DNA of 64,000 nt from Parahoeflea halophila (GTDB lineage Bacteria > Pseudomonadota > Alphaproteobacteria > Rhizobiales > Rhizobiaceae): NCBI RefSeq assembly GCF_900220985.1, contig NZ_OCPC01000002.1, forward strand, positions 434,001 through 498,000. The letters run 5' to 3'. Under the pieces are notes generated by a model that was given only the letters and a program-made list of their open reading frames with translations, did not search any database and was not told the origin of the DNA. Position 1 is the first letter of the stretch. Every line of letters starts with the position of its first letter. The position numbers and the translations under genes are program-made. Shown piece after piece: positions 1 through 64,000 of the stretch.

Positions 1-163
1 TGCTGATCGGCACCGCCGGAATGGAATAGCCGGCATCCGTGACCGAACCATACTCCGAGGTGAAAACCTGCGAAGATGTTCCGTCCCCGGTGCTTGATGT
101 GCAACCGGCAAGCGCAAGCGCCGCAATCAATCCGGCAACAGTGAGGGAAAAACGAGGTGTCAT
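1..163 (-). CDS. Lipoprotein, N-terminal fragment (possible L,D-transpeptidase)
   Basis: This gene is cut by the window edge; only about 54 N-terminal residues are visible. Translation of the minus strand from the ATG at 163 gives a short basic start, a hydrophobic stretch and the lipobox LAGC, so the protein should be processed by signal peptidase II and anchored by lipid in the envelope. After the cysteine comes a Ser/Thr/Gly-rich linker and then a segment reading DAGYSIPAVPIS. Rhizobial YkuD-type L,D-transpeptidases often have a similar entry segment, but the catalytic domain lies outside the window, so that part is a guess. GGAAG at 171-175 is a suitable ribosome binding site. Confidence 0.6.
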   Translation of the reverse strand, partial: MTPRFSLTVAGLIAALALAGCTSSTGDGTSSQVFTSEYGSVTDAGYSIPAVPIS

Positions 164-368
164 ATTAAACTTCCGAGAGCAAGGCGTGACCGCCGATATT
201 GGACCACGGCTAACGTGATGCTGTTTATTTTAATTAAGTCTTAACTATGCAACTGTTTTGACTGAAAAATTGATATATTCTTCAAGCTTTGTGGGATCGC
301 ATTGTTTTTCTGCAACATTGGCGCGGCCCGACATTGCGATAGAACAAATGCCGTGGCACGTATAGCTA

Positions 369-845
369 ATGCCGATTATTTCCCCACATTCCGACAATCC
401 GCTTGTTGACGGAAGGCAATCCGATCGCGCCATGATGGTGCGCCGTGGCGTGCAACGGCTCCTGGCCGACCTGCGCCTGTCGATGATGCCGGAACTGGCG
501 CTGGCGTCAGGCCGAAGGGCCGATCTGGTGGCACTCGGCCCGAGCGGCGAGATCTGGATCGTCGAGATCAAGTCCTCGATCGAAGACTACCGCACTGACC
601 GCAAGTGGCCCGACTATCGCCAGCACTGCGACCGGCTGTTTTTTGCCACCCACTCCGGCGTGCCTGCAGACATCTTCCCTCAGGACTGCGGACTGATCGT
701 TGCCGACGAATGGTCGGGTCACCTGTTCAGGGAAGCGCCGGAACATCGGCTGGCGGCGGCGACCCGAAAGGCGATGATGCTGCGTTTTGCCCGCGCGGCT
801 GCCGACCGGCTGCTGCTCGCCGAACTGGCGGCGTCAGCAGGCTGA
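369..845 (+). CDS. mmcB: MmcB family DNA repair protein (putative PD-(D/E)XK nuclease)
   Basis: This 158-residue protein matches the MmcB family (DUF1052) of alphaproteobacteria; in Caulobacter the family member is linked to mitomycin C resistance and SOS control. A nuclease-like core is visible: Asp52 in GRRADLVAL, followed by Glu66 and Lys68 in WIVEIKSS, the spacing expected of a PD-(D/E)XK active site. The N-terminal DGRQSDRAMMVRRG segment is what I remember as typical of the family, which supports the start at 369 although no strong ribosome binding site precedes it. I looked for the SOS motif GAAC-N7-GAAC upstream and found none. The gene is convergent with actR, 30 bases away. Confidence 0.85.
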   Translation: MPIISPHSDNPLVDGRQSDRAMMVRRGVQRLLADLRLSMMPELALASGRRADLVALGPSGEIWIVEIKSSIEDYRTDRKWPDYRQHCDRLFFATHSGVPADIFPQDCGLIVADEWSGHLFREAPEHRLAAATRKAMMLRFARAAADRLLLAELAASAG

Positions 846-875
846 AATCGCTTTTCATTGCCGAATCTGGCTGTC

Positions 876-1445
876 TCAGCGCGGCGCGCGCTTTGCCAGG
901 ATCCGCTGCAGCGTCCGGCGGTGCATGTTGAGCCGCCGTGCCGTTTCCGAGACGTTGCGCTCGCACATCTCGTAGACCCGTTGGATGTGTTCCCAGCGCA
1001 CCCGGTCTGCCGACATCGGGTTCTCCGGAACTTCGGCCCGCTCACCGGGCTTGCGGGTCAGCGCCGCAAACACCTCGTCAGCGTCCGCGGGTTTGGCCAG
1101 GTAGTCGATGGCGCCGAGCTTGACCGCGGTCACGGCCGTGGCGATGTTGCCATAGCCGGTCAGAACGATAATGCGGGTATCGCCGCGGCGTTCACGAATG
1201 GCTTCGATCACGTCGAGACCGTTGCCGTCCTGAAGCCGCATGTCCACAACTGCGTATTTGGGTGTCCGGGCGTGGGCCTTGGCGAGGCCTTCGGCCACGC
1301 TTTCGGCGATCTCCACCTCGAAGCCGCGCGCTTCCATGGCGCGGCCAAGCCGGCGCAGAAAGGGAGCGTCGTCATCGACGAGGAGAAGCGTGGCGTCGGA
1401 GCCGATGGCCTCAACTTCTGCGGATTGGGCGATTTCACCGGTCAT
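876..1445 (-). CDS. actR: ActR/RegA-type redox response regulator
   Basis: This 189-residue cytoplasmic regulator belongs to the RegA/PrrA/ActR family, which controls respiration, carbon and nitrogen fixation and acid tolerance in alphaproteobacteria. The receiver domain spans about residues 17-130, with the acidic pocket at 24-26, the phospho-acceptor Asp68 (VVDMRL), Thr96 and Lys118 before the conserved proline. A short linker leads to a Fis-type helix-turn-helix at about 152-185 (SETARRLNMHRRTLQRIL), nearly invariant in the family. It follows the sensor gene actS on the same strand with an 83-base gap. Confidence 0.93.
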   Translation of the reverse strand: MTGEIAQSAEVEAIGSDATLLLVDDDAPFLRRLGRAMEARGFEVEIAESVAEGLAKAHARTPKYAVVDMRLQDGNGLDVIEAIRERRGDTRIIVLTGYGNIATAVTAVKLGAIDYLAKPADADEVFAALTRKPGERAEVPENPMSADRVRWEHIQRVYEMCERNVSETARRLNMHRRTLQRILAKRAPR

Positions 1446-1528
1446 GGTTCACCTCACGGGTGCTGGCAATGCATGTTTGCACACCCGATCTAATGCGTTT
1501 GACAAGATTATCCAGCTGCAAACTCATG

Positions 1529-2848
1529 TCAAAGCACCTTATCGGCGCCAAAAAGGTCCATTTTCTCTCTTGGCCAGCTCACCTTGACATGTGCGCCGGT
1601 CCCCGGAAGCGGTTTGTTGGCAAATTCCAGCGTCGCCCCGGAACGCTCGAGCAGAGTCTTTGCAATGAACAGGCCAAGCCCCAGCCCGCCGCCCTTGTCC
1701 CGGTCCTGCCGGCTGCGCCGGTTCATGAACGGCATCCCGATCTGGGTCAGGACGTCGGGCGCGAAACCCGGACCGTCATCGTCGATCGAGATCTCCACCC
1801 GGTCCCGGTCGTGGCTCACTGTCACCGTCACCCGGTTTTCGGCGAAATCAACGGCATTCTCGATCAGGTTGCCCAGCCCGAACAGGATCGCCGGATTGCG
1901 CCGGCCGATGGTCTCGCGCATATCCGACTCGCTGTGCAACACGTCGATGTCGATGCCGAATTCGCGGTGCGGTGCAATCACTTCCTCGATCAGCGAACGC
2001 AATGGAAGACGCACCATGTGGGCCTCGTCCTCGGCCGACAGGCTTGTCAGCCGCCGCAGAATATCGCGGCATCGTTCGGTCTGGCTGCGCAGCAGCATCA
2101 GGTCATCGGTAAACCGCGGATCGTCAAGCAGCGCCTTTTCCATCTCGCGTGCCACAAGCTGAATGGTCGCAAGCGGCGTACCCAGCTCATGCGCAGCGGC
2201 CGCCGCCAGCCCGTCCAGAGCCGAAATGTGCTGTTCACGTTGCAGCACCAGCTCGGTCGCGGCAAGCGCGTCGGCAAGCTGGTTGGCCTCCGCCGAGACC
2301 TGGAAGGAATAGAACGCCGTGAACGCCATCGTCGACACGATCGCGATCCAGACCCCGGCAATGAGCAGGAAGGGCACCTCGAAGGTGCTCCCGGGATACC
2401 AGGGCAGCGGCAGCGAGAAGAAGGCAAGGATCGTGGCCGCGGTGACCGACAGAAGCCCCAGACTCAAGGTGTGCCGCACCGGCTGCGAGGCCGAGGAGAT
2501 TATCACCGGCACGCACAAGAGCACCGAAAACGGATTGGCCAGCCCGCCTGTCATGAACAGGAGACCCGAGAGCTGCAGCACATCGAAGGAGAGCACTGCC
2601 GTCGCGCCCAGCGGCGGCAACCGGTGGGCGGCGGGAAACCGCACCGACAGGAACACGTTCATCCAGGCCGAGCAGGCAATCAGCGCGAAGCAGAAGAGCT
2701 CCGGCACATCAAAGCCGTAGCCATGGGCGATGACCAGAACCGTCACGCTCTGGCCGATCACGGCCAGCCATCTCAGCCGTGTCAGCGTTTGCAGCCGCAG
2801 CCGGTGCCGGATCGAATGGTCGTCCAGAAAGGAGGGAAACGCGGTCAT
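1529..2848 (-). CDS. actS: ActS/RegB-type redox sensor histidine kinase
   Basis: This 439-residue membrane sensor kinase is the partner of ActR. About six hydrophobic segments fill residues 25-185. Between them is GGLANPF (101-107), the quinone-binding loop signature of RegB. The H-box is AAAHELGTPLATI with phospho-acceptor His220. Cys260 lies in SQTERCRDIL, corresponding to the redox-active cysteine of RegB. The N-box Asn331 and the glycine-rich ATP lid (DDDGPGF, GGGLGLGL) are intact. The start at 2848 lies 53 bases after the hrpB stop, so it may be cotranscribed with hrpB. Confidence 0.93.
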   Translation of the reverse strand: MTAFPSFLDDHSIRHRLRLQTLTRLRWLAVIGQSVTVLVIAHGYGFDVPELFCFALIACSAWMNVFLSVRFPAAHRLPPLGATAVLSFDVLQLSGLLFMTGGLANPFSVLLCVPVIISSASQPVRHTLSLGLLSVTAATILAFFSLPLPWYPGSTFEVPFLLIAGVWIAIVSTMAFTAFYSFQVSAEANQLADALAATELVLQREQHISALDGLAAAAAHELGTPLATIQLVAREMEKALLDDPRFTDDLMLLRSQTERCRDILRRLTSLSAEDEAHMVRLPLRSLIEEVIAPHREFGIDIDVLHSESDMRETIGRRNPAILFGLGNLIENAVDFAENRVTVTVSHDRDRVEISIDDDGPGFAPDVLTQIGMPFMNRRSRQDRDKGGGLGLGLFIAKTLLERSGATLEFANKPLPGTGAHVKVSWPREKMDLFGADKVL

Positions 2849-2901
2849 GCCACTGATCTAGCGCATTGATTGGGAAACCTGCAATTGATTTGGCAGGGGC
2901 A

Positions 2902-5361
2902 TTATGTCCCGCGCGGCTTGGCCCGGTGCGTCGGCGCGGCCTCTGCCGGGTTCTCCGGCCAGGGATGGCGCGGATAGCGTCCGCGCATCTCCGCCCGTAC
3001 ATCGGCCCAGGAGCCCGCCCAGAATCCCGGCAGGTCCCGCGTGGTCTGGATCGGCCGCTGCGCAGGCGACAGCAGCTCCAGAGTCAGCGGCATGCGCCCG
3101 CCGGCAATTGCCGGATGCCGGGTTTCGCCAAACAGTTCCTGCACCCGGATGGCGACCACCGGACTGCCTTCGTCATAACGGATCGGCACCCGTGACCCCG
3201 TCGGCGCTTCGTAATGCGACGGAGTCAGCTGTGCGATTTCGCTTCGCGCACCGGGCCCGCACAGCGACAGCAGCCCCTCGTAAAGCCCGTCCCGGTTGAT
3301 GGCTTTCAGCGATGTGACGCCCGGCTGGTAGGGCGCAAACCATGTTTCCAGGCCTTGAAGCAGAGCCTCATCCGAGACATCCGGCCACGGCGCGCCGAGG
3401 TTCTTGTGCAGAAACCCGATCCGGTCGCGAAGCTGCAGCCCCGAGGCGGAGAATGGCAGCGCCTTGAGACCGATCTTGCGGATCGCCGCACACAGAACCT
3501 GCATCGCCGCGGCATCATCGGGTTTGGGCAGCGGCGTTTCGGCGAGGATGATGGCGCCGAGGCGGCTGATGCGACGCGCCCGGACAGCTCCCGATTGCGC
3601 GTCAAACACGCAGTCCTCGCTCTGCTCGCCACGGGTCTCCAGAACCTCGTCCAGCACTTCGCCTGACAATTCTGCCGCGGCGAGGATGCGCGCGGCCTGC
3701 GCCTTGCCACTCATGTCGGCGATGACCAGGAAGTCTGCCCCCGCCAGACGGTCCGTCTCGTCGATCATCGCGCCGCGGCCATTGGCGAGCACGAACCTGC
3801 CACGGGCACCGCGCTGCCGTGCGATCCGGTCGGGAAAGGCATGCACCAGCAGGGAGGCTGCCGTGCAAGCGCCGGAGCGTGATCTCTCGCCGCCCGCGAG
3901 CCGGCTAGCCAGCGCCCGTGCAGAGGTGGCGCGCGGTGAGCGGTCGGAGCGAAACCGCGACAGCCGCGTCTCAAGATCCGCGTCCTGTCCGCCAAGACCC
4001 TGCTCGGTAAGCAGCACAGCCAATTCGGCAGCTTCGTAGCCATGACCGTCCTCCTGTCCGGACACAACCATCGAGGCCAGCCGCGGCGGCAGTGCCAGCG
4101 CCCTCATGCGCTTGCCCCGGCAGGTCAGTCCGCCCTCCGCATCGATCGCGCCAAGATTTTCGAGCAACAGGCGGGCTTCGCTGATCGCGGCACCGGGTGG
4201 CGGATCTATGAAGCGGAGCTCGCTTGGGTCCCTGACCCCCCAGGCGAGGCAGTCGAGCACCATCGCCGACAGATCGCTCGCCAGTACCTGCGGCGTCGAG
4301 AAGGCGGGCAGGGCCTTGGTCTGCTCGGCTCGCCACATCCTGACGGCAATGCCCGGTTCTGTTCGCCCCGCACGCCCGGCCCGCTGATCGGCGGAAGCCT
4401 GCGAGCCCTTGATGGTTTCAAGCCGTGTGATGCCGGTGGAGGGCTCGTAAACGGGTTGGCGGACCAGCCCGCTGTCGATGACGATGCGTACGCCATCGAT
4501 GGTGATCGAGCTTTCCGCCACAGGGGTGGCGAGCACCACCTTGCGGCGGCCCGCCGGCGCAGGCTTGATCGCCGCGTCCTGCTCCTGCGAACTGAGCCCG
4601 CCATAAAGCGGCTGGATGTCGGTCAATGGATCAAGGCGGGTCTCGAGCCTGGAGGCGACCTGTCGTATCTCGCCCTGGCCCGGCAGAAAGGCCAGGATCG
4701 AGCCGCTCTCGCTGCGATGAATCGCCTCGATGGCGCTTGTCATCGAGACTTCGATCCGTTCCCCGGGTGGCCGGTCAAGATGCCTAATCTCGACCGGGAA
4801 GCTGCGGCCGAGGCTCTCGATGACCGGGCTTCCCTCAAGCAGGGCCGCGACGCGGTCCGTGTCCAGCGTTGCCGACATTACCAGAATGCGCAGGTCCTCG
4901 CGCAGCCCCGACTGGATGTCGAGCGCAAGCGCCAGCCCGAAATCGGCCTCCAGCGCGCGCTCGTGAAACTCGTCGAAGATAACGCAATCGATGCCCTCGA
5001 GGTCGGGTGATGACAGCGCCATGCGGGTGAAAACGCCCTCGGTCACCACCTCGATGCGGGTTCTCGCCGACACCTTCGTGTCAAGCCGCATACGGTAGCC
5101 GACGGAGCCCCCAACCTCTTCACCCAGCATTGCGGCCATCCTCCGGGCCGCGGCACGAGCCGCCAGCCGGCGCGGTTCGATGAGGACGATCTTGCCCTTG
5201 AGCCACGCCTCCTCTGCCAGAACCAGTGGCACCAGCGTGGTCTTGCCCGCCCCCGGCGGGGCGGCGAGAACGGCGTGAGGGCCATCTGCCAGCGCTGCGC
5301 GCAAGCGGGCAAGTGCGTCGGAAACAGGCAGTTCGGCAAAGCGGGATGCAATGTCGCTCAC
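2902..5361 (-). CDS. hrpB: ATP-dependent RNA helicase HrpB
   Basis: This is a DExH-box helicase of the HrpB family; the biological substrate of the family is poorly defined. Counting from the GTG at 5361, Walker A APPGAGKT is at 34-41, the DEFH box at 130-133 and SAT at 163-165. The helicase C domain, the winged-helix/ratchet region and the HrpB-specific C-terminal domain with GSWADVRAEMRGRYPRHPWP follow. The open frame extends to 5496, but the extra residues are low-complexity and the family normally starts just before the SDIASRFAELPV segment, so I chose GTG 5361 (819 residues, the usual length). The gene precedes actS-actR on the same strand. Confidence 0.9.
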   Translation of the reverse strand: MSDIASRFAELPVSDALARLRAALADGPHAVLAAPPGAGKTTLVPLVLAEEAWLKGKIVLIEPRRLAARAAARRMAAMLGEEVGGSVGYRMRLDTKVSARTRIEVVTEGVFTRMALSSPDLEGIDCVIFDEFHERALEADFGLALALDIQSGLREDLRILVMSATLDTDRVAALLEGSPVIESLGRSFPVEIRHLDRPPGERIEVSMTSAIEAIHRSESGSILAFLPGQGEIRQVASRLETRLDPLTDIQPLYGGLSSQEQDAAIKPAPAGRRKVVLATPVAESSITIDGVRIVIDSGLVRQPVYEPSTGITRLETIKGSQASADQRAGRAGRTEPGIAVRMWRAEQTKALPAFSTPQVLASDLSAMVLDCLAWGVRDPSELRFIDPPPGAAISEARLLLENLGAIDAEGGLTCRGKRMRALALPPRLASMVVSGQEDGHGYEAAELAVLLTEQGLGGQDADLETRLSRFRSDRSPRATSARALASRLAGGERSRSGACTAASLLVHAFPDRIARQRGARGRFVLANGRGAMIDETDRLAGADFLVIADMSGKAQAARILAAAELSGEVLDEVLETRGEQSEDCVFDAQSGAVRARRISRLGAIILAETPLPKPDDAAAMQVLCAAIRKIGLKALPFSASGLQLRDRIGFLHKNLGAPWPDVSDEALLQGLETWFAPYQPGVTSLKAINRDGLYEGLLSLCGPGARSEIAQLTPSHYEAPTGSRVPIRYDEGSPVVAIRVQELFGETRHPAIAGGRMPLTLELLSPAQRPIQTTRDLPGFWAGSWADVRAEMRGRYPRHPWPENPAEAAPTHRAKPRGT

Positions 5362-5659
5362 AGCGCACCGGCCCTGTGTACTTGGTCGGCGGCGGCGGGG
5401 CGGGCCTTCCGCCGTCCCGATAGTGGGTTCCGGTTGCAGCCCCCGAACCCGGTAAGCCCGGTATCTTCCAGCGGGGTCAGTGACCCGCCGCGACAAAAGC
5501 GGGCTCCGGGCATCGTCAGAACGCAGTCGCCGCGGCAGAACTGCCCACTCGTCAGTCGAAGTCCGTGAGTGTCGCTCATGCTGTTCAATCTCACATCCGC
5601 TAGACTACGCCGGTAGCGGAATATCAAGCCGGCCCCGTAACCGTAACCGTCCACAGCAG

Positions 5660-8587
5660 CTAGTGCGCCTCATCCCAGTTGAGGGCTGCGCGGGCGTCGA
5701 CTTTCAGCGGCACTGCCATGTCGACGGCCGGCATGGCGGCGTTTTCCATCACCTCGACGATCAGCGGGATGATCTTTTCGGCCTCGGCTTCGGGCGCTTC
5801 AAAGATCAGTTCGTCGTGAACCTGCAGCAGCATCCGCGCATTGGCGCCAGCCTTTTCAAGCGCCGGTTCCATCCGCACCATGGCGCGGCGGATGACGTCG
5901 GCGGCGGATCCCTGTATTGGCGCGTTGATAGCTGCCCGCTCGTTGAAGGCGCGGACCTGCGGATTGGACGAACGGATTTCGGGATAATGCGCCCGGCGGC
6001 CGAAGATCGTCGTCACATAACCATGTTCCTTGGCCTCAACCTTGGTTGCCTCCATGTAGTCCTTGATGCCGGGAAAGCGCTCGAAATACTTCTTGATGTA
6101 GTCGCCTGCTTCCGAGCGTTCGATGCTGAGTTGGTTTGCGAGACCAAAGGCCGAGATGCCGTAGATGATGCCGAAATTGATCGCCTTGGCACGGCGGCGC
6201 ACTTCCGAAGGCATGCCTTCCACCGGCACCCCGAACATTTCCGATGCCGTCATGGCATGAATGTCGACGCCGTCGGCAAAGGCCTGGGTCAGCTGCGGAA
6301 TGTTGGCGACATGGGCCAGCACCCGAAGTTCGATCTGGCTGTAATCGGCGGAGATCAGCACATTGCCCGGCTCGGCAATGAACGCGGTGCGGATCTTGCG
6401 GCCTGCGGCGGTACGTACAGGAATGTTCTGGATGTTCGGGTCCGACGAGGACAACCGTCCGGTGGTGGTTGCCGCCATCGCAAACGACGTGTGCACCCGC
6501 TGGGTCCGGGGATTGATGAACCCGGGCAGCGCATCGGTATAGGTGGACTTGAGCTTGGTCAGCTGCCGCCAGTCGACGATCTTGCGCGGCAGCTCGTGGC
6601 CTGCAGCAGCGAGATCCTCGAGCGCCTGGGCCGTGGTCGACCATTGTCCGGTCTTGGTCTTCGTGCCCCCCGGCAGGCCCATCTTGTCAAACAGGATCTC
6701 ACCCAACTGCCTTGGCGAGCCAACATTGAAGCTCTCGCCGGCCAGGTCCTGGATCTCGGCTTCCAGCGCCGCCGCCCCCTGCGCCAATTCGCCCGAAAGC
6801 CGCGACAGGATCTGACGGTCGACCCGGATGCCGTTTCCTTCCATGCGCATCAGCACCGGTGCCAACGGACGCTCGAGCCGCTCATAGACCGAGGCCAGCC
6901 CGTCCGACACCAGCCGTTGCTTGAGCACATGCCACAGCCGGAGCGTCACATCGGCGTCTTCCGCCGCGTAGGCCGTTGCCCTGTCGATCTGCACTTCGGC
7001 AAACGGGATCGCGCTCTTGCCCGAGCCGGTCACGTCCTTGTAGCTGATGGTCTTGTGACCGAGCCAGCGTTCAGACAGGGAATCCATGCCATGGCCACCG
7101 GCACCGGCTTCGAGTACGTATGACAGAAGCATCGTGTCGTCGAAGCTCTCGATCGTGATGCCGTGCTGCGCCAGCACCAGCATGTCGTATTTCAGGTTCT
7201 GCCCGACCTTCAGGACCGCCGGGTCTTCGAGCAGGGCCTTGAGCTCATCAAGGGCTGCGCGCATCGGCATCTGTCCGGGCTGTGCCCCGCCACCACCAAG
7301 CAGGTCGCCGGCACCGTTGGTATGGGCCAGAGGCGCGTAGCAGGCCCTGACCTTCAGCTCGCCCGTGTCGGGTGCGGTCTCGGCAATAGCCAGTGAGAAG
7401 CCGACCAGTTCGGCCTGCATCGCATCAAGCGAGGTGGTCTCGGTATCAAACGCCACCAGACCGGTCTCGCGCGCCTGATCGCACCAGGCCTTGAGCTCGC
7501 TGAGTTCGCTCAAGGTCTCATAAGCGCTGGTGTCGATCTTGGCCGAGCCTGCTGCCTCCGCGCGCCGCTTGGCCAGTCCCTGGGGTGTGTCGTCGATCTC
7601 GCCCACAGGCGCCGCCTGGCCCGGATCGAGATCGGGGCCGCGCATTTCGGCGGCTGCGTCGACAGCGACTTGCGCGGCATCGATATTGCTGGCGTCGGTT
7701 TCTGTCGCTTCGGCCACCCGGCGTGTCAGCGAGGTGAATTCCATGCCCTTGAGGAAGGCGACAAGCTTCGGCCCGTCGAGCGGGTTAAGCACCAGGTCCT
7801 CGAGTTTCTCGGTAACCTCGACATCATCCCTGAGCCGCACCAGCTCGCGCGAGATTCGCGCCTTGTCGGCAAATTCGATGATGTTCTCGCGGCGCTTGTT
7901 CTGCTTGATTTCACCGGCGCGGGCCAGCAGCGTGTCGAGATCGCCGAATTGTTCGATCAGCTGGGCCGCGGTCTTTGGCCCGATGCCGGGGATCCCCGGC
8001 ACGTTGTCGACCGAATCGCCGGTCAGCGCCTGCAGATCGATCATCTTCTCGGGCGGGACGCCCCATTTCTCGATGACTTCGGGCACGCCGATCTGCCGGT
8101 CCTTCATCGAATCATACATTGACACCTGCGGACCGACCAGCTGCATCAGGTCCTTGTCCGACGAGATCACCGTCACCTCGGCGCCGGCCTCCCGCGCAAG
8201 CCGCGCATAGGTGGCAATCAGATCGTCGGCCTCGAAGCCTTCTGCCTCGATGCAGGGCAGATCGAAAGCCCGAGTTGCCTCGCGGATGACCGAGAATTGC
8301 GGCACCAGGTCTTCCGGCGGCGCCGAGCGGTTGGCCTTGTATTCGGGATACAGCTCGTTGCGGAATGTTTTCGACGAATAGTCGAAGATCACTGCAAAGT
8401 GCGTCGGAGTCACGCCGACCGACGTATCGCGCGCATCCGAGAGAAGCTTCCACAGCATGTTGCAGAAACCCGAGACGGCCCCCACCGGCAAACCGTCTGA
8501 TTTGCGCGTCAGCGGCGGCAATGCATGGTAGGCCCGAAAAATGTAGCCGGAACCGTCAACGAGGAAGAGATGATCACCTTTTTTCAT
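5660..8587 (-). CDS. polA: DNA polymerase I
   Basis: This 975-residue enzyme fills Okazaki gaps and repairs DNA. All three modules appear intact. The 5'-3' exonuclease (about 1-300) includes SSDKDLMQLV and the GIPGIGPKTA helix-hairpin-helix. The 3'-5' proofreading domain has DTETTSLD, GQNLKYDML and YAAEDADVTLRL, so the acidic residues are retained. The polymerase domain has motif A DYSQIELRVLAH, motif B RRRAKAINFGIIYG and motif C QVHDELIFE. The frame stays open to 8713, but the family start MKKGDHLFLVDGSGY fixes the ATG at 8587. A linker of about 100 residues rich in Ala, Asp and Glu joins the two exonuclease domains. Confidence 0.97.
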   Translation of the reverse strand: MKKGDHLFLVDGSGYIFRAYHALPPLTRKSDGLPVGAVSGFCNMLWKLLSDARDTSVGVTPTHFAVIFDYSSKTFRNELYPEYKANRSAPPEDLVPQFSVIREATRAFDLPCIEAEGFEADDLIATYARLAREAGAEVTVISSDKDLMQLVGPQVSMYDSMKDRQIGVPEVIEKWGVPPEKMIDLQALTGDSVDNVPGIPGIGPKTAAQLIEQFGDLDTLLARAGEIKQNKRRENIIEFADKARISRELVRLRDDVEVTEKLEDLVLNPLDGPKLVAFLKGMEFTSLTRRVAEATETDASNIDAAQVAVDAAAEMRGPDLDPGQAAPVGEIDDTPQGLAKRRAEAAGSAKIDTSAYETLSELSELKAWCDQARETGLVAFDTETTSLDAMQAELVGFSLAIAETAPDTGELKVRACYAPLAHTNGAGDLLGGGGAQPGQMPMRAALDELKALLEDPAVLKVGQNLKYDMLVLAQHGITIESFDDTMLLSYVLEAGAGGHGMDSLSERWLGHKTISYKDVTGSGKSAIPFAEVQIDRATAYAAEDADVTLRLWHVLKQRLVSDGLASVYERLERPLAPVLMRMEGNGIRVDRQILSRLSGELAQGAAALEAEIQDLAGESFNVGSPRQLGEILFDKMGLPGGTKTKTGQWSTTAQALEDLAAAGHELPRKIVDWRQLTKLKSTYTDALPGFINPRTQRVHTSFAMAATTTGRLSSSDPNIQNIPVRTAAGRKIRTAFIAEPGNVLISADYSQIELRVLAHVANIPQLTQAFADGVDIHAMTASEMFGVPVEGMPSEVRRRAKAINFGIIYGISAFGLANQLSIERSEAGDYIKKYFERFPGIKDYMEATKVEAKEHGYVTTIFGRRAHYPEIRSSNPQVRAFNERAAINAPIQGSAADVIRRAMVRMEPALEKAGANARMLLQVHDELIFEAPEAEAEKIIPLIVEVMENAAMPAVDMAVPLKVDARAALNWDEAH

Positions 8588-9008
8588 GAGGCAAGGATTA
8601 CAGCGGGGTGCGCGCAAGGTCCATGCGAATGAAGATTGAAATATCGGGAAAAAGCATCCCTGCACCCTTAAGCCCGGGCCTAAATTTCCCAACACCGTGT
8701 CAGCCGGCGGCAAAAAAACTTGCCGATCACCCCGCGTCAGACAGAAAAGGCAGCTTTTTCAGGTCCGTTGGTTGATGAACGTGAAACGGCGACAGTCGCA
8801 ACCAAGGCGCGATTAAGACAAGTCTAAAGCATTGAAAAAAATCAACGAGTGTCCAGGTGATGCATTGAAATGGAGCATTCTTCCGCGTCCGCATGCCGTT
8901 ACGATCACAGAATGGTTACTGATTTGTAATCTTGTGAAACACTTGCTGTCCTTGAAAAGCCACATTCACTGAACCAGATGTCAAACACCGGCGAACGAAT
9001 AAGCCGAT
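8588..9008. other. Intergenic region between polA and the M20 dipeptidase gene, first part
   Basis: This stretch holds no convincing protein gene; the only open frame, a 63-codon minus-strand one at 8905-9096, has no recognisable sequence and overlaps hairpins. It contains the polA leader and A/T-rich patches around 8800-8850. CTTGAA at 8951-8956 could be a -35 element for transcription rightward into the hairpin array, but no good -10 follows at the usual distance. Confidence 0.5.
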
Positions 9009-9139
9009 GTCTGGATCCCGGCTCGTCCCCCGCCGTTTCCAGACCATGGACAAGGGCCGCCCCGCCCCCCTTTAGAGGCCCTTGTCCTGACAACACGCCG
9101 CCATGGCCCTTCCCCTCCGGCCATGGCGGCTTTTCTTTT
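9009..9139 (+). ncRNA. Candidate structured small RNA (three consecutive hairpins)
   Basis: Three perfect inverted repeats follow one another. GTCTGGA (9009-9015) pairs with TCCAGAC (9038-9044). GGACAAGGGCC (9048-9058) pairs with GGCCCTTGTCC (9077-9087). GCCGCCATGGCC (9097-9108) pairs with GGCCATGGCGGC (9119-9130), followed by TTTTCTTTT. No protein gene on the plus strand ends just upstream, so the terminator needs another transcript to stop. A small RNA starting a little upstream of 9009 would explain this; the 5' end is not defined. Alternatively the hairpins are a 5' leader of the dipeptidase gene at 9191. I do not recognise a known RNA family. Confidence 0.4.
9097..9139 (+). terminator. 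Strong Rho-independent terminator
   Basis: A perfect 12-base stem (9097-9108 with 9119-9130) and a 10-base loop are followed immediately by TTTTCTTTT at 9131-9139. It points rightward and lies about 50 bases before the M20 dipeptidase start, so it either ends a small RNA or acts as an attenuator. Confidence 0.75.
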
Positions 9140-9190
9140 GCCTGCCTCCGGTTTTAATCTGCCCGCTTCTGATTCCCTCCGGAGTATCCC

Positions 9191-10582
9191 ATGACAGACC
9201 TGACCGCAGCCCTTACCGCCGCCGATGCCAGCCTTGATGAAAGCCTCGAGCGGCTGTTCGGTCTTCTGCGTATCCAGTCGATATCGACCGACCCCGCCTA
9301 TGCGCCGGAGTGCCGCCGCGCCGGTCAGTGGCTGGTCGATGAGCTGGCATCACTCGGCTTCGAGGCCAGCCTCCGCGACACCCCGGGGCATCCCATGGTC
9401 GTCGCCCATCATGCCGGCGCCACGCCCGATGCACCGCATTATCTTTTCTATGGCCATTATGATGTGCAGCCGGTCGATCCGCTCGATCTGTGGACCGACC
9501 CGCCGTTCGAGCCGGCTATCAAGGAAATTGCCCCGGGCCGAAAGGCGATCACCGGCCGCGGCGCATCCGACGACAAGGGCCAGCTGATGACCTTCGTCGA
9601 AGCCTGCCGGGCCTGGAAGGCGGCGTCGGGTTCGCTGCCGTGCCGCATCACAATCCTGTTCGAGGGCGAGGAGGAATCCGGCTCGCCTTCGCTCAAACCG
9701 TTTCTCGAGGCCAATGCCGAGGAACTCAAGGCAGAATGCGCTCTGGTCTGCGACACCGGCATGTGGGATCCGGAAACGCCGGCAATCGCTGTTGCCCTGC
9801 GCGGCCTGGTCGGCGAGGAAGTGACCATCCATGCTGCCGACCGGGATCTGCATTCGGGTCTTTTCGGCGGCGCTGCCGCCAACCCGTTGCACATTCTTTC
9901 AAAGATTCTTGCCGATTTGCATGACGAGACCGGGCGCGTGACCCTCGACGGCTTTTATGACGGTGTCGAGGAAACCCCGGCGCAGGTGCTCGCAAGCTGG
10001 GACAGTCTTGGCCGCACGGCTGAGGACTTTTTGGGTGGGGTCGGCCTTTCGGTGCCCTCTGGTGAACAGGGCCGTTCGGTGCTTGAGCAGACCTGGGCAC
10101 GGCCGACCGCAGAGGTCAACGGCATGTGGGGCGGTTACACCGGCGAGGGCTTCAAGACCGTGATTGCGGCCAAGGCCTCGGCCAAGGTCTCGTTCCGGCT
10201 TGTCGGAAAGCAGGATCCCGACCAGGTCCGCGCCGCCTTCCGGGCCCATGTCGAAGCCCGCTTGCCTGCCAATTGCACGGTCAGCTATGCCCCGCATGGC
10301 GGCTCGCCGGCGATCCAGTTGCCGTTTGATTCGCCGGTGGTGACCAAGACCCGCAATGCGCTCACCGACGAATGGCCCAAACCGGCGGTCACGATCGGCA
10401 TGGGCGGCTCGATCCCCATCGTTGGTGATTTCCAGAACATTCTCGGTCTGCAGTCGGTGCTCTGCGGCTACGGCCTGACCGACGACCGCATCCATTCCCC
10501 CAACGAAAAATACGACCTGACGTCGTTTGCCAAGGGAATCCGCTCCTGGGTGCGCATTCTCGACGCCCTGGCCACGCGGTAG
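9191..10582 (+). CDS. M20 family dipeptidase / metallohydrolase
   Basis: This 463-residue cytoplasmic zinc hydrolase of the ArgE/DapE/CPG2 clan resembles the dipeptidase subgroup (PepV/CNDP-like). Metal-binding motifs are visible: HYDVQPVDP (His, Asp), GRGASDDKGQ (bridging Asp) and EGEEESGSP (catalytic Glu plus metal Glu). The dimerisation/lid domain begins near RGLVGEEVTIHAADRDLHSG, and the C-terminal metal His is near the end in DDRIHSPNEKY. The substrate is probably a dipeptide or a related amide but cannot be fixed from sequence. CCGGAG precedes the ATG at good spacing. Its own terminator lies just downstream, so it appears to be a single-gene unit. Confidence 0.85.
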   Translation: MTDLTAALTAADASLDESLERLFGLLRIQSISTDPAYAPECRRAGQWLVDELASLGFEASLRDTPGHPMVVAHHAGATPDAPHYLFYGHYDVQPVDPLDLWTDPPFEPAIKEIAPGRKAITGRGASDDKGQLMTFVEACRAWKAASGSLPCRITILFEGEEESGSPSLKPFLEANAEELKAECALVCDTGMWDPETPAIAVALRGLVGEEVTIHAADRDLHSGLFGGAAANPLHILSKILADLHDETGRVTLDGFYDGVEETPAQVLASWDSLGRTAEDFLGGVGLSVPSGEQGRSVLEQTWARPTAEVNGMWGGYTGEGFKTVIAAKASAKVSFRLVGKQDPDQVRAAFRAHVEARLPANCTVSYAPHGGSPAIQLPFDSPVVTKTRNALTDEWPKPAVTIGMGGSIPIVGDFQNILGLQSVLCGYGLTDDRIHSPNEKYDLTSFAKGIRSWVRILDALATR

Positions 10583-10592
10583 TCCCGAACTG

Positions 10593-10615
10593 AAAACCGG
10601 CGCCGGGCCGGTTTT
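10593..10615 (+). terminator. Terminator hairpin after the M20 dipeptidase gene
   Basis: AAAACCGGC (10593-10601) pairs with GCCGGTTTT (10607-10615) over 9 bases with a 5-base loop, 10 bases after the stop codon. The symmetric A and T tracts would let it act in both directions. Confidence 0.7.
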
Positions 10616-10625
10616 CGCATGGTGA

Positions 10626-10652
10626 AAGGGGTGGTTTCCTTAACCACCCCTT
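10626..10652. terminator. Second perfect hairpin, possible bidirectional terminator
   Basis: AAGGGGTGGTT (10626-10636) pairs with AACCACCCCTT (10642-10652), an 11-base perfect stem with a 5-base loop. It lies 10 bases after the first hairpin and about 160 bases before the penicillin-binding protein gene, giving a tandem arrangement. Confidence 0.5.
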
Positions 10653-10810
10653 AAATCGTCGCATTTAGGGTGTTTCCAGATCGCCGGGCAGTTTCGGAAC
10701 GGGATGTCGCATGTCTCTGTCTGCAACTGCTGTGAAACCAAATCCCGCATCAAGCACTCAACCCGCCCGGGTGTCCGTGCTGTCGGGAACGACCAGCATC
10801 CGGACCCTCC

Positions 10811-13018
10811 ATGGCGCGCAAGAAAACGACCCGAAGCCGCATCGAACCTTCCTTCGAGGGTGGCCGGCCGAAGGGTGGTTCGCGCACCCTTGCCGACGAG
10901 CGCGTCGCCGGCAGGACCTCGCCCAAATCGGGGTCCGGAACAAGCCCGGCAAGGCGCCGCAAGAAACCGCAGTCCAGGGCCCGCAAGCCAAGCAGCCGCA
11001 CATCCCGCGGTCGCATCACCGGCGCGTTGCGTTCGATGATCTACTGGTGCTGTGTCCTTGGCATCTGGGGCGGCATCGCCATCGCAGGCGTGGTCATATT
11101 CTATGGCGCGCGCATGCCAAGTGCCGCGACCTGGTCGATCCCGGATCGTCCGCCCAACGTCAAGATCGTCTCGGTCAATGGCGAGACCATGGCCAATCGC
11201 GGTGCGACCGGCGGTGAAGCCCTGCTCCTGGGTGACATGTCGCCCTATATCCCCGAAGCTGTGATCGCGATCGAGGACCGCCGGTTCTATTCGCATTTCG
11301 GCGTCGACCCGATTGGCCTGGCGCGGGCCATGGTAGCCAATGTCATGGCCGGGCGAATGGTCCAGGGCGGCTCGACGCTGACCCAGCAATTGGCCAAGAA
11401 CCTGTTTCTGTCGCCAGAACGCACCATCGAGCGCAAAGTGCAGGAAGTGCTGCTGTCATTGTGGCTCGAACACCGGTTTTCCAAGGATCAGATCCTGGAA
11501 ATGTATCTCAACCGGGTGTTTTTCGGCTCCGGCGCCTACGGTGTCGAGGCGGCATCGCGGCGCTATTTCCGCAAGCCGGCAAGCGATGTCTCGCTGGCCG
11601 AGGCAGCACTTCTGGCCGGCCTGCTCAAGGCCCCCTCGCGGTTGTCGCCGGCCCGCAACCCGAAAGCAGCCGAAGCCCGTGGCCAGCTGGTGTTGGCTGC
11701 AATGCGCGATCAGGGTGTGGTGACCGAGAGCGAGATCGCCACGGCGCTGACCAGCCCTCAGGTCCGCGCCAAGAGCTACTGGACCGGGTCGGAGAACTAT
11801 GTCGCCGATCTGGTGATGCAACGCCTGCCGGATCTGGTCGGCAAGATCTCCGAAGATCTGATCGTCGAAACGACCATCGACTTCCAGCTTCAGCGCGAAG
11901 CCGAGAAAGCCTTGCGGGCCACGCTTGAAGCCAACGGAGCCCGGCACAATGTCAGCCAGGGTGCGCTTGTCTCGCTCGATGGCACCGGCGCCGTCCGGTC
12001 GCTGATCGGCGGCCGTGAATATGCCACCAGCCAGTTTGACCGGGCAAGCGACGCGCTGCGCCAGCCCGGCTCTGCCTTCAAGCCGATCGTCTATGCCGCA
12101 GCCCTTGAGCAGGGCCGCACGCCCCTGTCGGTTCGCAATGATGCGCCGGTGAAGATCGGCAAGTGGACACCCGAGAACTACGACAACAAATATCGTGGCG
12201 AGGTGACGCTGTCGGATGCCTTGACCCATTCGCTCAATACGGTGGCAGCCCAGCTGGTCATGGAAGTCGGCCCCCGGACCGTGGTCCAGACTGCCCGGCG
12301 GCTCGGTATTGAGGCTCCGATGAAGGCCAATGCCTCGATTGCGCTGGGCACGTCCGAGGTCACGCTTCTGGAACTGACCGGCGCCTATGCAGCCTTCATG
12401 AACGGCGGCTACAAGGCCACGCCGCATGTCATTCGCCGGGTCACGAGCCATGACGGCAAGGTTCTTTATGAAAATGCCTATGACAATCCGCCCCGGGTCA
12501 TCGATCCGGCGGTCGCTGCGATGATGAACCAGATGCTGGCGCGTGTGGTGCAGGAAGGGACCGGCCACAAGGCGCAACTCGGGGGCTGGCCTGCTGCCGG
12601 CAAGACCGGAACCACCCAGTCCTACCGCGATGCGCTGTTTGTTGGCTACACCGCCAATCTGGCAACCGGTGTCTGGTTCGGCAATGACGATGGCAAGCCG
12701 ATGAAGAATGTCACCGGCGGCGGACTGCCGGCCGAAACCTGGAAACAGTTCATGCAGGCAGCCCACTCCGGCCTGCCGCCGGTCAATCTGCCCCTTGGCG
12801 GGCCGCGACCACCGGTGGTGATCGACGGAACGGAAGCGCTGGACCACGATCCGGTAGCTGGGCTGGTCCGCGATCTGTCGCCTGTTCCCGTCTCGCGGAA
12901 TGCGACCGGCGCCACCTCTAACGGTTTCCCCGCCCCGCCGGCTGACGTCGGCTCGGCACCATCCCGGCCAAACGGGGCCAGGCAAACCACCTTGCTCGAC
13001 ATTCTGATGGGCAACTGA
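10811..13018 (+). CDS. Bifunctional PBP1a-family peptidoglycan synthase
   Basis: This 735-residue inner-membrane enzyme polymerises glycan strands and cross-links peptides. A basic, Ser/Arg-rich cytoplasmic tail of about 75 residues precedes one membrane anchor (about 76-100). The GT51 domain has catalytic Glu155 in AIEDRRFYSHFG, the QGGSTLTQQ motif (185-193) and the RKVQEVLLSLWLE segment. The transpeptidase domain carries SAFK (421-424, nucleophile Ser421), SLN (474-476) and KTGTT (598-602). The last 100 residues are Pro/Gly-rich and low in complexity. It is shorter than E. coli PBP1a and lacks an obvious OB domain insert, as in many rhizobial class A PBPs. Confidence 0.92.
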   Translation: MARKKTTRSRIEPSFEGGRPKGGSRTLADERVAGRTSPKSGSGTSPARRRKKPQSRARKPSSRTSRGRITGALRSMIYWCCVLGIWGGIAIAGVVIFYGARMPSAATWSIPDRPPNVKIVSVNGETMANRGATGGEALLLGDMSPYIPEAVIAIEDRRFYSHFGVDPIGLARAMVANVMAGRMVQGGSTLTQQLAKNLFLSPERTIERKVQEVLLSLWLEHRFSKDQILEMYLNRVFFGSGAYGVEAASRRYFRKPASDVSLAEAALLAGLLKAPSRLSPARNPKAAEARGQLVLAAMRDQGVVTESEIATALTSPQVRAKSYWTGSENYVADLVMQRLPDLVGKISEDLIVETTIDFQLQREAEKALRATLEANGARHNVSQGALVSLDGTGAVRSLIGGREYATSQFDRASDALRQPGSAFKPIVYAAALEQGRTPLSVRNDAPVKIGKWTPENYDNKYRGEVTLSDALTHSLNTVAAQLVMEVGPRTVVQTARRLGIEAPMKANASIALGTSEVTLLELTGAYAAFMNGGYKATPHVIRRVTSHDGKVLYENAYDNPPRVIDPAVAAMMNQMLARVVQEGTGHKAQLGGWPAAGKTGTTQSYRDALFVGYTANLATGVWFGNDDGKPMKNVTGGGLPAETWKQFMQAAHSGLPPVNLPLGGPRPPVVIDGTEALDHDPVAGLVRDLSPVPVSRNATGATSNGFPAPPADVGSAPSRPNGARQTTLLDILMGN

Positions 13019-13104
13019 CAGGATGAAACGCAATTGTCGGGCAATAAGGACACTTTAGCCCGAAAAAAACCGGCAAAATCGTGCAATCTGCGTTTCCTCA
13101 GACG

Positions 13105-13133
13105 CTTGCAGTCTGCAGGTGACATTCTTATAT
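13105..13133 (+). promoter_or_regulatory. Candidate dnaK promoter
   Basis: CTTGCA at 13105-13110 and TTATAT at 13128-13133 are separated by 17 bases, close to the alphaproteobacterial housekeeping pattern CTTGAC-N17-CTATAT. They lie about 160 bases before dnaK. A heat-shock sigma-32 promoter may overlap, since the -35 consensus begins the same way, but the sequence does not distinguish the two. Confidence 0.45.
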
Positions 13134-13293
13134 ACGGCTCAACGCTTCGGGCGGGGCCTGCTTCAACATGGTCCTGATCAAGAGAGCGGAGACGGATGAC
13201 ACGGGTCATCCTGTTTTCAGTAGAGTCCCGCTAGGGGCTGTCGAATGGAACGCCTGACCGGGTCCCGGCAGCTCGCTTCAAGGAGAATTCAAT

Positions 13294-15213
<1,920 letters not shown>

Positions 15214-15243
15214 GGCTGATGTCAGCTTGAGACAACATTGCTT

Positions 15244-15276
15244 GAGGGGTTCCGTCAGGGACCCCTCTTGCGTTTT
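15244..15276 (+). terminator. Terminator or attenuator between dnaK and dnaJ
   Basis: GAGGGGTTCC at 15244-15253 pairs with GGGACCCCTC at 15258-15267 (10 pairs, one G-T) with a 4-base loop, followed by TTGCGTTTT. It is likely to stop part of the dnaK transcripts, so dnaJ would be made at a lower level or from its own promoter in 15280-15490. Confidence 0.7.
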
Positions 15277-15493
15277 GCCTCCGCGCGCATGTGTCCGGTC
15301 ACCTGTGCAGCAGCATGTCAGCCGCTTATAGGGCTGGAATTCTGTGCAAACAGTGACTACATGACGCAGGTGTGCGCGCTGCGGCGCGAACCCTGTAACA
15401 TTTCTTGGTTGCGGGACTGTGTGAGTTCTTGAGCGTCCACTTGGCCAGAATGCCCTGTATTGGACGCCCCCTGAAGAGAGATTGACGGACAAT

Positions 15494-16633
15494 ATGGCCA
15501 AGCCAGACTTTTACGAAACGCTTGGTGTGGCGCGTGGCGCGGACGAGAAAGAGCTGAAGAGCGCTTTCCGCAAGCTTGCCATGAAGTACCACCCGGACAA
15601 AAATCCCGGCAACGTCGAAGCCGAGCAGAAGTTCAAGGAAATCAACGAGGCCTACGAGTTCCTCAAAGATCCGCAAAAGCGTGCGGCCTATGACCGGTTC
15701 GGCCATGCGGCTTTCGAACAGGGCGGCCCCGGCGGAATGGGCGGCGGCTTCGGTGGCGGCGGTGGTGGATTCTCCGACATCTTCGAGGATATTTTCGGCG
15801 AGATGATGGGTGGCCGCGGCGGCCGCCGCTCGTCCGGCGGCCGGGAGCGTGGTGCGGACCTGCGCTACAACATGGAAATCACGCTCGAGGAGGCCTATAC
15901 CGGCAAGACCGCGCAGATCCGTGTACCGACCTCGATCACCTGTGATCTCTGCTCCGGCTCCGGCGCCAAGCCGGGCACGCAGCCGACCACCTGCGCCACT
16001 TGTGGCGGTGCTGGCCGTGTCCGTGCCGCGCAGGGCTTCTTCTCGGTGGAGCGTACCTGCCCGACCTGCCACGGCCGCGGCCAGACCATTTCCGATCCCT
16101 GCACCAAATGTGCGGGCCAGGGTCGCGTTACCGAAGAGCGTTCGCTCTCGGTCAACATTCCCGCAGGCATCGAGGACGGCACCCGGATCAGATTGTCGGG
16201 TGAAGGTGAAGCCGGTATGCGCGGCGGACCGTCCGGCGATCTGTATATTTTCCTGTCGGTTCGCCCCCACGCGGTGTTTCAGCGCGAAGGCGCCGATCTT
16301 TTCTGTTCGGTGCCGATTTCAATGACCACGGCTGCGCTCGGCGGCAAGTTCGACATCACCACCATGGATGGTGCCCGTTCACGGGTGACCGTGCCGGAAG
16401 GCACCCAGCCCGGCAAGGAACTGCGGCTGCGTGGCAAGGGTATGCCGGTGCTGCGCTCGGCCCAGTTCGGCGATCTCTATGTCCGGATCACCATCGAAAC
16501 CCCGCAGAAACTGTCCAAGCGCCAGCGGGAACTGCTGATGGAGTTCCAGGAATTGTCGTCCAGAGAAACCAGCCCCGAATCCACCGGTTTCTTTTCCAAG
16601 ATGAAGGGCTTCTTCGACACCATGTCGGAATAG
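15494..16633 (+). CDS. dnaJ: Chaperone DnaJ (Hsp40)
   Basis: This 379-residue co-chaperone stimulates DnaK ATPase. The J domain has HPD at 33-35. A Gly/Phe-rich linker follows ([13 protein letters not shown]), then four CxxCxGxG-type zinc repeats: [24 protein letters not shown] and CTKCAGQG. The C-terminal peptide-binding domains complete the protein. The frame could start at a TTG at 15482, but the family start [12 protein letters not shown] and AGAG-rich sequence upstream support ATG 15494. Confidence 0.98.
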
Positions 16634-16744
16634 GCTTTCGGACGGCGCAAGCCTCAGACGAAAAATCACGGGTGCGGCCGGGCAAGGGGCGTCGTGGCCG
16701 GGCGTTTGAAATCACCGGACGGCCACAACGCAGCGGAGCAGCCG

Positions 16745-17326
16745 ATGACACCCAGAATTCTTGTTCTCCCGGGCTCGAACCGCACCGGTTCATTCAATGC
16801 GTCACTTGCCGCCGCGGCGTCCGTCGAGCTTGCCGGCCAGGGTGCGGATGTCAACAGGATCTCGCTGGTTGACTACCCGCTGCCGCTTGTCGACGAAGAT
16901 CTCAAGAACGAGAGCGGCATTCCTGAAAACGCGATGAAACTGGGGCGCCTGATTGCTGCCCATGACGGTGTGTTTCTCTGCTGTCCGGAGTACAATTCCT
17001 CGATTCCGCCCTTGCTCAAGAACATGATCGACTGGGTCAGCCTGATCAAGAAGGACGGCGACCGGGCGTTCAAACCCTGGGCGGGTCGCTATGTGGCGCT
17101 TGCATCGGCTTCGAATGGCAAACTGGGCGGCATCCGCGGGCTCTATCATGTCCGCTCCGTCATGATGAATGTCGGAACCCAGGTCATCACCGAGCAATGC
17201 GCGGTCAGCGGCGCGGCGGAGGCTTTTGAAGCCGACGGCCGGCTCAAGGATGAACGCACAAGCGCCATGCTGGCAAACACCTGCAAATCCCTGATCCGAT
17301 ACTGTACGATGATGTCTGCGGGCTGA
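16745..17326 (+). CDS. NADPH-dependent FMN reductase family protein
   Basis: This 193-residue flavodoxin-like protein of the NADPH_dep_FMN_red family (ChrR/azoreductase-like) probably reduces quinones, nitro compounds or metal oxyanions using bound FMN. The phosphate-binding loop PGSNRTGSFN is near the N-terminus, and the isoalloxazine-contacting segment reads PEYNSSIPPLLKNMIDW. The upstream ATG-like extension to 16694 is rejected because GGAG at 16735-16738 is well spaced for ATG 16745. It stands between dnaJ and pyrF on the same strand. The physiological substrate is unknown. Confidence 0.85.
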   Translation: MTPRILVLPGSNRTGSFNASLAAAASVELAGQGADVNRISLVDYPLPLVDEDLKNESGIPENAMKLGRLIAAHDGVFLCCPEYNSSIPPLLKNMIDWVSLIKKDGDRAFKPWAGRYVALASASNGKLGGIRGLYHVRSVMMNVGTQVITEQCAVSGAAEAFEADGRLKDERTSAMLANTCKSLIRYCTMMSAG

Positions 17327-17428
17327 CAGGCTAGCTGTTCTGGCGTCATCCCATCTGCGTCCCCTGCCGGCGGTCTTGCGATCACCGGGTCTTCATGCGA
17401 GGACCGGGAAACTGAAAGGGAGTGCACG

Positions 17429-18157
17429 ATGACGGTTGCAGCGCGTGAACAGGGTACACCATCCGCCAACCAGTCTGATCCGCGGTTGATCGTCGGACTC
17501 GACGTTCCGACCATCGCCGAGGCCGAAGCCTTGGTCGATCGGATCGGCGATGCGGCGATGTTCTACAAGATCGGCTATCAGCTTGTCTTTGCCGGGGGGC
17601 TGCCGCTGGCAAACCAGCTCAAGGCATCGGGCCGCAAAGTCTTTCTCGACATGAAGCTTCTCGACATCGACAACACCGTCTCCAAGGGCGTCGAAAACAT
17701 TGCCATGATGGGCGTAGACATGCTGACCATCCATGCCTACCCCAAGGCAATGCGCGCCGCGGTCGAAGCGGCAAGGGGCAGCGATCTTTGCCTGCTCGCC
17801 GTCACCGTGCTGACCTCCATGGATGCGGCCGATGTGACTGAAGCGGGCTATGCCCTGTCGCCTGAAGAACTGGTGATGCGACGGGCCGCTCAGGCCCGCG
17901 ATGCCGGCATGGGCGGCATTGTCTGCTCCGCTGCCGAAGCAAGAGCCGTGCGAGAAGTCGTTGGACCCGACATGGCCATCGTCACGCCCGGTATCCGGCC
18001 CGCCGGGAGCGATCACGGCGATCAGAAACGGGTGATGACCCCGGCTGAGGCGCTTGCGGCGGGCTCGTCGCACCTGGTGGTCGCGAGGCCTGTGTGCAAG
18101 GCGGCCGATCCGGCAGCCGCTGCACGCGCAATCACCGCCGAAATGGCGCAAGGCTGA
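17429..18157 (+). CDS. pyrF: Orotidine 5'-phosphate decarboxylase
   Basis: This 242-residue enzyme performs the last step of UMP synthesis, OMP to UMP plus CO2. The catalytic array DxKxxD is visible as Asp74, Lys76 and Asp79 in [12 protein letters not shown]. The phosphate-binding region near the C-terminus reads [20 protein letters not shown], and [10 protein letters not shown] completes the barrel. About 18 extra N-terminal residues precede the core. GGGAG lies upstream of the ATG at 17429. It is followed after 17 bases by the DUF1330 gene. Confidence 0.97.
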
Positions 18158-18174
18158 CAAGGGAGAGAGCAGAC

Positions 18175-18468
18175 ATGGCAAAGGGATACTGGATTGGCCG
18201 CATCGACGTGCATGATCTCGAGGCCTACAAGGCCTATATCGAGACCGCCACACCGGCCTACAAGGAATTCGGCGCCACATTTCTGGTCCGCGGTGGCGAA
18301 TTCGAACCGGTCGAAGGTCAGGCCCGGTCCCGCAATGTGGTCATCGAGTTTCCGAGCTACGAGGCAGCACTTGCCTGCTACAACTCTGAAACCTACCAGA
18401 AGGCCCGGGCCATCCGTCAGCAATTCGCAGAAGGTGAACTCCTTATTGTCAGGGGGCATGAGGCCTGA
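18175..18468 (+). CDS. DUF1330 domain-containing protein
   Basis: This small 97-residue protein of the DUF1330 family (dimeric alpha-beta barrel fold) starts MAKGYWIGRIDVHDLEAYKAYI and contains GGEFEPVEGQARSRNVVIEFPSYEAA, both typical. No biochemical function is established for the family. The ATG at 18175 is chosen over an earlier in-frame start because GGGAGAGAG lies directly upstream. It is 17 bases after pyrF and probably cotranscribed with it; a terminator follows. Confidence 0.88.
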   Translation: MAKGYWIGRIDVHDLEAYKAYIETATPAYKEFGATFLVRGGEFEPVEGQARSRNVVIEFPSYEAALACYNSETYQKARAIRQQFAEGELLIVRGHEA

Positions 18469-18493
18469 TGCCTGTCTGGGGGTGCGATTAATC

Positions 18494-18534
18494 CCCGCGC
18501 CTGATGCTCGGGGCTTCACCTTGCGCGGGTTTTT
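18494..18534 (+). terminator. Terminator after the pyrF-DUF1330 unit
   Basis: CCCGCGC (18494-18500) pairs with GCGCGGG (18523-18529), followed by TTTTT at 18530-18534. The 22-base loop contains a partial inner pairing. Confidence 0.55.
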
Positions 18535-18620
18535 GACTAAGAGCTTTGGTTGACTGCGACCGATTCCGGTTGCGCATGCGTGAACAACCGGCGCCAGAGA
18601 TCCTGTCAGGGAGTGCATAG

Positions 18621-19601
18621 ATGACATCGCTCAATCAACCCAAGCTCGTCACAGTCTTCGGCGGATCCGGCTTTGTTGGACGCCACGTCGTGCGCGCACT
18701 TGCCGGGCGCGGATACCGCGTTCGCGTCGCTGTTCGCCGGCCCGATCTCGCCGGCCACCTTCAACCGCTGGGTGGGGTTGGTCAGATCATGGCGGTGCAG
18801 GCCAATCTGCGGAACCGCGAGTCGGTCAACAGGGCTGTCCGGGGGGCGGACCATGTCGTCAATTGCGTCGGGATTCTCTTTGAATCCGGCCGCAACACCT
18901 TTGCCTCCGTTCAGGATTTCGGCGCCCGTGCGGTGGCCGAAGCAGCCCGTGCCGAAGGCATCGGCCTGACCCACATTTCAGCCATCGGTGCTGATGCCGA
19001 GTCGGAGTCAGTCTATGCGAAATCCAAGGGTCTGGCCGAAGCCTCGATTGCCAAGGTTCTGCCCGAGGCTGTGATCCTGCGCCCGTCCATCGTGTTCGGT
19101 CCGGAAGACGGCTTCTTCAACAAGTTCGCCGAAATGGCGCGGTTTGCTCCTGCCCTGCCGCTGATCGGCGGCGGCGAAACGAAGTTCCAGCCGGTCTATG
19201 TCGGCGATGTCGCCGAAACCGTGGCCCGAAGCGTCGAGGGAACGATCCCTCGCGGCACAATCTACGAGCTCGGCGGCCCGCGGACCATGAGCTTCAAGGA
19301 CGTGCTGGAAGAGATCCTCGAGACCACCCACAGAAAGCGCGTTCTGCTGCCTTTGCCCTGGGGCCTGGCATCGCTGATCGGCAAGATTTCCAGCCTCGTC
19401 CCCTTCATTGATCCGCCGCTCACGGATGACCAGGTGACGCTGCTCAAGACCGACAATGTGGTTTCGGCCGAAGCAAAAAGCGAAAAGCGCACGCTGGCCG
19501 GCCTGGGAATCCCGCAGACAACTGTTGAAGCCATTCTGCCGACCTATCTCAACCGCTACCGGCCGCATGGCCAGTACAGCGGTACCGGAAGCGAAGCCTG
19601 A
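18621..19601 (+). CDS. Complex I NDUFA9-like NAD(P)-binding protein
   Basis: This 326-residue atypical short-chain dehydrogenase is of the type annotated as complex I NDUFA9 subunit family in alphaproteobacteria. The Rossmann motif is GGSGFVGRHVVRAL at about 14-27, and a substrate-side YAKSKGLAE carries the Tyr-x-x-x-Lys pair. In mitochondria NDUFA9 is an accessory complex I subunit that binds NADPH; in bacteria its association with the complex is not established and membrane lipid or quinone roles are also proposed. CAGGGAG precedes the start. The next gene begins at or very near its stop codon. Confidence 0.85.
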   Translation: MTSLNQPKLVTVFGGSGFVGRHVVRALAGRGYRVRVAVRRPDLAGHLQPLGGVGQIMAVQANLRNRESVNRAVRGADHVVNCVGILFESGRNTFASVQDFGARAVAEAARAEGIGLTHISAIGADAESESVYAKSKGLAEASIAKVLPEAVILRPSIVFGPEDGFFNKFAEMARFAPALPLIGGGETKFQPVYVGDVAETVARSVEGTIPRGTIYELGGPRTMSFKDVLEEILETTHRKRVLLPLPWGLASLIGKISSLVPFIDPPLTDDQVTLLKTDNVVSAEAKSEKRTLAGLGIPQTTVEAILPTYLNRYRPHGQYSGTGSEA

Positions 19602-19705
19602 GCGACCTCGCCGCTCTGCTGCAGTCAGTCCTGGCGCCGCCGGGGCTGGATGGCTGGGCGGCGATTGTCCTGGTCACGGCCAGCTTCTTCACCTCGGCGC
19701 TGACC

Positions 19706-20383
19706 GTGTCGGTCGGCATTGGCGGCGGTGTCGCGCTGCTTGCCCTCATGGGCTATCTCGCCCCCGTCGCGGCCATCATACCGGTTCACGGCGTGGTGCA
19801 GCTTGGCTCCAATGTGGGACGGGCGGCTATGCTCCGCGACCAAGTTGCCTGGAGTTGCCTCGCGGCTTTCTTCATCGGTGCTGTTCCAGGCGCCTGGGCC
19901 GGCGGCAGCGTTGTCGGCGCGCTCTCCGATTCGGCGCTCAAGGCAGCCCTTGGTGGCTTCATCCTGGTGATAACCTGGATGCGGCTTCCGCGTCTGGCCG
20001 CGATAAGGCTGCCGGGATTTGCACTCACCGGAGCCATTACCACTTTCCTGACGATGATCTTTGGTGCGACAGGCCCGTTCAATGCCGTTGTCCTGTCCAA
20101 GAACTTTCCCGAAAGGTTGCGGTTCCAGGCCACAACGGCGGCGGTGATGAGTCTGCAGCATCTGGTCAAGACCGCGGCTTTCGCGCTGGCAGGTTTCGCC
20201 TTCGGTCCGTGGTTGCCGCTCATCGCGGCGATGATTCTCACCGGGCTGGCCGGTACCTGGGTCGGAACCCACATATTGCGGAAAACCCCGGAAAGCCGAT
20301 TTCGGCTGATTTTCAAGATCTGTCTTACAGTGCTCGCGCTCGATCTGATCCGCCGGAGTGTTGCCGGAATGGCGCATGGTTAG
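19706..20383 (+). CDS. TauE/SafE family anion permease
   Basis: This polytopic membrane protein of the TauE/SafE (DUF81) family often exports sulfite, sulfoacetate or related organic anions. The glycine-rich SVGIGGGVALLALMGYL and VHGVVQLGSNVGRAAML segments are family hallmarks. The GTG at 19706 is the first standard start codon and gives 225 residues. However, the same frame is open back to a CTG at 19598 that overlaps the upstream stop codon, and the extra 36 residues include AAIVLVTASFFTSALTV, which completes the first membrane helix. The true protein is probably longer than listed here. Confidence 0.8.
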   Translation: MSVGIGGGVALLALMGYLAPVAAIIPVHGVVQLGSNVGRAAMLRDQVAWSCLAAFFIGAVPGAWAGGSVVGALSDSALKAALGGFILVITWMRLPRLAAIRLPGFALTGAITTFLTMIFGATGPFNAVVLSKNFPERLRFQATTAAVMSLQHLVKTAAFALAGFAFGPWLPLIAAMILTGLAGTWVGTHILRKTPESRFRLIFKICLTVLALDLIRRSVAGMAHG

Positions 20384-20576
20384 CAATGATTTAAGGTTCA
20401 GCCGCTTTATTGGTGGCTATTAAGGAATCGGGCTTGAACCAACCATCAGAGCCGGGTAGATCGCGCCTCTGCCCGGGCGGAAAGCCTCGAAAGTTTCCCC
20501 TGCGAGGAACATTTTGGCCACCAGACCATTTGGCCAAATGCAGCATTCAGTGCCAATAGGACCAGGACATCAGATT

Positions 20577-20729
20577 ATGGGTAAAACAGTCGTTTCCGCG
20601 TTTGCTTTCGCTATTGTGGTGATCCTGTCTGCGTCGGCTTTTGCACCGCGCAGCGTTGCCCATTCGTCGAATGGCTGCACGCCGGCCTATGGTGTTGACC
20701 CCTGTGCTCGCCAAGCGATGGTGAAGTAA
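20577..20729 (+). CDS. Small secreted hypothetical protein
   Basis: This 50-residue product has a Sec-type signal: Lys3, a hydrophobic core VVSAFAFAIVVILSASAFA, and a likely cleavage after VAHS or nearby. The mature part would be only about 20-25 residues with two cysteines (GCTPAYGVDPCARQ), which could form a disulfide. AGGA at 20564-20567 is correctly spaced before ATG 20577. I do not recognise a family. It lies alone between the TauE/SafE gene and the convergent uppP. Confidence 0.5.
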   Translation: MGKTVVSAFAFAIVVILSASAFAPRSVAHSSNGCTPAYGVDPCARQAMVK

Positions 20730-20798
20730 CATTTCCTCAGAGTGCCGCTGGCCGGATCCAAGGAACCAGCGGCTCTGCAGCCTCTTCGCTGCTCCGGC

Positions 20799-21602
20799 TT
20801 AGCCCATCAGCCATAGTCCGATAAGCCCCAGGCTCCCCACGACAATTCGCCACCAGCCAAATAGCGCGAAGCCGTGCCGGGAGACAAAGTCGAGCAGCCA
20901 GCGCACGACAACGACGCCTGCGATGAATGCCATGACGAAACCGACGATGATGGTCACCACATCGTCCTGGGCCAGCTTGTCGTAATTCCTGTACAGATCG
21001 AGCGTAAAGGCGCCAGCCATGGTCGGCATGGCCAGGAAAAACGAAAACTCAGCCGCCGAGCGCTTGTCGGCACCCATCAGCAGGGCTCCGGCAATGGTGG
21101 CGCCCGATCGTGATGTGCCCGGCACCATGGCCAGGCATTGGCACAGGCCGATCTTGAATGCCAGGGAGAGGGGATAATCCATCACATTGGTGTATTTGGG
21201 TTTCAGCTTCATCCGGTCGATGACCAGAAGGATGACGCCGCCCCCGATCAGCACCCAGCAGATTAGCGCGGTGGATTCAAACAGCACCGACTTGATGAAA
21301 CCGTGTGCCAGAGCGCCGATCACGGCTGCCGGCAGGAAAGCCAGAAGGATCGCGCCGACAAAATGCCGCGCCTTTGCGCTCGAAGGAAGCGAGGTGGCGA
21401 GAATCCACAGGCGGGAAAAATAAACCGACAGAATCGCGAGAATGGCGCCCAGTTGCACCAGCACTTCAAAACTGTTGCCCGGTGACTTGAATCCCATGAA
21501 ATGACCTGCCAGCAACAAATGGGCTGTCGAGGAAACCGGAATGAATTCCGTGAGACCTTCGATGAGGCCGAGCATGGCCCCCGCAATTGTCGTTTCATTC
21601 AT
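20799..21602 (-). CDS. uppP: Undecaprenyl-diphosphatase
   Basis: This 267-residue integral membrane phosphatase recycles undecaprenyl diphosphate to the lipid carrier used for peptidoglycan and O-antigen synthesis; overproduction gives bacitracin resistance. The signature motifs are [15 protein letters not shown] at 15-29 and PGTSRSG at 161-167. Eight hydrophobic segments agree with the BacA fold. It is transcribed leftward, divergent from the GST gene at 21791 across 188 bases. Confidence 0.96.
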
Positions 21603-21790
21603 GCTGGAACGTCCTGTTTTGCAACAATGGCAGCCGGTGGCCTTCGGATTGCCCGGTTTTCTGACAAGTCTTCTCTGACATCTGATCAGTGATTCGCTTG
21701 TCTTGCGGTGGGTCAGTCCCTATAGCTCTATTTCCCGGAACCTGACCAGTCCCGCGCACCGGCGCCAACGCAAACACGTTCAGCTTCACG

Positions 21791-22483
21791 ATGCCCGTAT
21801 TATATCACCACACCATCTCTGCCCCGTCCCGATTCGTTCGGGTCTGTTTCAGCGAGGTTGGCTTTGCCGCCGAGCTGGTGGAGGAGCAGCCCTGGGAAAA
21901 GCGTCCGGACTTTCTCAAGATCAATCCGGCCGGAACCGTGCCGGTCTGTGTCACCGACAATGGCCACGCCCTGTGCGGACCGCATATCATTGCCGAGTGG
22001 ATCGACGAATCCTTTGGTGTCTTCAAACGCGACCGCCGGCTGCTCGCTGAAGATCCGTTCCAGCGCGCCGAAATCCGGCGCCTGGTCGAGTGGTTTCTGA
22101 TCAAGTTCGAGCAGGACGTGGTGCGTCCGCTGGTCCGCGAGCGCATCATCAAGCTGCAACTGCCGACAAGCCAGGGTGGCGGCTCACCCGATCCCAAGAT
22201 GCTCCGCGCCGGGCGTTCCAATATCCGGCAGCACATGAAATACCTGTCCTGGCTTGCCGGGTCCCGTGCCTGGCTCGCAGGTGACCGGCTGAGCTATGCC
22301 GATCTGGCCGCCGCATCGGCGTTGTCGGTGATGGATTATCTCGGCGAGATCGACTGGAACGAACACCCGCAAGCCAAGGACTGGTATCAGCGGGTCAAAT
22401 CCCGCCCCTCGTTCCGGCCCCTGCTGGCAGACCGGGTCCGCAATTTGCCGCCGGTCGCCCATTACGCCGACCTCGATTTCTAG
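21791..22483 (+). CDS. Glutathione S-transferase family protein
   Basis: This 230-residue protein has an N-terminal thioredoxin-like domain (PVLYHHTISAPSRFVRVCFSE ... NPAGTVPV) and an all-helical C-terminal domain ending in SRAWLAGDRLSYADLAAASAL, the N-capping region of GSTs. It probably conjugates or reduces electrophiles with glutathione; the substrate is unknown. It ends 4 bases before queG, so the two are likely cotranscribed, an arrangement I recall from other rhizobia. Confidence 0.88.
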   Translation: MPVLYHHTISAPSRFVRVCFSEVGFAAELVEEQPWEKRPDFLKINPAGTVPVCVTDNGHALCGPHIIAEWIDESFGVFKRDRRLLAEDPFQRAEIRRLVEWFLIKFEQDVVRPLVRERIIKLQLPTSQGGGSPDPKMLRAGRSNIRQHMKYLSWLAGSRAWLAGDRLSYADLAAASALSVMDYLGEIDWNEHPQAKDWYQRVKSRPSFRPLLADRVRNLPPVAHYADLDF

Positions 22484-22487
22484 GCTG

Positions 22488-23723
22488 ATGACCGGCGCAA
22501 GCCATACCCGGTCGGTCCCGCCAGCTGAGGCGAATCCCGTCAGGACCGTGCAGCAAGGCAAACGGCTGAGAGCTTTTCTCGCGGCCGAGGCCGAGCGGCT
22601 CGGTTTCTGTGCTTGTGCCGTCGCTCCGGCGGTTGCCGAGCCGATTCTGCGTCAGCGGTTGAGCGAATTCGTTTCGCTTGGCCGCCACGGGTCAATGGAA
22701 TGGCTGCCCGAAACTCTGGGCCGCCGCGCCGATCCGCAGGTCCTTTGGCCGGAGGCGCGGTCGGTGGTCGTGCTGGCGATGAATTACGGACCCGATGACG
22801 ATCCGCTCGAAAACCACGCCCGCAAGGACAGGGCCACTATCTCGGTCTACGCCCGCAACCGCGACTACCACGACGTCATTAAGGGCAAGATGAAGGAGCT
22901 GGCTGCGAAGTTTGCCTCCCGCGCCGGCGGCGACGTCAAGGTTTTTGTTGACACCGCGCCGGTGATGGAGAAGCCGCTGGCACAGGCGGCAGGCCTCGGC
23001 TGGATCGGCAAGCACACAAATCTGGTCAGCCGCAGCCACGGCTCCTGGATCTTCCTGAGTTCGATCTTCACCACCGTTGATCTGGGGATCGATAAGGCGG
23101 AAATCGACCATTGCGGCTCTTGCCGTGCCTGTCTCGATGCCTGTCCGACCAATGCCTTCCCCGCACCCTACCAGATCGACGCGCGGCGCTGCATTTCCTA
23201 TCTCACCATCGAGAACAAGGGTCCGATCCCGCTCGAGTTCCGCAAGCCGATTGGCAACCGGGTCTATGGCTGCGACGATTGCCTGGCGGTCTGCCCGTGG
23301 AACAAATATGCCAAATCCGCAAACGAGGCCAAGCTGATCGCCCGCGAGGATCTCCGCTCGCCGCCTCTGGCGGATTTTCTGGCCATGGATGATGCCGCGT
23401 TTCGGGCCTTTTTCTCCGGCTCACCGGTCAAGCGCATCGGCCGCGACCGGTTTCTGCGCAATGTGCTGATCGCGGCGGGTAACAGCGCTGACCAGACATT
23501 GGTGCCCGCCTGCGAAGTCTTGCTGCAAGATGCCTCGCCACTGGTTCGTGGAGCTGCCATCTGGGCGCTGTCGCAATTGGCCGAGCCCGGGCATATGCAG
23601 CAACTCTCCGGCAGCTTGGGCGACGAGCCTGATGATCAGGTCAAAGCCGAATGGCAACTTGCGCTTACAGGCAGCGGCACACCGGAACCGGCCAAACAGG
23701 ACAACACGGGACTGACGCGATGA
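22488..23723 (+). CDS. queG: Epoxyqueuosine reductase
   Basis: This 411-residue cobalamin- and Fe-S-dependent enzyme reduces epoxyqueuosine to queuosine in tRNA. The catalytic Asp155 lies in VDTAPVMEKP. Two 4Fe-4S ligand sets are visible: Cys209, 212, 215 and 219 (CGSCRACLDAC), and Cys262, 265 and 269 (CDDCLAVC), with Cys235 completing the pattern. A C-terminal HEAT-like segment (SPLVRGAAIWALSQLAEP) should contact tRNA. The stop overlaps the next start as ATGA. Confidence 0.95.
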   Translation: MTGASHTRSVPPAEANPVRTVQQGKRLRAFLAAEAERLGFCACAVAPAVAEPILRQRLSEFVSLGRHGSMEWLPETLGRRADPQVLWPEARSVVVLAMNYGPDDDPLENHARKDRATISVYARNRDYHDVIKGKMKELAAKFASRAGGDVKVFVDTAPVMEKPLAQAAGLGWIGKHTNLVSRSHGSWIFLSSIFTTVDLGIDKAEIDHCGSCRACLDACPTNAFPAPYQIDARRCISYLTIENKGPIPLEFRKPIGNRVYGCDDCLAVCPWNKYAKSANEAKLIAREDLRSPPLADFLAMDDAAFRAFFSGSPVKRIGRDRFLRNVLIAAGNSADQTLVPACEVLLQDASPLVRGAAIWALSQLAEPGHMQQLSGSLGDEPDDQVKAEWQLALTGSGTPEPAKQDNTGLTR

Positions 23724-24592
23724 GATTGATGATTTTCGGTGCCGGGTTTTCCGGCCTTGCCATTGCGCGTGAACTTGCCGGCGAGTGCGTTTCTGCCGGC
23801 GGCACCACCCGTAGCCACGAACGATTCACCGCACTCGAAGATGCCGGGCTGACGCCCTTTATCTTTGAGGGCCAGTCCTTGTTGGACGATCTCGTCGTCG
23901 CAACGCGCGAAACCACCCACCTGGTGATGTCGATCTCGCCCGATGCGGCCGGAGATCCGCTTTTGCAGCTGTTTTCCGAAGGTCTGCGCACATCGATGCC
24001 GCATCTGGAATGGATCGGCTATCTCTCTACCGTCGGAGTCTATGGCGATCACGGGGGCGCGTGGGTGGATGAAGACACGCCCTGCCGGCCAAAGTCCAGG
24101 CGCTCGATCGCCCGGCTGGCGGCCGAAGAAGGCTGGACGCGGCTCGCCGCGGAGGCCGGAACACCGCTAGCCATCATTCGCCTGTCCGGCATCTATGGCC
24201 CGGGGCGCAATGCGCTCAGGACCATGCAGCAGGGCAAGGCCCGTCGTCTGATCAAACCGGGACAAGTGTTCAACCGCATCCACGTATCCGACATCGGCGG
24301 CGCCACCGCGCTGCTGGCTAGGCAGAGGCTCGGCGGCATCTACAACGTTACCGACGACAACCCGGCCCCGCCACAGGACGTGGTCAGCGAGGCAGCGCGC
24401 CTCATCGGCGTCGAGCCGCCCGCGGAGATCGACTTCGAGACCGCCGAGCTGTCGCCAATGGCGCGGTCCTTCTATGGTGAGAACAAGCGTGTCTCCAACG
24501 CCCGGATCAAGCAGGCGGGTTACGGGTTTCTGTATCCCGACTACCATGCCGGGCTCGCTGCCCTGTATGCAGAGGGTTCCTGGCAGGATTAA
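23720..24592 (+). CDS. NAD(P)-dependent epimerase/SDR family protein
   Basis: This 290-residue extended-SDR-like protein has the nucleotide-binding [15 protein letters not shown] at the N-terminus, a sugar-epimerase-like [17 protein letters not shown] segment and [13 protein letters not shown]. The usual Tyr-x-x-x-Lys is not obvious: the region reads [11 protein letters not shown], so catalysis may be altered or absent. The ATG at 23720 overlaps the queG stop (ATGA), indicating translational coupling. The function of this queG-linked family is unknown; an E. coli YeeZ-like role is a possible comparison. Confidence 0.8.
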
Positions 24593-24696
24593 TTCTGCCC
24601 CGTTGCAACAAAACGCAACAAGAAGTGATTTTCGAAACCTTGTTTTGGCCCGGTTTGGCCTTCAACAACCGGCGCGAGACCAAAAGGGATAGAAAA

Positions 24697-25080
24697 TTGA
24701 CTCCAACAAAACTCAACGCACCACTCGTCGGATTGTTCCTCGCCGCTTTCATTATTGTCGCAGCCACGCTCGCATCGATCAGCCAGGCCTCCGCCGCGGG
24801 CCCGTCATGCGGCCGGGCATCATGGTATGCGTTGACCTCCAAGACCGCTTCAGGCGAGCGCATGGATCCCTCCAAGCTCACCGCTGCACATCCACGTCTG
24901 CGCTTCGGCACAAAAGTCGAGGTGGTCAACCAGCGCAACGGCAAGTCCGTGGTCGTCCGCATCAATGACCGTGGCCCGTTTATCAAGGGTCGCATCATCG
25001 ATGTCTCCAAGGCGGCCGCCGGCCACATCGGAATGATCAAGTCCGGCGTCGAAAAAGTCTGCTATCGCGTCATTTCCTGA
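24697..25080 (+). CDS. RlpA-like double-psi beta-barrel protein
   Basis: This is an exported 127-residue protein. A signal peptide ([19 protein letters not shown] ... ASAA) leads to a double-psi beta-barrel containing [19 protein letters not shown] and [22 protein letters not shown], the core of RlpA septal lytic transglycosylases with the catalytic Asp in NDRGPF. No SPOR domain is present. The frame is open from GTG 24625, but AAAGGGAT sits at good distance before TTG 24697 and the signal peptide follows directly, so I chose the TTG start. It probably acts on peptidoglycan. Confidence 0.82.
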
Positions 25081-25271
25081 TCTGCGGATCCGGGATCTGG
25101 TTATCTGCAAAAAGCTCCCATTTGACCGAGATCGGCCCTAATCCGCTTGCCAGCTCCGAATGTCTCGCTATTGTGACGCGAGATGTATGTATTCAAGGGG
25201 TTACAGCGCTGCATGGCATTGTGCAAACGCTCGTCGTTTGAGCAACAGCCTGGCTTTGCTGGGAGCAAGCC

Positions 25272-26579
25272 ATGACCGAAACCGCAGAACTTGGCGGGCG
25301 GCAGCACGCCCTGGCAACCGAAATCGCCGGCCGACGCGATGATCTTGTGGCGCTGACCCAGGATCTGATACGCATACCGACGCTCAACCCGCCCGGCGAT
25401 TTCTACCAGGACATCTGCGAATATCTCGCCCGACGTCTTGAGAAATCCGGCTTCGAGGTCAAATTGCTGCGCGCCGTGGGCACGCCCGGCGACAGCGAAC
25501 GGCATCCGCGCTGGAATGTGATCTGCCGCCGCGAAGGCGGCCGCTCCGGTCCCTGCGTGCATTTCAATTCCCATATCGATGTCGTGTCGACCGGCGCCGG
25601 CTGGACCTTCGATCCGTTTGGCGGAACCGTGTCGGACGGCAAAATCTATGGCCGCGGCGCCTGCGACATGAAAGGCGGGCTTGCTGCCTCGATCGTCGCG
25701 GCGGAAGCCTTTGTCGCCAAGTTCCCGGATTATCCCGGCGCGATCGAGATTTCCGGTACGGCCGACGAGGAAACCGGCGGCTATGGCGGCGTCGCCTGGC
25801 TTGCCGAGCAGGGCTATTTCTCGCCCGAGCGCGTCCAGCACGTGATTATCCCCGAGCCGCTCAACAAGGACCGCATCTGCCTCGGTCACCGCGGCGTCAT
25901 GTGGGCCCAGATCAAGACCCATGGCCGCATCGCCCACGGATCGATGCCGTTTCTGGGTGATTGCGCCGTCCGTCACATGGGCGCTGTCGTCTCCGAAATG
26001 GAAACCTCGCTGTTCCCGGCGCTTGCGAAGAGAAACACCGTCATGCCGGTGGTTCCCGATGGAGCGCGCCAATCGACCATGAACATCAACTCGTTGCATG
26101 GCGGTCAGGCCGAGCCGGACCCGGATTTCACCGGCTTTCCCTCGGCTTGCGTGCCTGATGAGGCCCGCATGGTCATCGACCGGCGTTACCTGATCGAGGA
26201 GAAGGCAGAGGACGTGCGCGAGGAGATCATCTCACTGCTCGAGCGCGTCAAGGCCGAGCGGAAAGACTTTCGCTATGATTTCGAGGAGCTCTGGCAGGTC
26301 AGCCCGACAATGACTTCAGTCGAGGCGCCAGTGGTCAAGGCGGTTGAACGCGGCATTCGCTCGGCGCTGGCTTGCGAGCCGGTGCATGTCGTCTCGCCCG
26401 GCACCTACGATCAGAAACATATTGACCGCATTGGACGCTTGAAAGACTGTATCGCCTATGGCCCCGGCATTCTCGACCTGGCGCACCAGTCAGACGAGTA
26501 TGTCGGGATCGACGACATGGTTGATTCAGCGAAGGTGATGGCTTTTGCATTGGACGATCTACTGCACGGACGCGCGTAA
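25272..26579 (+). CDS. ArgE/DapE-like M20 amidohydrolase
   Basis: This 435-residue zinc metallohydrolase is of the acetylornithine deacetylase/succinyl-diaminopimelate desuccinylase type. Metal and catalytic motifs are FNSHIDVVSTG, GRGACDMKGG and GTADEETGGYGG, with HGRIAHGSMP in the dimerisation domain. It heads a same-strand run with a peptide-type ABC importer, an aldehyde dehydrogenase and an SDR, so it more likely deacylates an imported compound than serves arginine or lysine synthesis. The substrate is not determined. The gap of 191 bases upstream contains the operon promoter region. Confidence 0.85.
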   Translation: MTETAELGGRQHALATEIAGRRDDLVALTQDLIRIPTLNPPGDFYQDICEYLARRLEKSGFEVKLLRAVGTPGDSERHPRWNVICRREGGRSGPCVHFNSHIDVVSTGAGWTFDPFGGTVSDGKIYGRGACDMKGGLAASIVAAEAFVAKFPDYPGAIEISGTADEETGGYGGVAWLAEQGYFSPERVQHVIIPEPLNKDRICLGHRGVMWAQIKTHGRIAHGSMPFLGDCAVRHMGAVVSEMETSLFPALAKRNTVMPVVPDGARQSTMNINSLHGGQAEPDPDFTGFPSACVPDEARMVIDRRYLIEEKAEDVREEIISLLERVKAERKDFRYDFEELWQVSPTMTSVEAPVVKAVERGIRSALACEPVHVVSPGTYDQKHIDRIGRLKDCIAYGPGILDLAHQSDEYVGIDDMVDSAKVMAFALDDLLHGRA

Positions 26580-26616
26580 GACGTCAGCCGTGCCAACGGG
26601 AGCGAAGGGAACGAAC

Positions 26617-28107
26617 ATGACAAACAAACCGATTGCGGCGGCAGCCGTCTCACTGCTGGCCCTGGGACTGGCGCTGGGTGTCACGCCGGCGGCTGCGGCC
26701 AGGATGGATGCGACCATCGGCATGCAGCTCGAGCCACCGAACCTTGATCCGACCGGCGGCGCGGCCGCTGCCATCGATGAGGTGGTCTATGCCAACGTCT
26801 TTGAGGGCCTAACCCGGTTTGGCGCCGATGGGTCGATCCTGCCGGCGCTGGCCAAGAGCTGGGAGATTTCCGACGACGGCCTGACCTACACCTTCATGCT
26901 CAATGAAGGCGTCAAGTTCCACGACGGGACGGATTTCGATGCAGAGGACGTCAAGTTCTCGCTCGACCGCGCCCGCGCCGATGATTCGACCAATGCCCAG
27001 AAGGCGCTGTTTGCTGACATCGCCTCGGTCGATGTGGTCGATCCCGCCACCGTCAAGGTGACCCTGTCCAAGCCGAACGGCTCGTTCCTGTTCAACATGG
27101 CCTGGGGTGATGCGGTCATCGTCGCGCCGGAATCGGCCGCCGACAACGCTGCCAAGCCGGTCGGAACCGGTCCCTTTAAGCTTAACGAATGGGTCAAGGG
27201 CGACCGTGTCGAACTTGGCCGTTACGACGGTTACTGGGGCACCCCGGTCAAGCTCGACAAGGTGACCTTCAAGTTCATTTCCGACCCGACAGCGGCCTTT
27301 GCCGCGATGATGGCTGACGATATCGATGCCTATCCCACCTTTCCGGCACCGGAAAACCTTGTTCAGTTTGAAAGCGACCCGCGCTTTGAAGTGATCATCG
27401 GTTCGTCCGAGGGTGAAACCATTCTCGCCATGAACAACAAGCAGGCGCCGCTTGACAACGTCAAGGTGCGTCAGGCCGTCGCCCACGCTATCGATCGCCA
27501 GGCGATCATCGACGGCGCCATGTTCGGCTACGGCACGCCGATCGGGACGCATTTCGCGCCGCACAACCCGGCCTATGTCGATCTGACGGCCCAGTCGGCC
27601 TATGATCCCGAAAAATCGAAAGCACTGCTCGCGGAAGCCGGCGTCAGCGACCTGACCCTGTCGCTGAAACTGCCTCCGCCAAGCTATGCCCGACGCGGCG
27701 GTGAAATCATCGCCGCGCAGTTGCGTGACGTCGGCATTGAGACCGAGATCACCAATGTGGAATGGGCACAATGGCTGGACGACGTTTTCAAGGCCAAAAA
27801 TTTCGACCTGACCATCGTCTCGCACACCGAGCCGATGGACATCGGTATCTACGGCCGCGATGACTACTACTTCCAGTATGGCGATGCGGACTTCAAGGCG
27901 ATCATGGCTGATCTCGACAAGGCCACCGATCCGGCAAAGCGCACCGAGCTGATGCAGGCTGCGCAGAAGAAGATCGCTGACGACTATGTCAACGGCTACC
28001 TCTTCCAGCTGGCCCGCACCGGTGTCTCAAATGCCAAGCTCAAGGGCATCTGGCCCAACTCGCCGACCCAGGCCAACGACATGACCGGTGTCTACTGGGA
28101 AGACTGA
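26617..28107 (+). CDS. Peptide-type ABC transporter substrate-binding protein
   Basis: This 496-residue periplasmic binding protein of the SBP_bac_5 (DppA/OppA) family has a signal peptide (IAAAAVSLLALGLALGVTPAAA) with cleavage near residues 28-30. The mature start MDATIGMQLEPPNLDPTGG and the NEGVKFHDGTDFDAEDVKFSLDRA motif define the family. Substrates of this group include di- and oligopeptides, opines, nickel and glutathione. GAAGGGA precedes ATG 26617, 37 bases after the M20 gene. An intercistronic hairpin follows. Confidence 0.92.
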   Translation: MTNKPIAAAAVSLLALGLALGVTPAAAARMDATIGMQLEPPNLDPTGGAAAAIDEVVYANVFEGLTRFGADGSILPALAKSWEISDDGLTYTFMLNEGVKFHDGTDFDAEDVKFSLDRARADDSTNAQKALFADIASVDVVDPATVKVTLSKPNGSFLFNMAWGDAVIVAPESAADNAAKPVGTGPFKLNEWVKGDRVELGRYDGYWGTPVKLDKVTFKFISDPTAAFAAMMADDIDAYPTFPAPENLVQFESDPRFEVIIGSSEGETILAMNNKQAPLDNVKVRQAVAHAIDRQAIIDGAMFGYGTPIGTHFAPHNPAYVDLTAQSAYDPEKSKALLAEAGVSDLTLSLKLPPPSYARRGGEIIAAQLRDVGIETEITNVEWAQWLDDVFKAKNFDLTIVSHTEPMDIGIYGRDDYYFQYGDADFKAIMADLDKATDPAKRTELMQAAQKKIADDYVNGYLFQLARTGVSNAKLKGIWPNSPTQANDMTGVYWED

Positions 28108-28125
28108 GACCTGAGATGACGGCCG

Positions 28126-28147
28126 TGGCCGGGCGCGTTCCCGGCCA
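28126..28147 (+). other. Intercistronic hairpin after the peptide-binding protein gene
   Basis: TGGCCGGG (28126-28133) pairs perfectly with CCCGGCCA (28140-28147) around a 6-base loop. There is no T-tract, so it is more likely an mRNA-stabilising or partial-attenuation element that keeps binding-protein transcripts more abundant than those of the permease genes. Confidence 0.5.
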
Positions 28148-28177
28148 TCGTGCCATCATGTCCCTGGATGATGCCCA

Positions 28178-29128
28178 ATGACCGCCTATCTCCTGCGGCG
28201 CTTTCTCTCCCTGTCGCTCAGCCTCGTTGCAGCCAGCCTTGTCATCTTCCTGGTCATGGAAGTGGTGCCGGGAGACCCGGCTTCGTTCATGATGGGGATC
28301 AATGCCGACCCTCAGGCCGTCGCCGCACTGCGCACACAGCTCGGTCTCGATGAGCCGCTGCCCCTGCGCTATCTTGGCTGGGTCGCAGGCTTGCTGCAGG
28401 GCGATTTCGGAGTTTCCTACACCTACCGGGTTCCGGTTTCCGAGTTGATCGCCGAACGCGTGATGATCTCGCTACCGCTGACACTCTATGCGCTGGCACT
28501 GTCGACGCTGATTGCCTTTCCGGCAGGCATCCTGGCCGCCTCGCGGCGCAACTCCGCTGCAGACCTGTCGGTGATGGGCGCCACCCAGCTTGGCGTCGCA
28601 ATTCCCAATTTCTGGTTCGCGATGATCCTGGTGCTGGTCTTTGCGATCAACCTGCGCTGGTTCTCGGCCGGTGGCTTTCCCGGTTGGGACGCCGGCTTCT
28701 GGCCTGCGATCAAGGCACTGACCTTGCCGGCCATTGCGCTCGCCCTGCCGCAGGCCTCGATCCTGGCGCGGGTAATGCGATCTTCGCTGATCGATACGCT
28801 CAACGAGGATTTCATGCGCACCGCCCGTGCCAAGGGGCTGAGCCGGGGCCAGGCGTTGCGCCGTCATGCGCTGCGCAATGCGCTGATCCCGGTGCTGACC
28901 ATCATCGGTCTGCAATTCTCCTTCCTGCTTGCCGGCGGCATCATCATCGAAAACGTCTTCTATCTGCCGGGGCTGGGCCGGCTTGCGTTCCAGGCCATCA
29001 CCCAGCGCGATCTCATCGTTGTCCGCTCGGTGGTCATCCTTCTGGTCTTCGCCGTAATTGTCGTCACCTTTCTGGTCGATCTCGCCTATGCGCTGGCCGA
29101 CCCGCGACTGCGCAGGCGCCGCACATGA
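28178..29128 (+). CDS. DppB-type ABC transporter permease
   Basis: This 316-residue inner-membrane permease has six hydrophobic segments. The N-terminal AYLLRRFLSLSLSL is typical of DppB/OppB, and the EAA loop reads DFMRTARAKGLSRGQALRRHALRNALIPVLTIIG, which docks on the ATPase. The last residues overlap the next gene by ATGA. It is part of the importer that starts with the binding protein at 26617. Confidence 0.93.
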   Translation: MTAYLLRRFLSLSLSLVAASLVIFLVMEVVPGDPASFMMGINADPQAVAALRTQLGLDEPLPLRYLGWVAGLLQGDFGVSYTYRVPVSELIAERVMISLPLTLYALALSTLIAFPAGILAASRRNSAADLSVMGATQLGVAIPNFWFAMILVLVFAINLRWFSAGGFPGWDAGFWPAIKALTLPAIALALPQASILARVMRSSLIDTLNEDFMRTARAKGLSRGQALRRHALRNALIPVLTIIGLQFSFLLAGGIIIENVFYLPGLGRLAFQAITQRDLIVVRSVVILLVFAVIVVTFLVDLAYALADPRLRRRRT

Positions 29129-29981
29129 CCGCAGCTTCTCCCGATCGTTCCTTCCTGCGCGCAGCACTTGGCCATCCGGCCTTTGTTATCGGGTTTGCGC
29201 TGTCGCTGCTGTTCATTGCGCTGGCGCTGGTCTCCTTCGTCTGGACGCCGTTCGATCCAACGAAACTCGCCATCGCCAACAAGCTGAAGACTCCAACATT
29301 CGAGCACTGGTTCGGCACCGATCATTTCGGGCGCGACATGTTCTCGATGATCATGGTCGGCGCCCGCGTGTCGATCGCGGTGGCCTTTGTTGCCGTCGGC
29401 ATCGGCATGCTCATCGGCGTGCCGCTGGGGCTCTATGCGGCGGCGCGCAGGGGCAGCCTGGTCGACGAAGTCATCATGCGCGGCAATGACCTTGTCTTCG
29501 CCTTCCCGTCATTGCTGCTGGCGATCATGATCACCGCGGTGTTCGGCCCCGGCGCGGTCAACGCCATCATCGCCATCGGCATTTTCAATGTCCCGGTCTT
29601 CGCCCGGCTGGCGCGCGGGGCGGCGCTCTCGCTGTGGACCCGGGATTTTGTCCTCGCCGCCCGCGTCGCCGGCAAGACCAGGGCCCGCATTTCCGCCGAG
29701 CACATCCTTCCCAACATCGCCAACCTGCTGATCGTCCAGGGCACCATCCAGTTTTCGCTCGCCATTCTTGCCGAAGCAGCCCTTGCCTATGTCGGTCTTG
29801 GCGCGCAACCGCCGCTGCCGAGCTGGGGCCGCATGCTGGCCGATGCCCAGACGCTGATCTCGCTGGCACCGCACATGGCCCTGTTTCCCGGCTTTGCCAT
29901 CATCATCACCGTGCTCGGCCTCAACCTGATGGGCGACGGGCTGCGTGACCTGTTTGATCCCAAACTGAGGCGGGGGCGCTG

Positions 29982-29982
<1 letters not shown>
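29125..29982 (+). CDS. DppC-type ABC transporter permease
   Basis: This 285-residue permease pairs with the DppB-type protein. Features are the GTDHFGRDMFSMIMVGARVSI segment near the N-terminus, typical of DppC, and the EAA loop ARVAGKTRARISAEHILPNI. Start ATG 29125 overlaps the upstream stop; the longer open frame back to 28684 only shadows the upstream gene. The stop overlaps the first base of the ATPase gene, so translation is probably coupled. Confidence 0.93.
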
Positions 29983-31592
<1,610 letters not shown>

Positions 31593-31612
31593 CAGTGAAG
31601 AAAGGACGAGCC

Positions 31613-33079
31613 GTGAGCGAGCTTCTCGACGCCGGGTTTGACACCAGCCAGTGCCTGATCGGCGGGCGATGGATTGGCGCCAGCGGCGGCAGGACGCTTC
31701 CCGTGGAAGATCCCTCGACGGGTCACGAGATCGGCCGCATTGCCCGCGGCGGAAAGGCCGAGATCGAGGCGGCGGTCGATGCGGCGCAAACCGCACGTAA
31801 CGGCGCGTGGGGGCAGATGCCCGCTGCCGAGCGCGGCCGCCTGCTTGCAAAGATCGGCCGGGCGGTGGAAGAGAACATCGAGTGGCTGGCCAAGCTCGAA
31901 GCCCATGATGTCGGAAAGCCGCTGACCCAGGCCCGCGCCGATGCCCGGGCGCTTGCGCGATATCTCGAATTCTATGGCGGCGCCGCTGACAAGATGCACG
32001 GTGAAACCATCCCCTATCTGGGGGATTACACTGTTTTCACCCTGCGCGAGCCGCACGGGGTGACCGGCCACATCATTCCCTGGAACTACCCGATGCAGAT
32101 CCTCGGCCGCTCGGTCGGTGCTGCGCTGACCATGGGCAATGCCGCGGTCCTGAAGCCGGCTGAAGAAGCCTCATTGACGGCTCTGGCCTTTGCCCGCATC
32201 GCTATGGAATGCGGGCTGCCTGCCGGCGCGCTCAACGTCGTGCCGGGACTGGGCGAAGAAGCCGGCGCGGCACTTTGTGCCCATCCCGGCGTCAATCACA
32301 TCTCCTTCACCGGCTCGCTCGAGACCGGACGCAAGATCCAGCAGGCCGCGGCCCAGAACGTAATTCCGGTAACGCTGGAACTGGGCGGAAAATCGCCGCA
32401 GATTGTCTTCGGCGATGCGGATCTCGACCGCGCCCTGCCGTTTCTGGTCAATGCCGGCATCCAGAATGCCGGCCAGACCTGTTCGGCCTCCTCGCGCATA
32501 TTGGTCGAGGCCTCGCGTCATGACGAAGTGGTGCGGCTGATGAGCGAGCGCTACAGGGCATTGACAGTCGGTGCGGCAATCGAAGATCAGTCCGTCGGGC
32601 CGCTGATTTCGGAGCGCCAGAAGAACATCGTCCAGGGCTTCCTCGCCGAAGCCGATGAAGACGGGCTTGCCCCGGTGGCCGAGGGTCAAATGCCCAAATC
32701 GGCGCCCATGGGCGGCCATTACGTGCGTCCGACGCTCTATGGCGATGTCGATCCCGGCCATGCCTTGGCCCGCGACGAGATTTTTGGGCCCGTCCAGGTC
32801 ATCATTCCGTTCCGTGACGAAGAAGAAGCCATCGCGATCGCCAATGGCACCGATTACGGCCTTGTCGCAGGCGTCTGGACCAGGGACGGCGGCCGGCAGA
32901 TGCGCATGGCCCGCGCCATCCGGTCGGGGCAGGTTTTCGTCAACAATTACGGCGCCGGCGGTGGGGTCGAACTGCCGTTCGGCGGCGTCGGCAAGTCAGG
33001 TCACGGCCGTGAGAAGGGTTTTGAGGCGCTTTACGGTTTCTCGGCGCTGAAGACCGTTGCCGTCTGGCACGGGCGCTGA
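31613..33079 (+). CDS. Aldehyde dehydrogenase family protein
   Basis: This 488-residue NAD(P)-dependent aldehyde dehydrogenase has the active-site Cys290 in NAGQTCSASS and general base Glu256 in VTLELGGKSPQ. The cofactor segment IIPWNYPMQ and KPAEEAS are present. The frame could begin at TTG 31589 overlapping the upstream stop, but AAAGGA sits well before GTG 31613, which I prefer. Its position after the importer implies oxidation of an aldehyde formed from the imported compound; betaine or amino-aldehydes are possible substrates, not shown. Confidence 0.9.
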   Translation: MSELLDAGFDTSQCLIGGRWIGASGGRTLPVEDPSTGHEIGRIARGGKAEIEAAVDAAQTARNGAWGQMPAAERGRLLAKIGRAVEENIEWLAKLEAHDVGKPLTQARADARALARYLEFYGGAADKMHGETIPYLGDYTVFTLREPHGVTGHIIPWNYPMQILGRSVGAALTMGNAAVLKPAEEASLTALAFARIAMECGLPAGALNVVPGLGEEAGAALCAHPGVNHISFTGSLETGRKIQQAAAQNVIPVTLELGGKSPQIVFGDADLDRALPFLVNAGIQNAGQTCSASSRILVEASRHDEVVRLMSERYRALTVGAAIEDQSVGPLISERQKNIVQGFLAEADEDGLAPVAEGQMPKSAPMGGHYVRPTLYGDVDPGHALARDEIFGPVQVIIPFRDEEEAIAIANGTDYGLVAGVWTRDGGRQMRMARAIRSGQVFVNNYGAGGGVELPFGGVGKSGHGREKGFEALYGFSALKTVAVWHGR

Positions 33080-33099
33080 CATTTCAAGAGGAGGCAGTC

Positions 33100-33846
33100 A
33101 TGAGACTTGAAGGCAAGACCGCGCTGGTGACCGGCGGTGCATCGGGGTTCGGCGCCGGTATCGCTCGCAAATTCCTCGCCGAGGGGGCTCGTGTCGCCAT
33201 CGCCGACATCAATACCGGTGCAGCTCAGGACCTGGCGTCGGAGCTTGGAGATCAGGCTTTCGCCGCAACCGTGGATGTCTCGAGCAATGACAGCGTCGCT
33301 GCCATGGCAAAGACGGTTCTCGAGCGCTTTGGCGGCCTTGACATCCTGGTCAACAATGCTGGCGTTACCCATCTGCCCGCGCCGATGGAGGAGATCAGCG
33401 AAGAGGATTTCGACCGGGTTCTGGCGGTCAACGCCAAGTCGGTATTCCTGACGGCGCGCCATTTCGTTCCGGTGATGAAACAAAAAGGCGCAGGCGCCAT
33501 TCTCAATGTCGCCTCCACCGCCGGCGTCAGCCCGCGACCGCGGCTGAGCTGGTATAATTCATCGAAAGGCTGGATGATCACGGCTACCAAATCGATGGCC
33601 GTGGAACTCGCACCGGCGGGCGTGCGCGTCAACGCCATCAACCCGGTGGCTGGCGAGACTCCGCTGCTCAAATCCTTCATGGGTGAGGACACGCCGGAAA
33701 TCCGCGCCAAGTTCCTCTCGACGATTCCGCTGGGGCGGTTCTCAACCCCCGAAGACATGGCCAATGCCGCCTGTTTCCTCTGCTCCGACGAGGCCTCCAT
33801 GATCACCGGCGTCGCCATGGAGGTCGATGGCGGCCGCTGTATCTAG
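33100..33846 (+). CDS. SDR family oxidoreductase
   Basis: This 248-residue classical short-chain dehydrogenase binds cofactor through TGGASGFGAGIA (11-22) and has NNAG at 85-88. Catalytic residues are Ser139, Tyr152 and Lys156 (YNSSK). Asp36 after the second strand suggests NAD(H) preference. AGGAGG lies just before the ATG. It closes the peptide-importer operon and could supply the aldehyde that the neighbouring aldehyde dehydrogenase consumes. Confidence 0.9.
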   Translation: MRLEGKTALVTGGASGFGAGIARKFLAEGARVAIADINTGAAQDLASELGDQAFAATVDVSSNDSVAAMAKTVLERFGGLDILVNNAGVTHLPAPMEEISEEDFDRVLAVNAKSVFLTARHFVPVMKQKGAGAILNVASTAGVSPRPRLSWYNSSKGWMITATKSMAVELAPAGVRVNAINPVAGETPLLKSFMGEDTPEIRAKFLSTIPLGRFSTPEDMANAACFLCSDEASMITGVAMEVDGGRCI

Positions 33847-34026
33847 GGCAATACAGACAGGAGAATCGCTTGCTATGCGCCACCTGAGCCGCTAGCAGGG
33901 AACGACTTGCAGCACCGCGGGCCCGGATGGGGCACGCAGAAGGTGTTGTCAAACCTTGCAAACCGGCATGTGCGGACACGTTCACCTCCATCTCGATGGG
34001 CGCATCATGCAATGGGAGATCAAACC

Positions 34027-35319
34027 ATGCGCCTGGGCGGACGCCTGCAAGCAGCCATCGAAGTCCTGACCGATATCGAAACCCGCCACCGGCCGGTTCC
34101 GGATGCACTCAAGGACTGGGGCCTGTCGCACCGATTTGCAGGCTCCGGCGATCGGGCGGCGATTTCCAATCTGGTGCATGATGCGCTGAGAATGAAGCTC
34201 TCGCATGGCTTCATCATGGACGGGGATACACCCGCCGATCTGGCGGTTGCGACCCTGTTGCGGCAGTGGAACATCACCCCGGAAGAGCTGACCGCCAGTC
34301 TCGACGGCGACAAGTTCGCGCCCGAAATTCCGTCGACGGACCACCTCGTCGCCTGCCTGGCGCGTGATCTGTCACAGGCAGAGCCGCATGTTCGCGCCGA
34401 CATTCCCGAATGGCTGGCAGCCTCGTTCGAGCGTGCCTTTGGCGATCAGTGGGAAGCCGAGGCCCAGGCCATGACTGCCCGTCCGCCGCTCGATCTCAGG
34501 GTCAACACGCTTGCGACCGATCGCGATCAGGTGCTGGAAGCCTTCGCCGAGCAGGGCGCGCATGCCACAAGGCTGGCGCCAAACGGCATTCGCATCGAGC
34601 CGGGCCTCGGCCCGCAGCGCCAGATCGCCGCCACCAGCGAAGTCAGCTTCGCCCGTGGGTGGTTCGAAATCCAGGACGAGGGCTCGCAACTGGCAGCAGC
34701 CCTGGCCGGTGTGTACCCGGGCGAAAAGGTGCTCGATTACTGTGCCGGCGGCGGCGGCAAGTCGCTGGCCTTCGCGGCGATGATGAACAACGAAGGCAGC
34801 ATCAACGCCTATGATGCCGACCGCCGCCGTCTCGCCCCGATGATCGAGCGCATTCGCCGCGCCGGTGTTGAAATCATCCATGTCAAGGAACGCGCGGCCA
34901 ACCTCGCCGGTCTCGAAGGCCGCATGGACCGGGTTTTGATCGACGCACCCTGCACCGGCACCGGCACCTGGCGGCGACGCCCGGATGCCAAATGGCGGAT
35001 TTCGGACAAAAACATTGCCGACCGAACCGCGGATCAGGACAAGGTGCTGGAAGACGCCTCGGTCTTTGTCCGTCCCGGCGGTGAACTGGCCTATGTCACC
35101 TGTTCGCTGCTGCCCGAGGAAAACACCGACCGGGTCAAGGCGTTCCTGCAGCGCCATCCGGAATTTGAAACCATCAGCCTCAAGGAGCGTTGGCGCTCTG
35201 CTGTGGCCGATGCGGATGCGCCGGTTCCCTATGCCGATCAGAACCTCGGCCTGGTGCTGTCACCCCGCCGCACCGGTACCGATGGCTTCTACTTCGCCGG
35301 GTTCCGCCGAAAGGCGTGA
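34027..35319 (+). CDS. RsmB/NOP-family RNA (cytosine-5) methyltransferase
   Basis: This 430-residue SAM-dependent methyltransferase probably forms m5C in 16S rRNA. A NusB-like N-terminal domain (about 1-130) precedes the catalytic domain. The SAM site is VLDYCAGGGGKSLAFAAMM, and the two cysteines of m5C enzymes are in DAPCTGTGTWRR and VTCSLLPEEN. The frame is open from 33907, but GGGAG at 34014-34018 supports ATG 34027. It begins a new unit after a 180-base gap with no recognisable gene. Confidence 0.9.
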   Translation: MRLGGRLQAAIEVLTDIETRHRPVPDALKDWGLSHRFAGSGDRAAISNLVHDALRMKLSHGFIMDGDTPADLAVATLLRQWNITPEELTASLDGDKFAPEIPSTDHLVACLARDLSQAEPHVRADIPEWLAASFERAFGDQWEAEAQAMTARPPLDLRVNTLATDRDQVLEAFAEQGAHATRLAPNGIRIEPGLGPQRQIAATSEVSFARGWFEIQDEGSQLAAALAGVYPGEKVLDYCAGGGGKSLAFAAMMNNEGSINAYDADRRRLAPMIERIRRAGVEIIHVKERAANLAGLEGRMDRVLIDAPCTGTGTWRRRPDAKWRISDKNIADRTADQDKVLEDASVFVRPGGELAYVTCSLLPEENTDRVKAFLQRHPEFETISLKERWRSAVADADAPVPYADQNLGLVLSPRRTGTDGFYFAGFRRKA

Positions 35320-35398
35320 CCGGGGAAATCGTGCCAGGGGGATGGCAGAACGGACACAGCGCCCTAAGTAACGTCCGCGACCGGCTAGAGGTGGAACG

Positions 35399-35863
35399 AT
35401 GAATAAATCGCATGCGCTGACTTTGATCCTGTTTGTGGTCGTGACCGTCGCCGGCGGCAGCCTGATCGGCTATGCCTCGACCCCAGGTCCCTGGTATCAG
35501 GAGCTGCAAAAACCGCCGCTCAACCCGCCGAACTGGATCTTCGGTCCGGTCTGGACCACGCTTTACGTGTTCATCGGCATCGCCGGCGCCCGGGTCTTCA
35601 TCCGCGAACGCGGCACCTGGCTGCCGAAGGTCTGGTTGCTGCAGTTGGTTCTGAACTTTGCCTGGTCACCGGTGTTTTTCTCGCTGCACCGGCCTGACCT
35701 GTCGCTGGCGATTCTCCTTGCCATGCTGGTCGCGATCCTTGCGTTCATTGCCTTGGCCTGGAACCGTGACAGACCTTCAGCGCTGCTGTTTCTGCCATAC
35801 GCCGCCTGGGTCAGCTTTGCCGGCTATCTGAACGCTGCAATCTGGTGGTTGAACCCGCTCTGA
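35399..35863 (+). CDS. tspO: TspO/MBR family membrane protein
   Basis: This 154-residue five-helix membrane protein matches the tryptophan-rich sensory protein family, which binds porphyrins and, in Rhodobacter, tunes pigment gene expression with oxygen. Signature segments are WYQELQKPPLNPPNWIFGPVWTTLYVFIGIAG, NFAWSPVFFSLHRPDL and the C-terminal WVSFAGYLNAAIWWLN. The stand-alone position gives no clue to its ligand here. Confidence 0.93.
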   Translation: MNKSHALTLILFVVVTVAGGSLIGYASTPGPWYQELQKPPLNPPNWIFGPVWTTLYVFIGIAGARVFIRERGTWLPKVWLLQLVLNFAWSPVFFSLHRPDLSLAILLAMLVAILAFIALAWNRDRPSALLFLPYAAWVSFAGYLNAAIWWLNPL

Positions 35864-35939
35864 GCGGTTCAGTTCGCATATTTAGCTTGCTGTTTGGCCT
35901 TCTGCTTGGCACCTTCGCACCTGCGAAAGGAAACACCGC

Positions 35940-36389
35940 ATGAATCAAAGGCCCGACGAGAATTTCCGCGAGCGTGTGACGGCCAGCTTTGCCCGCCAGA
36001 ACGCCATGCGCACGATCGGCGCCGAACTGACCAAGGTTGAATACGGCATCATCGAGATCGAGATGCCGTTCCGTGAGGACCTGACCCAGCAACATGGTTT
36101 CCTGCATGCGGGCATTCTTTCGACGGCGCTTGATTCGGCCTGCGGTTATGCCGCCCTTTCGGTGATGCCTCCGGATGCCGCCGTGCTGACCATCGAGTTC
36201 AAGATCAATCTGCTGTCGCCCGGGCGCGGTGATCGCTTCCTGTTTCGCGGCGAGGTAACCAAGCCCGGCAATACCATTATTGTCAGCGACGGGCGCGGCT
36301 ATGCGATTGCCGACGGCCCGGCCAAGCTGATTGCCTCGATGACCGGAACCATGATGGTGGTGCGGGGACGTGAAGGGATAGACGGATGA
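35940..36389 (+). CDS. PaaI family thioesterase
   Basis: This 149-residue hot-dog fold protein has QQHGFLHAGILSTALDSACGYAALSVMP, the PaaI/YbgC-type active helix region, and VLTIEFKINLLSPGRGDRFLFRGEV. It probably hydrolyses acyl-CoA thioesters. AAAGGA precedes the ATG. The stop overlaps the following nucleosidase gene (ATGA), so the pair is coupled, although the metabolic link is not obvious. Confidence 0.88.
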   Translation: MNQRPDENFRERVTASFARQNAMRTIGAELTKVEYGIIEIEMPFREDLTQQHGFLHAGILSTALDSACGYAALSVMPPDAAVLTIEFKINLLSPGRGDRFLFRGEVTKPGNTIIVSDGRGYAIADGPAKLIASMTGTMMVVRGREGIDG

Positions 36390-37018
36390 ACGGCACACTC
36401 AAGACAGTTGGAACCCGCCAGGTGCTTTACGTGATGGCGGCGGAGCCGGAATACGGCCCGCACCTGAAGGACCGCTTCGAGCCCCTGATCACCGGCGTCG
36501 GTCCGGTTGAAGCGGCGGCGGCGATCGCCGGCTCCCTGGCGCGGATGGACCGGACGCAGCCCGATTGCATCGTCTGCCTTGGTTCCGCCGGGTCCCGCAC
36601 GCTGGAGCAGACTGGTGTCTACCAGGTCTCGTCGGTCAGCTACCGCGACATGGACGCAAGCCCGCTCGGCTTCGAGAAGGGACGGACTCCGTTTCTCGAT
36701 TTGCCTGCGGTGCTGCCGATGCCGGAGATTGCCGAAGGTGTGCCCTCGGCGAGCCTTTCAACTGGTGCCAACATCGTCTCGGGCGATGCCTATGATCTGA
36801 TCGACGCCGATATGGTCGACATGGAAACATTCGCCGTGTTGCGCGCCGCCCACCGCTTTGAGGTGCCGGTGATCGGCCTTCGTGGCATTTCCGACGGCAA
36901 GGCCGAGCTCAATCACATCGACGACTGGACCGAATATTTGCATGTGATCGACGAAAAACTCGCCGATGCGGTGGATCGCGTCGAGCAGGCGATTGCATCC
37001 GGCGCGGCTTTGGCTTAA
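36386..37018 (+). CDS. 5'-methylthioadenosine/S-adenosylhomocysteine nucleosidase
   Basis: This 210-residue phosphorylase-fold nucleosidase cleaves adenine from MTA and SAH. The late motifs MVDMETFAVL (substrate ribose Met-Glu pair) and RGISDGKAEL (catalytic Asp) are intact, with CLGSAGSRTLEQTGVYQVSSVSYRDMD in the middle. The very N-terminus is shorter than in E. coli MtnN, so subtype assignment (MTA/SAH versus related nucleosidase) is not certain. It lies 9 bases before guaA, placing two purine genes together. Confidence 0.85.
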   Translation: MNGTLKTVGTRQVLYVMAAEPEYGPHLKDRFEPLITGVGPVEAAAAIAGSLARMDRTQPDCIVCLGSAGSRTLEQTGVYQVSSVSYRDMDASPLGFEKGRTPFLDLPAVLPMPEIAEGVPSASLSTGANIVSGDAYDLIDADMVDMETFAVLRAAHRFEVPVIGLRGISDGKAELNHIDDWTEYLHVIDEKLADAVDRVEQAIASGAALA

Positions 37019-37027
37019 TCGCTCGCC

Positions 37028-38599
37028 ATGAACGATATCCTTCACACCACTCATCCCGATTCCATCCTGATCATCGATTTCGGCAGTCAGGTGACGCAGC
37101 TCATTGCTCGCCGGGTGCGCGAAGCCGGCGTGTATTGCGAAATTGTCCCGTTCCAGCTGGCGGATGAAGGCTTCGAACGAATGCAGCCAAAAGGCGTGAT
37201 CTTTTCCGGTGGACCGGATTCGGTTACCCGCGAAGGTTCGCCGCGCGCACCGCAGGCAGTGTTTGATTCCGGTGTCCCGATCCTTGCCATCTGCTATGGC
37301 CAGCAGACGCTGTGCGTGCAGACCGGCGGCCATGTCGAAGGCGGTCACCACCGCGAATTCGGCCGCGCCGATGTCGAGATCCTGAAGGCTTCGCCTCTGT
37401 TCGAAGGTTTCTGGGAAGTCGGCAAGAAATACCCGGTCTGGATGAGCCATGGTGATCGCGTCACCAGGCTGCCGGAAGGCTTCGAGGTGATCGGCACATC
37501 GCCGAACGCGCCCTTTGCCATTTCGGTCAACGAGGACAAGCGCTACTACACCACCATGTTTCATCCGGAAGTGGTGCACACCCCCGACGGTGCGAAACTG
37601 CTGTCGAACTTCGTGCACAAGATCGTCGGTCTGAAATCCGACTGGTCGATGGCCGCCTATCGCGCCGAAATGGTGCAGAAGATCCGCGACCAGGTCGGCT
37701 CTGGCCGGGTCATCTGTGCGCTCTCCGGGGGTGTCGATTCTTCCGTCGCGGCGTTGCTGATCCACGAAGCCATCGGCGATCAGCTCACCTGCATCCTGGT
37801 CGATCACGGTCTGATGCGCATGAACGAGGCTGCGGACGTCGTGCAGATGTTCCGCGATCACTACAATCTCAATCTCAAGCTGGTCGATGCCTCGGACCGT
37901 TTCATCTCGCAGCTCGAAGGCGAGGCGGATCCGGAAACAAAGCGCAAGACCATCGGCCGGCTGTTCATCGAGGTCTTCGAAGAGGAAGCCAAGAAGATCG
38001 GCGGCGCCGATTTCCTCGCCCAGGGCACGCTCTACCCGGACGTGATCGAAAGCGTCTCCTTTTCCGGCGGCCCTTCGGTCACTATCAAGTCGCACCACAA
38101 TGTCGGCGGCTTGCCCGAGCGCATGAACATGCAGCTGGTCGAGCCATTGCGCGAGTTGTTCAAGGACGAAGTCCGGGTGCTGGGCAAGGAGCTCGGCCTG
38201 CCCGACAGCTTCATCGGCCGGCATCCGTTTCCCGGACCGGGCCTCGCCATCCGCTGCCCCGGCGGCATTACCCGCGAGAAGCTCGACATTCTCCGCCAGG
38301 CCGACGCGATCTATCTCGACGAGATCCGCAAGGCAGGCCTTTACGACATCATCTGGCAGGCCTTTGCCGTGCTTCTGCCGGTGCAGACCGTCGGTGTCAT
38401 GGGCGATGGCCGCACCTATGAGTTCGTCTGCGCGCTGCGCGCCGTCACCTCGGTCGACGGCATGACCGCGGATTTCTATCCCTACGACATGGACTTCCTC
38501 GGCAAGACCGCGACCCGGATCATCAACGAGGTCAAGGGCATCAACCGCGTCGTCTATGACGTCACTTCCAAGCCCCCCGGCACCATCGAGTGGGAATGA
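37028..38599 (+). CDS. guaA: GMP synthase (glutamine-hydrolysing)
   Basis: This 523-residue enzyme converts XMP to GMP. The class I glutamine amidotransferase domain carries nucleophile Cys89 in AICYGQQ and a His-x-Glu in FHPEVVHT. The ATP pyrophosphatase domain has the P-loop [12 protein letters not shown], and the C-terminal dimerisation domain ends [12 protein letters not shown], the canonical terminus. All features are standard. There is no strong ribosome binding site; proximity to the upstream stop suggests coupling. Confidence 0.98.
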
Positions 38600-38647
38600 G
38601 GCACAGGCGGCGCTGATCGGCTGAAGACAGTGCGGGAGGGACCGGAC

Positions 38648-38995
38648 ATGATCGTCACCATCTACGGGATCAAGAACTGCGACACGATGAAGAAGGCGCG
38701 TGGGTGGCTCGCCGATCGTTCGATCGAGGCAGATTTCCACGATTACAAGGCGTCCGGAATCGACCGTGCGCATCTCGAGCGCTGGTGCAGTGAGGCCGGT
38801 TGGGAGACCGTACTCAATCGTGCCGGCACCACCTTCCGCAAGCTCGATGAGGCCGAAAAGCAGGATCTCGATCAGGAAAAGGCGATCGCGCTGATGCTGG
38901 ACCAGCCGTCGATGATCAAGCGCCCGGTGCTCGAAGCCGGTGACCGGATCATTGTCGGCTTCAAGCCCGAACGCTACGAGCAGTTCTTCGTCTGA
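38648..38995 (+). CDS. ArsC/Spx-family protein (YffB-like)
   Basis: This 115-residue thioredoxin-fold protein has a single redox Cys11 in YGIKNCDTMKKAR and ends with RPVLEAGDRIIVGFKPERY, both characteristic of YffB rather than true arsenate reductase. The family probably uses glutathione as partner; its substrate is unknown. GGGAGGGA lies upstream of ATG 38648. It is followed by a YbaK-like gene 11 bases later. Confidence 0.88.
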   Translation: MIVTIYGIKNCDTMKKARGWLADRSIEADFHDYKASGIDRAHLERWCSEAGWETVLNRAGTTFRKLDEAEKQDLDQEKAIALMLDQPSMIKRPVLEAGDRIIVGFKPERYEQFFV

Positions 38996-39006
38996 GGAGC
39001 TTCAAG

Positions 39007-39480
39007 ATGGCGAAGTCCACCCGCGCCACGCAAACCCTCAGCAAGCTTGGCATCACCTTCACCACCCACAGCTATGACTACGATCCCGATGCCGAAAGCA
39101 TCGGCTTGCACGCAGCCGACGCGCTCGGAGAGCCGGCCTCGCGGGTCCTCAAGACCCTGATGGCCGAGCTTGATGGAAAGCCGGTTTGCGTGATCCTGCC
39201 CTCAGATCGTGAAGTCAGCATGAAAAAGCTGGCGGCAGCCCTTGGCGGCAAGTCGGCGATGATGATGAAGCCGGCGGATGCCGAACGCCTGACCGGCTAC
39301 CACGTCGGCGGCATCAGCCCCTTCGGCCAGAAAAAACGGGTCCCGACCGCGATCGAAGCCGCCGCTTTGTCGGAACCCTACGTCTTCATCAACGGTGGTC
39401 AGCGCGGGTTGCAGGTGCGTCTTGATCCCAATGATGCCCGCCGTGCCCTCAATGCCGTTGCAGCCCCGGTGATGGCCTGA
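39007..39480 (+). CDS. ybaK: Cys-tRNA(Pro)/YbaK family deacylase
   Basis: This 157-residue trans-editing protein hydrolyses Cys-tRNA(Pro), and related proteins act on other mischarged tRNAs. The YbaK/ProX fold is indicated by RVLKTLMAELDGKPVCVILPSDREVSMKKLAAALGGKSA and the GYHVGGISPFGQKKRVPTAIE substrate loop. It is convergent with the UdgX gene, whose stop lies 18 bases away. Confidence 0.9.
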   Translation: MAKSTRATQTLSKLGITFTTHSYDYDPDAESIGLHAADALGEPASRVLKTLMAELDGKPVCVILPSDREVSMKKLAAALGGKSAMMMKPADAERLTGYHVGGISPFGQKKRVPTAIEAAALSEPYVFINGGQRGLQVRLDPNDARRALNAVAAPVMA

Positions 39481-39498
39481 CCGACGGATCCGTTGTCG

Positions 39499-40959
39499 TC
39501 ACCCGGTCGGTGCCCCGGCGGAGCGGGCGGTGAGCGCCAGAACCATCTGCGCAGCAAGGCGAAGATCCGCCTCGAACAGCGCCATCTGCTTTTCACGCTC
39601 TGCCGGATCAGGCAGGCGCAGCAGGAACGACGGATGCACCGCGATCAGCACCGGGGTGCCGTCGGCAAGCTGTTCGATGGTGCCGCGGCGGCGCATGATG
39701 TTGGCACCGGTTCCGGTCAGTGCCTCGGCAGCGGTGGCGCCAAGCGCCAGAACCAGCTTTGGCTGCACGAGGCTGCGTTCGGCATCGAGCCACCAGCGGC
39801 AGTGCTCGATCTCGCCGGAATTCGGCCGCTGGTGCAGCCGTCGCTTGCCGCGCGGCGTGAATTTGAAATGCTTGACCGCATTGGTGACAAACGTTTCTGA
39901 CCGGCTCAAGCCTGCCGATTGCGCGACTTTGTCGAAAAGCTGACCGGCCGGGCCGACAAATGGCAGGCCGGCCAGGTCCTCCTGATCTCCCGGCTGTTCG
40001 CCGACAATCATTAGAGCCGCATCGAGAGGGCCGACACCCGGCACGGCCTGGGTGGCAGTTCTGTGCAAGGGGCATCGTGTGCAAGCGTGGATCGCCGCCG
40101 GCAGTGCCTCTTTCGGGCCTTCCCAGGCCGACATGTGGGCAGCCAGCTGCTGGCGCGCTTTCTCGGCCCGGATCGGGGGCAGGGTGGGTGCCGCTTCGGC
40201 CATCGCCCGCGCCCGCGCCGGGGCATTGGCGATCAGGTCGGGAATGGTTGCCGCCTCCGGCAGGTTCCTCCAGTATTTCTTCGGCATTTCCGAAGTCATC
40301 GCCTGCACTTTCAGCCTAGCTGGGTTGAAAATGCTTCGGAAATAGGTCAGCCACAGCGCCTCTCCGGCGTCTTCCGGCAGGTCGGGCCGCGGCTGGCCCT
40401 CCGCAAAACTCAGGCGCCCATCGAGAAAAATTGCGGTCTTCTCGGGCGTGACAATGCGCCAGTCCATGTCGGCAAAGCGGCGGGCGAAGAAATCCGCCGT
40501 CGGCTCCACCGTGTGGTGGGTCGGTTCGAACCAGGCGGCAAAACTGCGCCGCGGCGCTGTGCGATCGCCGATTTCGCGGAACCGGACAAAGGCTTTCATC
40601 TTGTGCTGGCAGCGATGCACCGATTTTTCCATCGAGCGCAGATGCGCCAGCTCCCTGTCACCCCGGTCGGCTATCAGGTGCGGCGCATCCTTCAGTCGCC
40701 AGAGAAAGGCGTAAAGCCGTGCGAACCGGTCCGCGTCACGGTGCCAGCAGACGGTTTCCGCAAGGCTGACGAAACTGCGCGGCACCGTCTGTTTTACCGG
40801 CGCGGCGGCCCTGGCGGGCTGGTCGTCAAACAGCCCGCGTTCGGATTGTTCGCTGCCCCAGGTGACATCGGAAGGCGCCAGTCCCTCCCTCAGGCATGCC
40901 CGTGCGGCATCGCGCCAGGCGGCGGCTGTTCCGAAATCGGGAAGCGTTATGTGACGCAT
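39499..40959 (-). CDS. udgX: UdgX family uracil-DNA binding protein with N-terminal TIGR03915 domain
   Basis: This 486-residue two-domain protein joins an N-terminal DUF4130/TIGR03915 'DNA metabolism' domain (about 1-260) to a UdgX-type uracil-DNA glycosylase domain (about 285-480). GEQPGDQED is at 320-328 and KRRLH at 372-376; His376 matches the residue that in Mycobacterium UdgX forms a covalent bond with the abasic sugar. HPS is at 442-444. Likely Fe-S ligands are Cys293, Cys296 and Cys387; where family-4 enzymes have another Cys, this protein has His364 (AVKHFKF). ATG 40959 (or GTG 40962) overlaps the radical SAM stop. Confidence 0.9.
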   Translation of the reverse strand: MRHITLPDFGTAAAWRDAARACLREGLAPSDVTWGSEQSERGLFDDQPARAAAPVKQTVPRSFVSLAETVCWHRDADRFARLYAFLWRLKDAPHLIADRGDRELAHLRSMEKSVHRCQHKMKAFVRFREIGDRTAPRRSFAAWFEPTHHTVEPTADFFARRFADMDWRIVTPEKTAIFLDGRLSFAEGQPRPDLPEDAGEALWLTYFRSIFNPARLKVQAMTSEMPKKYWRNLPEAATIPDLIANAPARARAMAEAAPTLPPIRAEKARQQLAAHMSAWEGPKEALPAAIHACTRCPLHRTATQAVPGVGPLDAALMIVGEQPGDQEDLAGLPFVGPAGQLFDKVAQSAGLSRSETFVTNAVKHFKFTPRGKRRLHQRPNSGEIEHCRWWLDAERSLVQPKLVLALGATAAEALTGTGANIMRRRGTIEQLADGTPVLIAVHPSFLLRLPDPAEREKQMALFEADLRLAAQMVLALTARSAGAPTG

Positions 40960-42194
40960 CACAGAAGCGACAATTGCTGTGGCGGTGGCAGGAAGCGGCT
41001 GCGCAACTGTGCCGTGTCGGTCAGCCCGCCCGGCGACCAGCCCTGCGCGGTCACGAACGGCCCGGCCTTCTTCATCGATCCACCCATCCGCACCACGTCC
41101 TCGTAGCGCACGGTGCGATAGCGCCGCGTGCTCAGGATCCGGTTGACCGTCTTCACCCCGAAGCCCGGAACCCGCAGCAGCAATTCCCGGTCGGCACGGT
41201 TGATGTCGACCGGAAACATCTCCCGATGCTTGAGTGCCCAGGCTAGTTTCGGGTCAAGTTCGAGATCGAGATTGCCGTCCCGCGCACCACTGACGATCTC
41301 CTCAAGATCGAAGCCATAGAACCTGAGCAGCCAGTCGGCCTGGTAGAGCCGGTGCTCGCGCACCAGCGGCGGCGAGACCAGCGGCAGCCGCGACGAGCTG
41401 TCGGGAATCGGCGAGAACGCTGAATAGTAAACCCGTTTGAGCTGGTAGCTCGAGTAAAGCCGGGTCGATTCGCCCAGGATCGCGGCATCATTGGAGCCGT
41501 CGGCGCCGATGATCATCTGCGTCGATTGGCCGGCCGGCGCGAAACGCGCCGCCTTGCGCCCGGTATGGGTCTTGTCGCCGGCGGCTTCCTTGCGCAGCCG
41601 TACATCGGCCATCGCCCTCCGGATCTGGCCCGGATTCTTCTCCGAGGCGAAGGTCTCCATGCTGGCCTCTGTCGGCAGTTCGACATTGATCGACAGCCGG
41701 TCTGCGAGCCGTCCCGCCTCCTCGATCAGTTCCGGTGCTGCATCGGGAATGGTCTTGAGGTGAATGTAGCCGCGGAAATTCTCTTCCTCGCGCAATCTGC
41801 GCACGATTTGCACCATGTCCGACATTGTGGCATCCGGCGAGCGAATGACGCCCGAAGACAGGAACAGGCCTTCGATATAGTTCCGCCGGTAGAAGTCGAT
41901 CGTCAGCCGGACCACTTCGTCAACCGAAAACCGGGCCCGCGGCACGTTCGACGACACCCGGTTGATGCAATAGGCGCAGTCATAGATGCAGAAATTGGTC
42001 ATCAGGATCTTGAGCAGGCTGATGCATCGCCCGTCCGGCGCATAGGCATGGCAGATCCCGGTGCCCTCGTTCGAGCCAAGCCCCTTGCCGTCGCGGCTGT
42101 CGCGCTTGGTCGAGCCGGAGGAAGCGCAGGACGCATCATATTTGGCGGCATCGCTGAGGATGGCGAGCTTTGATTCGAGTGTTTTGCCAGTCAT
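40959..42194 (-). CDS. Putative DNA modification/repair radical SAM protein
   Basis: This 411-residue radical SAM enzyme is of the TIGR03916 type. The 4Fe-4S cluster motif is Cys69-x3-Cys73-x2-Cys76 (NFCIYDCAYC), and additional cysteines at 23, 48 and 57 precede it. A helix-hairpin-helix near the C-terminus (about 330-354, LRVPGFGVKTVNRIL) suggests DNA contact. The reaction is unknown. It overlaps the UdgX gene, and the two families are known to co-occur. AAGGA precedes ATG 42194 and lies inside an SOS box, so the gene pair is probably DNA-damage inducible. Confidence 0.88.
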   Translation of the reverse strand: MTGKTLESKLAILSDAAKYDASCASSGSTKRDSRDGKGLGSNEGTGICHAYAPDGRCISLLKILMTNFCIYDCAYCINRVSSNVPRARFSVDEVVRLTIDFYRRNYIEGLFLSSGVIRSPDATMSDMVQIVRRLREEENFRGYIHLKTIPDAAPELIEEAGRLADRLSINVELPTEASMETFASEKNPGQIRRAMADVRLRKEAAGDKTHTGRKAARFAPAGQSTQMIIGADGSNDAAILGESTRLYSSYQLKRVYYSAFSPIPDSSSRLPLVSPPLVREHRLYQADWLLRFYGFDLEEIVSGARDGNLDLELDPKLAWALKHREMFPVDINRADRELLLRVPGFGVKTVNRILSTRRYRTVRYEDVVRMGGSMKKAGPFVTAQGWSPGGLTDTAQLRSRFLPPPQQLSLL

Positions 42195-42196
42195 AT

Positions 42197-42211
42197 GTTC
42201 CTTATATGTTC
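42197..42211 (-). promoter_or_regulatory. LexA (SOS) box of the radical SAM-udgX pair
   Basis: The plus strand reads GTTCCTTATATGTTC, an exact match to the alphaproteobacterial LexA motif GTTC-N7-GTTC (GAAC-N7-GAAC on the coding strand). It ends 2 bases before the ATG of the radical SAM gene and covers its ribosome binding site. LexA bound here would block transcription entering the gene pair. Confidence 0.75.
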
Positions 42212-42305
42212 CGCGCGAGGGCGCAGCAACAACCCAGGTTAATCCTGTCAGGAAACAATGACCGGGGATTTGTGCCGGTGGAAGCGGCAGCCTTCGTAGG
42301 ATCGC

Positions 42306-43892
42306 CTAGAACAGGCTTCCCTGTCCGGGTTCGGTGGCTTTCCCGGTTTTGCCACGAGCCGGCTTCTTCGGCGCCGTGATCGGTTGATCGCTGCTGCTGG
42401 CCAGTGCTGAAACCTCGCCATCAGCGAATTCAACGGAAATCATCGTGCCGGTTTCGACCTGTGCTGCGCGCGACAAAAGCGTCCGGTCCTGGTTGCGAAC
42501 CACCGCAAAGCCGCGCCCCAGCACGCTCTGGTAGGACAGCGATTGCAGCATCCGTGCTTGCGCCCCGAGCCCGCGCTTGTGCTGCTCAAGCTTGAGTGAC
42601 ATCGCGTTGTCGCGCCGCCGCCCCAGATCGGTGAGCCGTTCCAATCCGCGGGCATGTGATTCCCGGATCCGGCGCGGCAGCGTGGCGACGGACTGGGCAT
42701 GACGCTCCAGCCGGGCTCTCAGCGCATCGATCCGCCGTTCCTGAACCCGGTCCATGCGCGCGATCTTGTCGCGCACTTGCTGTCGCTTCTCCCGCAGCGC
42801 CGATACCAGCGCCACTGGCGTGATTCGCGACGCCTGCTGTTCGAATCTCCGGCGACGGTTGGCGGTGTTGAGCTCCAGTGCCCGGCCAAGCGATTGCGCC
42901 GAGCGGTCGAGCCGCTGGCGCGGCAAGGCCAACACGCTGTCGAGTGTCGGCAGGGCGCGTGCCAGGCCGCGCACGGTTTCGCGCCGCCGGTCGAGTATCC
43001 GGGACTGGGCGGATTTCAGCCGGGCTGCCAGTGTGGCCAGATGCGCCTCGAGATCGGCCTTCACCGGCACCGCCATTTCGGCAGCTCCCGTCGGCGTCGG
43101 TGCGCGGCGGTCGGCGGCGTGGTCGATCAGCGTCCAGTCGGTCTCGTGCCCCACCGCCGAAATCAGCGGGATGTCGGATTCGGCTGCGGCGCGCACCACC
43201 GCCTCGTCATTGAAACCCCAGAGATCCTCGAGGCTGCCGCCGCCACGCGCGACAATGATCAGGTCAGGCCGCCGGATCGCGCTCAAGGGACCAAGTGCGT
43301 TGAAGCCGTTGATGGCGCGCGCCACTTCGTCGCCGGACGTGTCGCCCTGAACCCGGACCGGCCAGACAATAACGTGGACCGGGAACCGGTCCTCGATCCG
43401 GTGCAGGATGTCGCGAATCACCGCCCCGGTGGGCGAGGTCACCACGCCGATCACTATCGGCATATAGGGCAGCAACTGCTTGCGGCCCTCGTCGAACAGG
43501 CCTTCGGCGGCAAGCTTGCGCCGCCGCTCCTCGATCAGCGCCATCAGTGCGCCTGCGCCGGCGGGCTCCAGCGCCTCGATCACGATCTGGTATTTCGATG
43601 ACCCGGCATAGGTGGTGATCTTGCCCGAGGCGATCACCTCCAGCCCTTCCTCGGGCCGGTGCTTGAGCCGCGAGAACACACCCTTCCAGATCACCGCCTC
43701 GATGCGGGCCCGGTCGTCCTTGAGCGAGAAATAGGCGTGCCCGGAGGAATGCGGGCCACGATAGCCGGAGATCTCGCCGCGCACGCGCACATTGCCGAAG
43801 GCATCCTCGACCGCGCGTCGGATGGAGCCCGAGAGCTCACTGACCGTGAACTCGGCGGCGTTTGTGGGCGAATCATTCATCAGCTCAGCCAT
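42306..43892 (-). CDS. xseA: Exodeoxyribonuclease VII large subunit
   Basis: This 528-residue subunit of the single-strand exonuclease XseAB has an N-terminal OB-fold ([29 protein letters not shown]) followed by the nuclease core (ITSP-like [79 protein letters not shown]). A long arginine-rich coiled-coil region follows, typical of XseA. Candidate starts are 43892 and 43880; neither has a good ribosome binding site. It lies 111 bases upstream of the SOS-boxed repair pair on the same strand. Confidence 0.95.
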
Positions 43893-44035
43893 ACCCGATT
43901 GCGCCCGACGCCGCACCCGTCGTCAAGTCCGTGTTCCCCTTGCAACCGTTAACGCAAGCAACGACAGTTCAAACGCCATTGCGCAGCACTTTGCTCCCGG
44001 TGCAGAGTGCGCGTCAAACGGAGCAGGAATCGTAC

Positions 44036-45643
44036 ATGAAAAATGCAGTTGTCGTTGGCGGCGGCCATAACGGATTGGTGTGTGCCTTTTATCTGGCCTC
44101 GGCCGGACACAAGGTCACGGTGCTTGAAAAGCGCGACACGATCGGCGGCGCCGCCGTGACCGAGGAATTTCATCCCGGCTTTCGCAACTCGGTGGCCTCC
44201 TACACGGTGTCGCTGCTCAACCCGAAAGTGATTGCCGATCTCGATCTGCGTCGCCACGGGCTGGAGATTGTCGAGCGGAAAATGAGCAATTTCCTGCCGT
44301 TGCCCGACGGACGTGCGCTGGAATCGGGGCCGGGGCGCACGAAAGAGTCGGTGGCCCAGTTTTCGCAGAAGGATGCCGAGGCGCTCGAGGGCTTCAACCG
44401 GATGCTCGACAATGCCGCCGATGTGCTGCGCGATCTGCTGTTGCGCACCCCGCCCAATGTCACTGACGGCAACTGGATGTCGGCGGTGCCGGAGCTGTTG
44501 AAGGCCGCCTCACTCGGGCGTCAGTTCGCCGCACTGTCGCTGGATGCCCGGCGCGACGTGCTCGACCTTTTCACCTGTTCGGCGGCCGAGATCCTGGACC
44601 GCTGGTTCGAGAGCGATCCGATCAAGGCCCTGTTCGGTTTTGATGGCATCGTTGGCGCTTGGGTCAGCCCCCATACTCCGGGTACTGGATATGTGCTGCT
44701 GCATCACTGCTTTGGCGAGGTCAATGGCAAGCAGGGCATCTGGGGCCACGCCATCGGCGGCATGGGCGCAATCACCCAGGCGATGCGCAAGGCCTGCGAG
44801 GAAAAGGGCGTGACCATCAGGACTGGCGCCCCCGTCGCCAGCATCGAGACCGCCAGCGACCAAGTCCGCGCGGTGATCACCGAAGACGGCGTTCGCCATG
44901 AGGCAGAGATCGTCGCCTCCAACATTCATCCGAAATTGCTGGTCGGCAACCTGCTCAAGGCAGCACCGTTGCCGGACGATTTCCGCCGCCGTATCGGCTA
45001 CTGGCAAAGCGGTTCCGGCACCTTCCGCATGAATGTGGCGCTCGACACGCTGCCGGTCTTCACCGCGCGGCCCGAGCCGGGGGATCACCTCACCGCGGGC
45101 ATCATCATCGCGCCCTCGCTCGACTACATGGACCGCGCCTATCTCGATTCCCGCGCCCATGGCTGGTCACGCCAGCCGGTGGTCGAAATGCTCATTCCCT
45201 CGACGCTGGATTCCACGCTCGCGCCCGAGGGCAAGCATGTGGCCAGCCTGTTCTGTCAGCACGTAGCGCCTGAACTTCCCGACGGCTTTTCGGGCGGATC
45301 GTCCTGGGACGATCACAAGGAGGCCGTCGCCGATCTGATGATCGGCACCGTCGACCACTATGCGCCGGGTTTCGCCAAAAGCGTGGTCGGCCGCCAGGTG
45401 CTGTCGCCGCTCGATCTCGAGCGCAAATTGTCACTGGTCGGCGGCGACATCTTTCACGGCAGGCTGAGCCTCAACCAGCTGTTCTCGGCGCGTCCGGTGC
45501 TCGGCTACGGCGCCTACCGTGGGCCTCTGGCAGGTCTTTACATGTGCGGCTCGTCGACCCATCCCGGCGGCGGTGTCACCGGGGTGCCCGGCCACAACGC
45601 AGCACGTGAAATTCTCGGCGACATCCGCGCCCGGCGGGTGTAA
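44036..45643 (+). CDS. Phytoene desaturase-like FAD-dependent oxidoreductase
   Basis: This 535-residue flavoprotein binds FAD through AVVVGGGHNGLVCAFYLASAGHKVTVLEKRDTIGGAA at the N-terminus and ends with GLYMCGSSTHPGGGVTGVPGHNAAREIL, the C-terminal FAD motif of the phytoene dehydrogenase/CrtI-related family. Close relatives (COG1233) include many uncharacterised enzymes and mammalian PYROXD2; carotenoid synthesis is not implied, since no crtB or crtE is nearby. It faces away from xseA and is followed 51 bases later by an aspartoacylase-like gene. Confidence 0.88.
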   Translation: MKNAVVVGGGHNGLVCAFYLASAGHKVTVLEKRDTIGGAAVTEEFHPGFRNSVASYTVSLLNPKVIADLDLRRHGLEIVERKMSNFLPLPDGRALESGPGRTKESVAQFSQKDAEALEGFNRMLDNAADVLRDLLLRTPPNVTDGNWMSAVPELLKAASLGRQFAALSLDARRDVLDLFTCSAAEILDRWFESDPIKALFGFDGIVGAWVSPHTPGTGYVLLHHCFGEVNGKQGIWGHAIGGMGAITQAMRKACEEKGVTIRTGAPVASIETASDQVRAVITEDGVRHEAEIVASNIHPKLLVGNLLKAAPLPDDFRRRIGYWQSGSGTFRMNVALDTLPVFTARPEPGDHLTAGIIIAPSLDYMDRAYLDSRAHGWSRQPVVEMLIPSTLDSTLAPEGKHVASLFCQHVAPELPDGFSGGSSWDDHKEAVADLMIGTVDHYAPGFAKSVVGRQVLSPLDLERKLSLVGGDIFHGRLSLNQLFSARPVLGYGAYRGPLAGLYMCGSSTHPGGGVTGVPGHNAAREILGDIRARRV

Positions 45644-45694
45644 CCGGGAGAACAGCCGACGCGCCACAACACATTGATAGCAGAGCAGCAATCC

Positions 45695-46753
45695 ATGAAG
45701 ACCGAAATCGAAACCATTGTCGGCGAAACACCGGGCATTTCGTACGAACTGATCGTGCATCGCCTTGAGGGGACGGACGTCTCGGCTCCACGCGTCTATA
45801 TCCAGTCCGGCCTGCATGCCGATGAACGCCCGGGCGTTGCGGCACTGCATTTCCTCATTCCGATGCTGGAACAGGCCGAAGCCGAGGGACGGCTGCGCGG
45901 ATCGCTGATCCTGGTGCCGCACGCCAATCCGATCGGGGCCGCGCAACATCTCTATGGCGAGCACATGGGCCGCTTTGCCACCGGCACCCGCACCAATTTC
46001 AACCGTGATTTTCCGGTGCCCGGAGACGACGGCATGCGCCATCTCGACAAGGCGTCTGCCCCGGTCTTCGCCGAACGCCGGTTGAAAAGCCGTCTCTTGG
46101 AATTGGCGGACGGCTGCCCGATCGTGCTCGACCTGCACTGCGACGACGAGAGCGTGCAATATGTTTACGCGCCAGAGGTGCTCTGGCCGGAAATGTCGGA
46201 CCTGGCCGCCTGCCTTGATGCGGAAGCAGCCCTGCTGTGGGATTCCGGCGCCGACCGGGCCTTCGAGGAAGCGGTCTTCGAGCAGATGCAGGCTCGCGCG
46301 CCAGACGGCGATCTTTCCGGCCATTGCGTCACCACGGTGGAGCTCCGTGGACAGAACGATGTTGATGTCACGCTGGCCCGGAAGGATGCCGAGGGACTGT
46401 ATCGCTTTCTGCAGGGCCGCGGCGTGGTCGCCGCAGATACGACGCCTGCGCCGGCACTCAAGGCCGGTTTCGTCGGCAAGCCGATACGCCATGTCGACAT
46501 GGTGACAGCTCCGGCCGGCGGCACCCTCCTGTTTCACGTGGCACCCGGTGACCGCGTCGAGGCCGGCCAGTTGCTGGCTGAAATCATCACCAATCCCGGC
46601 TGCAAAGGCGGCTCGGTTGAAGTCCGCGCCCCGCAGGCGGGCTACGTCCTGACCCGGCGCATCCGCCGCTTCATCCGCATGGGCGACAATCTGCTCAAGA
46701 TCATCAGCGACACCGCCGCTGTGGCCTCCCGCAAGGGTGCTCTGGAAGACTGA
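45695..46753 (+). CDS. Succinylglutamate desuccinylase/aspartoacylase family protein
   Basis: This 352-residue M14-like zinc hydrolase has metal ligands His41 and Glu44 in SGLHADERPG and a third ligand in VLDLHCDDES. The C-terminal 80 residues (GGTLLFHVAPGDRVEAGQLLAEI ... GYVLTRRIRRFIRMGDNLLKI) resemble a biotinyl/lipoyl-like hammerhead found in this subfamily. The expected reaction is deacylation of an N-acyl amino acid or a related compound such as ectoine intermediates; the substrate cannot be named. The earlier TTG at 45674 is possible but less likely. Confidence 0.85.
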   Translation: MKTEIETIVGETPGISYELIVHRLEGTDVSAPRVYIQSGLHADERPGVAALHFLIPMLEQAEAEGRLRGSLILVPHANPIGAAQHLYGEHMGRFATGTRTNFNRDFPVPGDDGMRHLDKASAPVFAERRLKSRLLELADGCPIVLDLHCDDESVQYVYAPEVLWPEMSDLAACLDAEAALLWDSGADRAFEEAVFEQMQARAPDGDLSGHCVTTVELRGQNDVDVTLARKDAEGLYRFLQGRGVVAADTTPAPALKAGFVGKPIRHVDMVTAPAGGTLLFHVAPGDRVEAGQLLAEIITNPGCKGGSVEVRAPQAGYVLTRRIRRFIRMGDNLLKIISDTAAVASRKGALED

Positions 46754-46862
46754 AGCCGGTCTTCCGCTGGCCCTTTGACAATGAGATGCGAAACCGCGAC
46801 CTTGTGCGCGGTTCAGCATGGCCGGCGTCAGACCGGTCATGTGCATTGGCTGGGGGGAAAGC

Positions 46863-47885
46863 ATGGACATTCGACGATCGGCGCTCTCCGGCGCCATCAG
46901 GGCGCTGGCGATTGCAGCTTTGCTGATCACCGGGGCAGGTGCGAGCCAGGCGGGAGAAGTCCGGTATTTCACCATCGGCACTGCGGGCATCGGCGGAACC
47001 TATTTCCCGCTCGCCGGAGACATCGCCAATGCGATCTCCAATCCGCCCGGCTCGCTTGACTGCGCGGAAGGCGGATCCTGCGGCGTCCCGGGCCTGATCG
47101 CGGTGGCGCAATCCTCGCACGGCTCGGTCTCCAATGTCAGCGCGATCATCGAGGGCGGTCTCGATTCCGGGTTTTCCCAGTCCGACGTTGCCTATTGGGC
47201 CTATTCCGGCACCGGTACCTTCGAGGGGCGGGAACCGATGCGCGATCTGCGCGTGATCGCAGCGCTCTACCCCGAACATCTTCACCTGATCGCCTCAAAG
47301 GCGTCCGGCATTGCCTCGGTGACGGATTTGAAAGGCAAGCGGGTCTCGCTCGACAAGACCGATTCGGGAACCTATCCCGACGCTCTGCTGGTGCTCGAGG
47401 CCTTTGGCCTGTCGCCAGAAAGTCTCGCCGCCGAACACCTCAAGCCCGAGGACGCTGCCACGGCATTGCGTGAGGGCCGGATCGATGCGCTGTTCTTCGT
47501 CGGCGGTTACCCTGCCCGGGCGATCAGCGAGCTGGCCGCGACCACTGAGATTGTCCTCGTCCCGGTCACCGGCGGGCAGGTTGACGGTCTGCTGCGCGAA
47601 CACTCCTTCTTTGCCCGCGATGCGATACCCGACGGTGCCTATCCCGGCGTGGCCGGTGCCGACACCATTGCCGTCGGCGCGCAATGGCTCACCCGGCTGG
47701 GGCTCGACGAAGAACTTGTCTACCAGATCACACGCGCGCTGTGGAATCCGGCAACACGCCAACTGCTTGATGTCGGCCATGCCAAGGGCGCATCGGTAAC
47801 GCGGCAGACCGCGCTCGAGGGGATCGGAATTCCGCTGCATCCCGGTGCCGAACGCTTCTATCGCGAAGCTGGCATGATCAGGTGA
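46863..47885 (+). CDS. TAXI family TRAP transporter substrate-binding protein
   Basis: This 340-residue periplasmic protein has a signal peptide (ALAIAALLITGAGASQAG), then VRYFTIGTAGIGGTYFPLAGDIANAIS, the defining start of TAXI-TRAP binding proteins, usually for glutamate-like or dicarboxylate substrates. A run of six G (GGGGGGA) forms a strong ribosome binding site. No TRAP membrane subunit (fused DctQM) is present in the window, so it either serves a distant permease or acts alone as a sensor. It is convergent with the soeC-like gene. Confidence 0.88.
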   Translation: MDIRRSALSGAIRALAIAALLITGAGASQAGEVRYFTIGTAGIGGTYFPLAGDIANAISNPPGSLDCAEGGSCGVPGLIAVAQSSHGSVSNVSAIIEGGLDSGFSQSDVAYWAYSGTGTFEGREPMRDLRVIAALYPEHLHLIASKASGIASVTDLKGKRVSLDKTDSGTYPDALLVLEAFGLSPESLAAEHLKPEDAATALREGRIDALFFVGGYPARAISELAATTEIVLVPVTGGQVDGLLREHSFFARDAIPDGAYPGVAGADTIAVGAQWLTRLGLDEELVYQITRALWNPATRQLLDVGHAKGASVTRQTALEGIGIPLHPGAERFYREAGMIR

Positions 47886-47915
47886 TGTGCGGTCGCTCCG
47901 GCCGTCACAAGGTTC

Positions 47916-48827
47916 TCAGCGGTGGCCGTAATAGAGCGAAACCGCGTGCTCTGCCTCGGCGAAGAACAGCCAGCGTTCCGCCAGGAGTCCGGTCAGCATC
48001 GACACGGCGGCAACAAGATTGAGAAGGGATGGGGCGCCACTCAGGCCGACAATCGCAAGAATTGCCGCCGGCACCACGCCGCCCAGCACCAAAGCCAAGA
48101 TGCGCAGAGTGCGGGCGTGCTTGCGGCCGATACGGTGCACCATTTCCTTCGTCAGGTAGTTTTCGCCGGTATGCGGTCGTTCGAGCAGCCTCACCTTGCC
48201 GATGAAGCCAAGCCCGGTGGCGGTTTCGGGCGACGATCCTCTATCCGCCAGCCGGTTCCGCCCGGCCCGCGCCCACCACAGCCATTTCGCGCCCCAGGCC
48301 AGCGCAATCAGGGCAACGCCCCAGAACTCGGGCGCCTGGTGCGTCCCGAGCGCCGAGGCCAGCAGCCAGCCGGACCCGAGCGCGAAACCGCCATAGACCA
48401 GCGGCGTCAACCGGCTGTGCCACTGCGGCACGGTCTTCAGCTGGGCATAGATCATCGAGGTGGTGAACACGGTAAGCACTGCACCAAGGGCTGCCAGCAA
48501 ACCCAGGAGCTGATATCGGCTGCCGGTCGCCATCCAGATCAGCACGTAGATGCCAAACAGGACCAGCGTGACGATCGCGGCAATGCCCTCGCGCGAAAGC
48601 CAGCTCGAACGCCATTGGCTGAGCGCCCGCCAGGCCCGTTCGGGGTGGCCCAGATGGAAGGTCGAGGCCAACAGGCCCGCCACAGTCAGCCCGCCGGCGA
48701 CGAGGCTGACAAAGAACACCCATGCCGCCGAGGCTTCGACCGGAAAGCCGAGCCCGAGCAGGAAGATCATGCCGAGCCCGGCGCCCGACGTGACTGTGAA
48801 GAAGATGACGGAAACGGCAGGATGCAT
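47916..48827 (-). CDS. soeC: DmsC-type membrane anchor, SoeC-like
   Basis: This 303-residue protein has eight or more hydrophobic segments and belongs to the DMSO reductase anchor family (DmsC/NrfD-related). STFHLGHPERAWRALSQWRSSWLSREG is the conserved loop in these anchors. It would connect the Fe-S subunit to the quinone pool on the cytoplasmic face. It is the last gene of the minus-strand set, 4 bases after the Fe-S subunit. DMSO reductase itself is less likely because the catalytic subunit lacks a Tat signal. Confidence 0.75.
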   Translation of the reverse strand: MHPAVSVIFFTVTSGAGLGMIFLLGLGFPVEASAAWVFFVSLVAGGLTVAGLLASTFHLGHPERAWRALSQWRSSWLSREGIAAIVTLVLFGIYVLIWMATGSRYQLLGLLAALGAVLTVFTTSMIYAQLKTVPQWHSRLTPLVYGGFALGSGWLLASALGTHQAPEFWGVALIALAWGAKWLWWARAGRNRLADRGSSPETATGLGFIGKVRLLERPHTGENYLTKEMVHRIGRKHARTLRILALVLGGVVPAAILAIVGLSGAPSLLNLVAAVSMLTGLLAERWLFFAEAEHAVSLYYGHR

Positions 48828-48831
48828 GGGA

Positions 48832-49578
48832 CTATCCGAGTTTGTCGAGCGCGGCGTCGAGCCAGCCGAGAAAGCCGTCAGCCTTGGGCGTGGGCGCTGA
48901 GTCCCTGGCTGGCGTAGCGGAGGACTGTGCGCGCGTCTTCGGCCGCGGCGGCAGGTACTTGTTGACCGGTCGCGTTTCCATCTCCGGCATCAGGTCGATA
49001 CCGCCACGCTCGGCAACCAGACGTGACACGGCGGATTGCGGGTCGTTGAAATCACCGAAATGCCGCGCGCTTGACGGGCAGGTGCGCACGCAGGCCGGGA
49101 CCCGGTCTTCTTCCGGCAAAACCTTGCTGTAGATCCGGTCGACGCAGAGTGTGCATTTCTTCATCACGTTTTCGACCGGATCCATTTCGCGGGCGCCATA
49201 GGGGCAGGCCCAGGCACACAGCCCACAGCCGATGCACAGGTCCTCGCTGACCAGCACGATCCCGTCCTCGGGCCGCTTGTGGCTGGCGCCGGTCGGACAA
49301 ACCGTCACGCAGGGCGCATCGTCGCAATGCAGGCAGGATTTCGGGAAATGCACGATTTGCGCCGGTGCGTCCTCGGGGGTCACTTCGAAGGTGTGGATCC
49401 GGTTGAGCCAGGCGCCTGAGACATCGGCGCCATAGGCGTCAACATCGCTGAGTGGGGAGGCCCCGGCGCTGGTGTTCCATTCTTTGCAATTGACCGCACA
49501 GGCGTGACAGCCGACGCAGGTGTCGAGATCGATGACGAGGCCGAGGCGTTTTTCGGTTCTCTCAGGCAGACTGGTCAT
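48832..49578 (-). CDS. soeB: Four-cluster ferredoxin subunit, SoeB-like
   Basis: This 248-residue electron-transfer subunit has four 4Fe-4S ligand groups: CVGCHACAVNC, CLHCDDAPCVTVC, CIGCGLCAWAC and CTLCVDRIYS ... ACVRTC. The PLSDVDAYGADVSGAWLNRIHTFEV stretch after the first group resembles SoeB sequences as I recall them. The C-terminal tail of about 60 residues is Pro/Ala-rich with a final amphipathic LGWLDAALDKLG. Its start overlaps the stop of the catalytic subunit gene by 4 bases. Confidence 0.78.
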   Translation of the reverse strand: MTSLPERTEKRLGLVIDLDTCVGCHACAVNCKEWNTSAGASPLSDVDAYGADVSGAWLNRIHTFEVTPEDAPAQIVHFPKSCLHCDDAPCVTVCPTGASHKRPEDGIVLVSEDLCIGCGLCAWACPYGAREMDPVENVMKKCTLCVDRIYSKVLPEEDRVPACVRTCPSSARHFGDFNDPQSAVSRLVAERGGIDLMPEMETRPVNKYLPPRPKTRAQSSATPARDSAPTPKADGFLGWLDAALDKLG

Positions 49579-52415
49579 TCCGCCACCTCCTTGCCGAAAC
49601 GCACCGTGTCCGGTGCCGGCCCCACCGGGCTTTTTTGCCTACCCGCACGGGGCAGGCTCCGTTCCGCCGTCTGATCGGGATCCTTGCGGATCGCCACCCG
49701 CAGATCGAACCAGGCCGCCTGGCCGGTGATCGGGTCGGAATTTGCCCAGCGGCGGCCGTCGCCTTTCGGTGGCAGCAACTCGTCAATCAGATGGTTGAGC
49801 AGGAAGCCGCGGGTGGCTTCCGGCGCATCGGTGTCGAGCGCCCAGGCGCCGGAGCGTTTGCCGATGGCGTTCCAGGTCCACAGCGTCGAGCCATTGACCG
49901 CATCCATGCGGGCGATCCGGACACGGATCTCACCCGATTGAGATGTCACCAGCGCCCAGTCGCCGGTCTCAAGCCCCTGTTTGTCGCAGACATCGCCGGG
50001 CACATAGAGCGCGTTCTCGCCGTGGAGCTGCCTGAGCCAGGCGTTCTGCGATCCCCAGGAATGATACATCGCCGCCGGACGCTGGGTGATCGCGTGCAGC
50101 GGGTAGGAGTCGTCACTGAGCCCGATATCCGCAAAGGGTGGATACCAGGTGGGCAACGGGTCGAAACAGGCCTTGATCCGCTCGCGGTGATGCTCCGGTG
50201 GCACCGGCTTGATCCTGCCCTCGGCGGCAAGCTGGAACTTGCGCAAGGGTTCGAGATAGAGCTGGAAGATGTTTTCAACCGGCCCGTCCTGCAGCCCGTG
50301 CTCGATGGCCCAGTCGCTCCAAGCCCGGTTGGCATGTTTGAAGTAGAGCGCCTCATCAGGCACATGCACCTGCGAGAAGCCGCCATTCTCGACATAGCGC
50401 TTGAGCTGATCCGGATTGGGCTCGCCCCGCCCGGTCTTCTCGCCGTTTTCTCCGCGCCAGCCCGACAGCGGCCCGATCCCCGGCTTGCGCTGATGGTTGA
50501 CGATGTAATCGGCGTAATCCTTGTAGACCGGCTTGCCGTCCTCGGTGACCATGCCCGGGAGTTTCAGCCGTGCCCCGAGATCGAGCAGCACGCTCTGGAA
50601 CCCGCGCACGTCGCGGTCGGGCTCGACCACCGGCCAGCGGATCGAATCGCAGAGCGCCTCCGGCTCGCTGATCGGCCGGTCGAGCAGCGAAATGCAGTCG
50701 TACCGTTCGAGATAGGTTGTGTCGGGCAGGATCAGATCGGCAAAGGCCACCATCTCCGACGAATAGGCGTCCGAGTAGATGATCTTCGGGATCACGTACT
50801 CGCCGTTCTCGTCCTTGTCGGTCAGCATGTCCATCACCGATGAGGAGTTCATCGACGAGTTCCAGGCCATGTTTGCCATATACATGAACAGCACATCGAT
50901 GCCGTAGGGATCACGCGCATGGGCATTGGAAATCACCATATGCATCATGCCGTGCGCCGACAGCGGCGCATCCCAGGAAAACGCCTTGTCGATACGCTCT
51001 GCTGTCTCGCCGTCGGCCTCCAGCAGCAGATCTTCCGGCCCGCGCGGATAGCCCAGATGCGGGCCCGCCAATGCCGTGTCGGCGCAGGCGCCGCCATGCG
51101 GCCGCGGCTGCCCGGCCACCGGCCGTGGATAGGGCGGTTTGAACCGGAAGCCTCCGGGGCAATCGATCGAGCCTATCAGGATCTGCAGCATGTGCAGCGA
51201 GCGGCAGGTCTGGAAACCGTTGGAATGGGCCGATATGCCACGCATGGCGTGAAATGCCACCGGCCGCCCGATCATCCGTTCGTGCCGCTCGCCCTTCATG
51301 TCCGTCCAGGGCTGTTCGACGATCACTTCACGTTCGAACGCCGCTTCCGCAATCTCGCCGGCAATCCGGATAATGACCTCGGCATCGATCCCGGTGCGTT
51401 CGGCTACGGCCGACGGCGCATATTGCCCATCGAGATATTTCTGCGCCAGCAATTCGAACACCGGGATGGCGGAGCGCCCGTCCGGCAGCTCGAAGCGGCC
51501 TTTGAGCGCCGGCTTGATGCCGGGTGTTGCGGAGGGTGCCGGTTTGCCGCTCGTCCGGTCGGCCACCATCGGAGTGCCCTCGTCGTCGCGGGCAAACAGG
51601 CCATGATCGGCGCCATCGGGGTCGTCGATCACCAGCCAGGGCGCATTGGTGTAGCGAATGAGATAATCGACATCGATCCTGCCGGTGCGGAGAAGCTCAT
51701 GCACCAGGGCCAGGATCAGCAGCCCGTCGGTACCGGGCGTGATGCCGAGCCACTCATCGGCAATCGCATTGTAGCCGGTGCGCACGGGATTGACGCCGAT
51801 CACCTTGACGCCGCGCTGTTTCAGCTTGCCCAGACCCATCTTGATCGGGTTGGAATCATGGTCCTCGGCCACGCCGAAAATCATGAAAAGTTCGGTCTTT
51901 TCCCAGTCCGGCGCGCCGAACTCCCAGAACGCGCCCCCCATCGTGTAGATCCCGGCGGTGGCCATGTTGACCGAGCAGAAGCCGCCATGCGCGGCGTAAT
52001 TCGGGGTGCCGAAGGCTTGTGCCCACCAGCCGGTCATCGACTGGCTCTGGTCGCGGCCGGTGAAAAAGGCCAGTTTGCGCGGATCGGTCCGGCGGACCTC
52101 ACCGAGCCAGCCCGTCGCCAGCTCCAACGCCTCGTGCCACTCTATTTCCTTGAATTGGCCCGATCCGCGTTCGCCGGTTCTCAGCAGCGGCTTCTTCAGC
52201 CGCGCCGGCGAGTAATGCTGCATGATCCCCGCCGAGCCCTTGGCGCAGAGCACGCCCTTGTTGATCGGGTGATCGCGGTTGCCCTCGATGTAGCGGACCT
52301 TGCCTTCCGCCATATGGACGTTGATACCGCAGCGGCAGGCGCACATGTAACAGGTGGTCTTGCGAATCTCGTTCGTGCCGTCAGCCGCGCTTGAAGCCCT
52401 GCTGGTCTGGTTCAT
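49575..52415 (-). CDS. soeA: Cytoplasmic molybdopterin oxidoreductase, SoeA-like sulfite dehydrogenase
   Basis: This 946-residue DMSO reductase-family catalytic subunit binds a 4Fe-4S cluster through Cys22, Cys25, Cys29 and Cys57 (CYMCACRC ... GVLCAKG). Molybdopterin-binding domains fill the rest. No twin-arginine signal is present, so the enzyme should be cytoplasmic, as in SoeABC, which oxidises sulfite to sulfate and passes electrons to quinone. Nitrate, formate or polysulfide enzymes of the same fold are alternatives. The BigR/SqrR-like regulator upstream supports a sulfur role. Confidence 0.72.
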   Translation of the reverse strand: MNQTSRASSAADGTNEIRKTTCYMCACRCGINVHMAEGKVRYIEGNRDHPINKGVLCAKGSAGIMQHYSPARLKKPLLRTGERGSGQFKEIEWHEALELATGWLGEVRRTDPRKLAFFTGRDQSQSMTGWWAQAFGTPNYAAHGGFCSVNMATAGIYTMGGAFWEFGAPDWEKTELFMIFGVAEDHDSNPIKMGLGKLKQRGVKVIGVNPVRTGYNAIADEWLGITPGTDGLLILALVHELLRTGRIDVDYLIRYTNAPWLVIDDPDGADHGLFARDDEGTPMVADRTSGKPAPSATPGIKPALKGRFELPDGRSAIPVFELLAQKYLDGQYAPSAVAERTGIDAEVIIRIAGEIAEAAFEREVIVEQPWTDMKGERHERMIGRPVAFHAMRGISAHSNGFQTCRSLHMLQILIGSIDCPGGFRFKPPYPRPVAGQPRPHGGACADTALAGPHLGYPRGPEDLLLEADGETAERIDKAFSWDAPLSAHGMMHMVISNAHARDPYGIDVLFMYMANMAWNSSMNSSSVMDMLTDKDENGEYVIPKIIYSDAYSSEMVAFADLILPDTTYLERYDCISLLDRPISEPEALCDSIRWPVVEPDRDVRGFQSVLLDLGARLKLPGMVTEDGKPVYKDYADYIVNHQRKPGIGPLSGWRGENGEKTGRGEPNPDQLKRYVENGGFSQVHVPDEALYFKHANRAWSDWAIEHGLQDGPVENIFQLYLEPLRKFQLAAEGRIKPVPPEHHRERIKACFDPLPTWYPPFADIGLSDDSYPLHAITQRPAAMYHSWGSQNAWLRQLHGENALYVPGDVCDKQGLETGDWALVTSQSGEIRVRIARMDAVNGSTLWTWNAIGKRSGAWALDTDAPEATRGFLLNHLIDELLPPKGDGRRWANSDPITGQAAWFDLRVAIRKDPDQTAERSLPRAGRQKSPVGPAPDTVRFGKEVAE

Positions 52416-52696
52416 TCACCCTCCCTGAGACGTGGTGCCCGATGGTCCGGCCACACCACGTTGGTCTCTGCCCTGCCGGACAAATCGACAGCGATTGCCT
52501 CCGCTGCCGCGCAATCAAACGGACCGTGCAGACGGTCGAATGTCAAGTCCACCACGTAAATCCAGATCGACTACCGCTAAGTCCAGTTCAGCCATTTCGG
52601 GAGCTGCTATGCAGCCACTCAGGCGAGGATCCGACCGACCCGGATGGGGGTCAGGAACGGTCTGACCCGGCAAGCAAATTTCGGCGGCGAAGCCCG
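52416..52696. promoter_or_regulatory. Leader region of the soe-like operon with a dyad at a possible promoter
   Basis: On the minus strand, TTGACA (plus-strand tgtcaa, 52541-52546) could be a -35 element. Directly downstream GACCGT (52522-52527) and ACGGTC (52532-52537) form a 6-base dyad with a 4-base spacer where a regulator could bind. No good -10 is seen at 17 bases. The rest of the 281-base gap shows no gene. Confidence 0.35.
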
Positions 52697-53032
52697 TCAA
52701 CACGTCTCCGGATTGGGTGTGGCGCAGTACAATCCGTGCAGCACTTCGAGCACGGCGATAACTTCCTTGCCCTTCAGTGAATAGTAAATGGTCTGGGCGT
52801 CGCGCCGTGTGTTGACCAGCTCGGCGTCACGCAGCTTGCGCAGATGATGCGACATCGCCGGCTGTGACAGCCCCGCCATGTCGGCAAGCTTGAGCACGCT
52901 CTGCTCGCCATCAAGCAGGATGCAGAGAATTCGCAGGCGCACGGGTTGCGACAGCATCTCCATCAGCTTTGCCGCTTCGGCCATGCGCGGCTCCATTTCC
53001 ACCATGTCCCGTGCCTCAAGCATTCGCGGCAC
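52697..53032 (-). CDS. ArsR-family repressor, BigR/SqrR-like persulfide sensor
   Basis: This 111-residue winged-helix regulator has the recognition helix LSQPAMSHHLRKLRDA and wing TRRDAQTIYYSL. Cys37 (RLRILC) and Cys103 (HGLYC) match the pair of cysteines in BigR/SqrR/YgaV that forms a tetrasulfide bridge with sulfane sulfur and releases DNA; a third, Cys111, ends the protein. Metal-sensing ArsR motifs (CVC) are absent. It is transcribed toward the soe-like genes and lies 281 bases upstream, which suggests control of sulfite or persulfide oxidation. Confidence 0.82.
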   Translation of the reverse strand: MPRMLEARDMVEMEPRMAEAAKLMEMLSQPVRLRILCILLDGEQSVLKLADMAGLSQPAMSHHLRKLRDAELVNTRRDAQTIYYSLKGKEVIAVLEVLHGLYCATPNPETC

Positions 53033-53057
53033 TCCGTCTCCTGTACATCAATGATTT

Positions 53058-53087
53058 CTTATATAAGCACTTTTCCGGATGGTTCAA
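53058..53087 (-). promoter_or_regulatory. Promoter of the ArsR-family gene with overlapping palindrome
   Basis: Read on the minus strand, TTGAAC (plus 53082-53087) and TATATA (53060-53065) are 16 bases apart, a good sigma-70-type promoter. The -10 lies within the perfect palindrome CTTATATAAG (53058-53067). Such overlap fits autorepression by the encoded regulator. Confidence 0.5.
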
Positions 53088-54109
53088 TCTCCCGCTGCCC
53101 GGGTACTGCCACGGACAATGAGTTCCACCTCGAGAATGGTCGTCTCGATCGCCGGGCTGGTGCTGGTGCCAACATGGTTGATCAGCATCTTGGCGGCATG
53201 GAGTCCCAGCTCCTTGCGCGGTTGCCGCACGGTGGTGAGAGCGGGAATGAAGCGCCGGGCGATGTCGATATCGTCAAATCCGACCACAGAAACATCGTCC
53301 GGAACAAAAACACCGTTTCGCGCAAGTTCAGAAATGAAGCCGAAGGCCATCTGGTCAGACTGGCAGAACAATGCGCTCGGACGGTGCGCGAGCTCGAGCC
53401 ACGCCTGCGCCGCGCGCGCGCCCGACTCGAGACTGAAATCGCCTGAAAAGGCGTGCGCGGGGTCAAGCTCAAGACCCCTTTCGGCCATTTCCCGCTTCGC
53501 GCCAGCACTTCTCGTGTGGCTCAGAACATTGTCGTCAGGGCCGGTCAATATGCCGATCTGACGGTGTCCCAGCCCGGCAAGATGGCAGATCGCAAGGCTG
53601 GCGCCGCAGGTGTTGTTGGCGCGCACCGACGAGAACATGCCTTTCGGGGTCCATTCGCAGGCAAAGATGATCGGCGGCGCGCCGGTCCCCGAACTCGCCA
53701 CCGCCAGAATTTCGTCCGGCAGCGAGCCATCCAGCGCAATGATGCCGTCGGCCCGTGTCGCATGCAGATACTCCAGCACCAGCTGCGGCTTGCTGTGCGC
53801 CTGACGTGTATCGACCACCAGCATGTTGATGTCGACCTCAGACAGGGCCGTCTCGATCCCCGCGAGAATTTCCGAGAAAAACGGATTGCCGAGATTCGGA
53901 ACCAGCACCACGATGGCACCGGTGCGCTGACGCCGGAGATTGCGCGCCGAGAGGTTGACCCGGTACCCGGTTTTTTCCGCGGCCATCAGGACAGCGTTTC
54001 GTGTTGATTCCGCTACGGTTTCCGGCTTGCTCAACGCCCGGCTTACGGTCGCTGTCGAAACCCCTGCGAGCCTTGCGACATCAGTGATCCTCGGTGCTTT
54101 TGTTTCCAT
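53084..54109 (-). CDS. LacI family transcriptional regulator
   Basis: This 341-residue regulator has a LacI helix-turn-helix (about 6-27, ITDVARLAGVSTATVSRAL), hinge helix and a periplasmic-binding-like sensor domain (GAIVVLVPNLGNPFFSEILAGIE). The frame is open to 54160, but METKAPRITDVA is the natural start at 54109. It is divergent from a sugar ABC operon with two repeated operator-like sites between them, so it very likely represses that operon and responds to its sugar. The effector is unknown. Confidence 0.92.
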   Translation of the reverse strand: METKAPRITDVARLAGVSTATVSRALSKPETVAESTRNAVLMAAEKTGYRVNLSARNLRRQRTGAIVVLVPNLGNPFFSEILAGIETALSEVDINMLVVDTRQAHSKPQLVLEYLHATRADGIIALDGSLPDEILAVASSGTGAPPIIFACEWTPKGMFSSVRANNTCGASLAICHLAGLGHRQIGILTGPDDNVLSHTRSAGAKREMAERGLELDPAHAFSGDFSLESGARAAQAWLELAHRPSALFCQSDQMAFGFISELARNGVFVPDDVSVVGFDDIDIARRFIPALTTVRQPRKELGLHAAKMLINHVGTSTSPAIETTILEVELIVRGSTRAAGD

Positions 54110-54198
54110 GATGAGTCGTATTCCCGCTTCTGCGAGAGGGGCGAGGGGCCCGTTTCGCAAATATCACTTGACTCCAAAACTCATCGCGGTCAACCTCT

Positions 54199-54245
54199 AT
54201 GTAATCGATTGCACTGCAACGATGTATCGAATGATGTAATCGATT
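54199..54245. promoter_or_regulatory. Paired LacI-type operators
   Basis: The 12-base sequence ATGTAATCGATT occurs exactly twice, at 54199-54210 and 54234-54245, 35 bases apart. Each contains the self-complementary AATCGATT with central CG typical of LacI-family operators; the first extends to TGTAATCGATTGCA, a near-perfect dyad. They lie between lacI and the sugar-binding protein gene. Confidence 0.65.
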
Positions 54246-54331
54246 TAAAACGGTGTGAGGGCACCGGTGGACCCGGACAGCTGCGTCAAAGCAACGTGCC
54301 GGGAGGAGGAACATTCCTGGGAGGGAACTCG

Positions 54332-55564
54332 ATGAACACATTCAAGCTTTTTCTGGCCGGTGCGTCCGTACTGGCACTCTCGACATCCGTCAACGCGACC
54401 GATCTCGAAGTCACCCACTGGTGGACATCCGGCGGCGAAGCCGCGGCGGTGGCCGAATTCGCCAAGGCCTTTGACGCAACCGGCCACAAATGGGTCGACG
54501 GCGCCATCGCCGGCGGCGGCGGCACCGCCCGCCCGATCGTCGTCAGCCGTATCATCGGCGGTGACCCGATGGGCGCATTCCAGTTCAACCACGGCCGTCA
54601 GGCGGAAGAACTCATCGAAGCAGGTCTGCTGCGCGACATGACCGATGTCGCCGAGAGGGAAGGTTGGAAGGACATCGTCAATCCGCCGTCGCTGCTTGAC
54701 GCCTGCACCATCGACGGTCGCATCTACTGTGCGCCCGTCAATATTCACTCCTGGCAGTGGGTGTGGCTGTCGCATGCCGCCTTCGAGAAGGCCGGTGTCG
54801 CCGTGCCGACCAGCTGGGACGAGTTTGCAGCGGCGGGCAAAGCGCTCAGGGATGCCGGCATTCAGCCGCTGGCCCTCGGCGGGCAGCCCTGGCAGAGCTC
54901 GGGCCTTTTCAACGTCCTGATGGCAACGCTGGCCGGGCCTGACGTGCTGACCAAGATCTACGGCGAAAAGGATGCAGATCTCGCTGCCGGGCCGGAAATG
55001 GCCAAGGTCTTCCAGGCGGCATCCGATGCTCGCAGCATGGCCGAAGGCTCCAATGTCCAGGACTGGAACCAGGCGACCAACCTGGTGATCACTGGCAAGG
55101 CCGGTGGCCAGATCATGGGTGACTGGGCCCAGGGCGAGTTCGCGGTGGCCGGCCAGACTGCCGGCACCGACTACACCTGCCTGCCCGGCCTCGGCATGCG
55201 GGAGATCATCTCCACTGGCGGTGACGCCTTCTATTTCCCGGTCATCGACAATGCGGAGATCACCGCCGCTCAGGACGTCCTTGCCGCAACGCTCTTGAAG
55301 CCGGAAACCCAGGTCGCCTTCAACCTGAAGAAGGGGTCGCTGCCGATCCGCGGCGATATCGACCTGTCGGCGGCCAACGACTGCATGAAAGAGGGTCTGG
55401 GCATCCTGGCCAAGGGCAACACCATGCCTGACGTCAACATGCTGAACACCGAGGACACCAACAACCAGTTGAACGACCTCTTTGTCCAGTTCTTCCAGGA
55501 TGCATCCATCACTCCGGAAGCCGCGCAGGAGCGCTTCGTCGAAATTGTCCGCAACAAGGACTGA
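54332..55564 (+). CDS. Sugar ABC transporter substrate-binding protein
   Basis: This 410-residue periplasmic protein of the COG1653 (CUT1) type has a signal peptide (KLFLAGASVLALSTSVNA) and mature start TDLEVTHWWTSGGEAAAVAEF, a typical sugar-binding opening. GGGAGGG at 54319-54325 is a strong ribosome binding site. It heads the operon; several residues (QPWQSSGLFNVLMATLAGP) resemble glucose/mannose-type members, but the ligand is not defined. A GC-rich hairpin follows the stop. Confidence 0.92.
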   Translation: MNTFKLFLAGASVLALSTSVNATDLEVTHWWTSGGEAAAVAEFAKAFDATGHKWVDGAIAGGGGTARPIVVSRIIGGDPMGAFQFNHGRQAEELIEAGLLRDMTDVAEREGWKDIVNPPSLLDACTIDGRIYCAPVNIHSWQWVWLSHAAFEKAGVAVPTSWDEFAAAGKALRDAGIQPLALGGQPWQSSGLFNVLMATLAGPDVLTKIYGEKDADLAAGPEMAKVFQAASDARSMAEGSNVQDWNQATNLVITGKAGGQIMGDWAQGEFAVAGQTAGTDYTCLPGLGMREIISTGGDAFYFPVIDNAEITAAQDVLAATLLKPETQVAFNLKKGSLPIRGDIDLSAANDCMKEGLGILAKGNTMPDVNMLNTEDTNNQLNDLFVQFFQDASITPEAAQERFVEIVRNKD

Positions 55565-55574
55565 TCCCGAAACG

Positions 55575-55608
55575 GCCGGCCCGACCTGGCGCGGGCCGGC
55601 GCCTTTTC
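55575..55608 (+). terminator. Attenuating hairpin after the sugar-binding protein gene
   Basis: GCCGGCCC (55575-55582) pairs with GGGCCGGC (55593-55600), followed by GCCTTTTC. It can end some transcripts so that binding protein exceeds permease, as common for ABC importers. Confidence 0.6.
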
Positions 55609-55633
55609 TCCTTGTTACGGACAGGAACCTGCC

Positions 55634-56524
55634 ATGGCTTCGGAGCGCCCGAACCGGCTGTATCGCAATCTGACTGCGAAAATAGCCGCGATTCCGATGA
55701 TCTTGACTGCAGTCTGCGTCTTTCTTGGCGGAACGGCGTGGACGGTGGTCTACTCGTTTACCAATTCCAAGCTGCTGCCTCGGGCCAAGTTCGTCGGTCT
55801 TGATCAGTATGAACGGCTGTGGGGCACCCATCGCTGGGTCGTCTCGATCGAGAACCTGATGATCTACGGGATCTGCTCGTTGGTGCTGAGCCTGGTTATC
55901 GGCTTCGTGCTGGCGGCGTTGATGGACCAGAAGATCCGCTTCGAGAACACCTTCCGCACCATCATTCTCTACCCCTTTGCATTGAGCTTCATCGTCACCG
56001 GACTGGTCTGGCAATGGCTGCTCAACCCGGACCTCGGCCTGCAGAGCGTCGTCCGTTCCGCCGGATGGGTAAGCTTCAATTTCGACCCGCTCTACAACGC
56101 CGACATCGTTATTTTCGGCGTGCTGATTGCCGGCATATGGCAGGGCAGCGGCCTGATCATGGTGCTCATGCTTGCCGGTCTGCGCGGCATCGATGAGTCC
56201 ATCTGGAAGGCCGCCCGGGTCGATGGCATCCCGCTGTGGAAAACCTACGTCTTCATCGTCATTCCCATGTTGCGCCCGGTTTTCATCACTACCCTCGTGC
56301 TGATCACCAGCGGTATCGTCCGGCTCTACGACCTGATCGTCGCGCAGACCAGCGGCGGACCGGGGATCGCCTCCGAGGTGCCTGCCAAATACGTCTACGA
56401 CTATATGTTCCAGGGTCAGAATCTGGGCCAGGGTTTCGCGGCCTCGACGATGATGCTGCTTGCCGTGTTGATCGTCATCATCCCCTGGGCCTATCTGGAA
56501 TTTGGAGGCAAGAAACGTGGCTAA
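55634..56524 (+). CDS. Sugar ABC transporter permease (MalF-type)
   Basis: This 296-residue inner-membrane permease of the CUT1 class has six hydrophobic segments. The EAA loop DESIWKAARVDGIPLWKTYVFIVIPMLRP docks on the ATPase. AGGA precedes the ATG. Its last 8 bases overlap the next permease gene. Confidence 0.92.
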   Translation: MASERPNRLYRNLTAKIAAIPMILTAVCVFLGGTAWTVVYSFTNSKLLPRAKFVGLDQYERLWGTHRWVVSIENLMIYGICSLVLSLVIGFVLAALMDQKIRFENTFRTIILYPFALSFIVTGLVWQWLLNPDLGLQSVVRSAGWVSFNFDPLYNADIVIFGVLIAGIWQGSGLIMVLMLAGLRGIDESIWKAARVDGIPLWKTYVFIVIPMLRPVFITTLVLITSGIVRLYDLIVAQTSGGPGIASEVPAKYVYDYMFQGQNLGQGFAASTMMLLAVLIVIIPWAYLEFGGKKRG

Positions 56525-57458
56525 TCCGATAAGTCTCTCGGTGACGGCGGCTGCCATCGGCACCACCCGGGCAGAGCTATCCGGCCCGCGCGGCGCCCGG
56601 CCGAAACGCGCCATCTCGCCACGCAACGTCTTCATCTACGGCACCCTTTTGCTGGTATCGGTCTACTACCTGCTGCCGCTTTACGTGATGATCGTGACAT
56701 CGCTGAAGGGCATGCCGGAAATCCGGCTGGGCAACATCTTCGCCCCGCCGGTGGAAGTCACCTTCGAGCCCTGGGTCAAGGCCTGGGCCACCGCCTGCAC
56801 AGGGCTCAATTGTGAGGGCCTGTCGCGCGGTTTCTGGAATTCGGTGCGGATCACCGTACCCTCGGTCGTCCTGTCGATCGCAATTGCTTCAGTGAATGGG
56901 TACGCGCTGGCCAACTGGCGCTTCAAGGGGGCCGACTTCTTCTTCACGGTGCTGATCTTCGGCGCCTTCATTCCCTACCAGGTGATGCTTTATCCGATTG
57001 TCATCCTGCTGCGCGAACTGGGGCTTTTCGGCAGCCTGTGGGGGCTGGTCCTGGTGCACTCCATCTTTGGCATGCCCATCCTGACGCTGCTGTTCCGCAA
57101 CTATTTCACCTCGGTGCCGGAAGAGCTGTTCAAGGCGGCACGCGTCGATGGCGCCGGTTTCTGGGGGATCTATTTCAAGATCATGCTTCCGATGAGCCTG
57201 CCGATCTTTGTTGTCGCCATGATCATCCAGATCACCGGTGTCTGGAACGACTTCCTGTTCGGCGTCGTCTATACCAAGCCGGATGTCTACCCGATGACCG
57301 TGCAGCTCAACAACATCGTCAATTCGGTCCAGGGCGTGAAAGAGTACAATGTGAACATGGCCGCGACCATCATCACCGGGCTCGTTCCGCTGATTGTCTA
57401 TTTCGTTTCCGGCAAGCTCTTTGTGCGCGGCATCGCCGCCGGTGCGGTGAAGGGGTAA
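56517..57458 (+). CDS. Sugar ABC transporter permease (MalG-type)
   Basis: This 313-residue second permease has the EAA loop [36 protein letters not shown] lies 7 bases before GTG 56517, which I prefer to the earlier in-frame TTG or ATG-like codons at 56502. It overlaps the upstream gene by 8 bases. The periplasmic insert [14 protein letters not shown] contains two cysteines. Confidence 0.9.
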
Positions 57459-57463
57459 GTATC

Positions 57464-58546
57464 GTGACCAGTGTATCGATCCGTGACCTGACCTTGAAAT
57501 TCGGGTCACTCGAGGTTCTCAAATCGCTCAATCTCGACATTGACGAAGGTGAGTTCCTCGTCCTTCTGGGGCCATCGGGCTGTGGCAAGTCGACCTTGCT
57601 CAACTGCATAGCCGGACTGCTGGATATCTCCGATGGCCAGATCTTCATCGGCGGCAACAACGTCACATGGTCCGAGCCGAGCGAACGCGGCATCGGCATG
57701 GTGTTCCAGTCCTATGCGCTCTATCCGCAGATGTCGGTCGAGGGAAATCTGGCATTTGGCCTGAAGAACGCCCGCATGCCGAAGGACGAAATCGCCAAGC
57801 GCATTACCCGTGCTGCCGAAGTGCTTCAGATCGAGCCGCTTCTGCAGCGGAAGCCGGCACAGCTGTCGGGCGGTCAGCGCCAGCGCGTCGCCATCGGCCG
57901 TGCCCTGGTCCGTGATGTCGACGTGTTCCTGTTCGACGAACCCCTGTCCAATCTCGACGCCAAGCTGCGCGCCGAGTTGCGGGTCGAAATCAAGCGTCTG
58001 CATCAACGGCTCAAGAACACGATGATCTACGTCACCCACGACCAGATCGAGGCGCTCACCCTGGCCGACCGGATAGCCATCATGCGCAATGGCATCATCC
58101 AGCAGCTGGACACGCCGCATGAAATCTACAACCGGCCTGTCAATCTCTATGTGGCGGGCTTCATGGGTTCACCCGGTATGAACTTCATTGAGGGCGAAAT
58201 CTCCGGCGCGGGCGACGCCAGTTTCAACGTCGCCGCTACGCAAATCCCGCTCGCGCGCTATCCCTTTGCCCGCGCAGACCGGCCCGGCAAGGCCATATTC
58301 GGCATCCGGCCCGAGCATGTCAGCTGCGGAGCCGCAGCAATGGAGGAGCCTTTCAGCACGGACGTCGAAATCGAGGTGGTCGAGCCAATGGGCGCCGACA
58401 CGCTGGTCTGGGCCGTGCTTGACGGCAAGGAATTCCGTTTCCGGGTTGACGGGCAGAGCCCGTTGCAAGCCGGTCAGACGGTCCGCATCGGCTTCGATCC
58501 GGCCAAGGCCTCGGTCTTCGACGCGGCGAGCGAGTTGCGGCTCTGA
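57464..58546 (+). CDS. Sugar ABC transporter ATPase (MsmK/UgpC-type)
   Basis: This 360-residue ATPase has Walker [10 protein letters not shown] at 36-44, signature [15 protein letters not shown], Walker [13 protein letters not shown] and a C-terminal OB-type regulatory domain with [14 protein letters not shown] precedes GTG 57464, 5 bases after the permease stop. It powers the importer of this operon. Confidence 0.93.
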
Positions 58547-58683
58547 CAGCCGTCCGGAATATAAAATGCCGCTGCCGGGCACGTGGCTGCAGCTGCAACC
58601 GCCTTCGCAGGATCAGTCGCACTGAGACGAAGACCGGCGCACCAAAGTTATCGAGATACTGACAAACAGGAAAGTTCAAACAG

Positions 58684-59436
58684 ATGGATTTCTCATTTCA
58701 GCTCTACAGCGCCCGTAATTTCCAACCCTGGGCGGACGTCCTGGCGATGCTTGCCGCTGCCGGATACAGGAACGTTGAAGGGTTTGGCGGGGTCTATGAA
58801 GATCCGGCTTCATTCCGCGAAATCATGGACCGGAATGGCTTGTCCATGCCGTCGGGCCATTTCTCCATCGATGCCCTGGAAGGTGAATTGGACGGCGTTC
58901 TTAAAACCGCTGCGACCCTTGGCATCAAGCAGATCTTCTGCCCGCATATCAGCGCCGAACAGCGCCCGGCCGACAAGGCCGGGTGGCAGGCTTTCGCCGC
59001 CCGCCTGAGCGCGGTGGGTGAAAAGGTCCGCGCCGCCGGTTACGGTTTCGGTTGGCACAATCATGACTTCGAATTCGTGCCGCTTCCCGATGGATCGGTG
59101 CCGATGCAGATCATCCTTGACGCGGCCCCGGAGCTGGAATGGGAAGCTGACACTGCCTGGGTCATTCGTGGCGGTGCTGATGCATCCGACTGGGTCGCGC
59201 GTCATGGCAACAGGATCACAGCTGTTCACGTCAAGGATATCGCGCCGCAAGGCGAATGCGAGGATGAAGACGGCTGGGCCGATGTTGGCCATGGCACCGT
59301 CGACTGGACGACCCTGTTCAGGCAGCTCAACACCAGTGCACCGGCGACGCTCTTCATCATGGAACACGATAACCCTTCGGACGCCGGACGCTTCGCCTCG
59401 CGATCGCTCAACTGGTGCCGCGGCACTTCGGAGTAA
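58684..59436 (+). CDS. Sugar phosphate isomerase/epimerase family protein
   Basis: This 250-residue TIM barrel of the AP endonuclease 2-like family has GWHNHDFEF, HVKDIAP and FIMEHDNPSD, which supply metal ligands Glu, Asp and His in this fold. Such proteins can be epimerases, isomerases or, as shown for some recent members, act on 3-keto sugars made by Gfo/Idh/MocA dehydrogenases. It is placed immediately before such a dehydrogenase. AGGAA lies upstream of the ATG. Confidence 0.88.
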   Translation: MDFSFQLYSARNFQPWADVLAMLAAAGYRNVEGFGGVYEDPASFREIMDRNGLSMPSGHFSIDALEGELDGVLKTAATLGIKQIFCPHISAEQRPADKAGWQAFAARLSAVGEKVRAAGYGFGWHNHDFEFVPLPDGSVPMQIILDAAPELEWEADTAWVIRGGADASDWVARHGNRITAVHVKDIAPQGECEDEDGWADVGHGTVDWTTLFRQLNTSAPATLFIMEHDNPSDAGRFASRSLNWCRGTSE

Positions 59437-59441
59437 TGGAT

Positions 59442-60587
59442 ATGGCAAAAGTTCTCGGTGTCGGCATCATTGGATGCGGCAATATCTCCACCTCCTATCT
59501 CCGGCTCGCACCGCTGTTCAAAGGCATCGAGATGCGCGCCTGCGCCGACATCAACCCGGCGGCTGCCGAGGCCCGTGCTGCCGAATACGGCATCCGCGCT
59601 CAGGGCGTCGAAGACATGCTGGCCGCTGACGACATCGACATGGTCGTCAACCTGACGGTGCCCGCGGTGCATTATGCGGTTTCGGCTCAGGTGCTCGATG
59701 CGGGCAAGCACGTGTTTTCCGAAAAACCCTTCGTGCTCTCGGTTGAGGAAGGCCGCGATCTGGCCGAGCTGGCAGCGAAGAAGCGCCTGCGCGTCGGCTC
59801 CGCGCCCGACACCTTTCTCGGGGGAGCCCACCAGCTGGCCCGGCATCTGGTCGAAACCGGCGCTGCCGGCCGCATCACCGGCGGCACCTGCCATGTCTTG
59901 AGCCCCGGCATGGAGCACTGGCACCCCAATCCGGATTTCTTCTTCAAGCCCGGCGGCGGTCCGATCCTCGATCTTGGCCCGTACTACATTTCCAATCTGG
60001 TGCAGCTGATCGGACCGGTGGTCCGGGTTGCCGCCATGTCCGCGATTCCGAGCCCGGAGCGCAAGATCACCTCCGAGCCGCGCCATGGCGAGATGATCTC
60101 GGTCGAGACGCCGACCACGGTCCATGCGGTGCTCGAATTCGCCAATGGCGCCCTCGTCACGCTCGGAGCCAGTTGGGATGTGAAGACCCACGGCCACCGC
60201 CCGATGGAACTCTATGGCTCCGAAGCCAGCCTGGTGGTTCCGGATCCGAACTTTTTCGGCGGCAAGGTCGAACTGGTCGGGCAGGATGGTGAAGCTCGTG
60301 ATCTGCCCGTATGGGAGCATGCGCTCGGCGTGCCGAACCAGAAACACAGCCAGGGCATGATGGCGAACTATCGCACGGCGGGCCTCGCCGACATGGCGCT
60401 CGCCATTCTCGAAAACCGTCCACACCGTTGCTCGCTTGAATTTGCGCTTCATGTGGTAGATGTGATGACAGCCATTCTCCGTTCGGGAGAATCCGGCGCA
60501 TTCATCCGCCCGTCCACGAGCTGCGAACAGCCGACCGCCCTTGGCATCGAGGAAGCGGCGGCGCTGCTGAACAAGAAAGAGGCCTAG
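59442..60587 (+). CDS. Gfo/Idh/MocA family sugar dehydrogenase
   Basis: This 381-residue NAD(P)-dependent oxidoreductase has the dinucleotide loop GVGIIGCGNIS at 6-16, and the EKP motif (FSEKPFVLS) typical of the family. GGAG at 59430-59433 is properly spaced for ATG 59442 rather than ATG 59436. It probably oxidises a sugar at C1 or C3. Coupled to the upstream isomerase/epimerase gene. Confidence 0.9.
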   Translation: MAKVLGVGIIGCGNISTSYLRLAPLFKGIEMRACADINPAAAEARAAEYGIRAQGVEDMLAADDIDMVVNLTVPAVHYAVSAQVLDAGKHVFSEKPFVLSVEEGRDLAELAAKKRLRVGSAPDTFLGGAHQLARHLVETGAAGRITGGTCHVLSPGMEHWHPNPDFFFKPGGGPILDLGPYYISNLVQLIGPVVRVAAMSAIPSPERKITSEPRHGEMISVETPTTVHAVLEFANGALVTLGASWDVKTHGHRPMELYGSEASLVVPDPNFFGGKVELVGQDGEARDLPVWEHALGVPNQKHSQGMMANYRTAGLADMALAILENRPHRCSLEFALHVVDVMTAILRSGESGAFIRPSTSCEQPTALGIEEAAALLNKKEA

Positions 60588-60589
60588 AC

Positions 60590-61633
60590 ATGTGGAAACC
60601 CTCACCCGATCGCTACCAGTCCATGAGCTACCGCCGCACCGGACGATCCGGGCTGAAACTGCCGGCGATCTCGCTCGGCCTGTGGCACAATTTCGGCGGT
60701 GACACACCGCATGAGCTCAAGCGCGAGCTATGCCGCACGGCCTTCGATCTCGGCATCACCCATTTCGATCTCGCCAACAATTACGGCCCGCCTCCGGGCT
60801 CCGCCGAGACCGCCTTCGGTGAAATCCTCAGAACCGATTTTCACGGCCTGCGTGACGAACTGGTGATCTCCTCCAAGGCCGGTTACAACATGTGGCCAGG
60901 GCCATACGGCGAGTGGGGCAGCCGCAAATACCTGGTCTCGAGCTGCGATCAGAGCCTCAAGCGCATGGGGCTGGATTACGTCGATATCTTCTATTCGCAC
61001 CGCTACGATCCGGATACGCCGCTGGAAGAAACCATGATGGCGCTCGATCACATCGTCCGCTCGGGCCGGGCGCTCTATGCGGGTATTTCCAGCTACAACT
61101 CCAAGCGCACCAGGGAAGCCGCCGCCATCCTCAAGCAGCTCGGCACCCCGTGCCTGATCCATCAGCCGAGCTATTCGATGATTAACCGCTGGGTCGAGGA
61201 TGATGGCCTGCTCGACACGCTCGACGAGGAAGGCATCGGCTCGATCGTGTTCTCGCCGCTGGCCCAGGGCATGCTGACCACGAAATACCTCAACGGCATT
61301 CCCGAAGACAGCCGCGCGGCCCAGGAAAAATCGCTTCAGACCGGCTTCCTCAACGAGCGCAACCTGAACAATATCAGGGCGCTCAACGAGATCGCCCAGC
61401 GCCGCGGCCAGACGCTCGCGCAGATGGCGCTGGCCTGGGTGTTGCGCGGCGGAAGGGTGACAACAGCCCTGATCGGCGCCAGCAAGCCGCAGCAGATCAT
61501 CGACTGTGTCGGCGCGCTCGACAATCAGGAGTTCACCGAAGCGGAACTGGCCGAGATCGACACCTATGCCCGTGACGCCGACATCAACCTGTGGGCCGCA
61601 TCCGCCGAGAGGAAGGGGCCTGCGAGAAAATGA
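60590..61633 (+). CDS. Aldo/keto reductase, YghZ-like
   Basis: This 347-residue AKR resembles E. coli YghZ (L-glyceraldehyde 3-phosphate reductase). The active-site Asp and Tyr are in HFDLANNYGPPPGSAE, Lys in ISSKAGYNMWPGPYG and His in FYSHRYDPDTPLEET. It likely reduces an aldehyde or keto-sugar. The start is 2 bases after the Gfo/Idh/MocA stop; the stop overlaps the GH43 start (ATGA). Confidence 0.9.
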   Translation: MWKPSPDRYQSMSYRRTGRSGLKLPAISLGLWHNFGGDTPHELKRELCRTAFDLGITHFDLANNYGPPPGSAETAFGEILRTDFHGLRDELVISSKAGYNMWPGPYGEWGSRKYLVSSCDQSLKRMGLDYVDIFYSHRYDPDTPLEETMMALDHIVRSGRALYAGISSYNSKRTREAAAILKQLGTPCLIHQPSYSMINRWVEDDGLLDTLDEEGIGSIVFSPLAQGMLTTKYLNGIPEDSRAAQEKSLQTGFLNERNLNNIRALNEIAQRRGQTLAQMALAWVLRGGRVTTALIGASKPQQIIDCVGALDNQEFTEAELAEIDTYARDADINLWAASAERKGPARK

Positions 61634-63240
61634 TCATCAATCCGGTTCTGCCCGGCTTCAATCCGGACCCTTCGATCTGCCGGGCAGGACCGGACTATTA
61701 CATCGCCACCTCGACCTTCGAGTGGTATCCCGGTGTCCAGATCCATCATTCGACGGATCTGGTCAACTGGAGCCTTGTCTGCCGCCCGCTTGGCCGAGCC
61801 AGCCAGCTCGACATGCGCGGCAATCCCGATTCCTGTGGCATCTGGGCACCCTGCCTGTCCTACGCAGACGGGCTGTTCTGGCTGGTCTACACCGACGTCA
61901 AACGGCTCGACGGCAATTTCAAGGACGCGCACAACTACCTCGTCACCGCGCCTGCCATCACCGGTCCCTGGTCCGATCCGGTCTATGTCAATTCCTCGGG
62001 CTTCGATCCGTCGCTGTTTCACGATGAGGACGGCCGCAAATGGTTCCTCAACATGGTCTGGAACCACCGTACCGATTCCGTCGGCGGCAGCCCCAAGCAC
62101 CCGGCCTTCGCAGGCATTCTGGCTCAGGAGTATGACGCTGCGGCCGGCAAGCTGATCGGCGAAGCGGTCAATATTTTCGCCGGCAGCGATCATGGCCTGG
62201 TCGAAGGCGCGCATCTGTTCCGGCGCAACGGCTGGTACTACATCACCGTGGCCGAAGGCGGCACCGGCTATGGTCATGCCGTCACCATGGCCCGGTCGCG
62301 CGATTTGACCGGCCCTTACCAGCTGCATCCCGACACTTTCCTGATGACGTCGAAGGATGCGCCGGACGCCGTGCTGCAGCGTGCCGGCCATGGCCAGATG
62401 GTCGAGACCCCGGAGGGTGAAATCTACCACACCCATCTCTGCTCTCGGCCCTTGCCCGGTATGCGCCGGTCGCCGCTGGGGCGGGAGACCGCCATCCAGA
62501 AATGCGTCTGGGGCGAGGATGGCTGGCTGCGGCTGGCCCAGGGCGGCCTGGTCCCCGATGTCAAGGTTCCTGCCCCTGATCCGCTGAGCCGCAAGGCACC
62601 AGACAAGGCCACGCACCGGGACTTCACCGGGGTCACATTGCCGGAGGAATTCCAGTGGCTCCGCACGCCGCAACCGGAGCGGATTTTCTCGCTCACCGGT
62701 ACCGCACTGAGGCTGCACGCGCGCGAATCCATCGGCAGCTGGTTCGAACAGGCGCTGGTGGCGCGGCGGCAGGAACATCTGAGCTTCCGTGCTGAAACGT
62801 CTGTGCATTTTGCACCGCGCAGTTACCAGCAGGCCGCTGGTCTGGTGCATTATTACAACCGCAACAAATTCCACTATCTGGCCGTCACCTGGCATGAAGG
62901 ACAGGGACGGGTGCTGACCATCCTGAGTTGCCCCGGCGACTGGCCGGACGGCCGTTTGCAGTTCCCGCTCGAACAGCCGGTTGCCTTGCCGGAAGTCGGC
63001 GCGGTCGAGCTGGCGATGGGCGTCAATGGCGCGAATTTGCAGTTCCTTTACAGGCTAACGGGCGATGACTGGCAAGCAATTGGCCCAGTCCTTGATGCCA
63101 GCGTCATTTCCGACGAGGGCGGTCGCGGTGAGCACGCCTCCTTCACCGGCGCCTTTGTGGGCATGGCCGCCTTCGACACTTCGGGCAGCGCCATCGAGGC
63201 GGATTTCGACCGCTTCGCCTATATCCCGCAGGACGGCTGA
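61630..63240 (+). CDS. Glycoside hydrolase family 43 (beta-xylosidase/arabinofuranosidase-like)
   Basis: This 536-residue five-bladed propeller enzyme has the catalytic base Asp13 (NPDPSIC), the modulating Asp126 (SSGFDPSLFHDEDG) and the acid Glu192 (HGLVEGAHLF). A C-terminal beta-sandwich (about 340-536) resembles the XynB C-terminal domain. It lacks a signal peptide, so it should act in the cytoplasm on oligosaccharides brought in by the ABC importer. The exact linkage cut is unknown; xylo- or arabino-oligosaccharides are likely. Confidence 0.92.
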   Translation: MIINPVLPGFNPDPSICRAGPDYYIATSTFEWYPGVQIHHSTDLVNWSLVCRPLGRASQLDMRGNPDSCGIWAPCLSYADGLFWLVYTDVKRLDGNFKDAHNYLVTAPAITGPWSDPVYVNSSGFDPSLFHDEDGRKWFLNMVWNHRTDSVGGSPKHPAFAGILAQEYDAAAGKLIGEAVNIFAGSDHGLVEGAHLFRRNGWYYITVAEGGTGYGHAVTMARSRDLTGPYQLHPDTFLMTSKDAPDAVLQRAGHGQMVETPEGEIYHTHLCSRPLPGMRRSPLGRETAIQKCVWGEDGWLRLAQGGLVPDVKVPAPDPLSRKAPDKATHRDFTGVTLPEEFQWLRTPQPERIFSLTGTALRLHARESIGSWFEQALVARRQEHLSFRAETSVHFAPRSYQQAAGLVHYYNRNKFHYLAVTWHEGQGRVLTILSCPGDWPDGRLQFPLEQPVALPEVGAVELAMGVNGANLQFLYRLTGDDWQAIGPVLDASVISDEGGRGEHASFTGAFVGMAAFDTSGSAIEADFDRFAYIPQDG

Positions 63241-64000
63241 TGCGCAGCCAGCTGTGTATCTACGATCTCACCTCGGGTGGCGTCGCGGAAGTGCTGTCGA
63301 CCCGGCGGTTGATCGAAGCGCCGAACTGGGCGCCCGATGGCACCTCGCTGGTGGTCAATGGCAATGGCCGCCTGTTCCGGGTTCCGCTCGATGCGCCGGA
63401 GCTTGCAGCAATCCACACCGGCCATGCGATCAAGTGCAACAACGACCACGGTATTTCGCCCGATGGCCGCCTGCTGGTGATCAGCGATTCCACCGATACC
63501 GGCCAGTCCTGCATCTGGGTCCTGCCGATCACAGGCGGCACCCCGCGCCGCATCACGGCGGAGGTTCCCTCCTGGTGGCACGGCTGGTCGCCCGACGGCA
63601 AGACGCTCGCCTTTGTCGGCCGCCGCGATGGCGCTTTCGGTCTCTACACGATCGATGTCGAGGGTGGCGATGAGCGGCACCTCGTCAGCGGCGACGGCCA
63701 CTATGACGGTCCGGACTATTCGCCTGATGGCGCCTGGATCTGGTTCAATTCCGACCGTGGCGGCTCAATGGACCTGTGGCGCGTTCCGGCCGCCGGTGGC
63801 ACGCCCGAACAGATGACCGCTGACGACCGGATCAACTGGTTCCCGCATCCCGCACCCGCTGGCGGCAAGGTGCTCTTTCTCAGTTACGAGCCCAGAACCG
63901 AAGGCCATCCGCGCGATCGTGATGTTCAATTGCGGCTGCTCGACCCGACCGACGGCACGATCACCACGCTGCTGGCGCTGTTTGGTGGTCAAGGCACCAT
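63240..64000 (+). CDS. TolB-like beta-propeller protein, partial
   Basis: This gene runs past the window edge; about 253 residues are visible. PD40/TolB-type blades repeat with the pattern W/YSPDG (NWAPDGTSLVV, GISPDGRLLVI, GWSPDGKTLAFV, DYSPDGAWIWF), spaced by about 40-45 residues. No signal peptide or TolB N-terminal domain is present, so it is not the Tol-Pal TolB; a cytoplasmic lyase-like or sugar-binding role is possible. Start ATG at 63240 overlaps the GH43 stop (TGATG). Confidence 0.8.
   Translation, partial: MRSQLCIYDLTSGGVAEVLSTRRLIEAPNWAPDGTSLVVNGNGRLFRVPLDAPELAAIHTGHAIKCNNDHGISPDGRLLVISDSTDTGQSCIWVLPITGGTPRRITAEVPSWWHGWSPDGKTLAFVGRRDGAFGLYTIDVEGGDERHLVSGDGHYDGPDYSPDGAWIWFNSDRGGSMDLWRVPAAGGTPEQMTADDRINWFPHPAPAGGKVLFLSYEPRTEGHPRDRDVQLRLLDPTDGTITTLLALFGGQGT

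Follow-up and report, generated by a model that had tools for sequence, protein, structure and literature searches.

The gene pair and its products

Two overlapping genes lie on the reverse strand of the window analysed here, by which we mean the whole 64,000-nucleotide stretch of contig NZ_OCPC01000002.1 from Parahoeflea halophila. The first (positions 40959-42194, minus strand) encodes a radical SAM protein of 411 residues from family TIGR03916, and the second (39499-40962, minus strand) a fusion of a TIGR03915 domain with a UdgX domain, 487 residues long when counted from its GTG. The overlap falls within TGTGATG and spans 4 nt with GTG as the start of the second gene; the codon after it is an ATG, which as an alternative start would give a TGATG overlap and a 486-residue fusion protein. 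The radical SAM gene is preceded on the same strand by xseA (PF02601), whose end lies 111 nt away, so both the overlapping pair and the neighbouring xseA described in an earlier, sequence-only reading of this DNA are confirmed. Further operon partners were sought by clustering ORFs from 80 named loci, and the best 22 clusters contained no recognised repair gene beyond the two operon families and overlapping shadow ORFs.

The first protein matches TIGR03916 with 575.1 bits against the NCBIfam cut-off of 343.5, and PF04055 (Radical_SAM) with 39.1 bits against 29.5 (E 1.1e-9), which places it in both the family and the superfamily. Its CX3CX2C motif (C69/C73/C76) is present in 49/49 aligned rows, and four additional residues, C23, C48, H49 and C57, are conserved in 48/49 and suggest an extra metal site. 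The sole row lacking them, L130, scores below the family cut-off and no TIGR03915 was found in its locus, although this is a single case and the only outgroup without the motif. The predicted structure is poor at residues 27-46 (pLDDT under 50). Its nearest folds are those of radical SAM enzymes such as BioB, LIAS, MiaB, HydG and HydE, with 10-18% identity among the matches listed, and we found no family-level relation to them; the fold neighbours include the activase PFL-AE and the protein-modifying MgmA and lipoyl synthase. The C-terminal helix-hairpin-helix proposed previously is weakly supported, since PF12836 (HHH_3) matches residues 329-357 with 21 bits, below the gathering score of 27, in what is a weak but repeated match.

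In the second protein, the TIGR03915/DUF4130 domain (40249..40962, minus strand; about residues 1-238) is recognised by TIGR03915 over residues 11-237, with 203.9 bits against a cut-off of 112.25, and by PF13566 with 125.7 bits against 27. For the fold of this domain, the best hit of a sequence-profile search against the PDB had E 0.39. When a structure model of both domains was searched, none of the best 50 matches in either the PDB or the viral list was recognisably to TIGR03915; those from the PDB were UDG-type proteins and one polymerase with a UDG-type domain, and the viral ones were mostly UDG and polymerase proteins, many of them unnamed. The UdgX domain (39499..40248, minus strand) matches TIGR03914 over residues 240-469 with 332.9 bits against a cut-off of 189.95 and, numbered from GTG, carries GEQPG at 321, KRRLH at 373-377 and HPS at 443, so its earlier identification as UdgX stands on both score and motifs. 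The predicted cross-linking histidine, present in 37/38 aligned fused domains, is residue 377 from GTG and 376 from ATG, so that the His376 named in the earlier reading fits the ATG start.

A LexA-type box and its conservation

A perfect LexA-type direct repeat, GTTC-N7-GTTC, occupies positions 42197-42211 (GTTCCTTATATGTTC on the plus strand, GAACATATAAGGAAC on the gene strand) and ends two bases before the ATG at 42194, just as had been reported. Taken by itself, this box means nothing and we rejected it as evidence, because its frequency is near chance in both the window (1 perfect box observed against 1.8 expected) and the genome (106 against 94 for a reversed control pattern). Its conservation across relatives is far beyond chance and makes the box convincing. 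We examined 126 of 132 loci, leaving out L127-L132 (a viral fragment and records from plasmid and phage collections), and found a perfect box between -150 and +15 of the start in 118/126, against 0.54 expected from shuffles. Five of these loci come from other classes, four by kinship label (L017, L038, L042 and L045) and one by its title (L104, an Acidovorax MAG). Among the 121 not so labelled, which include the window's own locus, L126 and L101 (titled 'Proteobacteria bacterium'), 118 carry the direct repeat, and the three misses (L060, L076 and L099) each have one-mismatch sites. L126 is a viral contig that groups with Sphingobium. A further ten loci of the same class, fetched later, all have the box (10/10). 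The loci are related, and the counts are therefore not independent. In the genome of the window, a perfect box also lies about 70 nt ahead of the lexA ORF. The pair thus shows the sequence features of the alphaproteobacterial LexA (SOS) regulon, with GTTC-N7-GTTC in the promoter, conservation of that box in relatives and a boxed lexA.

A predicted promoter, TTGCTG-N17-TATAAG (42201..42229, minus strand), has its hexamers at -35 and -12 relative to the start codon, and the predicted -10 hexamer falls within the box. In the 51 loci with the box at -17, positions -35 to -33 read T (43/51), T (34/51) and G (44/51), and the promoter pattern accompanies 42/104 boxes of the same orientation against 6.9 with shuffled upstream sequence. 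Transcription would be predicted to start at about the ATG, giving a leaderless mRNA.

The type of box depends on lineage. Across 18 loci from other classes of the phylum, comprising 13 that were fetched (10 perfect, 3 with one mismatch) and the five named above, CTGT-N8-ACAG is perfect in 12/18 and has one mismatch in 4/18; of the named five, L042 and L045 are perfect and L104 has one mismatch, whilst L017 and L038 have no box at up to one mismatch and account for the remaining 2/18. The presence of this motif in place of the direct repeat indicates that LexA control was probably retained while the box type changed. Outside the phylum the evidence is thin. Among four such loci with the pair, L132 is the sole perfect case of the Gram-positive type, with two GAAC-N4-GTTC boxes; in L131 there are one-mismatch sites, and no box of the alpha, gamma or Gram-positive type is present in L128 (Bacteroides) or L129 (Fusobacterium). 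One-mismatch sites are weak in general: when upstream regions are shuffled, about 3-14% contain one, the figure varying with the locus and the motif.

Partner dependence and loss across genomes

Within an even draw of 299 genomes from the phylum, 60 of which are not near-complete, the radical SAM family was found in 53. TIGR03915 is present in all 53 (Fisher P about 1e-55, without correction for kinship), always on the same contig and within 500 nt in 49/53, which supports the linkage of the families expected in the sequence-only reading. UdgX is less constant: it scores over cut-off in 40 of the 53 and not in the other 13, and 12 genomes have UdgX and no radical SAM gene. The loci fetched from Bacteroides, Fusobacterium and two gut contigs have a stand-alone TIGR03915 directly after the radical SAM gene, and no UdgX was found in them. 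Amongst control genomes, the laboratory model Caulobacter vibrioides has matches to all three families, with only TIGR03915 certain to be over cut-off. The dependence of TIGR03915 on its partner is not absolute, since three genomes (G259, G276 and G345) have it over cut-off without the radical SAM gene; a perfect box lies upstream of TIGR03915 in 3/3.

In the 13 genomes that have the radical SAM gene and no UdgX over cut-off, the box of the type expected for the class is perfect in nine, has one mismatch in three and is missing in one. Conversely, 9/10 UdgX genes that lack both the radical SAM gene and an intact TIGR03915 (L197-L206) have no box; L207, which has no UdgX, and L208 and L209, where an intact fusion is boxed, were counted apart. 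The boxed tenth, L197 (genome G131), keeps UdgX and has lost the radical SAM gene and TIGR03915 to about residue 202, and is a deletion remnant. L198 and L199 likewise keep UdgX behind mere stubs of TIGR03915. Taken together, these patterns suggest that UdgX is an optional add-on rather than the target of the enzyme.

We also considered whether the pair might be complementary to photolyase. This was rejected because the association is positive, not negative: in near-complete genomes, photolyase occurs in 42/53 with the radical SAM gene against 96/186 others. The pair is thus no substitute for photolyase, and the association is neutral on a photolesion substrate, neither supporting nor excluding one.

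Proposed function, alternatives and known systems

On balance we lean towards reading this locus as an SOS-induced DNA repair operon, the core of which would be a two-component enzyme, with TIGR03916 as the radical SAM catalyst and TIGR03915 (DUF4130) as the partner subunit. The observations beneath this reading are the domains, the gene order, a box conserved through a change of type, and partner dependence; from sequence we infer LexA binding, the leaderless start, the substrate and the chemistry of the operon. LexA covering the -10 element would block initiation, and upon DNA damage the operon would be transcribed, probably as a leaderless mRNA, with the second gene translated by stop-start coupling. 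Anchored to DNA through its putative helix-hairpin-helix, the radical SAM protein would generate a 5'-deoxyadenosyl radical directed at a damaged nucleotide that TIGR03915 may recognise or present to it. Where fused, UdgX would play an accessory part: like the M. smegmatis protein, it would attach covalently at sites of uracil and in this way handle uracil accompanying or resulting from the lesion; a speculative example is a deaminated cytosine-containing pyrimidine dimer, the reversal of which would leave uracil. That a patchily distributed operon has kept a LexA-type box through changes of type implies that it is probably useful during DNA damage, and the division into core and accessory shows which two proteins to co-purify.

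More tentatively, TIGR03916 and TIGR03915 could represent a widespread new class of SOS-induced radical lesion-reversal enzymes, with a second metal site formed by C23/C48/H49/C57, a lesion-recognition subunit of novel fold and a UdgX domain that covalently catches the uracil from reversed deaminated lesions. We regard this bolder form as possible rather than probable. If it is true, UdgX would have the physiological task, in these bacteria, of safeguarding what a radical repair reaction yields.

The near-obligate pairing would also be expected if the radical SAM protein were a maturase, modifying TIGR03915 to yield the actual repair factor, and its fold neighbours PFL-AE, MgmA and lipoyl synthase fit such a role. 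We nevertheless think this unlikely, as the protein's own helix-hairpin-helix region, weak but repeated as the match is, suggests a DNA substrate, and the TIGR03915-UdgX fusion persists in G276 and G259, which have no such enzyme. A reading in which UdgX is the functional core and the other two are helpers of uracil repair draws on its retention when the rest is lost (L197-L199) and on its being the only one of the three domains with known biochemistry, according to a passage of PMC10359453; the lack of a box at most solitary UdgX genes and its perfect conservation in nine radical SAM genomes without UdgX over cut-off make this quite improbable. A role in modifying DNA instead of repairing it, with the pair making or removing a modified base, perhaps in phage defence, and UdgX policing uracil, is very improbable. 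The NCBIfam title does read 'DNA modification/repair' and homologues occur on 158 plasmid records and 10 phage-labelled records, but LexA-type boxes of two or three kinds speak against this, and of seven scanned representatives of recurrent neighbour clusters (two without any Pfam match at E 1e-20) none was recognisable as a defence or modification gene. Phage defence specifically was rejected, as neither protein matched a PADLOC model at E 0.01. Least credible of all, and rejected as a general role, is the earlier proposal of a radical SAM enzyme that acts on the covalent adduct between UdgX and DNA to resolve or process it, for whilst the genes are adjacent under one box in the window and most radical SAM genomes have UdgX, each occurs without the other, no UdgX was found beside the pair in the fetched Bacteroides and Fusobacterium loci, and UdgX outlasts the loss of the enzyme in L197-L199.

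Of the known systems, the nearest for the second protein is M. smegmatis UdgX, which resembles the window domain in sequence (6IOD, E 1.9e-50), in structure (6AIL, TM-score 0.88 over the domain) and in its conserved GEQPG, KRRxH and HPS motifs; the window domain differs in that TIGR03915 is fused ahead of it and a radical SAM gene shares its operon. An excerpt of PMC10359453 describes the covalent bond that the mycobacterial protein forms with uracil-DNA through its histidine.

For the radical SAM protein, the likeness to LIAS/MiaB-type enzymes lies in the fold of the model. LIAS and MiaB have extra conserved cysteines ahead of CX3CX2C, as the TIGR03916 protein does. DNA-repairing radical SAM enzymes are, to our knowledge, rare, and the classic example is spore photoproduct lyase. 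The TIGR03916 protein would share with this enzyme, SplB (COG1533), a role in DNA repair, which here is our inference. Membership of that family is unsupported: at E 0.001 the protein matches no NCBIfam model besides TIGR03916 and nothing in Pfam apart from Radical_SAM and HHH_3, with no spore photoproduct lyase model in either, and no such lyase was among the best 50 fold matches. A passage of PMC8565304 states that SplB is also SOS-regulated in several species.

The radical SAM reaction and the role of the TIGR03915 domain had been called undescribed, and this holds for biochemistry, as we found nothing on the radical SAM substrate or DUF4130 function in the literature searched; a search within the main text of PMC12700426 returned no mention of uracil or radical SAM, and the portions consulted of PMC5554334 and PMC7739468 hold nothing informative on the radical SAM/TIGR03915 pair. 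It does not hold for the association and its regulation, which are published. We take COG4277 to be the TIGR03916 family, and the COG4277-COG1573 pair to map to TIGR03916/TIGR03915/TIGR03914. In parts of PMC8565304 a two-gene unit, COG1573-COG4277, is predicted to be SOS-regulated in Bacteroidetes, and such regulation is reported for a UDG-based system in Verrucomicrobia and Alphaproteobacteria, a portion of PMC3828012 predicts LexA control of CAC3343-CAC3344 in C. acetobutylicum, and a figure legend in PMC3765255 notes DUF4130 with an SplB-like radical SAM protein and UDG. The pair is therefore known and biochemically unexplored, its association and SOS regulation having been published before. 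Our locus has the same families with a LexA box upstream and differs in nothing essential from the published unit; what our analysis adds is that UdgX is optional and TIGR03915 near-obligate, that the box type depends on lineage, that the predicted -10 element and the box overlap, and that the C23/C48/H49/C57 motif is conserved.

The gene pair and its upstream box

The sequence-only reading described an overlapping gene pair behind a LexA-type box, and these claims were borne out. The radical SAM gene (TIGR03916; 40959-42194, minus strand) and a gene in which TIGR03915 (DUF4130) is fused to UdgX (39499-40962, minus strand) overlap in TGTGATG, and a perfect GTTC-N7-GTTC is present at 42197-42211. 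Upstream on the same strand lies xseA (last base 42306), separated from the radical SAM gene by 111 nt, and the UdgX motif histidine, proposed as His376, is residue 376 counted from the ATG or 377 from the GTG.

The window holds this one perfect box where 1.8 are expected, and its genome holds 106 compared with 94 for the reversed pattern; as these counts are near chance, conservation among relatives was needed as the deciding test. A perfect box was found between -150 and +15 of the radical SAM start in 118 of 126 loci, for which dinucleotide shuffles predict 0.54, and in 10/10 additional loci of the same class, Alphaproteobacteria, none of which had been used earlier. Five of the eight exceptions lie outside this class (L017, L038, L042, L045 and the Acidovorax MAG L104); the three others (L060, L076, L099) have one-mismatch sites instead. 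In other classes CTGT-N8-ACAG, the beta/gamma LexA box, stands in for the direct repeat: thirteen loci fetched afterwards include 10 with a perfect copy (chance expectation 0.03 loci) and three with one mismatch, and it is also perfect in L042 and L045 and has one mismatch in L104, with none found upstream in L017 or L038. Outside the phylum, four loci having the pair were searched. A gut contig labelled phage (L132), at which UdgX was not found, has two perfect GAAC-N4-GTTC boxes, of the Gram-positive LexA type, at -87 and -56; L131 has sites with one mismatch, and none of the three box types was found in the Bacteroides (L128) or Fusobacterium (L129) loci. One-mismatch sites are weak indicators, because about 3-14% of shuffled upstream regions have one, depending on locus and motif. 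Elsewhere in the window's genome, a perfect box lies about 70 nt upstream of the lexA ORF and another inside a Y-family polymerase ORF, near its 5' end. PMC8565304 gives GTTC-N7-GTTC as the alphaproteobacterial LexA motif.

The box stands at exactly -17 in 51 loci, which show a TTG tendency at -35 (T 43/51, T 34/51, G 44/51). The window reads TTGCTG-N17-TATAAG, which sets the -10 hexamer within the box and predicts a start at the ATG, and this promoter pattern fits 42 of 104 boxes of the same orientation (6.9 with shuffled upstream sequence). Such an arrangement would yield a leaderless transcript, with LexA seated on the -10 element, and is not universal since the box is located further upstream in other loci.

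Co-occurrence and loss of the three families

When family cut-offs were applied to 299 genomes of the phylum, 53 contained TIGR03916, 56 TIGR03915 and 52 UdgX. The proposed linkage of the families held across these genomes, with TIGR03915 on the same contig in 53/53 radical SAM genomes and within 500 nt in 49. UdgX exceeded its cut-off in 40 of the 53 and occurred without radical SAM in 12 genomes of 299, which makes it unlikely that the radical SAM enzyme processes a covalent UdgX-DNA adduct, as had been envisaged. Among the 13 radical SAM genomes without UdgX over cut-off, the box type of the class is perfect in nine and has one mismatch in three, L017 being the only one where none was found.

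Three genomes (G259, G276, G345) are counter-cases, having TIGR03915 without radical SAM; all three loci still have a perfect box, and the UdgX fusion persists in two. In Bacteroides finegoldii, Fusobacterium vincentii and two gut contigs, the gene after radical SAM encodes TIGR03915 as a separate protein of 239-257 aa. Ten UdgX genes have neither radical SAM nor intact TIGR03915 (L197-L206), and upstream of nine no alpha- or gamma-type box was found. The tenth, L197, has a box; a few bases on, TIGR03915 begins only at about residue 203, and an intact UdgX frame comes next. In L198 and L199 TIGR03915 is reduced to short stubs. We read these patterns of gene content as a sign that TIGR03915 serves the radical SAM enzyme and that UdgX is useful by itself.

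Protein features and neighbouring genes

The radical SAM model (mean pLDDT 84.9, residues 27-46 of low confidence) resembles the folds of MgmA, HydG, HydE, MiaB, BioB and LIAS. Of 49 aligned rows, 48 share C23, C48, H49 and C57, which could form an extra metal site; the exception is a Gemmatirosa homologue (303 bits, under cut-off), at whose locus no TIGR03915 was found. This plasmid-borne protein (L130:3995-5257), without the C/H motif, is possibly a sister family. Seven TIGR03915 residues (R127, F128, P147, F159, R162, R216 and P227) are invariant in 50/50 rows, and a profile search found no solved relative (best E 0.39). The UdgX domain matches M. smegmatis UdgX structures. Its CxxC pair C294/C297, the expected iron-sulfur cluster ligands, is missing in 6 of 38 aligned UdgX domains, which may reflect alignment error or a cluster-less subgroup.

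A hemerythrin gene (PF01814) follows the radical SAM gene at L035:901-1374, L121:7598-8212, L124:4153-4635 and L126:7264-7770, the sources being Sphingobium, Sphingomonas, another member of the class and a viral contig grouping with Sphingobium. In three of the four it lies between radical SAM and TIGR03915, and its product might protect an oxygen-sensitive cluster. L126 is an IMG/VR viral contig with the radical SAM gene and its box on board, and a nearby tape-measure match, weak and under cut-off, suggests that the flank is prophage. In a Fulvimarina MAG, a cytidine/dCMP deaminase-like gene (PF00383; L088:7850-8488) is found between radical SAM and TIGR03915.

Origin and relation to known systems

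Within the window's genus, 7 of 18 genomes have the operon, which adjoins xseA in all seven. Nine genus xseA loci lack it (window region 39480-42306): two (L212, L220) have xseA directly beside ybaK, a clean empty site, one (L219) has it beside arsC, and in the other six the retrieved flank showed neither ybaK nor arsC. A tree of 67 proteins places the genus copies in a single clade (100/100) nested in a group with Roseobacteraceae sequences, which suggests a single horizontal acquisition. Homologues occur in 158 plasmid records.

No biochemical study of the radical SAM protein or DUF4130 was among the papers listed by searches of the open-access literature. Further sources cited are PMC10776899 and PMC1839093, and PMC9266487, PMC9611098 and PMC9848294 hold little on the radical SAM/TIGR03915 pair. 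UdgX chemistry is described, with its role largely unknown (PMC10359453), DUF4130 is placed together with radical SAM and UDG (PMC3765255), LexA control is predicted for CAC3343-CAC3344 (PMC3828012), and desiccation raises a radical SAM gene of the same annotation in Acinetobacter Tol 5 (PMC13130816). PMC8565304 reports that COG1573-COG4277 is SOS-regulated in Bacteroidetes and cites earlier reports that Verrucomicrobia and Alphaproteobacteria have a UDG-based system. We regard the window pair as a genuine member of a known, uncharacterised repair unit with a well-conserved LexA-type box, of which the radical SAM/TIGR03915 core is the part worth studying.
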